A stretch of 35,897 bases of DNA from the IMG/VR virus record IMGVR_UViG_3300031788_000059, positions 1 to 35,897 of that record; one strand, 5' to 3'. This DNA comes from a virus. Below are positions 1-35,897 of this stretch, one piece after another. Each line of letters opens with the position of its first letter. Position 1 is the stretch's first letter. Below the pieces are notes generated by a model that saw only the letters and a program-made list of their open reading frames with translations, searched no databases and was not told where the DNA came from. The position numbers and the translations under genes are program-made.

Positions 1-1796
1 GCAGCTTTAGACAGAAGCTCTTTAAGTTTCGCTTCTTCAAATGCATGCTGAATATTTTGAGCTTCGCTTTGAACGGCTGCTGCTTGTTGTTCTTGTTCTT
101 GTAAGAATGGAATGATCTCTCCTTTGCCTGTAATATTCAGTTTAGGAATGATCATACTTGGCGGGAACACTTCACGTCCAAATGCTTGGTTCATATCCAT
201 CATCTGCTGAGCTTGCAAATTCTGTTGAGTAGGAGTTAAGTCTGATTCTTCTACTAATACCTGGAATTTAGAGAATATTTTGCTATAGAAGAATGAAGTT
301 GGCTTTTCTCCAATCAATAACTTCACTTTCTCTGCATTCCAATTATTGAGAACTATCTTAAGTAATCTGTCTCCTAACATCTTATCTGAGAAATCCCACT
401 GATCGAAATATTTCTGGAAAACCATCAAGTTTGCGGCTTGTTTCATTAGAAGCGTAAGACTGGAAATCTGTTTATCTTGCTGACCTGACCAATTCTCTAT
501 ATTTATTCCTGATGTGGTGTAGATCAAATTCATCATCTGATCACCAAGAGCGATGTCAGACTCAGGAACTCCACTAGGGACAATCTTTTCGCAGTCTGTC
601 ATGTCATATCCTTCATTGATAATGACATCCCATCCCTGTCCTGATTTCTTTAGATTATCTTCATTAGATACTGCCCCAACTTTACGTTTCCATCCCGCAT
701 TAATTGTCGCTGCCGTTATGTCATTATTGGTGATGATACGCCAATTAAATAGGAATTGAGGATCTCGCATGGTTCTTACGAGTCCACGAGCTCTTAAATC
801 GTAGTAGTTTTGATGTGGTTCATAATTCCAGACGTATGGGATAAAGGGACATTCATCAAATCCTAATGGATTATCCCCTTGATACATCAACTGATCATTG
901 AGAATAGTAGCTAGTTTCCAGCATGGGACGGTAACATTAACTTCTTCCATGTCAGGGATGTTGTAGAGTAATTCTTCTAGGTCTGCAGTAGCAGCAAAAT
1001 CGAAAAATTGATTTCTGCTGTGAGAGTACAAACGTTTCTTCTTCTTTTTCCACTTGTACCATACATAACTGAGAACCATGAGGTCGTTTCTGGCCATATT
1101 ATAATTTTCAGGTAAGAAATAGAAACTTCCGTACCTCTGCGGAGTGCCAGCCATAGGAGCAATCGCTTCGAGTTTATCTGGAAAACGATCTTCGGCTTCC
1201 TTTTTGCTGATGTATTCTTGACACCAAACGAATTGAGCATCGGACATATCAGGGTTTCTAAAGTAAGGATCGACAAGGAAAGCATTGTATTCCCAAACTT
1301 TTACTTTTAAATCACCTTGTGCAGCATCTTCAGAATAGTCCAAATAAGGTTGTAATAGGCACATTCCAGAGATAGCAGCCAATTCTTTTGCTTTTGATTT
1401 CTGCTCATGGATTGAACCCATGTTTGCGCAATGCGTTATTAACTTCGTATATTGATCTGTAGTTTGAGGATCTGATCCTTCACATGGAACATAGTTGAAA
1501 TTCTTTCTATGCTGTCTTTCGTAACCAGTGATCATGTTGACTGGTTGCTGGATGATATTGAAGTAATACTGATTATATGAACTGGTGGGAGAAAAGTTAA
1601 AGTATCGGTTTACAAACGTCTGAGAGCCAGCATAAAATAGAGTGTCGATATTGGATTGATTCCATCTCGATTGTTCGATTGGCTGAAATTTGGAATATAG
1701 ATTATCCAACCATTGTCGGACGTTACCTTGGTTGGGCTCAAGTGCATTATTCCAAGGAGGATAGTAGAATGAAATATCAGACTCCGGGTTGAAGTG
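1..1796 (-). CDS. Portal protein, P22-type; C-terminus cut by window edge
   Basis: Translating the minus strand gives at least 598 codons without a stop, running off the left edge. The dodecameric portal forms the DNA channel at one head vertex and docks terminase and tail. The frame carries features typical of P22-type podovirus portals: an early helical segment containing PVNMITGYERQHRKNF, a middle region with the WSGQQDKQISSLTLLMKQ helix, and a Gln/Glu-rich helical C-terminus. Its place directly downstream of terL in the same operon agrees. The conserved-looking N-terminus (HFNPESDISFYYPPWN) begins immediately after an in-frame TAG, and the next in-frame ATG is about 80 codons in. True initiation is therefore unclear. 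The portal identity is secure; the start is not. Confidence 0.85.
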
Positions 1797-1811
1797 CTAA
1801 GTGTAAAACAT
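1797..1811 (-). other. ATG and three codons followed by in-frame amber, ahead of the portal frame
   Basis: On the minus strand the order is ATG TTT TAC ACT TAG, then CAC TTC AAC of the portal frame, all in one phase. The ATG lies 9 nt after the stop of the upstream gene and has no clear Shine-Dalgarno sequence. Read through, it would give MFYT-X-HFNPES. TAG ends other genes here (the 52-aa RHH gene, the 107-aa gene at 19263), so a genome-wide TAG reassignment is unlikely. The options are readthrough, a non-ATG start, a nonsense mutation or a base error. Confidence 0.6.
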
Positions 1812-1820
1812 AGTAGTTAT

Positions 1821-2528
1821 TTATTCAAGTTCCTCATCTCCAAATATTTCTCTTCTTAATTCAAGGTGATTAATTTTTTCAGCCAAAGTTCTTCTTGATG
1901 GATGTCTTAATTTTCTTATAGATTTGGCATATATCATTCTAACCCTTTCTCTACTTACACCAATAATCTTCCCTATTGCTTCGTATGTTTTAGCTTTTTC
2001 TCCTAAAATTCCTAATCTGTGCATGATAACTTTAATTTCTCTATTTTCAAGAGTAGCAAGCAAGCGCCCCAAATTATCATCCGGATCTTCAATCGGATCT
2101 TCCTTATTATAATCCGGATCTTCAATCGGATCTTCCTTATTATAATTCAATGGTTTCTTAACCATTTCATAGCCATCGCATCTAAATTCAAGTTCGATAT
2201 TCTTTTTAATTCCTTCACTCTGCATCTTTTTCAAAGTGCTTTCTATTTCATTTAGGCGTTTTCCAATGTATTTGATTTCCCCAAAAGTTTGACAAGTATC
2301 CATCTTTTCAAATCGTTCAACATCTTTAGAAAATTTAGTCATTTCTCTATTGAAATCTGCCAATATCATTCTCAATTTTGAGTCGTTAATTGGGATAGGT
2401 GCTAGATATTTAATATCAGTAGTACTCTTCAAACATTCTACAATTCCTTGAATAGGAATGATTAAATTGATTATATGTGTTTCAAGCTTAGCCAGTCTTC
2501 TCGATATTTCTTTGATGTCTTCTTCCAT
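1821..2528 (-). CDS. Sigma70 region-4-like DNA-binding protein with coiled-coil N-terminus
   Basis: This is a 235-aa protein. Residues 1-110 look helical or coiled-coil, residues 128-150 are an acidic 11-residue tandem repeat (YNKEDPIEDPD twice), and residues 162-213 closely resemble region 4 of a primary sigma factor. That last part includes GVSRERVRMIYAKSIRKLRHP, which matches the HTH that contacts the -35 element and the following 'RKLRHPSR' signature. Regions 2 and 3 are absent, so it is not a complete sigma factor. It could modulate host polymerase, bind DNA at packaging, or redirect transcription late. The gene lies between terL and portal, an unusual place for a regulator. Its start overlaps the upstream stop as TAATG. 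The HTH assignment is firm; the role is inferred. Confidence 0.8.
   Translation of the reverse strand: MEEDIKEISRRLAKLETHIINLIIPIQGIVECLKSTTDIKYLAPIPINDSKLRMILADFNREMTKFSKDVERFEKMDTCQTFGEIKYIGKRLNEIESTLKKMQSEGIKKNIELEFRCDGYEMVKKPLNYNKEDPIEDPDYNKEDPIEDPDDNLGRLLATLENREIKVIMHRLGILGEKAKTYEAIGKIIGVSRERVRMIYAKSIRKLRHPSRRTLAEKINHLELRREIFGDEELE
2079..2144 (-). repeat. Two exact 33-bp tandem direct repeats within the sigma-like gene
   Basis: Two identical 33-bp units (2079-2111 and 2112-2144) lie head to tail and encode the duplicated acidic linker YNKEDPIEDPD. The unit is a multiple of three, so copy number can change without breaking the frame. It probably arose by slippage. Confidence 0.9.
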
Positions 2529-2713
2529 TAAGATTCATTTTCCTTTGTTAAAATAAAATAATCCCATCCGGTTATATTGCATCCTCCAACTAAACAGCCT
2601 TCTTCATCTCTAAAAGTAATATTTCCATTATCGGAAATACTAGCTGTTTCCGCATATATTACGATTTGTGATGAATGGCTTGAATATCTTCTTTCAATTA
2701 TGTATTTTTTCAT
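2528..2713 (-). CDS. Hypothetical protein, 61 aa
   Basis: This is a small gene between terL and the sigma-like gene, joined to both by TAATG stop/start overlaps, which supports it being translated. The product begins MKKYIIERRYSSHSSQIVIY and looks like a small beta-rich domain with two cysteines (GCLVGGCNITGWDYF). I do not recognise the family. It has no signal peptide or membrane segment. Confidence 0.65.
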   Translation of the reverse strand: MKKYIIERRYSSHSSQIVIYAETASISDNGNITFRDEEGCLVGGCNITGWDYFILTKENES

Positions 2714-3993
2714 TAAAAACCTCTTTGTCCAAATCTATTATTCCAGTTCTTTAAATGATCTTTATCATTCTTATATGGTTCATACACAGACACTTTATGA
2801 GTAGCAATCGCATAACGTAAAGCATCGATAGCATGATCGTCTTTCTTTACTGGCTCATCATATCCTCTTTCTGATGCTTTCTTATTCCAAACATATCCTT
2901 CTATTTCACGTATTAGATTCTTGCATTCCGCACAGACTACAAGTGTTCCTTTCTTCATCTCTGAGGTCATTATGAAGATTCCGTCTTCCACTTCATTATT
3001 AGCATTTACGGTATGCAATCCCCTTCTACCAAGCTCTATTTTGAATGACGCTGCGCTTGGATCAATATAGACATTCTTTACGTCGTATGGCTCTAAGAAT
3101 TGTTGAACGTCATTAGCTAATTCGCTATTTGTCTTTTGTCTTTCTTGTTTAGTTGGATCCCAATAGAACTCCTTTTCTACCCACAATTTCTTTCCTTCTT
3201 GGGTATATCGTCCCGTACTCACCCCGATAAGCAAGCATGCAAAAGGATTAGAAGCGCCATAATCAATAGAGGAAATCCAATATTCAGCAGCTGCAGGCGG
3301 CCTGGGTACGACATGTATTTTCTTATCGAAGAAGTCAAAGATCGCGCCTTCTGCAAGACACCACAAACCAAGATAATTACGCTTGTAAAAAACCCCAGTA
3401 GAAGAATTACGGATGCGGTCCTTATAATCTTGACCCACGTACGGAGTATCTTCCATTGCAAAGTGAAGCGCATAGTAGTTAGGATCTCCTTCTTCTGCTT
3501 TATCTATCCATTGTTTGAGTTTATGGCTTGGATAACTTGGGTTCATTGCTGCATAGCCTTTGCTATGAGAGAGAGATAGTCTAGAATCGATCATATCGGT
3601 GATGGAATCAGGATAGAGTGTCATCTCATCGCAATAGACTAGACTCATTGTTAGACCTTGAAAACTACCGACTGAGCCTTCATCCTTGGCGCCAAGGACA
3701 GTTATCTGCTTATCTCTGAAATATAACTTCTTACCGGACCACGTGCAGAATGGCCGATAAATGGACATCTCAGGAGATTCCATCAGCATGCGCACCACGT
3801 TTCTATATGCAGTATCGAAAGTATGTCCAACGATAAATATTTGGGAATCAGGACAAAGGAATGCTTGATGCATGAAAGTGAACACAGTACAAACAGTTTT
3901 ACCGGTACGGACTGCACCATGAGCTAGATGCCATTTAGCTTTTGAGCCATTCTTAATGAATTCAAGTTGTTTTTTGGAGAACGGTTCTTGCAT
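2713..3993 (-). CDS. terL: Terminase large subunit
   Basis: The 426-aa packaging motor has an N-terminal ATPase and a C-terminal RNase H-fold nuclease. A Walker A motif GAVRTGKT lies at residues 26-33, and Walker B with the catalytic carboxylate (LVYCDE) ends at D122-E123. The nuclease domain begins with IDYG (D244), continues with YIDPSAASF, and ends with the acidic DHAIDALRYAI. Length and motif order fit the Terminase_3/6 type that cuts and translocates DNA into the prohead. It lies downstream of terS, and its stop overlaps the next gene as TAATG. The gene starts at ATG 3993. The 135-nt gap to terS is partly filled by a small gene on the opposite strand. Confidence 0.95.
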   Translation of the reverse strand: MQEPFSKKQLEFIKNGSKAKWHLAHGAVRTGKTVCTVFTFMHQAFLCPDSQIFIVGHTFDTAYRNVVRMLMESPEMSIYRPFCTWSGKKLYFRDKQITVLGAKDEGSVGSFQGLTMSLVYCDEMTLYPDSITDMIDSRLSLSHSKGYAAMNPSYPSHKLKQWIDKAEEGDPNYYALHFAMEDTPYVGQDYKDRIRNSSTGVFYKRNYLGLWCLAEGAIFDFFDKKIHVVPRPPAAAEYWISSIDYGASNPFACLLIGVSTGRYTQEGKKLWVEKEFYWDPTKQERQKTNSELANDVQQFLEPYDVKNVYIDPSAASFKIELGRRGLHTVNANNEVEDGIFIMTSEMKKGTLVVCAECKNLIREIEGYVWNKKASERGYDEPVKKDDHAIDALRYAIATHKVSVYEPYKNDKDHLKNWNNRFGQRGF

Positions 3994-4018
3994 AATAAAT
4001 ATTTAAATCAGGAGATCT

Positions 4019-4201
4019 ATGGAAGAACTTAAGAAGCCAAGTAAACGTGAATTAGTAGACATGCTAGCAGAGATGAATAAAAACATTGAGAATTTACCAC
4101 AGCATGCGATGATTGGTTTCATTACGAATTATGACTTGTCCGCGTTATTGATATTGTTAGAGGCGATATTTAGATCTGACTTAGCAGATTTACCGGATTG
4201 A
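4019..4201 (+). CDS. Small right-facing protein antisense to the terS end, 60 aa
   Basis: The ORF is preceded by a good Shine-Dalgarno sequence (AGGAG, 5 nt before the ATG) and encodes a plausible soluble helical peptide (PSKRELVDMLAEMNKN, then NLPQHAMIGFITNYDLSALL). It lies in the gap between terS and terL and overlaps the terS 3' end by 73 nt in antisense. All neighbours face left, so it would need its own promoter. None is obvious upstream, inside terL. The function is unknown. Confidence 0.5.
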   Translation: MEELKKPSKRELVDMLAEMNKNIENLPQHAMIGFITNYDLSALLILLEAIFRSDLADLPD

Positions 4202-4551
4202 TTTTGGCTGAGTAGATTCATAATGGCTGTGAATTTCTCGATATCTTCCGGTTTGACATTTGCTTGTTCGGGTTGATCTTTTTGTCCTAGATATTGTTTA
4301 CCTAGCCATATAGCCATCGCAGTATTTTTATTAGCTAATTTGAATTGCACACGTCTAAGCGAGCATTTCCCACCTTCAGATAGCTTTTTATATACGGTCG
4401 GAAATTCCTCCCCATAATGCTTTTCTGCTCTTTCATATAATGTGGATTTTGCGACTTTACACATAGAGGCTAATTCTTCATGTGTGCATTGAATATGACA
4501 GAGTTCTTCGAATTTAGTCCAATCGATTGGTTTCTCTGGTCTGCCAGCCAT
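4129..4551 (-). CDS. terS: Terminase small subunit
   Basis: The 140-aa protein lies directly upstream of terL. Residues 1-75 form an HTH-type DNA-recognition domain (GRPEKPIDWTKFEELC, then ELASMCKVAKSTLYERA), which is typical of small terminases that select the viral genome. The helical middle includes the common segment LANKNTAMAIWLGKQYLGQKD, and the C-terminus is Asn/Ser-rich and probably contacts TerL or portal. The start overlaps the upstream stop as TAATG. The 3' end overlaps an opposing 60-aa ORF. The assignment rests on the domain pattern plus synteny. Confidence 0.88.
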   Translation of the reverse strand: MAGRPEKPIDWTKFEELCHIQCTHEELASMCKVAKSTLYERAEKHYGEEFPTVYKKLSEGGKCSLRRVQFKLANKNTAMAIWLGKQYLGQKDQPEQANVKPEDIEKFTAIMNLLSQNQSGKSAKSDLNIASNNINNADKS

Positions 4552-4745
4552 TATTCAATCTCCATCACTATATTGACCTTTATCCCATCCGGCTCGCTTT
4601 GAAATTCATGAAGTGTTTCTTCTATACAATTCTTTATCGTAGGATCTGTTTCATCTACGGAATAGGGATCATGAAGCAAGAATTTCTTCTTCAATATCTT
4701 TGCGTTTTCTTCGTCTTTTACTGTAACGGTTAGTTCCGAAACCAT
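4551..4745 (-). CDS. Hypothetical protein, 64 aa
   Basis: This is a short acidic protein (starting MVSELTVTVKDEENAKILKK) just upstream of terS. It is coupled to both neighbours by TAATG overlaps. It contains no cysteine motif or membrane segment, and I do not recognise a family. Position suggests a packaging-operon accessory. Confidence 0.65.
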   Translation of the reverse strand: MVSELTVTVKDEENAKILKKKFLLHDPYSVDETDPTIKNCIEETLHEFQSEPDGIKVNIVMEIE

Positions 4746-5143
4746 TAAGATTCACCCTTCATTTTTTTCCTTCGAATGGTATTCATTTGATTCTTAAATT
4801 CTTCTACATCATCGATATGGACAATCCAGGTTACCCCATTTTTATGCGACGGAACTTTTTTCTTTTTCAAAGCGTAATAAACATATTGCTTTTCTAAAGA
4901 AATTAATTCTGCTGCTTGAGAAACTGAATAATGGAATTTTTTTTTATCAAATAGAATTCTTCCTCTTGGAGTTGATGTATGATCACATTTTCTATTTAAG
5001 AATTCATTTAGTTGTCTCTGAGTGATCTTCCATCTTTTTTCTACTTTAGATGCATGCAGCCTCTTTTCTTTGATAGCAATAAGCAAACCTTGTCGAGTCA
5101 TTCCCAATAAATTCGCTGCTTGTGTGGAAGTGAATTTTTCCAT
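4745..5143 (-). CDS. Double helix-turn-helix (excisionase/MerR-type) DNA-binding protein
   Basis: The 132-aa protein holds two tandem HTH_17-type domains. The first (residues 1-50) reads TSTQAANLLGMTRQGLLIAI then a KRLHASKVEKRWKIT wing. The second (about 70-115) reads YSVSQAAELISLEKQYVYYAL then KKKVPSHKNGVTWIV. Each matches the 'xxxEAAxxLgvs...vy.a...g.l.a.k.g..w.i' pattern of excisionase-family proteins. No integrase is seen, so a regulatory or genome-organising role is likelier than excision. The linker is Lys-rich. It is coupled to both neighbours by TAATG. Confidence 0.78.
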   Translation of the reverse strand: MEKFTSTQAANLLGMTRQGLLIAIKEKRLHASKVEKRWKITQRQLNEFLNRKCDHTSTPRGRILFDKKKFHYSVSQAAELISLEKQYVYYALKKKKVPSHKNGVTWIVHIDDVEEFKNQMNTIRRKKMKGES

Positions 5144-5547
5144 TATCTTAATCTTTGGCTTTCCATAATAGGCAAATTAGCTTCTGTGGGTACATAAACA
5201 ACTTGCATTTGGTTAGTTTGTAATCCCTGAATCCAAAGATAACGCAAATATCCTTCATTTCCACTTAATGAATCTCCAATAATTTTGTTAGCTTTAGCGA
5301 CTCCTTCAGCTCTTATAACTTCCGCATCTGCTAATGATTTTGCCGATTCTTTTTTAGCCACAGCTTCTAGCGTAGCGATCTGTCGGTTAGATTCTGCCCG
5401 AGCAAGTTCAGCTTCTCCAACTTTGCTTTGTTGCCATACATTCATTATCGGATCTATAAAATTGTTATAAATCCAAAGAGGAAATATAAATGCCAATATT
5501 ATTAGCAAGCATATTCCTTTGATCGTCTTTACATTATCTTCGTCCAT
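5143..5547 (-). CDS. Miniature SPFH/band-7-like membrane protein
   Basis: This 134-aa protein has one N-terminal transmembrane helix (residues about 9-30, IKGICLLIILAFIFPLWIY). It is followed by an Ala/Glu-rich coiled coil (AESNRQIATLEAVAKKESAK) and a C-terminal stretch (ANKIIGDSLSGNEGYLRYLW, ending VVYVPTEANLPI). That arrangement matches the anchor, coiled-coil and tail parts of prohibitin/SPFH proteins, while the globular SPFH domain itself is missing. It should sit in the host inner membrane and could oligomerise. A role in membrane scaffolding, or in modulating a host SPFH-protease complex, is conceivable but unproven. It is coupled to its neighbours by TAATG. Confidence 0.7.
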   Translation of the reverse strand: MDEDNVKTIKGICLLIILAFIFPLWIYNNFIDPIMNVWQQSKVGEAELARAESNRQIATLEAVAKKESAKSLADAEVIRAEGVAKANKIIGDSLSGNEGYLRYLWIQGLQTNQMQVVYVPTEANLPIMESQRLR

Positions 5548-5675
5548 TATTTTTTTCCTTTATTTGCCATTTTCTCATCATACTCGCATTTTTTATCTCG
5601 TATTTTATCATCTTTGATGAGCTTATTCATTTTTTTATCGATGCTTTTCTTGGCACCTTTGATTTCTTTGTCCAT
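5547..5675 (-). CDS. Tiny Lys/Asp-rich protein, 42 aa
   Basis: The gene runs from ATG 5675 to TAA 5547-5549 and overlaps both neighbours as TAATG. The product (MDKEIKGAKKSIDKKMNKLI...) is about one third lysine and likely a single amphipathic helix. The tight coupling is the main reason to accept it. Confidence 0.6.
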   Translation of the reverse strand: MDKEIKGAKKSIDKKMNKLIKDDKIRDKKCEYDEKMANKGKK

Positions 5676-5827
5676 TATTTTTTTCCCTTCTTTTTAATCT
5701 TAGCTCCTGATCTGCGTGCTTCACTCAAAGCAATTGCCACTGCTTGCCTTTGTGGCTTACCGTGCTCTACTTCAGTCTTGATATTTTTGCTAATTGTCTT
5801 TTGGCTTTTGCCTTTGGATAATGGCAT
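5675..5827 (-). CDS. Small basic phage protein, 50 aa
   Basis: The product begins MPLSKGKSQKTISKNIKTEV and continues GKPQRQAVAIALSEARRSG. This resembles a small basic family I recall from many phages ('SKGKS..ISkNI..e...GkpqkqAvAIAls.aR'), whose function is unknown. The end is strongly Lys-rich. The stop overlaps the next start as TAATG, and it appears to head the tightly coupled chain leading to terS/terL. Confidence 0.7.
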   Translation of the reverse strand: MPLSKGKSQKTISKNIKTEVEHGKPQRQAVAIALSEARRSGAKIKKKGKK

Positions 5828-5848
5828 GATTACCTAATTGGTTGTAAT

Positions 5849-5956
5849 TTAATTGCATCCACTTAATCCAATTAATCCAAGTGTAATGAGGACGAAAATA
5901 AGGCAAAGAAAATATGTCGTTAGCAACAAGAGTATTGAACTGCCAATAAATTTCAT
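5849..5956 (-). CDS. Tiny hydrophobic membrane peptide, 35 aa
   Basis: The frame runs from ATG 5956 to TAA 5849-5851. Nearly the whole peptide is one transmembrane helix (ILLLLTTYFLCLIFVLITLG) and it ends LIGLSGCN. The LSGC resembles a lipobox but leaves only one residue after the Cys, so a plain TM peptide is likelier than a lipoprotein. Small phage membrane peptides are often holins or exclusion factors, but nothing here proves either. The ribosome binding site is weak (TAGGTG). Confidence 0.45.
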   Translation of the reverse strand: MKFIGSSILLLLTTYFLCLIFVLITLGLIGLSGCN

Positions 5957-6014
5957 AAACACCTAGCGTTAAGGTATGATGATATTATTTAAAATTTTAT
6001 TTGTATACGAAATT

Positions 6015-6185
6015 TTATGAATTTGGATTAGGAGCTGTTAAGCTATTCATTTTTTCGTGAAGGATAGCTAGGACTGATAACATTGAGCTCTTTGAAGTGA
6101 TTGATACATTGGATTGACAGACTTGTTTTTCCATTAATAAATCCACAATCTGTTCAGCAGATAAGACGATCAAGTGTTCTTTCAT
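6015..6185 (-). CDS. Hypothetical protein, 56 aa
   Basis: The frame runs from ATG 6185, preceded by GAGG at suitable spacing, to TAA 6015-6017. The sequence (MKEHLIVLSAEQIVDLLMEK..., ending LHEKMNSLTAPNPNS) looks like a soluble two-helix peptide. The family is unknown. The ribosome binding site and leftward orientation fit the operon. Confidence 0.55.
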   Translation of the reverse strand: MKEHLIVLSAEQIVDLLMEKQVCQSNVSITSKSSMLSVLAILHEKMNSLTAPNPNS

Positions 6186-6256
6186 AAAATCCTCAAAAAG
6201 CTGCGGGTAAGTATTGGTCGTTGTTAAACACTATTTCTTTAAAAATAATATAAAGT

Positions 6257-6640
6257 TTACTTAAAAATTTCTTCATACTCAATTTCTATCATTACGGCGT
6301 ATTGGCGAGGATTTCCCCTCTTCTGGCTATATTCCCATGTCAACTCTTTGCTATCGTCAGCACGGCCGGCTGCTTTGCCGGGAATGATATTTTCTGCAAT
6401 TCCATCAGCCACCCATTTTAAGCTCATTGGCAAATTGTCATGCGCATCCAATGATCTAGGAGCTATGCGAGTCAAAGTAATCTTGCATGGCAAAGTAATC
6501 TTCGGTCTCTCTTTATTAAATGCAGTCTTAACCCACCTTTTTTGAAGAGTATGACGTTTGCTTTTCACATGATAATGCTCGCTACAATTACTTTCACTAG
6601 CAGTCTTGATTGGCAGTTGCCAAGTGATAACCTTCTTCAT
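6257..6640 (-). CDS. rusA: RusA-like Holliday junction resolvase
   Basis: The 127-aa length is typical for RusA (about 120 aa), a dimeric Mg-dependent endonuclease that cuts four-way junctions produced by recombination or replication. The conserved acidic block is visible: SLDAHDNLPMSLKWVADGI (D65, D68, D79), then GRADDSKELTWEY (D95-D96). This agrees with the catalytic Asp pattern R-x-D-x-DN...DG...DD of the family. It would process branches left by the ERF/YqaJ system before packaging. It starts at ATG 6640, with a 9-bp inverted repeat immediately upstream. Confidence 0.85.
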   Translation of the reverse strand: MKKVITWQLPIKTASESNCSEHYHVKSKRHTLQKRWVKTAFNKERPKITLPCKITLTRIAPRSLDAHDNLPMSLKWVADGIAENIIPGKAAGRADDSKELTWEYSQKRGNPRQYAVMIEIEYEEIFK

Positions 6641-6641
6641 T

Positions 6642-6681
6642 GAAACTCATAGACTTATTAAGCCATGAGTTTCGTTTTTTT
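6642..6681 (+). terminator. Inverted repeat followed by a T-run (plus-strand terminator candidate)
   Basis: The perfect 9-bp arms GAAACTCAT (6642-6650) and ATGAGTTTC (6665-6673) are separated by 14 nt. A G and seven T follow on the plus strand. It would stop rightward transcription entering rusA antisense. It lies just before the rusA start on the other strand, so an operator or leader hairpin is an alternative reading. Confidence 0.4.
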
Positions 6682-6726
6682 GGCATAAAATCGTCAATAA
6701 ATACTTTTAAATAATGGAAAAAATGG

Positions 6727-6800
6727 TATGATTTGGGCGCATATTGTCTTTTCATATTAGTGTGATTGTCTTGGGCTAACCATTCGTGGTTAGCCTTTTT
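6727..6800 (+). ncRNA. Candidate short plus-strand transcript between leftward genes
   Basis: An extended -10 element (TGGTATGAT; -10 at 6727-6732) is followed about 45 nt later by a strong intrinsic terminator, with no sensible ORF between. A transcript starting near 6739 would be about 60 nt, ending in the hairpin at 6774-6795. Its 3' end is antisense to the last codons of the 87-aa gene. The -35 region is poor, so expression is uncertain. Confidence 0.4.
6774..6800 (+). terminator. Rho-independent terminator with TTCG loop, plus strand
   Basis: The perfect 9-bp stem GGCTAACCA / TGGTTAGCC closes on a TTCG loop (6783-6786), followed by TTTTT CTTT. The T-run is only on the plus strand, although both flanking genes are leftward. 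Confidence 0.8.
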
Positions 6801-7053
6801 CTTTAAAAAAAATAGGAAAAACTTTCATATCAGAACTTTCTTCTCTAGAGTTTAAAAATTCATCAAATTCTTCTAGACACATGTCTTCAACTTCTTGTCC
6901 TATTTCTCGGTCATCATATTTTGCACTGTCTGAATATATTGCATAGAAAGAATTATCCTCTGGCTTATAGCTAATAATTTTAAATAAATTTAATGCAACA
7001 TATTCATACATGGGTCCGTTATAGGTCTGATATCCAAATTTAATAAATTTCAT
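6790..7053 (-). CDS. Small paralogous 'MKFIKF' protein 1, 87 aa
   Basis: This is the third member, in transcription order, of a tandem family of three. All begin MK-x-(I/F)-K-F with an aromatic, then a segment with Y and L leading to F/L-K-x-(I/F)-x-Y; here MKFIKFGYQTYNGPMYEYVA and LFKIISYKPEDNSFY. It is probably a small acidic beta-strand domain. The start overlaps the preceding stop (ATGA) and has AAGGA upstream. The function is unknown. A plus-strand terminator overlaps its stop codon. Confidence 0.7.
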   Translation of the reverse strand: MKFIKFGYQTYNGPMYEYVALNLFKIISYKPEDNSFYAIYSDSAKYDDREIGQEVEDMCLEEFDEFLNSREESSDMKVFPIFFKEKG

Positions 7054-7364
7054 TTTTGTTTTTCCTTTTTTACTTCACGCAAATGACATTCCATTTCTTC
7101 ATAATGACTTCCATCTTCTCTGATTTTAAATGGCCGATTTTCAAAAATGATAAGGGGATTATCTGTGAAAAGGAATCCTTCAAATTCATGCAGATCAATT
7201 TTTGAATGCCCGATCATGTATGTTTGTTTTCCTGAAATAAATTCAAATTGCCACATATCATTAGAAGAATCATAAGAAAAGGTTTTCAATTCTTCTAAAG
7301 AAAAATAATAATTTCTTACGTTTTCTGGGAATACACCTGGAAATATAAATTTAATTAATTTCAT
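7050..7364 (-). CDS. Small paralogous 'MKLIKF' protein 2, 104 aa
   Basis: The start is placed at ATG 7364, preceded by GAGG six bases away, rather than an upstream in-frame ATG at 7418 that would overlap the previous gene. The product begins MKLIKFIFPGVFPENVRNYY and continues FSLEELKTFSYDSSNDMWQF, the same plan as its two neighbours. It has a longer charged C-terminus (HLREVKKEKQK). It is soluble and the function is unknown. The stop overlaps the next start as ATGA. Confidence 0.7.
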   Translation of the reverse strand: MKLIKFIFPGVFPENVRNYYFSLEELKTFSYDSSNDMWQFEFISGKQTYMIGHSKIDLHEFEGFLFTDNPLIIFENRPFKIREDGSHYEEMECHLREVKKEKQK

Positions 7365-7392
7365 TTTTTCCTCATTGTTAAATATTTTTATT

Positions 7393-7638
7393 TTAGCACA
7401 CTTCTTCTTCTGTTTCAAAAAGTTCGAAAGGGAAAACCGTGCTAGGAGATTTATCTAAAAAAAGGTCGAATTCCAATAAGTTTAAAAGTTTAATGAAACC
7501 ACGCTCAATATCTTCCTGTATTTTCACTTCTAAATATTTTGTTTTATGGTCATACTTTATTGATTTAAAGTCGCTTATAGGAAAATATTTAGTCTCCTGC
7601 TTAGCTTTACTTTTATAGCAAAATTTAAAACACTTCAT
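7393..7638 (-). CDS. Small paralogous 'MKCFKF' protein 3, 81 aa
   Basis: This is the first member of the tandem trio. It starts MKCFKFCYKSKAKQETKYFP followed by ISDFKSIKYDHKTKYLEV, aligning by eye with the other two (MK-x-x-KF, aromatic, then a '(D/E)hKxhxY' segment). The C-terminus is acidic. It starts 6 nt after the replication gene stop. The function is unknown. Confidence 0.68.
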   Translation of the reverse strand: MKCFKFCYKSKAKQETKYFPISDFKSIKYDHKTKYLEVKIQEDIERGFIKLLNLLEFDLFLDKSPSTVFPFELFETEEEVC

Positions 7639-7643
7639 AGATT

Positions 7644-8672
7644 CTAACCAACTTTTCGTTTATTTCCGTAAATTTCCATAAGTTCCTTAAAATCTTTTCT
7701 CATTTCCTCCATTGGAATAATAATACTCACTGTTATATGAGATCCTGCACGCGGATGAAGCATATACCCTTTTTCCAAAATAAGTTTTTCATTTTGATCA
7801 AAAATGTCCTTTCGGCCGACAGAAAGTATATAGTCATTTATTTCGAAAGCAAATTTTTGCTGATCGGTCAAACGAGGTTTTTTTGTAAAATTTGAGTCAG
7901 GCGGTATATCTTTCTTCAGATGCCAAATAATCATGTGCATAAAGGTCTTAGTAGGCTCAGTTACTTTTGCGTAATCCAATGCCAGTTTAACGCGGTTTTC
8001 TGGGTATTGATGCAATGTAATCTTGTCTTCATCAGAAAGATGTTCGAGAATCGATTCATATTCTTTTTCTTTGAAGCAGGAATAAAAAACAGCAGCAGCA
8101 GAATCTTTCTCAATATTGGGAATAGCAACAGGTTTAGGGGGTAAGGGGGTTGTTGTTGTTTCTTTAGTTATTATATTCTTGTATTCTTTGTTAGTCGCCC
8201 TTTGTTCGCCCTCTGTTCGCCCTTCGTTCGCCCTAATTTCTGAAAATTCTTCATAAACTACTGTATCTAAGAGTGTTTTGTTAGCCCTCTGTTCGCCCTT
8301 TTGTTCGCCCTCTGTTCGCCCTTCGTTCGCCCTATGCTCGACGAATATATCTAGGGTCATTTCGCTATTTATGTCACAAAATTCTGTACTAAGAATAGTA
8401 GCTATTGTTCCTTGTGGTGTTCCCTTAAATGAGACAAGTTGATATTTATATTCCAAATTATTTTTAGCATTTCTATATCTTTTTTCTGTCATTCTGAGTC
8501 CATGATAATCACCAATTAGAGCTTGATTAGCTTGGAGGTTGTACTTGTCATATTTGGAATTCTTTCGTCTTGCCCTGAGCATGATCTGTGTCATAACCAA
8601 ATACGAATCTGGATCATTGAAAAATAATTGTTCCGCACCCTGTCTTTGTAGCTTAATAAAACCTTTAAACAC
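7644..8672 (-). CDS. Lambda O-like replication initiator with internal origin
   Basis: This 342-aa protein begins at a GTG with a strong GGAGG seven bases upstream. Residues 1-110 (FKGFIKLQRQGAEQLFFNDP..., then NLQANQALIGDYHGLRMTEK) resemble the winged-helix N-terminal domain of phage replication protein O and related initiators. The middle is a low-complexity linker (ANEGRTEGEQKGEQRANK, again ANEGRTEGEQRATNKEYKN), whose DNA is an array of 11-bp-spaced repeats. The C-terminus (about residues 185-342) is helical and could recruit a helicase or its loader. The layout copies lambda O, where origin iterons lie inside the gene. No phage helicase or polymerase is visible, so host enzymes are presumably recruited. 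Confidence 0.72.
   Translation of the reverse strand: MFKGFIKLQRQGAEQLFFNDPDSYLVMTQIMLRARRKNSKYDKYNLQANQALIGDYHGLRMTEKRYRNAKNNLEYKYQLVSFKGTPQGTIATILSTEFCDINSEMTLDIFVEHRANEGRTEGEQKGEQRANKTLLDTVVYEEFSEIRANEGRTEGEQRATNKEYKNIITKETTTTPLPPKPVAIPNIEKDSAAAVFYSCFKEKEYESILEHLSDEDKITLHQYPENRVKLALDYAKVTEPTKTFMHMIIWHLKKDIPPDSNFTKKPRLTDQQKFAFEINDYILSVGRKDIFDQNEKLILEKGYMLHPRAGSHITVSIIIPMEEMRKDFKELMEIYGNKRKVG
8193..8333. repeat. Origin-like iterons: GTTCGCCCT array
   Basis: Seven exact copies of GTTCGCCCT lie at 8204, 8215, 8226 and at 8291, 8303, 8314, 8325. There is one near copy in each cluster (AGTCGCCCT at 8193, GTTAGCCCT at 8280). Starts are 11-12 bp apart, i.e. on one DNA face, in two clusters separated by about 50 bp. 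An AT-rich stretch (about 8150-8192) lies alongside. The arrangement matches initiator-binding iterons of a theta origin. Confidence 0.75.
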
Positions 8673-8705
8673 TTATCGCCTCCACAATTTTATGGATTAG
8701 GCGAA

Positions 8706-8711
8706 ATTATA
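8706..8711 (-). promoter_or_regulatory. -10 element for the leftward replication operon (candidate)
   Basis: A perfect TATAAT on the minus strand lies about 33 bp upstream of the GTG start of the replication gene. No good -35 is found at 16-18 bp (AAAATA), so it may need an activator such as the HTH protein encoded upstream. Confidence 0.45.
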
Positions 8712-8847
8712 TTGACAAAAAAATACTTTATTTTTCGTAAGTCATTGATAATAAACCACATAGCATACATTATCGGACCCGGATTTTTTTGTAAGTAATT
8801 CCACCTTAACTATTTAGAGAAACTAGAAAAAAAGAACTCAGAAGATA

Positions 8848-8876
8848 TTGAAAAAAATGGTGTGAACATCTACAAT
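8848..8876 (+). promoter_or_regulatory. Sigma70-type promoter, plus strand
   Basis: TTGAAA (8848-8853), a 17-bp spacer and TACAAT (8871-8876) make a good consensus promoter. It faces away from the leftward genes, toward a hairpin terminator 55 bp downstream. Confidence 0.65.
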
Positions 8877-8882
8877 GAAGAC

Positions 8883-8966
8883 ATATAGATTTGTTGTTCA
8901 CCTTTCCAATATCAAAGGTGTTCTTGTTAAAAGGGATCAAGTGTCTAGCTTGATCCCTTTCTTGTT
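8883..8966 (+). ncRNA. Candidate small RNA, about 84 nt, two hairpins
   Basis: The segment lies between a consensus promoter and a strong intrinsic terminator and has no credible ORF. The first hairpin pairs CACCTTT (8899-8905) with AAAGGTG (8914-8920) around an 8-nt loop. The second is the 11-bp terminator stem. The A/U-rich 5' end and loop could base-pair with targets. It lies just upstream of the replication gene on the opposite strand. The roughly 400-bp gap 8673-9070 contains this unit and otherwise no gene I can support. Confidence 0.55.
8931..8966 (+). terminator. Rho-independent terminator, plus strand
   Basis: The perfect 11-bp stem AAGGGATCAAG / CTTGATCCCTT (8931-8941, 8949-8959) has a 7-nt loop and is followed by TCTTGTTTT. 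A weaker hairpin with an eight-base T-run (about 8969-8997) lies directly behind it. Confidence 0.85.
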
Positions 8967-9070
8967 TTAAGAGGTTCTTCATGTAAACTCTTTTTTTGTG
9001 AGTCTACATTAATCCCGCCTATCGTTTTAAATCAATTCCTTTTCTTTAAGATCGTGTAAAGCGCAATGGC

Positions 9071-9310
9071 TTAAGGAATTTGACCTAATCTTTTCAATAT
9101 TGTGTTATATAGCTTGTCCATCCTTCCATTGAGTTGAACGAGTAAACTATGCTTACGATTTCGTTCCTGTTTTTCATCATCGATATGATTATCCAGTCTA
9201 ATGGCAATTTCATCAATGTGCGTAATGATGTCAGTTCTGAGATGTCTCAGCCAAAAATAATTTACGATCATACTTCCAAAAATGCAACCTAGAATAAAGG
9301 AAACGTCCAT
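9071..9310 (-). CDS. One-TM coiled-coil membrane protein, 79 aa
   Basis: A strong AGGAGG precedes ATG 9310. Residues 3-22 (VSFILGCIFGSMIVNYFWLR) form one transmembrane helix. The rest is a charged coiled coil (THIDEIAIRLDNHIDDEKQE, ending MDKLYNTILKRLGQIP). Its shape recalls small phage inner-membrane accessory or spanin-like proteins, but no endolysin is nearby. Paired with the next gene it may form a membrane complex. Confidence 0.65.
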   Translation of the reverse strand: MDVSFILGCIFGSMIVNYFWLRHLRTDIITHIDEIAIRLDNHIDDEKQERNRKHSLLVQLNGRMDKLYNTILKRLGQIP

Positions 9311-9360
9311 GACTCCCCTCCTTTGCTTCCCTAGGTTTTAGCATTTTTAGGAGTTCTTCT

Positions 9361-9615
9361 CTAGGATTTCGTATTTACGTCCTTAGAGCATTTGGTTTCT
9401 TTCAGAAGGTCAATAAACATTTCGTAAAGTCTGTCGGATCTGGCATTATGCATCTCGCACATTTTGTCTGTTCTATCTCCCTGTCTTTCTATCTTACCGT
9501 CTAATCCCTTGATTTCTGCATATAAAACCCCAAAGCAAGTTAATACTGCTGTGAGAATCGTAATCCACTCGATAATCATAGTTCTATGCAATTTTCCCTT
9601 ATTATTATTTTTCAT
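9361..9615 (-). CDS. One-TM membrane protein, 84 aa
   Basis: A short basic N-terminus is followed by one transmembrane helix (residues about 12-33, MIIEWITILTAVLTCFGVLY) and a helical charged tail (IKGLDGKIERQGDRTDKMCE, then RLYEMFIDLL). The architecture matches the 79-aa neighbour. The start overlaps the end of the regulator gene by 11 nt. Candidate roles are holin-like or exclusion; neither is shown. Confidence 0.62.
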   Translation of the reverse strand: MKNNNKGKLHRTMIIEWITILTAVLTCFGVLYAEIKGLDGKIERQGDRTDKMCEMHNARSDRLYEMFIDLLKETKCSKDVNTKS

Positions 9616-9811
9616 CCTCGTTTCCTTTCATTAAATCTTCTATCGTCACTTCACCATTTGTTTCTTTCTCAATTATTTTTGCTAATTTTAAACTCGGCTT
9701 CCTTTCTCCATGTATTATCTTATATAGGTGGATAGGACTAAAATTAATCCTTCTCCCAAATTCAACTACCTTCATACGGTGATTAAAAAGATAGGTACGT
9801 AGATCCATCAT
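9605..9811 (-). CDS. Cro/C1-type HTH transcriptional regulator
   Basis: The 68-aa protein is almost entirely one XRE-family domain: LRTYLFNHRMKVVEFGRRIN, then FSPIHLYKIIHGERKPSLKL and AKIIEKETNGEVTIEDLMKG. The size is that of Cro rather than of a full repressor with a dimerisation or cleavage domain. It heads the leftward operon and is divergent from the early rightward genes, with palindromic sites between, so it very likely controls both. GGAG precedes the first of two ATG codons. Confidence 0.85.
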   Translation of the reverse strand: MMDLRTYLFNHRMKVVEFGRRINFSPIHLYKIIHGERKPSLKLAKIIEKETNGEVTIEDLMKGNEDEK

Positions 9812-9829
9812 AAAATCTCCTTTCTTATC

Positions 9830-9858
9830 AAAATACTACATTCAATCTTTTGACGCAA
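9830..9858 (-). promoter_or_regulatory. Leftward promoter of the HTH regulator operon (candidate)
   Basis: On the minus strand TTGCGT (9853-9858), 17 bp and TATTTT (9830-9835) lie about 20 bp from the regulator start codon. The -10 overlaps CTTATCAAAA (9824-9833), a half-copy of the palindrome at 9882-9901, which suggests autoregulation. Confidence 0.45.
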
Positions 9859-9879
9859 TGCCATCTTTTATGTTGTATT
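9850..9879 (+). promoter_or_regulatory. Rightward early promoter (candidate)
   Basis: TTGACG (9850-9855) with an 18-bp spacer leads to TGTATT (9874-9879). It overlaps the leftward promoter and directly abuts the 20-bp palindrome, a typical repressor-controlled layout. Confidence 0.45.
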
Positions 9880-9881
9880 AA

Positions 9882-9901
9882 ATCTTATCTTTTGATAAGA
9901 T
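9882..9901. promoter_or_regulatory. Palindromic operator candidate
   Basis: The perfect inverted repeat ATCTTATC-TTTT-GATAAGAT lies just after the rightward -10. The half-site with its flank, CTTATCAAAA, recurs at 9824-9833 by the regulator start. Both suit binding by the divergently encoded HTH dimer. Confidence 0.6.
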
Positions 9902-9966
9902 CTAGTCATCAAAGCAAGTCTCCCAAATAGTCAAGACTAAAAGGTTGTAGCAGCTAAGATGAACTG

Positions 9967-9981
9967 TCCGGAAATTCCGGA
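9967..9981. promoter_or_regulatory. 15-bp perfect palindrome in the early leader
   Basis: TCCGGAA-A-TTCCGGA lies about 45 bp before the first rightward gene, in the presumed untranslated leader. It could be a second operator or an RNA hairpin with a one-base centre. Its composition (GC-rich core) stands out from the AT-rich surroundings. Confidence 0.5.
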
Positions 9982-10027
9982 TAACTGATAAATTAGATTT
10001 AAAAAGAAAACTTTACAGGAGAAATTT

Positions 10028-10201
10028 ATGACAAATCTTCAAGAACTAATCGAAACAGCGAATAGACTATGTGCAAATTTAGAGAAAGCAGCCAATGATG
10101 AGATGAAGTTTAGCGTAGATATTCAGCTGAAGCTCGAACAGATGTCATGGGAAATGTACAGAACAGCGAATGATCTCAAGGAAATAAAGGAATATATCTA
10201 A
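10028..10201 (+). CDS. Small early helical protein, 57 aa
   Basis: This is the first gene of the rightward block, with AGGAG at good spacing. The product (MTNLQELIETANRLCANLEK, ending MYRTANDLKEIKEYI) looks wholly alpha-helical and acidic. I do not recognise a family. As the first early gene it may act on the host or on gene control, which is inference from position only. Confidence 0.65.
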   Translation: MTNLQELIETANRLCANLEKAANDEMKFSVDIQLKLEQMSWEMYRTANDLKEIKEYI

Positions 10202-10225
10202 ATTTACCTAACATGGAGCATAACT

Positions 10226-10363
10226 ATGCATTGGATACTATCTGATGACGAAATTATGAATGCAGCCATAGAAATGGCAAAGTTGATTTATGGAGAGAAT
10301 CCAACAGATGAAGAAATTCAAATGTGTATGAAATATTTTAATGATGAAGACAAGGAGCAGTAA
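10226..10363 (+). CDS. Small early acidic protein, 45 aa
   Basis: ATG 10226 is preceded by GGAG seven bases away. The peptide (MHWILSDDEIMNAAIEMAKL...) is acidic and helical, ends DEDKEQ, and stops two bases before the next start. The family is unknown. The ribosome binding site and tight packing support it. Confidence 0.6.
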   Translation: MHWILSDDEIMNAAIEMAKLIYGENPTDEEIQMCMKYFNDEDKEQ

Positions 10364-10365
10364 AT

Positions 10366-10665
10366 ATGTACCACGACACAATCGATGATTACAAATATCA
10401 ACTTATGAATGAATACATTGAAAAGGAGATGTACAACACTAGAAAGGAAGCCATGAAAAAACTCTCTTCTATTGTCACACATCCCAAGTGCATTGATGAT
10501 TTCGCTTTGACTTTGGCGTATTCCTGGTTCGATAGCCAGAAGTCTGCCGAAAACATAGCAAATGAATTTGATTTAGACAAGCTAGATTTTTTAGCGATAC
10601 AAGAAGCTTTTGAGGCTTTTAAAGAATTATATATAAAAGAACAAGAATCCTATCAAACTTTTTAA
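10366..10665 (+). CDS. Hypothetical early protein, 99 aa
   Basis: This helical, acidic protein (MYHDTIDDYKYQLMNEYIEK...) has a central stretch FALTLAYSWFDSQKSAENIA and ends in aromatic and acidic residues. It lies immediately upstream of the ERF gene, 7 nt apart, so it could be a recombination accessory. No motif identifies it. Confidence 0.7.
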   Translation: MYHDTIDDYKYQLMNEYIEKEMYNTRKEAMKKLSSIVTHPKCIDDFALTLAYSWFDSQKSAENIANEFDLDKLDFLAIQEAFEAFKELYIKEQESYQTF

Positions 10666-10672
10666 GGTAAAA

Positions 10673-11311
10673 ATGAAAACATCAGAAAATATTATTGAAA
10701 TTTCAAAGGCTATGAATTCAGCCCAAAGATCTATGAGACCTGCATCAAAAGACTCTACAAATCCTCATTTTAGATCGAAATACAGTGATTTAGCATCTGT
10801 AATGGAGGCGATCAGAGAACCTATTGGAATTAATGGATTGAGTGTATGGCAAGATGCCACATTAGATGAAATAGGAGTGAAGGTAACAACTAGAATTGTA
10901 CATGTTAGTGGAGAATGGGTTGAATTTGGTCCTTTGACAATTCCTCTAGCAAAGAAAGACGCGCATGCTGTCGGAAGTGCTTGTAGTTATGGGAAAAGGT
11001 ATGCCTTGTGTGCAGCTCTAGGAGTTGTCTCAGATGAAGATGACGATGGAAATAAAGCATCACAGATACAGGAGAGAAAACAAAAATCTTTCGAAAATCA
11101 AGATAATACAATCACTCAAGAAGAGACCATAGAATTTAATAAATTGCTTAAGCAATGTGGTCAAGAGTTCGAAGATAAAGTATGGGGACACCTTAGATCT
11201 CAAGGAATAAATTCATTCCAAGAAATGGATAAAATTATGTTCAAAAAGATGAGAGATGCTTCTATCGGACATATCTCCAAAAAATCCCAGGTTGTCAATG
11301 CGACAAGTTAA
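10673..11311 (+). CDS. erf: ERF-family single-strand annealing recombinase
   Basis: The 212-aa protein has a clear ERF domain in residues 1-135. It contains MNSAQRSMRPASKDSTNPHF then RSKYSDLASVMEAIREPIG, followed by the beta-strand part HVSGEWVEFGPLTIPLAKKD and the conserved HAVGSACSYGKRYALCAALG. ERF proteins form rings on single-stranded DNA and anneal complementary strands for recombination or end repair. The C-terminal 75 residues are charged and variable, as usual. The adjoining YqaJ exonuclease gene overlaps its 3' end by 14 nt, matching the lambda Red-type exonuclease/annealase pairing. AAGG precedes the ATG. Confidence 0.93.
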   Translation: MKTSENIIEISKAMNSAQRSMRPASKDSTNPHFRSKYSDLASVMEAIREPIGINGLSVWQDATLDEIGVKVTTRIVHVSGEWVEFGPLTIPLAKKDAHAVGSACSYGKRYALCAALGVVSDEDDDGNKASQIQERKQKSFENQDNTITQEETIEFNKLLKQCGQEFEDKVWGHLRSQGINSFQEMDKIMFKKMRDASIGHISKKSQVVNATS

Positions 11312-11906
11312 TGTAAAACAAGGGACTGATGAATGGCATCAATTCCGACGCACTCATTTGGGAGCGTCGGATGCTATATCTATCATGGGAATGAGTCCTT
11401 GGAAATCCCCTCTCGGTTTATATGAAGATAAAATTTTCAATATTGATCAAGAAGAAAATGAATTCATGGCAAGAGGAAAAAGACTCGAACCTATAGCTCT
11501 AGAAGCTTTCGAAAAAGAAACCGGATTGATCATGTTTCCTGGTGTATTCGTCCACGATACCATCGATTGGATGAGTGCTTCTTTCGATGGAATTACTCTT
11601 GAACAAGATGCCATTTGTGAGATCAAGTGTCCTGGTAAGAAAGATCATGCTATTGCCCTAAAAGGAAAAATACCCACGAAATATATTCCACAGTTGCAGC
11701 ATCAGATATATGTCAGTGGTCTGAGTTTTTCATATTATTATTCCTTTGATGGAGAGAGTGGAGTTGTTATTGAAGTTAAACGAGACCAAGAATTTATAGA
11801 CAAAATGGTTGAAAAAGAATTTGAATTCTGGAATTGTTTAATGAGTCTTACTCCACCAAAATATGAGATTAATAAAAATGAATATGCAACAGCTACTCCT
11901 ATTTGA
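11298..11906 (+). CDS. YqaJ-type phage exonuclease
   Basis: The 202-aa protein belongs to the YqaJ/lambda-exonuclease fold of PD-(D/E)XK nucleases. Visible landmarks are QGTDEWHQFRRTHLGASDA at the start, the acidic GKRLEP (E64), SASFDG (D97) and the catalytic CEIKC (E108, K110). It should degrade the 5' strand at double-strand ends, giving tails for the ERF protein encoded just upstream. The start is set at ATG 11298 because the family begins just before QGTDEW. An upstream in-frame ATG at 11256 would add 14 unconserved residues inside the ERF gene. Confidence 0.92.
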   Translation: MRQVNVKQGTDEWHQFRRTHLGASDAISIMGMSPWKSPLGLYEDKIFNIDQEENEFMARGKRLEPIALEAFEKETGLIMFPGVFVHDTIDWMSASFDGITLEQDAICEIKCPGKKDHAIALKGKIPTKYIPQLQHQIYVSGLSFSYYYSFDGESGVVIEVKRDQEFIDKMVEKEFEFWNCLMSLTPPKYEINKNEYATATPI

Positions 11907-12081
11907 AGAACCATATGAAGAAAAAAGCCAAAGAAAACTTCTTGAATTAGAAGAAAAATACGATCGGCTTAGAAAAAGCCAACATGCCAGGATTAGTACT
12001 CTAAATAAAGAAATCAAAGACCTTAGACTTGAAGTTGAGTTCTTGAAAGCTAATATTTGCAAAGGGGGTCTGTTCCTATGA
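11878..12081 (+). CDS. Small coiled-coil protein, 67 aa
   Basis: The frame overlaps the end of the YqaJ gene. The product starts MNMQQLLLFEEPYEEKSQRK and is an extended coiled coil (LRKSQHARISTLNKEIKDLR). Its end (ICKGGLFL) is hydrophobic. The start could equally be the ATG at 11884. The 'L-F-x-x-P-Y' start followed by KYDRLRKSQHARI resembles a small phage family of unknown function. It may be a partner of the exonuclease. Confidence 0.6.
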   Translation: MNMQQLLLFEEPYEEKSQRKLLELEEKYDRLRKSQHARISTLNKEIKDLRLEVEFLKANICKGGLFL

Positions 12082-12128
12082 ATTATAAAAATTTGGAAGA
12101 AGAAGCTTATCAATTAGCGATAACATAA
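12078..12128 (+). CDS. 16-codon mini-ORF coupled to the phosphoesterase gene
   Basis: ATG 12078 opens a 16-aa peptide (MNYKNLEEEAYQLAIT) whose TAA overlaps the next ATG as TAATG. GGGGG lies nine bases upstream. The next gene has no ribosome binding site of its own, so this ORF may exist to deliver ribosomes by translational coupling. Confidence 0.35.
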   Translation: MNYKNLEEEAYQLAIT

Positions 12129-12772
12129 TGGACATAACCTGTATAGCTGACCTTCATGGATACTACCCAGAACTTCCTGGAGGGGATTTGTTAATTGTGG
12201 CGGGAGATTTGACGGAGAGAGATGAATTCAAGCAATATATAAAGTTTAATGCTTGGTTGCTTAAACAGAAATATCGAAAAAAAATCTTAATAGCTGGAAA
12301 TCATGATAAATGGATTGAAAAGGCTCCTATGCTAAAGGAAACTTTTTATGATTGTGAATATCTCTGCGACTCAGGAACAGAATTTGAAGGCCTAAAAATC
12401 TGGGGGTCTCCTTGGACTAAAACTTTTTCTGGAATGAATCAAAAATGCAAAGCATTTACTTGTGATACGGAAGAGGAGTTGGCTGAGAAATTTCATTCGA
12501 TACCTGATGTTGACATCTTAGTTACCCATTCCCCTCCTTACGGAATTTTTGACGCCGTTATAAGGAATCCGAACGATATTCCAAAAAGTATGGGGTCAGA
12601 ATTTTTACTTAATAAAATTACAGGAAGAACGAATCTAAAGGTTCATATTTTTGGACACATACACGAACACGGAGGAAAATCGAGATGTTTAGGAACGACG
12701 AAATTTATCAATGCCAGCCATGTAAACGAGCGCTATGAACCAGTTAACAAGCCGGTTAGGATAGTTTTATGA
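12128..12772 (+). CDS. Calcineurin-like metallophosphoesterase (MPPED-like)
   Basis: The 214-aa protein has all metal-binding motifs of the calcineurin-like fold: ADLHG (D8, H10), AGDLTE (D27), AGNHDKW (N58-H59-D60), VTHSPPYG and FGHIHEHGG. The stretch GSPWTKTFSG followed by SIPDVDILVTHSPPYGIFD is typical of the MPPED branch, known for broad phosphodiesterase activity including 2',3'-cyclic nucleotides. It is followed by an RNA ligase gene, so end-healing of broken RNA is an attractive inference. DNA or nucleotide substrates remain possible. Translation is probably coupled to the mini-ORF before it. Confidence 0.88.
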   Translation: MDITCIADLHGYYPELPGGDLLIVAGDLTERDEFKQYIKFNAWLLKQKYRKKILIAGNHDKWIEKAPMLKETFYDCEYLCDSGTEFEGLKIWGSPWTKTFSGMNQKCKAFTCDTEEELAEKFHSIPDVDILVTHSPPYGIFDAVIRNPNDIPKSMGSEFLLNKITGRTNLKVHIFGHIHEHGGKSRCLGTTKFINASHVNERYEPVNKPVRIVL

Positions 12773-12830
12773 ATGAAAAATAGATGTAAGAAAATATCGT
12801 ACAACTGAAACCTTTATTGAGTAAAAATAG

Positions 12831-13508
12831 ATGGAATACGTAAAGATAAATAGTCTTTGGAAGAGACAGGGATGGTATTTCGAAGAAGGGAAAAAGAATA
12901 ATCCGGAATATCAAAAGGGACGACAGTCTTTCATCATAGGTGATTATTCCGAACCAGAATTTGGAAATGTGAAAAAATGGCGTGTTGATGAGAAAGTAGA
13001 TGGGACAAACATTCGAATAATTTATCAGGATGGAAAAGTGAGATTCGGAGGAAGAACAAAAGACGCACAAATTCCTTGTCATCTATTAGATTATCTTCAG
13101 AAAAATTTCGGAGACTGGAATTTTTCGAGGGTTTTTCCTTGTGAACAAAATCAAAATTATCCTCATGTGATTTTATTTGGTGAAGGATATGGTTCAAAAA
13201 TACAAGCGGTAGGAGGAAATTATCGTGAAGATGCTGGTTTTATTCTTTTCGATGTTTGGATTGATGGATGGTGGTTGAAAAGAGATGACGCAAAAGAAAT
13301 AGCGAATAAATTTGGGATAGAAGTCGTTCCTCATATCGGTATCATGACAGAAGAGGAGATTGTAAATTTTGTGAAGTCAAAACCTCTTAGTCAATGTAGT
13401 CGAATTCCACAGATGATAGAAGGAGTGGTATGTCGTTCAGAACCTCTAACATTATTTAGAAATGGCAAACCGATTATGTTTAAACTTAAATGTAAAGAAT
13501 TCAACTGA
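12831..13508 (+). CDS. RNA ligase (T4 Rnl2-like nucleotidyltransferase)
   Basis: The 225-aa protein has an ATP-dependent ligase fold. Motif I is EKVDGTNIR with the adenylated lysine at K55. FGGRTKDAQIP and LFGEGYGSKIQ follow (motif III region), then FILFDVWIDGWWL (motif IIIa), IEGVVCRS (motif IV) and MFKLKCKEF (motif V). Length and spacing fit the single-domain RNA ligase family. It would seal 3'-OH/5'-phosphate RNA ends, for example after cleavage of tRNA by host defence nucleases. No polynucleotide kinase gene is seen. The adjacent phosphoesterase may process ends. Confidence 0.9.
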   Translation: MEYVKINSLWKRQGWYFEEGKKNNPEYQKGRQSFIIGDYSEPEFGNVKKWRVDEKVDGTNIRIIYQDGKVRFGGRTKDAQIPCHLLDYLQKNFGDWNFSRVFPCEQNQNYPHVILFGEGYGSKIQAVGGNYREDAGFILFDVWIDGWWLKRDDAKEIANKFGIEVVPHIGIMTEEEIVNFVKSKPLSQCSRIPQMIEGVVCRSEPLTLFRNGKPIMFKLKCKEFN

Positions 13509-13524
13509 ATGTGAAAAAATGTGA

Positions 13525-13758
13525 GTGAAAGGAATGCTAGCATGGATAAAAGTTGAAGATAGGCTTCCTGATTGTAAAAAATGTTTAGCTATTTACGTAT
13601 CAGAAAAAAATATTTTATATAACATGCGAAATGATGGTTGGTTTAGAGATACTATTTATTCTTGTTGGATGAATGGGAATGAATTTATCATTGAATCTCA
13701 TGGGCCAAAATTACCTGCTACTCACTGGATGCCCCTCCCAGAACCACCTAAGGATTAA
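13525..13758 (+). CDS. DUF551-family protein, 77 aa
   Basis: The frame opens with GTG 13525, with an alternative ATG at 13534. The product has the signature of DUF551: WIKVEDRLPDCKKCLAIYVS near the start and ATHWMPLPEPP at the end. The family is common in phages and its function is unknown. A second, diverged DUF551-like gene lies at 31670 in the virion module, so the phage carries two. The choice of start does not affect the domain. Confidence 0.85.
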   Translation: MKGMLAWIKVEDRLPDCKKCLAIYVSEKNILYNMRNDGWFRDTIYSCWMNGNEFIIESHGPKLPATHWMPLPEPPKD

Positions 13759-13759
13759 T

Positions 13760-13864
13760 ATGAGTGAATGCGACAAGTGCGGTAGGAAGAAAGGAATTAA
13801 TTTGATGGGAAAAATGCTTTGTGAAGGAATTTATGGCTATAAAAATAACAAGTGTATTTCCTGA
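13760..13864 (+). CDS. Tiny zinc-finger-like protein, 34 aa
   Basis: ATG 13760 is preceded by AAGGA five bases away. The product (MSECDKCGRKKGINLMGKML...) has C-x2-C then C-x10-C, a probable single zinc site. It overlaps neither neighbour but is separated from them by 1 nt. Tiny zinc-binding proteins of this kind are frequent in phage early regions. The target is unknown. Confidence 0.6.
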   Translation: MSECDKCGRKKGINLMGKMLCEGIYGYKNNKCIS

Positions 13865-13865
13865 A

Positions 13866-13973
13866 ATGTGTGAATGTGGTCGACTTTATAAAGACAGAAT
13901 GGATAAAGAAGGAAAGATGATGTGTGTGGCCTGCTATACTGGTTTCTCTATTGAAGATCTTAAAAAACTATAG
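13866..13973 (+). CDS. Tiny zinc-ribbon-like protein, 35 aa
   Basis: The frame directly follows the previous gene. The product is MCECGRLYKDRMDKEGKMMC then VACYTGFSIEDLKKL, with C-x-C ... C-x2-C, the minimal pattern of a zinc ribbon. The short C-terminal helix is charged. Together with its neighbour it makes a tandem pair of micro zinc proteins. Confidence 0.58.
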   Translation: MCECGRLYKDRMDKEGKMMCVACYTGFSIEDLKKL

Positions 13974-14085
13974 GGAAAACCATTTAAAGAAAACATTACC
14001 ACTTGACAGTAATTTCCTAAAATACACGGTGGAATTACCATCGTCGCAACATAGGTTTAATTATCGGACTAGGAGCAACAACAAA

Positions 14086-14499
14086 ATGGACTATGAAGAA
14101 CTAAAAAAATTGAATATCGAATTCGCAGAACAGACAAATGAAATGACTCAGGAATTTGTAGGAATTTTTCGGAAGTGGATGAAAAAAAATCCAAGCTTAA
14201 CAATCGTTAATAGTATTCACCTTCCTCTCAATATTCTTATCAATCTTATAGATACCGCGGACGATTTAGGTTCTAAGGCTCTTCCTGAATTACCAGATGT
14301 TTTTAAAAGATTTTTAATGCCATTCATAATTTTAAAAACCTCTTGGGGAAAGATACCAGATAAAAAGTTCATAAAAGAATATGAAAGAATTTATCAATCC
14401 CAATTCGGTGAATTTTTTCCCGAGGAAGAACTGAAAGAATTGTTTAAAAAATGGATAGAAAGATCTCCTATTAGTGAGTCAGAAAAATTGACTCAATAA
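14086..14499 (+). CDS. Hypothetical helical protein, 137 aa
   Basis: The start is chosen at ATG 14086, which has AGGAG nine bases upstream. Longer in-frame readings run into the preceding gene. The product (MDYEELKKLNIEFAEQTNEM..., then FVGIFRKWMKKNPSLTIVNS) is mostly helical, with amphipathic C-terminal helices (FFPEEELKELFKKWIERSP). I do not recognise a family. It is the last gene of the rightward early block. Confidence 0.68.
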   Translation: MDYEELKKLNIEFAEQTNEMTQEFVGIFRKWMKKNPSLTIVNSIHLPLNILINLIDTADDLGSKALPELPDVFKRFLMPFIILKTSWGKIPDKKFIKEYERIYQSQFGEFFPEEELKELFKKWIERSPISESEKLTQ

Positions 14500-14609
14500 T
14501 TGCTCGCGATCAATTTTTTGGTCAATTTGGATCATATCGATCATATCCTCGAAATGATCGATAATGTATCTAAGATCATTTTGTTGGAGTCAACAAAATG
14601 ATCTACACA
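14500..14609. other. Convergent intergenic region with GATC cluster and 14-bp hairpin
   Basis: No gene is present. Six GATC sites occur within about 95 bp. A perfect 14-bp inverted repeat, AGATCATTTTGTTG / CAACAAAATGATCT (14573-14586, 14591-14604; loop GAGT), lies between convergent genes. It lacks a T-run, so it is an atypical bidirectional terminator or a protein site. A smaller repeat GAGTCA...TGACTC overlaps the end of the upstream gene. Confidence 0.6.
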
Positions 14610-14933
14610 CTATTCAAGATGAAATCCATCCACACAAAAATAATGTTCATCTTTACCATATTTGTTCTTAATACTATGTCCTAATGGCTTCAACAGAATA
14701 ATTTTTTTGCCTACATCTGTAGAAATAAGATATCCCCCCCTCTCTAAATCACAAACAATTTCATTTAAATATTTCTCAAAACGAGGCTCAAGTCGATATG
14801 GACCATTTCTAACATAATATGAGCAAATGTCAGTATATAGAATCAATTGCTCTCTACCTATTTCTGAAACAAATTCTATGCATTTCTTGCAGAAAAAAAT
14901 ATTCAATTTAGTGGTCTTTTGTAGATTTTTCAC
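14610..14933 (-). CDS. Orphan leftward hypothetical protein, 107 aa
   Basis: The frame opens with GTG 14933 and the product begins MKNLQKTTKLNIFFCKKCIE. The middle (LYTDICSYYVRNGPYRLEPR, then LERGGYLISTDVGKKIILLK) resembles a winged-helix domain with its beta-hairpin wing. A CxxC near the start could bind zinc. It is a single leftward gene divergent from the twin secreted genes, with an inverted repeat in the shared promoter, so it may be their regulator. That is inference. Confidence 0.6.
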   Translation of the reverse strand: MKNLQKTTKLNIFFCKKCIEFVSEIGREQLILYTDICSYYVRNGPYRLEPRFEKYLNEIVCDLERGGYLISTDVGKKIILLKPLGHSIKNKYGKDEHYFCVDGFHLE

Positions 14934-14936
14934 GTC

Positions 14937-14969
14937 TACTTTACTTAAATTATTGAAAGATGTAAAGTA
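14937..14969. promoter_or_regulatory. Inverted repeat over a promoter of the secreted-protein pair
   Basis: The perfect 8-bp arms TACTTTAC (14937-14944) and GTAAAGTA (14962-14969) lie 17 bp apart. A rightward promoter candidate TTTACT-17 bp-TAAAGT (14940-14945, 14963-14968) is covered by the arms, so a dimer binding here would block it. The likely binder is the 107-aa protein encoded divergently. Confidence 0.5.
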
Positions 14970-14996
14970 CGTTTTCAGTATGCTAAGGGGGTGTTT

Positions 14997-15275
14997 ATGA
15001 AATATTTTCTCTTATGTCTGTTGAGCCTGCATTTATATTACGGATGCCATGCCTGCGACTGTTCTAGAAGTATTTCTGATAAGCAAAAAGAATATTCAGC
15101 GCATTATATTTATAAATTTTGCCGAACACCTGACGAAGCGAATAGAAAAATAATCGATTGGGATTCATGGTGGAGAGGATATCTACAAGCACATTCTGAT
15201 ATGTCAAATTTTTTGTATTTGAAAAATAAAGACTCTCAATATGATAATCGGTCATCTACAAAGGAATTATTATGA
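14997..15275 (+). CDS. Secreted 'ACDC' protein 1, 92 aa
   Basis: ATG 14997 is chosen because AAGGGGG precedes it by six bases; a GTG two codons earlier is possible. The product has a Sec signal peptide (MKYFLLCLLSLHLYYGCHA) with a probable signal peptidase I site before CDC. The mature part contains HYIYKFC and DSWWRGYLQAHSDM, shared with the next gene. Mature length is about 73 aa with three cysteines, so it is presumably periplasmic. Candidate roles are superinfection exclusion or envelope modification; there is no recognised family. Confidence 0.7.
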   Translation: MKYFLLCLLSLHLYYGCHACDCSRSISDKQKEYSAHYIYKFCRTPDEANRKIIDWDSWWRGYLQAHSDMSNFLYLKNKDSQYDNRSSTKELL

Positions 15276-15517
15276 AATATCTAATCGCTTTCTTTTTGCC
15301 TTTTTCTTGCTATGCATGTGATTGCAGAGAAATTATTGTTAATAAATATGAATCTACTGTAAACCACTACGTTTATGAGTTTTGTGATGATCCAAGTCAA
15401 GCTTATAAAGATAAAATGAATTTTGACTCCTGGTTTAGAGGATATTTACAGGCTCTTTTAGATGCTCAAACGATTTTGATGTTAAATGATCCATCTTATA
15501 AAAAATTAAGCGACTAG
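15272..15517 (+). CDS. Secreted 'ACDC' protein 2, 81 aa
   Basis: The gene overlaps its paralogue by four bases (ATGA). It has a signal peptide (MKYLIAFFLPFSCYA) then CDC, HYVYEFC and DSWFRGYLQALLDA, in the same order and spacing as its neighbour. This shows a tandem duplication. The last 12 bp overlap, tail to tail, the convergent tail-fibre gene, with no terminator between. The function is unknown. Confidence 0.72.
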   Translation: MKYLIAFFLPFSCYACDCREIIVNKYESTVNHYVYEFCDDPSQAYKDKMNFDSWFRGYLQALLDAQTILMLNDPSYKKLSD

Positions 15518-16873
15518 GTGCCCTGAGAAAAGCGTTCCAAAACCGCTATTATTTCCTTGAACTGTTGCTGCGTTCGATGCACCATTAAATATAGTAATTT
15601 GGCAAAAAGCCGTATCACCTGCATTCATGGTCACAATTTGGCTCAGTTGCCATGCTGCTGTATTGTTCGAGTCTTTAATTACTCCTGCATTTCCTCCATA
15701 GATGAAAAATGTCTGTCCAGTTGTGACAAGTGCCACGGTAGTTGCACTCATAGCGACTGTCAGTGAATTCATTGCGATAGTGAAATTTAGAAGATATTTT
15801 CCTGCGACAGGCGCTGTAAATATTGTTTTACCACCACTATTTAAAGTAATATTAGAATTAAGATCGAACTTAGTCGTATCAAAAAGAATAGGATATACGG
15901 CCCCATTACCTGTAACGCTTGTGATATTAGAGTTTACATATACCTGAAAGCATGGCTGACTAGAAGCTTTATATTTTCCTAAATTTGTGTATAGTCCTGC
16001 TTGTGTAGTTGTGTTAATTATTGATGAAGATCCTATAAAAGCGATTTCAGTGTAGTTAATCGTTCCTGCGCCGGTGATTGCATTGGTATTGGAAGAGTTC
16101 ACTGTACACTGAGAAATTGTAAATGTTGTAGAAACTGAAATAGCAGAAGCAGTTCCTGAAATAATTCTACAAAATCTTGCTGCTTGATTTGAAGCTCCCC
16201 CTAGAGTCAGGCACGTAGTATTTATGGCCGAAAGATCAAAAGCTGAATATTCTATTGTTGTTGTTCCTGTGCTAGAAATGGTAATAGGAGATTGAAGATA
16301 ACATAAAGTTAAATTCAAAACTCCAGCAGAACATGTACTTGCTGTTGTAGAAGCTCCAGTATTTAGAAATGAACATTGCTCTAAATCAAATGCTCCAGCA
16401 CTTGAATGAGAAAATAAACCAATTCCAGTGGTTCCTAAGTTTCCTAGACAGTTAGTAAAAAGTAGAGCAGCGCTTGAGCTACTTGAAGAAAAATTTATCC
16501 CTGTATTATTTGAAGCATTCAAATAACAATAATCTACATTGACATCGCTTGCAGCACTTCCTGTGATAGACAAGAAATAATCTGAATTAGTTTGCAGTCT
16601 TATGCAGCTAATAGAAACTGTTCCTGCTGATGAGAAAGTGCATTTACCTATGATCGTTACCGTTGGAGTCAGTCCATCATCCATGAAACCCGTAAGATTC
16701 CATCCAGCGACTAATGCGGGATTTTCCGTGTAGGTTCCTGGTCTAATAAAGATCGTTCCATTTCCCCCCACAGATCCAGCTGCTGTTAAAGCTAATGAAA
16801 TCGTTTTAAAGTCCCCATTTCCGCTTGGATCAACAATGAATCCATTAGCTACGCTATAATTTCTGTAGCCCAT
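15506..16873 (-). CDS. Beta-helix tail fibre/spike with C1q-like C-terminus
   Basis: This is a 455-aa virion protein. Residues 1-60 hold the pectate-lyase-3-like start (FIVDPSGNGDFKTISLALTA, then GTIFIRPGTYTENPAL). Residues 60-300 are Ser/Thr/Asn-rich short repeats with the periodicity of a right-handed beta-helix. The last 130 or so residues (FDLNSNITLNSGGKTIFTAP, AGKYLLNFTIAM, ending FGTLFSGHLVA) match a C1q/TNF-like jelly-roll, a common trimeric receptor-binding tip. It is the most distal leftward gene of the tail module and likely binds surface glycans. A depolymerase activity cannot be judged. Confidence 0.78.
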   Translation of the reverse strand: MGYRNYSVANGFIVDPSGNGDFKTISLALTAAGSVGGNGTIFIRPGTYTENPALVAGWNLTGFMDDGLTPTVTIIGKCTFSSAGTVSISCIRLQTNSDYFLSITGSAASDVNVDYCYLNASNNTGINFSSSSSSAALLFTNCLGNLGTTGIGLFSHSSAGAFDLEQCSFLNTGASTTASTCSAGVLNLTLCYLQSPITISSTGTTTIEYSAFDLSAINTTCLTLGGASNQAARFCRIISGTASAISVSTTFTISQCTVNSSNTNAITGAGTINYTEIAFIGSSSIINTTTQAGLYTNLGKYKASSQPCFQVYVNSNITSVTGNGAVYPILFDTTKFDLNSNITLNSGGKTIFTAPVAGKYLLNFTIAMNSLTVAMSATTVALVTTGQTFFIYGGNAGVIKDSNNTAAWQLSQIVTMNAGDTAFCQITIFNGASNAATVQGNNSGFGTLFSGHLVA

Positions 16874-16881
16874 TAGTTACC

Positions 16882-17565
16882 TCAATATATTTCGTAATTT
16901 GTGCCGTTAAAAAGTAAAGTTATTGCTCCAAAATTCCCTTCTAATACATACGTTGCAGCTCCATCAATCAATACCCCGCCGGATGATTGGATAGTGATAT
17001 TATTCGTGGAAGCGGCTCCCGTTCGATCCTTTATTACATACATGTGATATTTCGTAGGAGCTGCTGGGAGATTGATCGTAATAGCTCCTCCTGTAGGATT
17101 ACAGGAAATAAAATAATCAGTTGTCAATGCATTGTAAGTGGTTGGGCCCGTCACTTGGACATAAGCAAAAGGAGTGAAATTGCTAATCGTGAAATTTATC
17201 AGATTGCTGGCAGGGACTGATGTGATTATAATACCGTTTTGACCGACTAATTGGATATTGTTAGGAGGAGAGGAAGTATCTGAAGAAGGGTAAACAACGG
17301 TGTTTGCGGTATCTGAAAGTGATTGAAGAACATGATTTCCTTCCGAAATCTGAATCCATGTAGAAAGAAGCTGGCCGGAAGCATTACTTTGATTATTTAG
17401 ATACCATAAACTCACATTTTGCGTATTTAACCAAAACTGTCCAATTTTATAGACAACGTCATATTGATTGGGATCTCGCGTTGAAATAATAGGATAATTT
17501 GTGGGATTAGTTCCAACGGCCTGAGAATAGGCTTGCTGACTGAAGCTATAATTTGGGGTTGTCAT
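16882..17565 (-). CDS. Tail fibre-related protein, short form, 227 aa
   Basis: The N-terminal part (NYPIISTRDPNQYDVVYKIG then QFWLNT and STWIQIS) resembles the N-terminus of the 778-aa protein, so it is probably the virion-anchoring segment. The C-terminal 80 residues (AAPTKYHMYVIKDRTGAAST, ending LLFNGTNYEIY) are a near copy of the C-terminus of the upstream 562-aa fibre. It is therefore a fibre with the repeat shaft left out. It is coupled to the upstream gene by TAATG. Confidence 0.72.
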   Translation of the reverse strand: MTTPNYSFSQQAYSQAVGTNPTNYPIISTRDPNQYDVVYKIGQFWLNTQNVSLWYLNNQSNASGQLLSTWIQISEGNHVLQSLSDTANTVVYPSSDTSSPPNNIQLVGQNGIIITSVPASNLINFTISNFTPFAYVQVTGPTTYNALTTDYFISCNPTGGAITINLPAAPTKYHMYVIKDRTGAASTNNITIQSSGGVLIDGAATYVLEGNFGAITLLFNGTNYEIY

Positions 17566-19253
17566 TAATAGATCTCGTAGTTAGTTCCGTCAAATAGCAA
17601 ACTAATAGCCGTATAGTTGGCAACGAGTTTATATGTCGTACTTCCATCAATAGTCACTGTTCCACCAGGAGTAGTGATGGAAATATTATTCGTAGCAGCA
17701 CTCCCAGTTTTATCCTTAACAACCCATATTCTATTTGTCGTAGGAGCATTGGGAAAATTCAAAGTCACTACTCCAGCTGAGCAGTCGACAGCGATATAAT
17801 TATCTGTGGCAAGGACAGTATAAGGAGATGCAGCATGGTTTACAGTCGTGACGTTAGTCATGAACTGAGCTTGAGTATTATTGATTTTCAATGTACTTCC
17901 GGAACCGGTCGTGTAAATATTTCCTGCTGTACTCGTTCCACTTCCAGAAACACCATTTCCTTGAATATTCCAGTTTCCGGCTGTCGGAGAAAGCACTGTA
18001 CCATCGTTTCCAGTAATGGTTTCACCTGATCCTGATCCGCTTAAAGAAACGAATCCATTAGCATCTACCGTAAACTGAGATGAATTGAATGCAGATAATC
18101 CGACATTAGATGCACTGGTCGAGGCTATTGCTTGAGATTTTTGCACGTTCACTGTAAGAGTACTTACAGAACCGGACGTTGTAACCGGTGTTGATCCTGC
18201 TGCTGTGGAAGCACCTAAAATATTCCAGTTACCGGCTGTTGGACTAAGTGCACCCCCAGTATTACCGGTTATTGTCTCTCCTAATCCTGATCCATTCGCT
18301 GAAACAAATCCGTTGGCATCCACTGTAAAAAAACTAGAATTAAATGCAGCTAATCCCACATTTGAAGCACTAGTAGAAGCGATGGCTTGCGATTTTTGAA
18401 CATTAATTGTAAGAGTGCTTACAGAGCCTGAAGTGGTAACAGGTGTTGATCCTGCTGCTGTCGATGCTCCTAATATATTCCAATTTCCGGCTGTCGGAGA
18501 CAAAGCACCTCCAGTATTCCCTGTAATCGTCTCTCCTATTCCTGATCCGTTTATTGAAACAAATCCGTTGACATCTACCGTAAATCTAGCTGAATCGAAT
18601 GCAGCCAATCCGATATTTAACGCATTTGTTGAAGCGATTGCCTGAGACTTCTGAACATTGATTGTAAGAGTACTTCCTGAACCTGTGGTTGTAATAGGAA
18701 CGCTACCAGCTGCCGGAGCTAGACCAAAAATATTCCAGTTTCCTGCCGTCGGAGAAAGAGGCCCCCCTGTATTTCCTGTGATTGTTTCCGCAACGCCAGA
18801 TCCATTTATTGAAACGAATCCATTTGCATCGACTGTAAATCTTGAGGAATCAAATGCAGCCAGACCAATATTAGTTGCATTTGTTGAGGCAATTGCTTGA
18901 GAGATTTGAACCTGCAAAGCCATCGTATTAGCCCCGGTTCCGTTTGTTCCAACCGGATTAGTTCCAGCTGAGACAGTCGCTCCATTGAATGTAATTGCTC
19001 CTGCTACAGGAACAATTGGGGTTGTACCCGTTTGTAGATTGACTTTTTCTATCGCAGGAGATAAGCCAGTTAAAGAGATAGTAATTGTATTTCCTGCTCC
19101 GGCAGTTGAAATCCCCTCGGTTCCCCCACCAGGAGTCACAACATTAAGGACATTCGCAACTGGAATAGCAGTTCCGGAATCAGTCACATAAGAAGTTGCA
19201 ACAATTGGAGGAACTGGACCAGATGCTGTATTTATCATCCCTGCTTGTGACAT
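17565..19253 (-). CDS. Repetitive tail fibre, four 85-aa repeats
   Basis: This 562-aa protein has a shaft of four consecutive repeats of about 85 residues. Each contains [24 protein letters not shown] and [20 protein letters not shown]. The last copy is the most diverged. The C-terminal 80 residues ([20 protein letters not shown], ending [11 protein letters not shown]) form a beta module shared with two neighbouring fibres. The repeats are close enough in DNA to recombine, so fibre length may vary. It likely forms an elongated trimer. It is coupled to the downstream gene by TAATG. Confidence 0.75.
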
Positions 19254-19262
19254 TCTATACCC

Positions 19263-19586
19263 CTAGTTAGTAACTAAATATTGAGTAACAAGGTAGATCA
19301 ACCCCGTTCCGACAGTTCCCTTAACAAAAATCTGAGTTCCTTTAGGGAGAGCTTCTTCACGAGCGGTTATTGTCTCATCATATAACCAAAAAGAGCCCGC
19401 AGGGGCGACATCAATATCTGTCGCTCCATCAATAGAAATTGTGACCAAAACATTAGAATTATTGACCAGTTTACATTTATAGGAAGGATGTGCAAAAGCA
19501 GATCCAACAGGTACGTAAACTCCTGTTAACGTAGCTGAATCAACACTTCTCAATGTTTCCCAAGTAATTCTATTTGTGAAAGCCAT
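19263..19586 (-). CDS. Small virion-associated protein, 107 aa
   Basis: This beta-rich protein (TWETLRSVDSATLTGVYVPV, then AHPSYKCKLVNNSNVLVTIS and IFVKGTVGTGLIYLVTQYL) has a plan seen in small phage virion proteins encoded beside fibres. It is probably a jelly-roll or decoration-type domain. It is coupled to the upstream 68-aa gene by TAATG. The precise role is unknown. Confidence 0.65.
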   Translation of the reverse strand: MAFTNRITWETLRSVDSATLTGVYVPVGSAFAHPSYKCKLVNNSNVLVTISIDGATDIDVAPAGSFWLYDETITAREEALPKGTQIFVKGTVGTGLIYLVTQYLVTN

Positions 19587-19792
19587 TATTCATTTTCCTT
19601 CTTGTATTCATTATTTTCTTGAGGTTTAGCCTGTTCTTGAGATGCCTTTATTGCATCTTCGACTTGTCCAACGTATTTTATAAATTCAAAAAGAGCCTGC
19701 TTCACATGTTCAACGGGTGAATCCATCTCACAAAACAATTGATAAGTTCTCTCAAAAACTTTGCATTCCAATCTTGATATATTTTTTAACAT
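19586..19792 (-). CDS. Small helical protein, 68 aa
   Basis: This short helical protein (MLKNISRLECKVFERTYQLF, then HVKQALFEFIKYVGQVEDAI) has a Gln/Glu/Lys-rich tail. It lies between two virion genes and is coupled downstream by TAATG. It could be a fibre-assembly chaperone, judged only by size and position. Confidence 0.6.
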   Translation of the reverse strand: MLKNISRLECKVFERTYQLFCEMDSPVEHVKQALFEFIKYVGQVEDAIKASQEQAKPQENNEYKKENE

Positions 19793-19802
19793 GCTTCCTC
19801 TA

Positions 19803-22139
19803 TTAGGTTATTTTTTGTGCGTTCCAAATTGTTCCGTTATACCAGAGGTTCAATGAGACATAGGCTGTAGTCATTGAATAGGTAGCAGCAGAAACTCCAG
19901 AAGCCGATATATTCTTACCATTTCCGCTAACAGTGACCGTGTTTGCTCCCGCTTGTCCAGTCGCGTCATAAACTGTAATATGTCTTCCTGTTGCTGGAGC
20001 GGCTGGTAAGGTAATAGTAATGATTCCCGCTGTAGAATCAGTCGCAATAAATTGATCTGTTCCCAACACAGAATATGGAGTCGCAGCATGATTAACGTTT
20101 GTCACAGGAACAACTTGACCACCTGTTAGGAGAAGTCCTCCAGTTCCTGCGTTAATAGTTGTAGTTGCTGTTGTATTTGTGGAACCAAAAATACAAGTAT
20201 GTGCAGCTGCTCCATTTCCTATAGAAACTGTTCCAGCTCTCGTCGCTCCTGTGGACAGAATATTCACGGCCTGTGTTCCTGCAGAAGCGGCTCCATTCAT
20301 GATGTTAAGAGTGGTGCTAGCTGCTGGTGTTGCTCCATTTAATAGATTGACAGTAGAGGCAGCCGTAGCCGTTGAACCGGAAGAGATATTGATTGTTTGC
20401 GCACCTGTATTTGTGGCATTTCCAATGGCAATCGTTTGACCCGCCGTAGATTGACCAAGTGTAAGTGTGCCCGTCATTGGCGCACCTCCTAATGAAATAG
20501 TACCGGTCGTCAAGGCATTCCCAACAGCAAAACTACCTGCTGTTTGCGTGTTAGCGACCGTAATAACGTTAGCCCCCGTTCCCCCGATAGTGATTGTGTT
20601 GGCTGCTGCTGCTCCTGTACCAATTAGAACGGTATTTGTAGCCACATCGGAAGCTAAAGAGATTGTATTTCCACCTCCAACAAAGGATAGGTTACCAGTT
20701 CCTACGTTCCATGTTTGAGCTCCATTTGCGGAATTACCAATTGTTAGAACGTGTGCTGCTCCTCCCGTATTGATACTTGTTGTAACAGCTGTAGTTGTAG
20801 CTCCAGTTCCTACGATATTACAAGCCAAAGTTCCGCCTGTGGCCGCTGCATTAAAAATATTTACTGTTGCCGTACCAGCTGACATTGTGGTATTGCACAA
20901 ATCCAATATTTTTGTATGAGTTCCAGAACCTACACCTGATAAAATAGCACATACTTGGATGTTAGCAGTCGCATTACCATTCAAAATATCAAGCGTGTCA
21001 CTCTGCGCCTGATTTCCACCTAGAATAGTCGTTGTTCTTGAAGCAGCTGGAGCAACGTTTCCTAGAGTGATGGTAGTCACTCTTGAGTTGTTAGCCATAT
21101 TCAAAGCAGCTGTAGAAGCGGAACCAGCACCTGTTAGAATATTAACTGTGGATGAAGCAGCAGAGGCGCCGGCTGCAATATTGATTACTTGAGTACCCGC
21201 ATTCGCAGCATTTCCGATAGCGATTGTCTGTCCTCCGGCTGCTGTACTTCCACCAATTGTGATATTACCAGTCATCGTTGAACCGCCAAGAGCAATCGTT
21301 CCTGTTGTCATCGCATTACCAACAGCAAAACTACCTGCTGTTTGAGTATTGGCGATTGCAATGACGTTAGCTCCTGTTCCTCCAATAGAGATGGTATTAA
21401 CGACAGCTGCTCCAGTTCCAACATTAATTGTATTAGCGTTCGCATCAGCTGAAATGTTGACAGTATTACCATTGCCGTTAAGAGTAAAATTACCAGACGG
21501 AGTATCAATTTGAACTGCGCCTGAACCTGATGGATTACCGATATTTGTATTCGCATTGCCAGTAACGTTGATTAGGGTTGTCCCGACAACTGTAAGAGCA
21601 CCTAAAGTAGTCGTACCACCAGCAACTGTTATACCACCATTGAATGTTGCTAATCCTGTGAAAGTAGATGCGCCTGTAACTCCTAAAGTCCCCCCAATGG
21701 TCGCATTTGTTGTTACCGTAAGCGTAGTTCCCGCTGTAAGAGTAGTAGTAGAAGCAATTGAACCGGGAGCAATAAATGAGGTTGGAATGGAAAAAGTAAT
21801 AGTACTTCCAGCACCGGTAGTAGTAATTTCTGATCCTGTTCCTGAAAGATTGATATTACCGACTGATGGAGTGATTGCACCACCGGAGTCGCCGGTTAAA
21901 GTATTTAATGCTCCACTAGCACTTCCTAGAGAATCCCACGTAGCAGCTAAAACACCTCCGATCGATGTCATCCCAACTAAAGTATATTCTCCTACTCCAA
22001 CGTTAATCCATCTCTTACCAATCGGATAATTAACATCAGTTGTCCCAGGACTTCTATTTTGAATTGTTGGAACTTCGACAGACTCTGGTCTACTACCGAA
22101 TCCTTGAGTGTACAGGTTTGCACCTGGTTGGAATGTCAT
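19803..22139 (-). CDS. Long Gly/Ala/Thr-rich tail fibre, 778 aa
   Basis: The gene is preceded by AGAAGGAG. The N-terminus (VPTIQNRSPGTTDVNYPIGK, RWINVGV, ATWDSLG) resembles the 227-aa fibre protein and probably attaches to the tail. The shaft is built of short beta repeats of 'NTISIGGTGANVI' and 'GQTIAIGNA' type. One block of about 100 residues (GTGANVIAIANTQTAGSFAV...) is duplicated later in the chain. The C-terminal 85 residues (LPAAPATGRHITVYDATGQ, ending LWYNGTIWNAQKIT) are a third version of the shared C-terminal module. Codons are low in charged residues throughout, as in fibrous proteins. Confidence 0.78.
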   Translation of the reverse strand: MTFQPGANLYTQGFGSRPESVEVPTIQNRSPGTTDVNYPIGKRWINVGVGEYTLVGMTSIGGVLAATWDSLGSASGALNTLTGDSGGAITPSVGNINLSGTGSEITTTGAGSTITFSIPTSFIAPGSIASTTTLTAGTTLTVTTNATIGGTLGVTGASTFTGLATFNGGITVAGGTTTLGALTVVGTTLINVTGNANTNIGNPSGSGAVQIDTPSGNFTLNGNGNTVNISADANANTINVGTGAAVVNTISIGGTGANVIAIANTQTAGSFAVGNAMTTGTIALGGSTMTGNITIGGSTAAGGQTIAIGNAANAGTQVINIAAGASAASSTVNILTGAGSASTAALNMANNSRVTTITLGNVAPAASRTTTILGGNQAQSDTLDILNGNATANIQVCAILSGVGSGTHTKILDLCNTTMSAGTATVNIFNAAATGGTLACNIVGTGATTTAVTTSINTGGAAHVLTIGNSANGAQTWNVGTGNLSFVGGGNTISLASDVATNTVLIGTGAAAANTITIGGTGANVITVANTQTAGSFAVGNALTTGTISLGGAPMTGTLTLGQSTAGQTIAIGNATNTGAQTINISSGSTATAASTVNLLNGATPAASTTLNIMNGAASAGTQAVNILSTGATRAGTVSIGNGAAAHTCIFGSTNTTATTTINAGTGGLLLTGGQVVPVTNVNHAATPYSVLGTDQFIATDSTAGIITITLPAAPATGRHITVYDATGQAGANTVTVSGNGKNISASGVSAATYSMTTAYVSLNLWYNGTIWNAQKIT

Positions 22140-22206
22140 AGAATTTCTCCTTCTTCTAATTTATTAATACAAAAATAGAAAAAAAAAGATTTTACAACTA
22201 ACAAAA

Positions 22207-22262
22207 GTGTTATATTTTATTTTATTTTTGTGTATAATGTGTAAACGTGTTAAAGTGTAAAA
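22207..22262 (+). promoter_or_regulatory. Promoter and tandem GTGT operator of the RHH gene
   Basis: A perfect TATAAT (22233-22238) lies inside a row of direct repeats: GTGTATAA (22230), GTGTAAAC (22239), GTGTTAAA (22247) and GTGTAAAA (22255), 8-9 bp apart. A fifth copy, GTGTTATA, lies at 22207. Tandem short direct repeats over a promoter are the usual target of ribbon-helix-helix repressors, and such a gene starts at 22276. Confidence 0.6.
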
Positions 22263-22275
22263 AGGGACATTGTGT

Positions 22276-22434
22276 ATGAAAGAACGAGTCGTTCGCTTTA
22301 GAATTCATGAACATCTATACAAGAGATTTAGAATAGTTTGTGCGCAAAATGATCTGTCAATGGCGAAACAGAATGCTGCGCTAGTTCGGAAGTTCGTGGA
22401 AATACAAGAAGAAAACAATAAATTAATAGGATAG
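22276..22434 (+). CDS. Ribbon-helix-helix DNA-binding protein, 52 aa
   Basis: This short protein starts MKERVVRFRIHEHLYKRFRI and continues VCAQNDLSMAKQNAALVRKF. It has the Arc/CopG plan: an N-terminal beta strand (RVVRFRI) and two helices. It is right-facing inside a leftward virion module, with its own -10 element and tandem operator repeats, which suggests an autoregulated moron-type gene. A weak hairpin and T-run at about 22481-22507 may end its transcript. A possible 20-aa ORF (22438-22500) follows. Confidence 0.7.
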   Translation: MKERVVRFRIHEHLYKRFRIVCAQNDLSMAKQNAALVRKFVEIQEENNKLIG

Positions 22435-22479
22435 ATATGACATACATATTATTTTCATATCGACACGGACTAGAGGAAA

Positions 22480-22575
22480 TTAAGAAGAAGTTTTCTTAGA
22501 TTTTTTGTACTTTTCTAACATATATCGGATGAATGAAAGATCTTTTAATATTTTAAAATCTTTTTGTTTAGACAT
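22480..22575 (-). CDS. Tiny basic protein, 31 aa
   Basis: The frame starts one base after the stop of the 604-aa gene, with AAGGA upstream. The product (MSKQKDFKILKDLSFIRYML...) is basic and helical and ends in Lys/Ser. Its 3' end overlaps a possible tiny ORF on the other strand. It is weakly supported. Confidence 0.4.
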   Translation of the reverse strand: MSKQKDFKILKDLSFIRYMLEKYKKSKKTSS

Positions 22576-22576
22576 A

Positions 22577-24391
22577 TCATTTTTCCTTAGGTTTTTTTCT
22601 CAATTTTTCCCAGTAATCATACATAGTCTCCAATTTCTCATAATATGGATTTGGAGGCTCTCCTTTTTTTGGCTTAGCATATTTAGGGTCTTTTTTTATT
22701 TCTTGATAAAATGTCGCTCCTAGTGAAGCTCGATCTTCTTGAGACCATGCACCATAAACATTTTTCCCCTCAGTTATTGGGATATTCATTTTATTTGCTA
22801 ATCTGTAAACTTTTCCAGGATCAACATCGTAATATTTATAAGCATCTCCCGAGTGAAATTGAAAATACATTTCTTTATCTCTAGGATTGTAAATGAACAA
22901 TGCAATATTGGAAGATCTGTCAATTTCCGGAATGTTGAGAATATTTTGTACCGCTTCAATTAGATCTTCACTGGGCTTATCGACATCTTTTTGATAAAAT
23001 GCTTTTTTCTTCTCATTTATTTTTGTGATAATCCCTTCTTTTCCTTTGTGATAGACTTCTCCAGTGCCTTGAGGAGTTATAACTATATTTTTAGATAAAT
23101 TCTTGATTTCTTTATTTATTTGAATTCCAGGAGTTTTCTCTTCAGGTTTCTGAACAATAGATTCAGCCACTTCAGGGATTTTATTTATATATTCAGGTGA
23201 AACTTTCTCATTATGTTTACTTAGAATAAGTCTGAGTTGATTATCCGTTATTTCAGGATATGATTGTTTATATATTTTTTCTAATTCGTCTCTTGAAAAT
23301 AAACTTTGAAGTTCTCTTATTTCATCATTTTTTATTTTATCCGCTGCTCTTGTCTCTTTAGACGGACTCGACATTTTTTTGATTAATTCTTTTCGTATAA
23401 CTTCTTTGGCTTTTTCTTTAGATAAAATTTTTCCTGAAATTTTCTCTTGTTTTTCAATGGTTTTCTGTATCCCAGGTTCAATTATTCCCTCTAATTTTCC
23501 TTGAAATGCACCACCAATAGCTTGCATTTTTCTTGGCTCACCCATTTCCTGTGGTTGTGTTTTAGAAATAATTGAAGATTCTTGTATTCCTTCTTGTATA
23601 GCCGGAGATTGAGCCGTTTCCTTAATGGATGGAGCTTTCTGAGATTCTCTAACATCCGGTGGCTGATTTTCCCGCATATATAAAGCGTAATCAGAAGATA
23701 TTTTTTCCAATCCTCCAGGAACTTTTTCCATAGTAGAAACTACGTTTTTAGGGAGGACTTTTCTCAAAATCATTGCAGTCGTTTCAGGATCGTAATTATT
23801 ACTAACGATAGTACTGACTCTATTTTCCTCTTTTAGATTTTTCACAAGATTTACAGAAGATTCATATTCTGATGGTTTGATAGTTCTAGGAGTTTCTGGA
23901 GTTATAGGAGATCGTGGAGTCGTAGGAGGAGGTTGTTGAGGTTGTGATCCTCTTGGGGAATAGGGAATTTCTTTAGTTTGATGAGCGATTTGTCTAGTAG
24001 AAGGGCGTTGTAGTGATTTTCGGGAAGATATTTCTGGAACTACTTTTTGAGCAGTAAGAATTTCGCTCGGACTTACAGCTCTATTTCTAGTGGCATAACC
24101 GTAAGATCCAGAGGCCACAGCTCCAGCCGTCCCTAATGCTCCAACTGCTTGCATAGCTGCTTTTCTTTTTTGATTCTTATCTCTTTTAATTACTCTTTCA
24201 TGTTCCGTTAAAGTAGGATCATGACCATTTTCATCATCATATGAAAGCTGTTTTAATATACTTTCATCAGAATAGCCCAATTTTCTGGCGTCATTGACCG
24301 CTCTTTTATATCTCGGATATCTGTTAACTATACTATCCACGATACTAAATGCCGTGTATCCATCTGCAAGTGCCCTGGCAATAGGATTCAT
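22577..24391 (-). CDS. Internal virion/ejection protein with C-terminal KTSC-like domain
   Basis: In this 604-aa protein, residues 1-95 are helical with a Gly/Ala-rich hydrophobic stretch (AMQAVGALGTAGAVASGSYG). Residues 100-480 are disordered (Pro/Ser/Gln/Lys-rich). Residues from about 494 (NIALFIYNPRDKEMYFQFHS, then YKYYDVDPGKVYRLAN and ASLGATFYQEIKK) resemble the KTSC domain seen in phage and lysyl-tRNA-synthetase-associated proteins. Position after the tail genes and the partly membrane-active N-terminus fit a podovirus ejection protein. It is coupled to the upstream gene by TAATG. Confidence 0.65.
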   Translation of the reverse strand: MNPIARALADGYTAFSIVDSIVNRYPRYKRAVNDARKLGYSDESILKQLSYDDENGHDPTLTEHERVIKRDKNQKRKAAMQAVGALGTAGAVASGSYGYATRNRAVSPSEILTAQKVVPEISSRKSLQRPSTRQIAHQTKEIPYSPRGSQPQQPPPTTPRSPITPETPRTIKPSEYESSVNLVKNLKEENRVSTIVSNNYDPETTAMILRKVLPKNVVSTMEKVPGGLEKISSDYALYMRENQPPDVRESQKAPSIKETAQSPAIQEGIQESSIISKTQPQEMGEPRKMQAIGGAFQGKLEGIIEPGIQKTIEKQEKISGKILSKEKAKEVIRKELIKKMSSPSKETRAADKIKNDEIRELQSLFSRDELEKIYKQSYPEITDNQLRLILSKHNEKVSPEYINKIPEVAESIVQKPEEKTPGIQINKEIKNLSKNIVITPQGTGEVYHKGKEGIITKINEKKKAFYQKDVDKPSEDLIEAVQNILNIPEIDRSSNIALFIYNPRDKEMYFQFHSGDAYKYYDVDPGKVYRLANKMNIPITEGKNVYGAWSQEDRASLGATFYQEIKKDPKYAKPKKGEPPNPYYEKLETMYDYWEKLRKKPKEK

Positions 24392-25767
24392 TATCTACCT
24401 ATTAGTTTTAATCCATGAAGAATTTTTTCTAGCATATTTAAAGGTGGCTGATCAATTGTATTCAAACTTTCAAATTGATCGTCGTTTAATTGAACTTCTC
24501 CAGAGTTGACCAAATCATTTAATTGATCCTTAAACTCTTGCCAATCCACTCCTTTTTCTTCAAATGCCTTTCTCAATAAAATCAAATTGGATGATGGATC
24601 TGAAGAAAAAACATCGGATAAAGCTTGACGAACTTTTTGCTTATCTTTCTGGCTATATGACGATTCAGGAAAAGGCTTAGCGTATGTCGAAACGCCCATT
24701 TCTCTTTTTTTTATATCCGGCATTCCAGAGATGATTTTTTTGGGATTTTCCGATAAATCGGTAATTATGGATTCTCTTTCCTCGGGATGATATCCCAATT
24801 CACTTAATGTATTTCTTGCAGTATCGTATAGACCATCTTTAAGAAGAGGATTGAGTTTTAATCTAATATCGCTCTTTACCTTATCGAAATTTCTATCATA
24901 TCCCAAAACAGTTGATTTAATTTTTTCAAACAGTCTTGGAGCCGGTACGCTTTCTTTTACATTAGCCAGCGTATTTTTAAATTTTTTTGCCTCTGTTGCC
25001 AAATATCTATCTATGTCAGCCTCGCTTTTTGTTCTTGGGGCAATTTCCTCACCTTTCTTTGCAAAGTAGGCTAATAGCTCATCTGTAGCATTTGGCATAA
25101 GTTTTTGCAGTTTTTCCCTGGCTCTCTGTCCATATATTTGTTGCGATTGCACTCTTTGGGCTGTATCAGACTCAACTTGTTTATTATATGATTCTTTTTG
25201 TGCTTCCTGTTCATTTATTAAACCCAAAACTTCACTAGGAGTAATTGGTACGCCTGCACTTATAAATTTATTTGTTATATCTTGCGTCTTTTGTACTTTT
25301 TCCTCAGGTGTAAGAAGAGTCCTTTTTATTCCTTCTGTTTCTGATTGAGGAAAATTCCCAGGGGGTTCTTGCCCTCCGATATTTTCAGGAAAGAATTGAT
25401 TTTTTTCAGATCTATATTTTCCTTTATCTAATCCAGGCAATTTGCTTGTAAATCTAGGTTCAAATTCTTCTTCTGTTTTTTCTCTTAAATTTTCTGGACT
25501 CGCCTTCATAGATGAGGGAGAGTGGGACTGATTACCTTTTAAAGCTGATGCCATATCTTTTGCTCTTTGTAATTGAGTTTTATGACGATGAGCTTCCATT
25601 AATAATTCTTTTCTTAACTGAGGATCTCGATAAGCCGAAATATCAAGTCCTAATTTACTTGCAGCTTCATTTTCCTGCATTCTATGAAATTCAGGAGCTG
25701 CTGCATTCACGCCTTCAAGAATTTGCTCAGAAAATGATTTATGTCTATTTGGAATAATTTGTACCAT
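24391..25767 (-). CDS. Internal virion/ejection-type protein, 458 aa
   Basis: This is a charged, mostly helical and partly disordered protein. The first 70 residues (FSEQILEGVNAAAPEFHRMQ, then ISAYRDPQLRKELLMEAHRH) are amphipathic helices. The middle is Gln/Lys/Glu-rich. A folded helical part (about 285-440) includes LLKDGLYDTARNTLSELGYH. It lies between two other presumptive ejection proteins in one coupled operon, the usual three-gene pattern of podovirus internal core proteins. No enzymatic motif is seen. Confidence 0.6.
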   Translation of the reverse strand: MVQIIPNRHKSFSEQILEGVNAAAPEFHRMQENEAASKLGLDISAYRDPQLRKELLMEAHRHKTQLQRAKDMASALKGNQSHSPSSMKASPENLREKTEEEFEPRFTSKLPGLDKGKYRSEKNQFFPENIGGQEPPGNFPQSETEGIKRTLLTPEEKVQKTQDITNKFISAGVPITPSEVLGLINEQEAQKESYNKQVESDTAQRVQSQQIYGQRAREKLQKLMPNATDELLAYFAKKGEEIAPRTKSEADIDRYLATEAKKFKNTLANVKESVPAPRLFEKIKSTVLGYDRNFDKVKSDIRLKLNPLLKDGLYDTARNTLSELGYHPEERESIITDLSENPKKIISGMPDIKKREMGVSTYAKPFPESSYSQKDKQKVRQALSDVFSSDPSSNLILLRKAFEEKGVDWQEFKDQLNDLVNSGEVQLNDDQFESLNTIDQPPLNMLEKILHGLKLIGR

Positions 25768-25768
25768 A

Positions 25769-26359
25769 TTAACCTCCGAAAATACTTAACGAGCCTTTTG
25801 CTGCTGATCCAGGAGATCCTCCTCCCATAAAGGAAGAAACAAGTCCAGGAACGAACCCACCTAACTTACCTACTAATTCAGCCGTTTTATTCTCGGGTTT
25901 CTCAGTCAAGAATCTTTCATAAGGTCTCTGCCCTAATAAACTACTACCAATTCCCATCAGATCTTGAATGGCTTGCCTTTGCAAGCCTTGACGTCTAGAA
26001 GCTAAGTCTTGAGCAAAGTCAGAAGCGTATTGATTGCTTGCATTCTGAAATCCACTTCCTCTTCTTGCTCCCATCCCTGCACCACTGAATCTAGAAGCTA
26101 ACTGTCCCTGCGCTTGATTAAAAGTTCTCCATGCCGGAGCTTCATTTTGTTCAAAGAAAGATTCATCTCCTCCAGCCAATTTTGATAGATAACTATCTGG
26201 ACCGGCATGAGAAAAGAGTTGTTGAAACAATTGCATCTGCTCGGGACTAAATTGTTGGAGTTGTCCTGCTTTATATCCTTTAGGAATGACATTTCCTTGT
26301 CCCCTTACACTAGAACCGGCAGGCCCTTTCATTCCTCCATATCCACCCATAGAATTCAT
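25769..26359 (-). CDS. Internal virion/ejection protein, Gly/Gln-rich, 196 aa
   Basis: The central helices (QLQQFSPEQMQLFQQLFSHA, then QLASRFSGAGMGARRGSGFQ, ASDFAQDLASRRQGLQRQAI) are flanked by Gly-rich ends and a hydrophobic Gly/Phe C-terminus (LGGFVPGLVSSFMGGG). This pattern is common in small phage virion proteins encoded between the tail nozzle and larger ejection proteins. It may insert into membranes during DNA entry. Confidence 0.65.
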   Translation of the reverse strand: MNSMGGYGGMKGPAGSSVRGQGNVIPKGYKAGQLQQFSPEQMQLFQQLFSHAGPDSYLSKLAGGDESFFEQNEAPAWRTFNQAQGQLASRFSGAGMGARRGSGFQNASNQYASDFAQDLASRRQGLQRQAIQDLMGIGSSLLGQRPYERFLTEKPENKTAELVGKLGGFVPGLVSSFMGGGSPGSAAKGSLSIFGG

Positions 26360-26393
26360 AAATCACCTCTTAAATATAATTTTATTCCAAATA

Positions 26394-26864
26394 TCAGAAT
26401 AAGGAAAGCCATTCTAAAATAATAATGCCTGACACTATTCCTGGTGGAGTTGCACCTACTCCAAATACAACTTGAGTTGGACTAACAAATAATTCAATAG
26501 CTCCTGTTGCTACTGGATTAGCAAATGGAATCGGGTAGTAGTTAGTTCCGTCAAATCCAATCCCCCTTATCACTGTAAAAGTTGATACCGAATTAAAATT
26601 GATCCCATGATTAAAATTTGTAAAACTATTGAAAGTGTAGACCTGTCTAAGAGTTTGTTGCTTTTGAGATGATCCATCTAAATACCACTGTTCCCCCGTA
26701 ATGTTATTAAAATTAACTGCAAAAACTCCTATCGTACGAAGGTTAACCTTCGTAGCTATATCAATGTACGCTTGATCAATTTGACGAGACAATTCTCTAA
26801 CATCATCGAAAGGAAATTTTCTTTGGTTTCGAAGATATGGAGCTTTTTCAGGAAGATTAATCAT
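26394..26864 (-). CDS. Tail-associated protein, 156 aa
   Basis: The helical N-terminus (FPFDDVRELSRQIDQAYIDI) is followed by a beta-rich domain (EQWYLDGSSQKQQTLRQVYT, ending GIIILEWLSLF). Its start overlaps the end of the 975-aa nozzle-like gene by 4 nt. It is probably a small tail or fibre-adaptor component. I do not recognise a named family. Confidence 0.6.
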   Translation of the reverse strand: MINLPEKAPYLRNQRKFPFDDVRELSRQIDQAYIDIATKVNLRTIGVFAVNFNNITGEQWYLDGSSQKQQTLRQVYTFNSFTNFNHGINFNSVSTFTVIRGIGFDGTNYYPIPFANPVATGAIELFVSPTQVVFGVGATPPGIVSGIIILEWLSLF

Positions 26865-29788
26865 GCTAGAAGAGGTCCTGGATTTACTGTTAACTGAATT
26901 CCATGTAAAGAAATCTCTGATGTCGCATAGGTTAAGTTTCTCATTTGAGAATCATTGAGGGTGATTCCAATTTGGACAGAATCTCCTATCAAACTCGTAT
27001 TGAATCTATGCCAAATTTGATACTGTCCTTCTGCTGTAGGCATTTGGAGATTGGTATTAGAAGGAGTTAAACCAATATTCGTACTTTCCGGACAAGTAAA
27101 CATGACCTGAGAATACACTAAACTATTCGGAGGAACGTTGATTAATGGACTATTGAATACTTCATCAGGGTCTTGACTTAAATAGATGTTCACGGTCACT
27201 TGTGCATTCGCTGTATAGTCCATTAAATATTTTTGGGCACATAACCTGACTTGTCTTCCCTGATCCCAATAGAATGGGAATTGTTTAGTTTGAAGCAGAG
27301 GCTGGGAAAGTCTTGTATAAGTCCCAAGTCCCATGTAGGTTCCTGCTGGAAAAGGCAAATCAACAACAAAAGTATTCGGAAGAGTGGAAGAAGTAGAAAT
27401 GACTTGAACTATTTGATCATTAAATGTACTCGTTAAGGTTCCTCCAGAGACATAAGGAGTGAAATTAGTAGAATCAACAGCAATCGTAATCGTTGCACCT
27501 GTTGCAGATGTCACAAGATAAGAATTTCCATTTAATTGCGTCGTTCCTACTACTCCTGAAATAGTGACGTAGTTTCCAGAAGAAAATGTATTCACACTAG
27601 TTATGACAGTTGGAGAACCCAGAGTAATATTAGTGATTGTAGAATTCAATAATCCGATAGCACCTTGAAGATATAAATAATCTCCAGAGCCTGTATTATC
27701 GTTAGTAGCTGTCACGCAATGATTGAATGAAGTAATTTGGGTCAGTCCACCTACATTTGCAATTGAGGTAATTGTACCTGAAGGAGCTTCTCCTGTCCCT
27801 TGACTTCTAATTAAAACATATCCTTGAGGATTACCTGCTATTATCTGAGTGAATAAAGCTGAACTGGAACCTGCATTCCAGGGCTCTCTCCATTGCGCCC
27901 ATGTTTTAAATGGCAAAGTTTGCCATGATCTCTTATTTTGTGCTCTGAAATATCCATGAGCAGTAAAGTTTTCGTACCATATTCCCCATGTATCATCACG
28001 ATAGTTATACAGAAAAGTTTGTGTCGGAAACTTCCATTCACTGTTATTTACAGGATATGCGAAATAAATCCATTCTCTAAAATAATCTCTAATCGCATTG
28101 ACTCTAGCAAATCCATTATTAAGAGATTGAATTTGGAAAACACTATCCGGAATATCTAAATCTATTCTTTGACAGCTTTGCTGATCCGTCATCGTAATTC
28201 CGAGTTGACCAATATCAATTGTTCCTCTATCTAAGGTAACAGAAGAAAAAGTAGAAGAAGAAGGTAATTCGGAATTTATACTGAAGAATAAGAATGGCTG
28301 AAAATCATCTCCTGTATATACAAATCTTGTCTTCCTTCCATCCCCCCCAAAACCAATAATTAAAGCATCTTCGTTATTGCTCACGGTTATAATTGGTTGA
28401 GCTATACCAGCTGGTAAATAACCTCCAAATCCTGTTTGATCAACATAATAAGCTCTGACATCGAAAGTCTGACCTAGAGGAACTAACGCATTATAATAAG
28501 GAGTTCCGTTCCAACTCCATAGGACAGTATCAGGTAACTGTATTGTCAATCCTGCACTGGACTGAATGTATGGACTAAAAAAGAGAAGTCTATCTTTAAA
28601 AGAAACAATCGCCAAGGCGCCGACAAGATAATAGAGAGCAAATGGTGTTCCATTCACAGAAACGCTCGTGGCGGTCAAAGGAGGGGAAAAATTTACCCAT
28701 CCCATGCCAGTTCCTGTTGGGATCCCTGTTCCTGAAGTGGGATCTCCATCATACCAACGGATACCATCTTGGCCGGAAATACTATTTGTTAGAAGTTGCG
28801 CTATCCCTGTTCCGGAAACAGTCTGATTACCTATAAATGTCACTTGATATATTCCAGCACCAGCTCCCGCTATATTACTGACGGTCCCGTTCAATCCATT
28901 GATTGTCGATCCTCCTCCCCATTCATTAAACCAGAGAACATCTCCTACAATTAAAGTTGTGTAAGGAGAAGAGGAAGAGGTAAAAGTGAATGTGATGACA
29001 TTCGTTCCACTTCCGGAAACATAAGTTCCATTAACAAAGTGGAATCCTGGCTTATTATTCGTAGCCCATAGAGAACCAGAGAAGTTTGCAACCGTTTGAG
29101 GATAATTTGTCGTCCAAAATTGTTGGTAATCTTGTCCTGACCAAACGATAGGATTATTGCTTTGTTTATAGTAACTTGTAGAAAAGAAAATTGCATTCGT
29201 GGCTGATTGATTACATTGATAGCTATAAACAGTGTCAAAAGCTAAAAGCAATGGATATTGAGAAGATGTAGGAGTTGAACTGAAATCTTCCAAACCCATG
29301 ACTGGAAGTCCTGGATAATAGTTCAATGTCACGGTCACAGAAGCGATAAAAGCTTGAAGTGTTACAACAGTCAAATCACCTGTACTATAATTTAGGGTGA
29401 TTGAGCTGATAAACGCATTTGGAACAAATGTAAATATACCCGTTCCTGTACTATCTTTAGCAGTCACAGATCCAATAACAATTGTTATTGGACTAGAAGC
29501 TGATCCTGGAACAATTTGAGCGCCTGGTTGACCAGTAATAGGAAGATTGGTAAATAAATTATAGACAACAGTACCAGCACCAGGAGAAATAAAAGAAGTA
29601 GTTGCTACAAGATTTTTCAATTGTCTAGTCAATCGGCCGAGAAACAAAGTTCCTCTTTTCCTTTTAGCTCTTCCCCTCCAAGAATAGAAATTAAACATAG
29701 TCGGAAAAGCATCATTATCAATATTGAAAGGAAGAGGATTAGTCTTAAGACCTTTAGAGAATTTTCCGATATAAATTTGATCTGGCAT
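26861..29788 (-). CDS. Tail nozzle/tubular-type protein with FCCH-like insert, 975 aa
   Basis: The N-terminus (FSKGLKTNPLPFNIDNDAFP, then MFNFYSWRGRAKRKRGTLFL) is typical of large podovirus tail proteins of the stabilisation/nozzle class (compare P22 gp10 and T7 gp12). Middle segments (RQVRLCAQKYLMDYTANAQV near the end) fit the same. Around residues 660-790 is a repeated beta module (GNYVTISGVVGTTQLNGNSY then ATITIAVDSTNFTPYVSGGT) resembling the phage FCCH-like domain. The gene follows the adaptor and a fibre-tip gene, and overlaps its neighbours as TAATG and ATGA. The role is assigned by synteny and length. Confidence 0.7.
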   Translation of the reverse strand: MPDQIYIGKFSKGLKTNPLPFNIDNDAFPTMFNFYSWRGRAKRKRGTLFLGRLTRQLKNLVATTSFISPGAGTVVYNLFTNLPITGQPGAQIVPGSASSPITIVIGSVTAKDSTGTGIFTFVPNAFISSITLNYSTGDLTVVTLQAFIASVTVTLNYYPGLPVMGLEDFSSTPTSSQYPLLLAFDTVYSYQCNQSATNAIFFSTSYYKQSNNPIVWSGQDYQQFWTTNYPQTVANFSGSLWATNNKPGFHFVNGTYVSGSGTNVITFTFTSSSSPYTTLIVGDVLWFNEWGGGSTINGLNGTVSNIAGAGAGIYQVTFIGNQTVSGTGIAQLLTNSISGQDGIRWYDGDPTSGTGIPTGTGMGWVNFSPPLTATSVSVNGTPFALYYLVGALAIVSFKDRLLFFSPYIQSSAGLTIQLPDTVLWSWNGTPYYNALVPLGQTFDVRAYYVDQTGFGGYLPAGIAQPIITVSNNEDALIIGFGGDGRKTRFVYTGDDFQPFLFFSINSELPSSSTFSSVTLDRGTIDIGQLGITMTDQQSCQRIDLDIPDSVFQIQSLNNGFARVNAIRDYFREWIYFAYPVNNSEWKFPTQTFLYNYRDDTWGIWYENFTAHGYFRAQNKRSWQTLPFKTWAQWREPWNAGSSSALFTQIIAGNPQGYVLIRSQGTGEAPSGTITSIANVGGLTQITSFNHCVTATNDNTGSGDYLYLQGAIGLLNSTITNITLGSPTVITSVNTFSSGNYVTISGVVGTTQLNGNSYLVTSATGATITIAVDSTNFTPYVSGGTLTSTFNDQIVQVISTSSTLPNTFVVDLPFPAGTYMGLGTYTRLSQPLLQTKQFPFYWDQGRQVRLCAQKYLMDYTANAQVTVNIYLSQDPDEVFNSPLINVPPNSLVYSQVMFTCPESTNIGLTPSNTNLQMPTAEGQYQIWHRFNTSLIGDSVQIGITLNDSQMRNLTYATSEISLHGIQLTVNPGPLLA

Positions 29789-30402
29789 TAGTTACCTATT
29801 GCTGTCCAAAAAAATCCAATGTATGAACCGGAATTTGTATAAAATTGCCAATCAAATTTTAAGTTTGAAAGAGTGCTTTGTCTAATATTTAGTGATGCTT
29901 GGCTCCCGGGTAAAGAAGCAAATGACACTAATGGATTTCCTGTGACAACAAAGCAATTATTAGGAAAAGCAATATTCGCAGAAGAGAACGTAACCGTTCC
30001 AGTAGTTGAGCCAGAAGAAAATGCCATTGATACTACTCCCCACTGAAGAATAATTCCACCTGGAAGAAACGCATAACCATTAGAAGCCGCACTAGCAGTC
30101 CCAACAGTTGTTAACTGAGTGATTCTTCCTCCTCCGGACTCAAAAAATAGGGCATTGTCCGTAATCGAATTAAATGTGATTTGCTTTGTATAGAGCTGAC
30201 CGATCAAAGCAATCGGAGCAGGATCAGAACCTTGACTAGTAAAATGGATTACATTGTGATATCCACCATTGGCAGTATTAAAACCAATGTGATCAACAGA
30301 AATTAAACTTGAAATAGATGCTGTATTAATTTGCATTTGTGGTTGATCGTCTGCCGGATCATCTGGAGCATTGGGCACATTAGGAAAATAAGCAAATGTC
30401 AT
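29788..30402 (-). CDS. Fibre protein with gp53-like receptor-binding C-terminus, 204 aa
   Basis: The last half has the hallmarks of the tail-fibre gp53-like C-terminal domain: GYAFLPGGIILQWGVVSMAF, VTFSSANIAFPNNCFVV and the ending FFWTAIGN. The first part (HYNVIHF-like segment in NGGYHNVIHFTSQGSDPAPI) is a short connector. It is probably a small trimeric fibre or tip contacting the host. It is encoded between the adaptor and nozzle, an unusual spot for a fibre. It is coupled downstream by TAATG. Confidence 0.72.
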   Translation of the reverse strand: MTFAYFPNVPNAPDDPADDQPQMQINTASISSLISVDHIGFNTANGGYHNVIHFTSQGSDPAPIALIGQLYTKQITFNSITDNALFFESGGGRITQLTTVGTASAASNGYAFLPGGIILQWGVVSMAFSSGSTTGTVTFSSANIAFPNNCFVVTGNPLVSFASLPGSQASLNIRQSTLSNLKFDWQFYTNSGSYIGFFWTAIGN

Positions 30403-30410
30403 AAAACTCC

Positions 30411-31595
30411 TTAGGTTCCGATTGAACTTTGATTGTAATTAGATTGGAATCCGCTATTGGAAAAAATTGTATCTGTTCGAGTGGATGTCCATTGTCTTTG
30501 GCTTCTTTTCCAAACAAGAATCTCTTGTTCTTTGAAAAGAGGTTCGTAAAACTGAAATTGTTCTATATCTCCAGTATCTGCAAGAATCTTTCTAGCCGCT
30601 CCCCTAGCGATATATTCAGCCATATAACCAAATGGGATGGCATTTCCTGTATTTAAGAAGGCAGAAGGAGTTAGAAAAGCTTCTAACTCAACGAGATATT
30701 GAGTATTTGGAGGCGGTCTAAGAGTGAGGCAATTATTGAAAAAAAGAACAGATCTTGGAATACCGGACTCAAAATAATAGCATTGTGCACTAATTGGAGT
30801 TCCTGCCGGGATAGCCTGAGGAAAGTAAAGATTACTAATCACTCCGGTATTATAATTAACAGTATTCTGAGTAGTACTATAGTTGGGCGCAGGACCGCCT
30901 GTCAGAGGTAAATTACCATTCGGAGCATTACCTGGCTGCATTAAGAGTCCATACAAATCACTGTCTGTATTATTAGCTAAGAATTGTCCACTATCGGACA
31001 CAGTTATATTTTGACCATTAGCACCTGTAGCAAAAACATAAACTCCCGAATAAACACTAGTAGTAGGAACTGTTTGAATGAATGCTTGATTAGCATTTAT
31101 TTGCGTACTAGTCACTAAAATAGGATCTTGAATTGATCCAAACACATTCGAATAAGCAATAATTCCTGACATGTCGACATGACCAGGAAGAGAAGGAAAG
31201 AAAGGTAAATTAATTGTATAAGGACCGACAGAACCGGTTCCTGTAGCAACTTGCACTTGTTGCTGAATATAGTTAGGCCATAGATCATAAAATATACTTG
31301 TCTGAGTGTACATGGGAACATTGATACCATTAATTCGAACAGGCATCATGAATCCTTGATAAACAGGGAAGGGCGCAATAGTTTGCGCCCCAGGTTCTAC
31401 CTGTACAGAATACAGAGGCATATTATATTGATCAATTCCTGGAGTTGTCTGAAACTGATACTTTGTTTTAAGATCAAACAATTGCATCCTAGCGTCGACA
31501 TCCATCAACCAAAAACGATTCACATAATCGATTAGAAGATTATCAGTGATAACGGAATTGGACGGGCTCTTAATGATCCTACGTATATAAGTCAA
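30411..31595 (-). CDS. Head-to-tail adaptor-like protein, 394 aa
   Basis: The N-terminus (NSVITDNLLIDYVNRFWLMD) and the C-terminus (GYMAEYIARGAARKILADTG, then PLFKEQEILVWKRSQRQWTS) give the helical framework of podovirus adaptor proteins that sit below the portal. A large beta-rich insertion fills the middle. Position between head genes and the nozzle gene supports the call. The insertion makes it longer than the P22 gp4 or T7 gp11 adaptors (about 170-200 aa). Confidence 0.65.
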   Translation of the reverse strand: MTYIRRIIKSPSNSVITDNLLIDYVNRFWLMDVDARMQLFDLKTKYQFQTTPGIDQYNMPLYSVQVEPGAQTIAPFPVYQGFMMPVRINGINVPMYTQTSIFYDLWPNYIQQQVQVATGTGSVGPYTINLPFFPSLPGHVDMSGIIAYSNVFGSIQDPILVTSTQINANQAFIQTVPTTSVYSGVYVFATGANGQNITVSDSGQFLANNTDSDLYGLLMQPGNAPNGNLPLTGGPAPNYSTTQNTVNYNTGVISNLYFPQAIPAGTPISAQCYYFESGIPRSVLFFNNCLTLRPPPNTQYLVELEAFLTPSAFLNTGNAIPFGYMAEYIARGAARKILADTGDIEQFQFYEPLFKEQEILVWKRSQRQWTSTRTDTIFSNSGFQSNYNQSSIGT

Positions 31596-31669
31596 AATAT
31601 CGGATAAGAGATTGATAACTCACCTATAAATTTGATGTTTTTTTGAATGAAATAACTTGCAAAGCCATA

Positions 31670-31867
31670 TTACTTCCAATGGGTGACTTTTTCAGAGAAT
31701 TCCCAATTATCTTTCATATTTTTTATCCCTAATATTTCTTTAGATTCAGGAGAAAATAACCATTCATTATGGAAAAGAGTTGCTTTTTGCTCTTTTTCCT
31801 CCACAATGACAACGACTTCTCTTCCTCTTTTGGGAAGCCGATTTTCAACATCAAAAAACTCGGTCAT
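31670..31867 (-). CDS. DUF551-like protein, 65 aa
   Basis: It shows the reduced DUF551 pattern: FFDVENRLPKRGREVVVIVE at the start, a central strand pair (ATLFHNEWLF) and the terminal VTHWK. It is a distant paralogue of the 77-aa protein encoded at 13525, here placed inside the virion module. It overlaps the upstream tiny gene as TAATG. The function is unknown. Confidence 0.7.
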   Translation of the reverse strand: MTEFFDVENRLPKRGREVVVIVEEKEQKATLFHNEWLFSPESKEILGIKNMKDNWEFSEKVTHWK

Positions 31868-31980
31868 TATTTACCTTTGTGCTTAGAACCCATTTTTTCT
31901 TTATGGGCCATCTTAGGCATTTCATGATGTTTTTCATGCTTAGGCTCATGTTTTTCTTTGGATTTTTCTTTATGCTTCAT
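31867..31980 (-). CDS. Tiny His/Lys-rich protein, 37 aa
   Basis: ATG 31980 has a strong AAGGAG upstream. The product (MKHKEKSKEKHEPKHEKHHE then MPKMAHKEKMGSKHKGK) consists mostly of Lys, His and Glu. The histidine content suggests metal or nucleic-acid binding. It ends with a TAATG overlap. It is a probable real microprotein of the structural operon. Confidence 0.6.
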   Translation of the reverse strand: MKHKEKSKEKHEPKHEKHHEMPKMAHKEKMGSKHKGK

Positions 31981-31991
31981 AGTTTTTCTCC

Positions 31992-32597
31992 TTAAGCTGC
32001 TTTATGTTGAAAATTTGTTTGTCCCATAAAAATTGAACGTCTGTCACTTACTGGATGAGCATCTAATCGCTGAATTGTGGTATCAACTGCTATAGATCCA
32101 TAATATTGGTTTCCTTGACCATCTCCCCCTGTTGCGGTATTTGTCATAACGAGCCTGTGGTATTTCTTTTTCTTGATTTGCTCTGCTAAATATCTAGGAC
32201 CCCACACAGGTTTATTTGTAGGAACTTTCCATTCTTCCGCAGGAATTCCCGCATACGGTTTTGTCCATAACTCAAGGGTTTCTCCAAAGATTTCTTTATT
32301 TTCAGCAATAAAGTGGACATATTCTTTTGAAAATTCATAATCCTTACGATAATTCTCATTGAATTTTTCTCTGACAGAGATCGCTCTATGTGGTTTTAGA
32401 TAAATATCTTTAGATTTCTGTAAATCGCTCTGAGAAATCTTTGTTTGTGGCTCTACTTCTTGAGTAGGAGCTTTATTCATCCTATCCATTGTCAGGGACT
32501 TAACATTCTCATCGAATGCTTCAAATTGTTTTTCTGCTTTATCTAACTCATTTTGAGAGGCAGAATTTGACATTCTTGGTTTTTTACTTTCTGTCAT
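31992..32597 (-). CDS. Virion-module hypothetical protein, 201 aa
   Basis: The disordered helical N-terminus (SASQNELDKAEKQFEAFDEN) is followed by a folded C-terminal domain from about residue 70. That domain contains FAENKEIFG-type helices, then AGIPAEEWKVPTNKPVWGPR, YHRLVMTNTATGGDGQGNQY and a final DTTIQRLDAHPVSDRRSI. It is encoded three genes after the capsid and overlaps the upstream gene by 4 nt. It is likely a head or connector component. No named family is recognised. Confidence 0.6.
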   Translation of the reverse strand: MTESKKPRMSNSASQNELDKAEKQFEAFDENVKSLTMDRMNKAPTQEVEPQTKISQSDLQKSKDIYLKPHRAISVREKFNENYRKDYEFSKEYVHFIAENKEIFGETLELWTKPYAGIPAEEWKVPTNKPVWGPRYLAEQIKKKKYHRLVMTNTATGGDGQGNQYYGSIAVDTTIQRLDAHPVSDRRSIFMGQTNFQHKAA

Positions 32598-33031
32598 AAA
32601 GGTCCTTGAGGTGAAATGTTTATAAATGATCCGGGAACGTAGGTACCTGTTGGACTTCTTCCATTTGAATTAATAGCGCCTGTATTCACATCGCCTATTG
32701 CAACGATTTGAGGCTTAATTGTGAAAGTGGAAGGAGTGAAGGGATCAACATTCACAGATGAATTGATATTTAATACGACTTGATTAGGAGCAGGGATTGA
32801 GACAACGAACCCTGTTTGTTCGTTTAATTGCCTGCATCCATTTGATGGAGGAATTAGCAATCTGCATTGCTGTCCGATCACATAATCATTATTATTTGTC
32901 GTGGTGACTGTCGTTGTTTTTCCAAGCGAAATATTCGAAATAAAATAGAATCTTGGCTGATAGTTTTGTGGTTCTATCGGCAGATTGTTGTAAGGGGCGA
33001 CTGGACCCGTGTAGGGATAAGGAAAAGCCAT
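32594..33031 (-). CDS. Capsid-associated beta protein, 145 aa
   Basis: The middle and end (YVIGQQCRLLIPPSNGCRQL, then VVSIPAPNQVVLNINSS, IVAIGDVNTGAINSNGRSP and VPGSFINISPQGP) parallel the C-terminal half of the 385-aa upstream protein in order and wording. The two are therefore partial paralogues. It is probably a small head decoration or fibre protein built on the same beta module. It follows a stem-loop in the 69-bp spacer. Confidence 0.62.
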   Translation of the reverse strand: MAFPYPYTGPVAPYNNLPIEPQNYQPRFYFISNISLGKTTTVTTTNNNDYVIGQQCRLLIPPSNGCRQLNEQTGFVVSIPAPNQVVLNINSSVNVDPFTPSTFTIKPQIVAIGDVNTGAINSNGRSPTGTYVPGSFINISPQGPL

Positions 33032-33050
33032 ATTTACCTTTTATTTAATG

Positions 33051-33072
33051 GGGAGGGACAAATTGTCCTCCC
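33051..33072. other. Stem-loop between capsid-associated genes
   Basis: GGGAGG-G-ACAA pairs with TTGT-CCTCCC around a one-base bulge and a tiny loop. No T-run follows on the minus strand, so it is not a standard terminator. An RNA processing or mRNA-stability hairpin that adjusts expression of genes below the capsid gene is possible. Confidence 0.5.
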
Positions 33073-33100
33073 ACTATTCAAAACCCATTTATTGACAATC

Positions 33101-34258
33101 CTAGTCATGGAGATAAGCGTGCCAATATATAATATTCCCACTAGCCATAATGGTTGCAGTGCCGTTCACAGCTGATATTCCTGATCCAATGACAAAACCT
33201 TGAGAGGTATTGTTAATGAAAGCTCCTTGGATTGCAGGACCATTAATTGAACTTCCTAGAGAATTTGTATTTCCGCTCCACACTTGAGGAGAAGGATACA
33301 ATGCCCCTCCAGTGTATGGCCATCCACCGCTATTAATATCACCTACAGAAACTACCTGAGGGAAACTCAATCCCGGATAGCTCGTAAATACAGGGTTACT
33401 ATTAAACGCTGTATAAGCAGACGAATTAATATTAACGGTGATTGTGGGAGTTGTAAGAGAACCACTCACCGCTGTTACATATCCATAGATCGGAGATCCT
33501 GGAATTAGCGTATCTGGCAATGAGTTAAGTTGTGTTGTTCCCCATACAGAAGGAATTCTAAACGCAACTTCCTGTCCAACAACAAAGTTTCCAGGCATTG
33601 TCAAAGCAACGATAGTGGTCGCTCCCAAAGTAATTGCACTAACAAAAGCGACGTTGGGAGCATATAAAGCAGGATAAAGAACCTGTTTGTATGAACCGAC
33701 GTTATTTGTAGAAGTGGCTGTATTAAATGCGGTATAATTCGATTGGTTTGTGTTCCAAGGAATTGTAAATGTTGTTGGTCCTGTCACAGTAACCACAAAA
33801 GGAATACCAGCAATTTGCTGCATACCTGTAGTAGATGTCTGAGCTAGGTTAGAAAATATAACAACATTCCCTGAAGATAAACCGTGAGGATTTGTGTTGG
33901 AAATCTGAGCGGCTGCTGCTTTGTTAATTGAGAAATCACCAATAGCAGAACCATGCTGATTAACCGGACCGTATTGAAATGATAAACCGGCAGAAAATGC
34001 ACTGATTCCATTCGTTTGAATAGTATCAAATACAGTCGCTGTTGTTGCCGCGGAATATAGTTCAATCATTGTTGGATTATTAGAACCATCTAACAACCTA
34101 TTGTCCCACCACGCTCTTGTAACAGAGTTAGTAGCGGCTGTTTTGATGTTACTATAGTTCCAAATCTCTACATAATCAGGCTGAAAAGGTAAATTGACGA
34201 ACTGAGAGGTTGATGTCGCAGTAAAATTACCTTTTCTCATTCTAGAATATTCAGTCAT
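33101..34258 (-). CDS. Capsid-associated beta-module protein, 385 aa
   Basis: The gene lies immediately downstream of the capsid gene with a good ribosome binding site (AGGAGG). The N-terminal 100 residues (FTATSTSQFVNLPFQPDYVE, then YGPVNQHGSAIGD) are beta-rich. Residues about 115-185 (NPHGLSSGNVVIFSNLAQTS, then FVVTVTGPTTFTIPWN) resemble the FCCH-like module. A following repeat is shared with the 145-aa neighbour (FVVGQEVAFRIPS..., SVGDINSGGW). It is likely a head decoration or head-fibre protein present in many copies; the exact role is not known. Confidence 0.65.
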   Translation of the reverse strand: MTEYSRMRKGNFTATSTSQFVNLPFQPDYVEIWNYSNIKTAATNSVTRAWWDNRLLDGSNNPTMIELYSAATTATVFDTIQTNGISAFSAGLSFQYGPVNQHGSAIGDFSINKAAAAQISNTNPHGLSSGNVVIFSNLAQTSTTGMQQIAGIPFVVTVTGPTTFTIPWNTNQSNYTAFNTATSTNNVGSYKQVLYPALYAPNVAFVSAITLGATTIVALTMPGNFVVGQEVAFRIPSVWGTTQLNSLPDTLIPGSPIYGYVTAVSGSLTTPTITVNINSSAYTAFNSNPVFTSYPGLSFPQVVSVGDINSGGWPYTGGALYPSPQVWSGNTNSLGSSINGPAIQGAFINNTSQGFVIGSGISAVNGTATIMASGNIIYWHAYLHD

Positions 34259-34270
34259 AGAAACCTCCTT

Positions 34271-35894
34271 TTATGGTCCGCCGAGGCTAGAAAGCCGCGT
34301 GCAGGTAACGTTTCTAATCGCTGTATCTTGCGTAATAGCCTGTGCTTGGGCGAACTTAACCGCCAAGGTTGCATTTTGCGCGAGCATTCCAGAATAATAT
34401 GGATCACGATAAATCAAGTTCATGGAATAACCATCTTGATTTATGTGTGTGACTGCTTGTTTACCTAATACGGTATTATAATATACATCATTTCCATTGG
34501 CCGAAGCTCCACGAGCTACGGGTGCTTCTGAGCTGGTCAGAATTCTAATATTGAATACTGAACCGTACTCAGATGGAAGAGCACTACTATTATTTGGCTT
34601 TCTGTTACTTTTATGACCTATTTCTAGGCGGGGTTCCCTCTTCGGAGATCCCTCCGTGATTTCATTTATAGTCACGGTTCAGACTGTTGCATCACCTTTC
34701 GGTGTCTTCTCGCTCAGTCGTTCACGCTGCAAGAGCATATTGCTCAGCTTGCGCCTCGTTACCCCATCGGGCTTCCGAGTCAATCAGAGAAGATTTTAGA
34801 ACTACACAAAGTTTATAGTTCCACTGACTTAAAAAGCCTGCACCTGTCAGACCATCGAAATCAGTTTGGAGCTCTGTAGAGCTGAGCATAAAATATGCAG
34901 AGCGTACAGGGCCTGTCATTCTGTTACTTTTTTGACCTAGTTACATCTCATTACATTGCTTACAACTAGGCGGAGGGTCTTGTTATTCCCCTCTCACGAC
35001 CTTTATTTATTCGTCGTGTTCAGACTATCGCATACGTAAGTTAAAGGATGTTCATCTCTAAAATTCTTTAGTTCTTCGGTAAAATTTCCTAGATTATTTC
35101 TAAAGAACTCTAATTCTCTTCCTTCTCTTTCGTCCTCAGGATTTAGTCGTTCAGGCTGGTTATTATTGCAGGAAGGATCGCATCGATATACATCTGTATG
35201 CGGATAATTTACACAGGGAGTATCATCTGTTAAAATTTTTCTACATATGTAACATTCTTCCATAAACATAATCTTGCCCCTTGTTAACCTTCTGCTATGC
35301 AGCAAGGCACTCCAAGTCAATTACCCAAGGTTTTACTTCGGCACATACTTTACCGAATCTATCCATTCCCTCAATACCGCTCATGAATTTATAAGCGTTA
35401 TTGGTATCAAGTGTTGTAGCTACAAGGCTAAAATCCGAGACTCCAAGGTTAGTTGGGTTGTCTCCGTTAGATCCGCCTCCTGCATTGATTTCAGATGCTG
35501 CGGAGACGATGTAATCTCTTAATATTAAATCTTCTGCTTGGCGCATAGCTACTGCTAAACGTTCTGATACCCATGCTAAGACGCCTTCTTGGTCTTGTAA
35601 AATTACTTGTTCGTTAATTATGCAGCCTGTACCAAAAAAGGCCATTTGCGCATCAATAATATCACGTTGTGGGACTTGAGCCGGCGGATCAATCCCCGAA
35701 TTCCCCAACTGTATAGTCGGAGGTTGTAAGGCACGAGGCCTCATAAAGCGACAAGTAGTTCCGCCGTGTGAGGGCATGCTAACTTTGTCACAAATCGTAA
35801 TGTAATTCATGGTTGGCGTAGGGACATAGAGCATTGCAGGCGCTAAGGACTGCAAAATAATTGGCCCCAAATTGCCATTAGTCGTAATCGACAT
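34271..35894 (-). CDS. Major capsid protein, N4-gp56 type, three exons
   Basis: Exons on the minus strand are 35894-35301 (198 codons), 34916-34815 (34 codons) and 34597-34271 (108 codons plus stop), all phase 0. The joined product is 340 aa. Landmarks of the N4-gp56 major-capsid family are RFMRPRALQPPTIQLGNSG, the AQMAFFGTGCIINEQVILQD strand pair, and the helix ERLAVAMRQAEDLILRDYIV. At the C-terminus NLIYRDPYYSGMLAQNATLA is followed by TQDTAIRNV. The joins read ...DLECLA-TGPVRSAYFML... and ...FLSQWNY-PNNSSALPSEYG..., giving an unbroken family sequence. The intervening segments are two group I introns. As the most abundant virion protein, it depends on splicing for expression. Confidence 0.85.
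34598..34814 (-). ncRNA. Group I intron 2 in the capsid gene, 217 nt, no ORF
   Basis: The 5' site follows GAACTAT, which pairs with GTAGTTC inside the intron (P1) with the expected U-G pair at the splice site. P3 is CTTCTC/GAGAAG. P6 is a GCAAG...CTTGC hairpin. P7 is GACTG/CAGTC (TGAACGACTG and ACAGTCTGAAC). P8 is CACC-GAAA-GGTG and P9 is CCGTGA...TCACGG. The intron ends in G (AACAGAAAG). Removal restores the capsid frame. Few group I introns are this small. Confidence 0.88.
34917..35300 (-). ncRNA. Group I intron 1 in the capsid gene, 384 nt, with ORF
   Basis: P1 pairs exon CTTGCT with intron GGCAAG, with a U-G at the splice site. The P7 strands TGAACGACTA and ATAGTCTGAAC share their cores with intron 2. 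P9 ACGAC/GTCGT, the hairpin CCTAGTT/AACTAGG and the 3' end GTAACAGAATG also parallel intron 2. Unspliced RNA would end the capsid after one more codon (GCA TAG). P3-P6 are not clearly resolved because an ORF occupies the core. Confidence 0.8.
35003..35269 (-). CDS. Intron-encoded small zinc-finger-like protein, 88 aa
   Basis: ATG 35269 follows AAGGGG at fair spacing, inside intron 1. The product (MFMEECYICRKILTDDTPCV..., then YRCDPSCNNNQ) has C-x2-C ... C ... C-x3-C, a likely zinc site. A charged helical tail follows (RELEFFRNNLGNFTEELKNF). The frame runs through the ribozyme P7 region and stops after it, so the RNA serves both purposes if the ORF is real. It lacks the H-N-H or GIY-YIG residues of known homing endonucleases. 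It could be a reduced endonuclease, a maturase-like helper or unrelated. Confidence 0.45.
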   Translation of the reverse strand: MFMEECYICRKILTDDTPCVNYPHTDVYRCDPSCNNNQPERLNPEDEREGRELEFFRNNLGNFTEELKNFRDEHPLTYVCDSLNTTNK

Positions 35895-35897
35895 GAG

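Follow-up and report, generated by a model that had tools for sequence, protein, structure and literature searches.

Group I introns are well documented in phage genes, with examples from the Bastillevirinae and elsewhere among phages (PMC11878797), and the splicing of introns from capsid and tail genes has been reported for Cluster J mycobacteriophages (PMC3706429). The introns of PMC11878797 are self-splicing and interrupt essential phage genes, as is inferred for those described here. They sit in four gene families, capsid being unmentioned in that text, whereas the present family concentrates in one capsid gene, at many sites and with up to five introns per gene. Engineered trans-excision ribozymes and spliceozymes (PMC4094466) show that a group I core can also remove a short segment via P1, P10 and a terminal G. 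In a separate system, tmRNA (ssrA) tagging, a C-terminal degron is added to incomplete proteins; the E. coli ssrA tag ends in YALAA, and ClpX recognises its C-terminal LAA.

The window analysed here is the whole of a 35,897-nt IMG/VR virus record, in which a minus-strand capsid gene (35894..34271) comprises three exons and two introns. In the list below, R1 is a covariance model built, without the window, from a 34-member alignment of relatives.

35352..35894, minus strand: capsid exon 1, residues 1-181, ending in GATTCGGT; intron-free relatives read MDRFG-TGPVRS, frame checked
34917..35351, minus strand: intron 1, assigned to group I, 435 nt, AAAGTATGTG...GTAACAGAATG; R1 82 bits, E 3e-19
35003..35269, minus strand: 88-aa ORF inside intron 1, overlapping P6-P9
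34815..34916, minus strand: capsid exon 2, residues 182-215, from ACAGGC to AACTAT; supported by intron-free relatives and the spliced frame
34598..34814, minus strand: intron 2, assigned to group I, 217 nt, ORF-less; R1 177 bits, E 1e-42, exact borders from intron-free relatives
34271..34597, minus strand: capsid exon 3, residues 216-323 and stop; supported by intron-free relatives and the spliced frame

Removal of both introns leaves an open frame for a 323-aa capsid protein, which matches PHROG 1357 (major head protein) at 4e-16; the two outer capsid pieces each match it alone (E 1e-4 and 2e-3). The match to Pfam Phage_capsid_4 is weak (E 0.006) and below cut-off, and GenBank phage records contain no protein match to the window capsid. 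Genes for a P22-type portal and a large terminase are also present in the window.

Capsid relatives are encoded by 222 IMG/VR stretches. Among the best 80, the capsid is in one piece in 65 and any intron is found in 15; the protein-based sampling of further relatives favoured intron-free genes. Sixty-four one-piece relatives span both sites, reading MDRFG-TGPVRSAYF at the first and SQWNY-PTNASALPSEYGSV at the second (PTNASALPSEY at the intron 2 site). As they read straight across both sites, both introns are placed in phase 0 and the borders are fixed; removal of intron 2 joins SQWNY to PNNSSALPSEY in that phase. Two other borders were ruled out: an exon 1 end at residue 197 (P1 UGCCUU/GGGGCA), because those residues are absent from the intron-free relatives, and a 3' splice site after GTAACAG, which would put exon 3 out of frame.

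The RNA elements assigned to intron 2 are the following.

34799..34821, minus strand: P1, exon GAACTAT (34821-34815) with GTAGTTC (34805-34799), U.G at the splice site (GAACUAU/GUAGUUC in RNA)
34810-34807, minus strand: P10 strand TTTG, facing exon 3 CAAA (34596-34593), first exon base unpaired
34705..34793, minus strand: P3, TCTTCTC (34793-34787) with GAGAAGA (34711-34705), by alignment to R1
34724..34779, minus strand: P4-P5-P6, with P4 CTCG (34779-34776)/CGAG (34758-34755), P5 GCCC/GGGG and P6 GCGC/GCGT
34682..34719, minus strand: P7, GACTG (34719-34715)/CAGTC (34686-34682) and a pair across the bulge, enclosing P3' and P8
34704-34693, minus strand: P8, CACC-GAAA-GGTG
34616..34677, minus strand: P9 region, with P9 at 34677-34654, P9.1 at 34654-34630 and P9.2 GCCTA-GAAA-TAGGT at 34629-34616
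34598..34619, minus strand: family-wide 3' end AGGTCAtAAAAGTAACAGAAAG, with terminal G at 34598

P10 comprises four pairs after one unpaired base in intron 2 and three pairs in intron 1, whose P1 is UUCGGU/GCCGAA, with U.G at the splice site, and whose terminal G lies at 34917. The minimum-energy fold of intron 2 gives P1 and P4-P9.2 (z -3.2), P3 being missing from it because it is pseudoknotted; the P4-P5-P6 domain is found by covariation, R1 alignment and this fold. The structural alignment holds 34 ORF-less members, with the window and the near-identical contig L002 left out, and annotates P3-P9.2 with P7 written as a pseudoknot. In it, 93.6% of cells pair, and sliding the partners lowers pairing to 37-47%; both-sided changes occur in 37 of 50 pairs, a number reached by none of 500 shuffles. 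All seven P3 pairs have changed on both sides. Two of the six P7 pairs covary and the remainder are invariant, and the P7 bulge adjoins a covarying pair, as expected of the guanosine site. Elsewhere in the window R1 gives only a single chance-level match (E 1), and it has no match on 26 intron-free capsid loci. The structure is thus shown by covariation, and 34814..34598 is almost certainly a group I intron in the major capsid gene, with the related 35351..34917 a second intron of the same group I family; the splicing of both is inferred.

A preliminary description of the stretch had placed a 217-nt ORF-less group I intron at 34598-34814 in the major capsid gene, which held, with exact coordinates, on the minus strand. 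Also upheld were its statements that removal restores an uninterrupted capsid sequence in phase 0 (64 intron-free relatives), that P1, P3, P6, P7, P8 and P9 and a splice-site U-G pair can be drawn (P3-P9 are present, and P1 with its U.G), and that gene callers would report three fragments (ORFs of 199, 65 and 134 aa occupy the locus). Its spliced protein of 340 aa was wrong: the product has 323 aa, about 16 of the counted residues are intron 1 read in frame, and the count was too long because the second intron, 35351..34917, had been partly absorbed. Its N4-gp56-type label is unsupported, as PHROG 1357 was matched and Phage_capsid_4 only weakly. The comparison with intron-free homologues that it proposed supports the intron, since the residues of the interval are absent from the 64 relatives. 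It had further held that lack of a covariance-model hit would refute the intron, and this is formally met: the search with Rfam Intron_gpI gave no match in the window. The miss is outweighed by the family model, covariation, intron-free homologues and Rfam matches to relatives.

The silence of Rfam extends to the whole window, both at gathering threshold and at E up to 10, and RF00028 (Intron_gpI) at its threshold has no match on 11 relatives' loci. In L101, however, RF00028 scores 28 bits over its full model length with the same helices, and it is above threshold in five of eight bacterial loci with the family's 3' pattern, four of them at R1 sites (L202, L206, L208, L210). These matches attribute the silence to a sensitivity limit of the generic model, and their coincidence with R1 sites indicates a group I sub-family that has diverged, rather than a new class of ribozyme. 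RF00028 has the same P3-P9 core and pseudoknot, and its above-threshold matches include Thiotrichaceae relatives that share the 3' end. The window introns differ in scoring below its detection, and the family in its strongly conserved 3' end (GCCTA..TAGGTCAnAAAAGTAACAG) after P9.1/P9.2 and in its in-frame tail. Outside the capsid gene, the family is found in Thiomargarita and other Thiotrichaceae, where members in L206, L208, L210 and L202 interrupt an apparent iscU-like gene.

The window contains two copies of the 3' pattern TAGGTCAnAAAAGTAACAGA, against a chance expectation of 0.02 (up to 3 mismatches), and at least 119 IMG/VR stretches carry this pattern. About 98 of the 119 loci that it draws also encode the window-type capsid, mostly in pieces, and R1 counts 227 introns in loci so drawn. 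Insertion points lie at dozens of positions along the capsid protein, and in L140 (4045-7070, minus strand) and L398 (1500-5081) each capsid gene carries five full introns and one coreless insert. The window introns belong to a large phage family that targets the capsid gene at many sites. LAGLIDADG-like ORFs are found in introns of some relatives (L003, L015) and in a large intron at residue about 121 in L163, L184, L194, L437 and others, with one Pfam match, a weak one, among them. The window introns contain no homing endonuclease gene: intron 2 lacks an ORF of its own, and the 88-aa ORF of intron 1 has no Pfam or PHROG match.

Three further observations concern the family at large. Small, mutually unrelated ORFs, with a window counterpart at 35003-35269, lie in P6 or P8 of many relatives' introns, often directly after AACAAGGGGCAAG(A)TTATG, and it is possible that the conserved core doubles as a ribosome-binding site. 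A CRISPR spacer (TAATAGGTCATAAAAGTAACAGATTGGCCGAA) of Anaeroglobus geminatus F0357 (L207, about 5286-5306, minus strand) matches the conserved 3' end, and is read as host immunity directed against the intron. Among the contigs of a Methanomicrobiales MAG, L203 encodes the window-type capsid with several family introns; it is probably a phage contig in the bin.

In both window introns, the exon frame continues into the intron and stops there.

34722..34814, minus strand: read-through frame from exon 2 into intron 2, KLCVVLKSSLIDSEARWGNEAQAEQYALAA and stop
35295..35351, minus strand: read-through frame from exon 1 into intron 1, KVCAEVKPWVIDLECLAA and stop

The intron 2 frame ends in NEAQAEQYALAA (EQYALAA, stop) and that of intron 1 in KPWVIDLECLAA (IDLECLAA, stop), placing a C-terminal ALAA or LAA on the incomplete product in both cases. 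The YALAA or LAA terminus on an incomplete protein is shared with tmRNA tagging and the ClpXP LAA degron; unlike the tmRNA tag, the tail is encoded by the intron in frame with the exon rather than added by tmRNA. No report of intron-encoded ssrA-like tags was found in the open-access literature searched, a body that leaves out most subscription papers.

In a first set of relatives, the exon frame stays open into P4-P5 in 78 introns, 47 of which end in AA directly before the stop (AA-stop); the same stretch gives AA-stop in none of 18 introns in which it is unread (other frame or earlier stop). The tail hypothesis was formed on this sample, and the test was fixed after it; the independent check is therefore a second set only, drawn with other 3' patterns, in which AA-stop occurs in 44 of 68 read introns and 1 of 7 unread ones (p 0.014, with only seven unread). 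The combined figures are 91/146 (57 of them LAA-stop) against 1/24 (p 3e-8, uncorrected for shared descent), and the unread controls are few and mostly related. The baseline for AA-stop is 0.26% in short random frames and 2.8% in long ORFs. The exon enters the tail frame in 154 of 170 introns, including 41 of the 48 not in phase 0, where the P1 loop differs in length by just the amount needed to keep the frame. Phase calls rest on P1 pairing, and an error of one base is possible where either of two U's would fit; in L014, L066 and L075 the phase was checked manually on either side. What is shown, on evidence that is sequence-based throughout, is the tail signal and its coupling to the reading frame, together with the borders, structure and family.

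The signal is not uniform. AA-stop is lacking in 38% of read introns, many of which end V/A-hydrophobic-S/N/C. P5 and P6 helices overlap the Ala codons, and RNA structure could account for part of the signal; several unread introns have as P5 the tetraloop-receptor sequence CCUAAG..UAUGG, which would give a stop in the tail frame. The test could not be used in other genes, which are too mixed with capsid exons. A second end pattern, E/V-V-A/V-F/I/L-S/N/C before the stop (TEVVFN, TVVALS), recurs in many relatives (e.g., L105, L119, L186); a single unread intron has it too, and an RNA motif rather than a second tail is therefore possible.

Some relatives carry in addition inserts too short for a group I core. 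Three capsid positions (residues about 90, 94 and 105) hold such inserts, 17 distinct ones of 30-47 nt, none of them in the window (L140, L163, L184, L194, L398, L437, L512, L527, L530, L531, L534, L537, L539, L540, L543, L546 and L563). They have a P1 of 7-9 bp with U.G, a P10 of 4-7 bp from the first 3' exon base and a terminal G; extraction required the terminal G, and P1 was part of the search pattern for later site-94 members. The first inserts at all three sites turned up as gaps in the capsid frame. Their removal restores that frame, and read-through ends in AA-stop in all 17, in three via the out-of-frame next exon. Full introns lie downstream in the same gene in all nine loci found by insert-specific patterns, and R1 cores are present in 13 of 13 insert-bearing loci searched, against any intron in 15 of 80 capsid relatives. 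Translational bypass of the T4 gene 60 type was ruled out, as matching take-off and landing codons are lacking: at site 105 the take-off codon GGT would be met by ATG or AAG ahead of the resumed frame, and at site 94 the hop would delete a conserved Ile. It is possible that the coreless inserts are natural mini-introns spliced by a neighbouring core, an inference for which splicing has not been shown. The ribozymes of PMC4094466 are man-made; if the inserts splice, they would be a counterpart in nature. For coreless group I introns of natural origin, the open-access literature searched, with most subscription papers outside it, likewise gave no report.

In the proposed mechanism, the intron RNA would fold into a P3-P9 core, and an external G would cut after the U of the P1 U.G pair; splicing of intron 2 would join SQWNY to PNNSS, and intron 1 would be spliced likewise. 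Before splicing, a ribosome trailing RNA polymerase would read from the exon into the intron and end in the ssrA-like tail, as predicted for both window introns and most family members with an open frame. The tail would then send a truncated, possibly poisonous capsid fragment to ClpXP-type proteolysis. This marking is inferred: destruction of the tailed fragment has not been shown, with neither the hosts nor their tmRNA tags identified. The tail nonetheless likely has a role at the protein level, and the same grade applies to the capsid group I intron and that role taken together, without splicing or stability data. A bolder joint reading, that the introns encode a frame-matched cleanup tail, with P1 length adjusted to phase, and that relatives' cores splice the 30-47-nt mini-introns, is one we lean slightly against.

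The rival that survives best, still unlikely, is an ordinary group I intron in which the in-frame stop only halts the ribosome before it unfolds the core (translation-coupled splicing), AA being a by-product of P5/P6 RNA. In its favour, the splicing of T4 introns is dependent on translation upstream of them (cited in PMC11878797), GCNGC doubles as part of a P5 hairpin, and in ORF-less forms GCAGCGTGA coincides in part with conserved P6 and J6/7. Against it, AA-stop is found in P5 loops, P6, hairpin-less forms and coreless inserts, within 45 different tails in which the third positions of both Ala codons vary freely; it arises even from normal exon read out of frame (L437, L530, L398), and it is nearly absent where the stretch is unread (1/24). 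A second rival, that the tail serves a function other than degradation, such as efficient termination and ribosome release at that point, seems very improbable. It is favoured by the absence of degradation data, and C-terminal residues and stop context are known to affect termination as well. However, with dozens of capsid insertion points the truncated products have only the tail in common, and LAA is what ClpX reads. The absence of any intron (the capsid gene being disrupted or misassembled, or the insertion being read through frameshifting or bypass) has only the silence of Rfam on the window for it and is all but excluded, as the same element, structure and 3' end recur in hundreds of independent contigs, removal always leaves an intact capsid frame and covariation supports the RNA structure.

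The reading preferred here, a group I intron with a tail acting at the protein level, reveals a large phage intron class that standard annotation has missed, with the result that capsid genes are called as fragments. To our knowledge, no natural non-autonomous group I introns have been described; the inserts, if they splice, would be the first. If the tail acts as proposed, the intron would carry its own quality-control tag, and the family would show by what means selfish introns, inserted in a structural gene that is essential and highly expressed, avoid poisoning their host where translation follows transcription.
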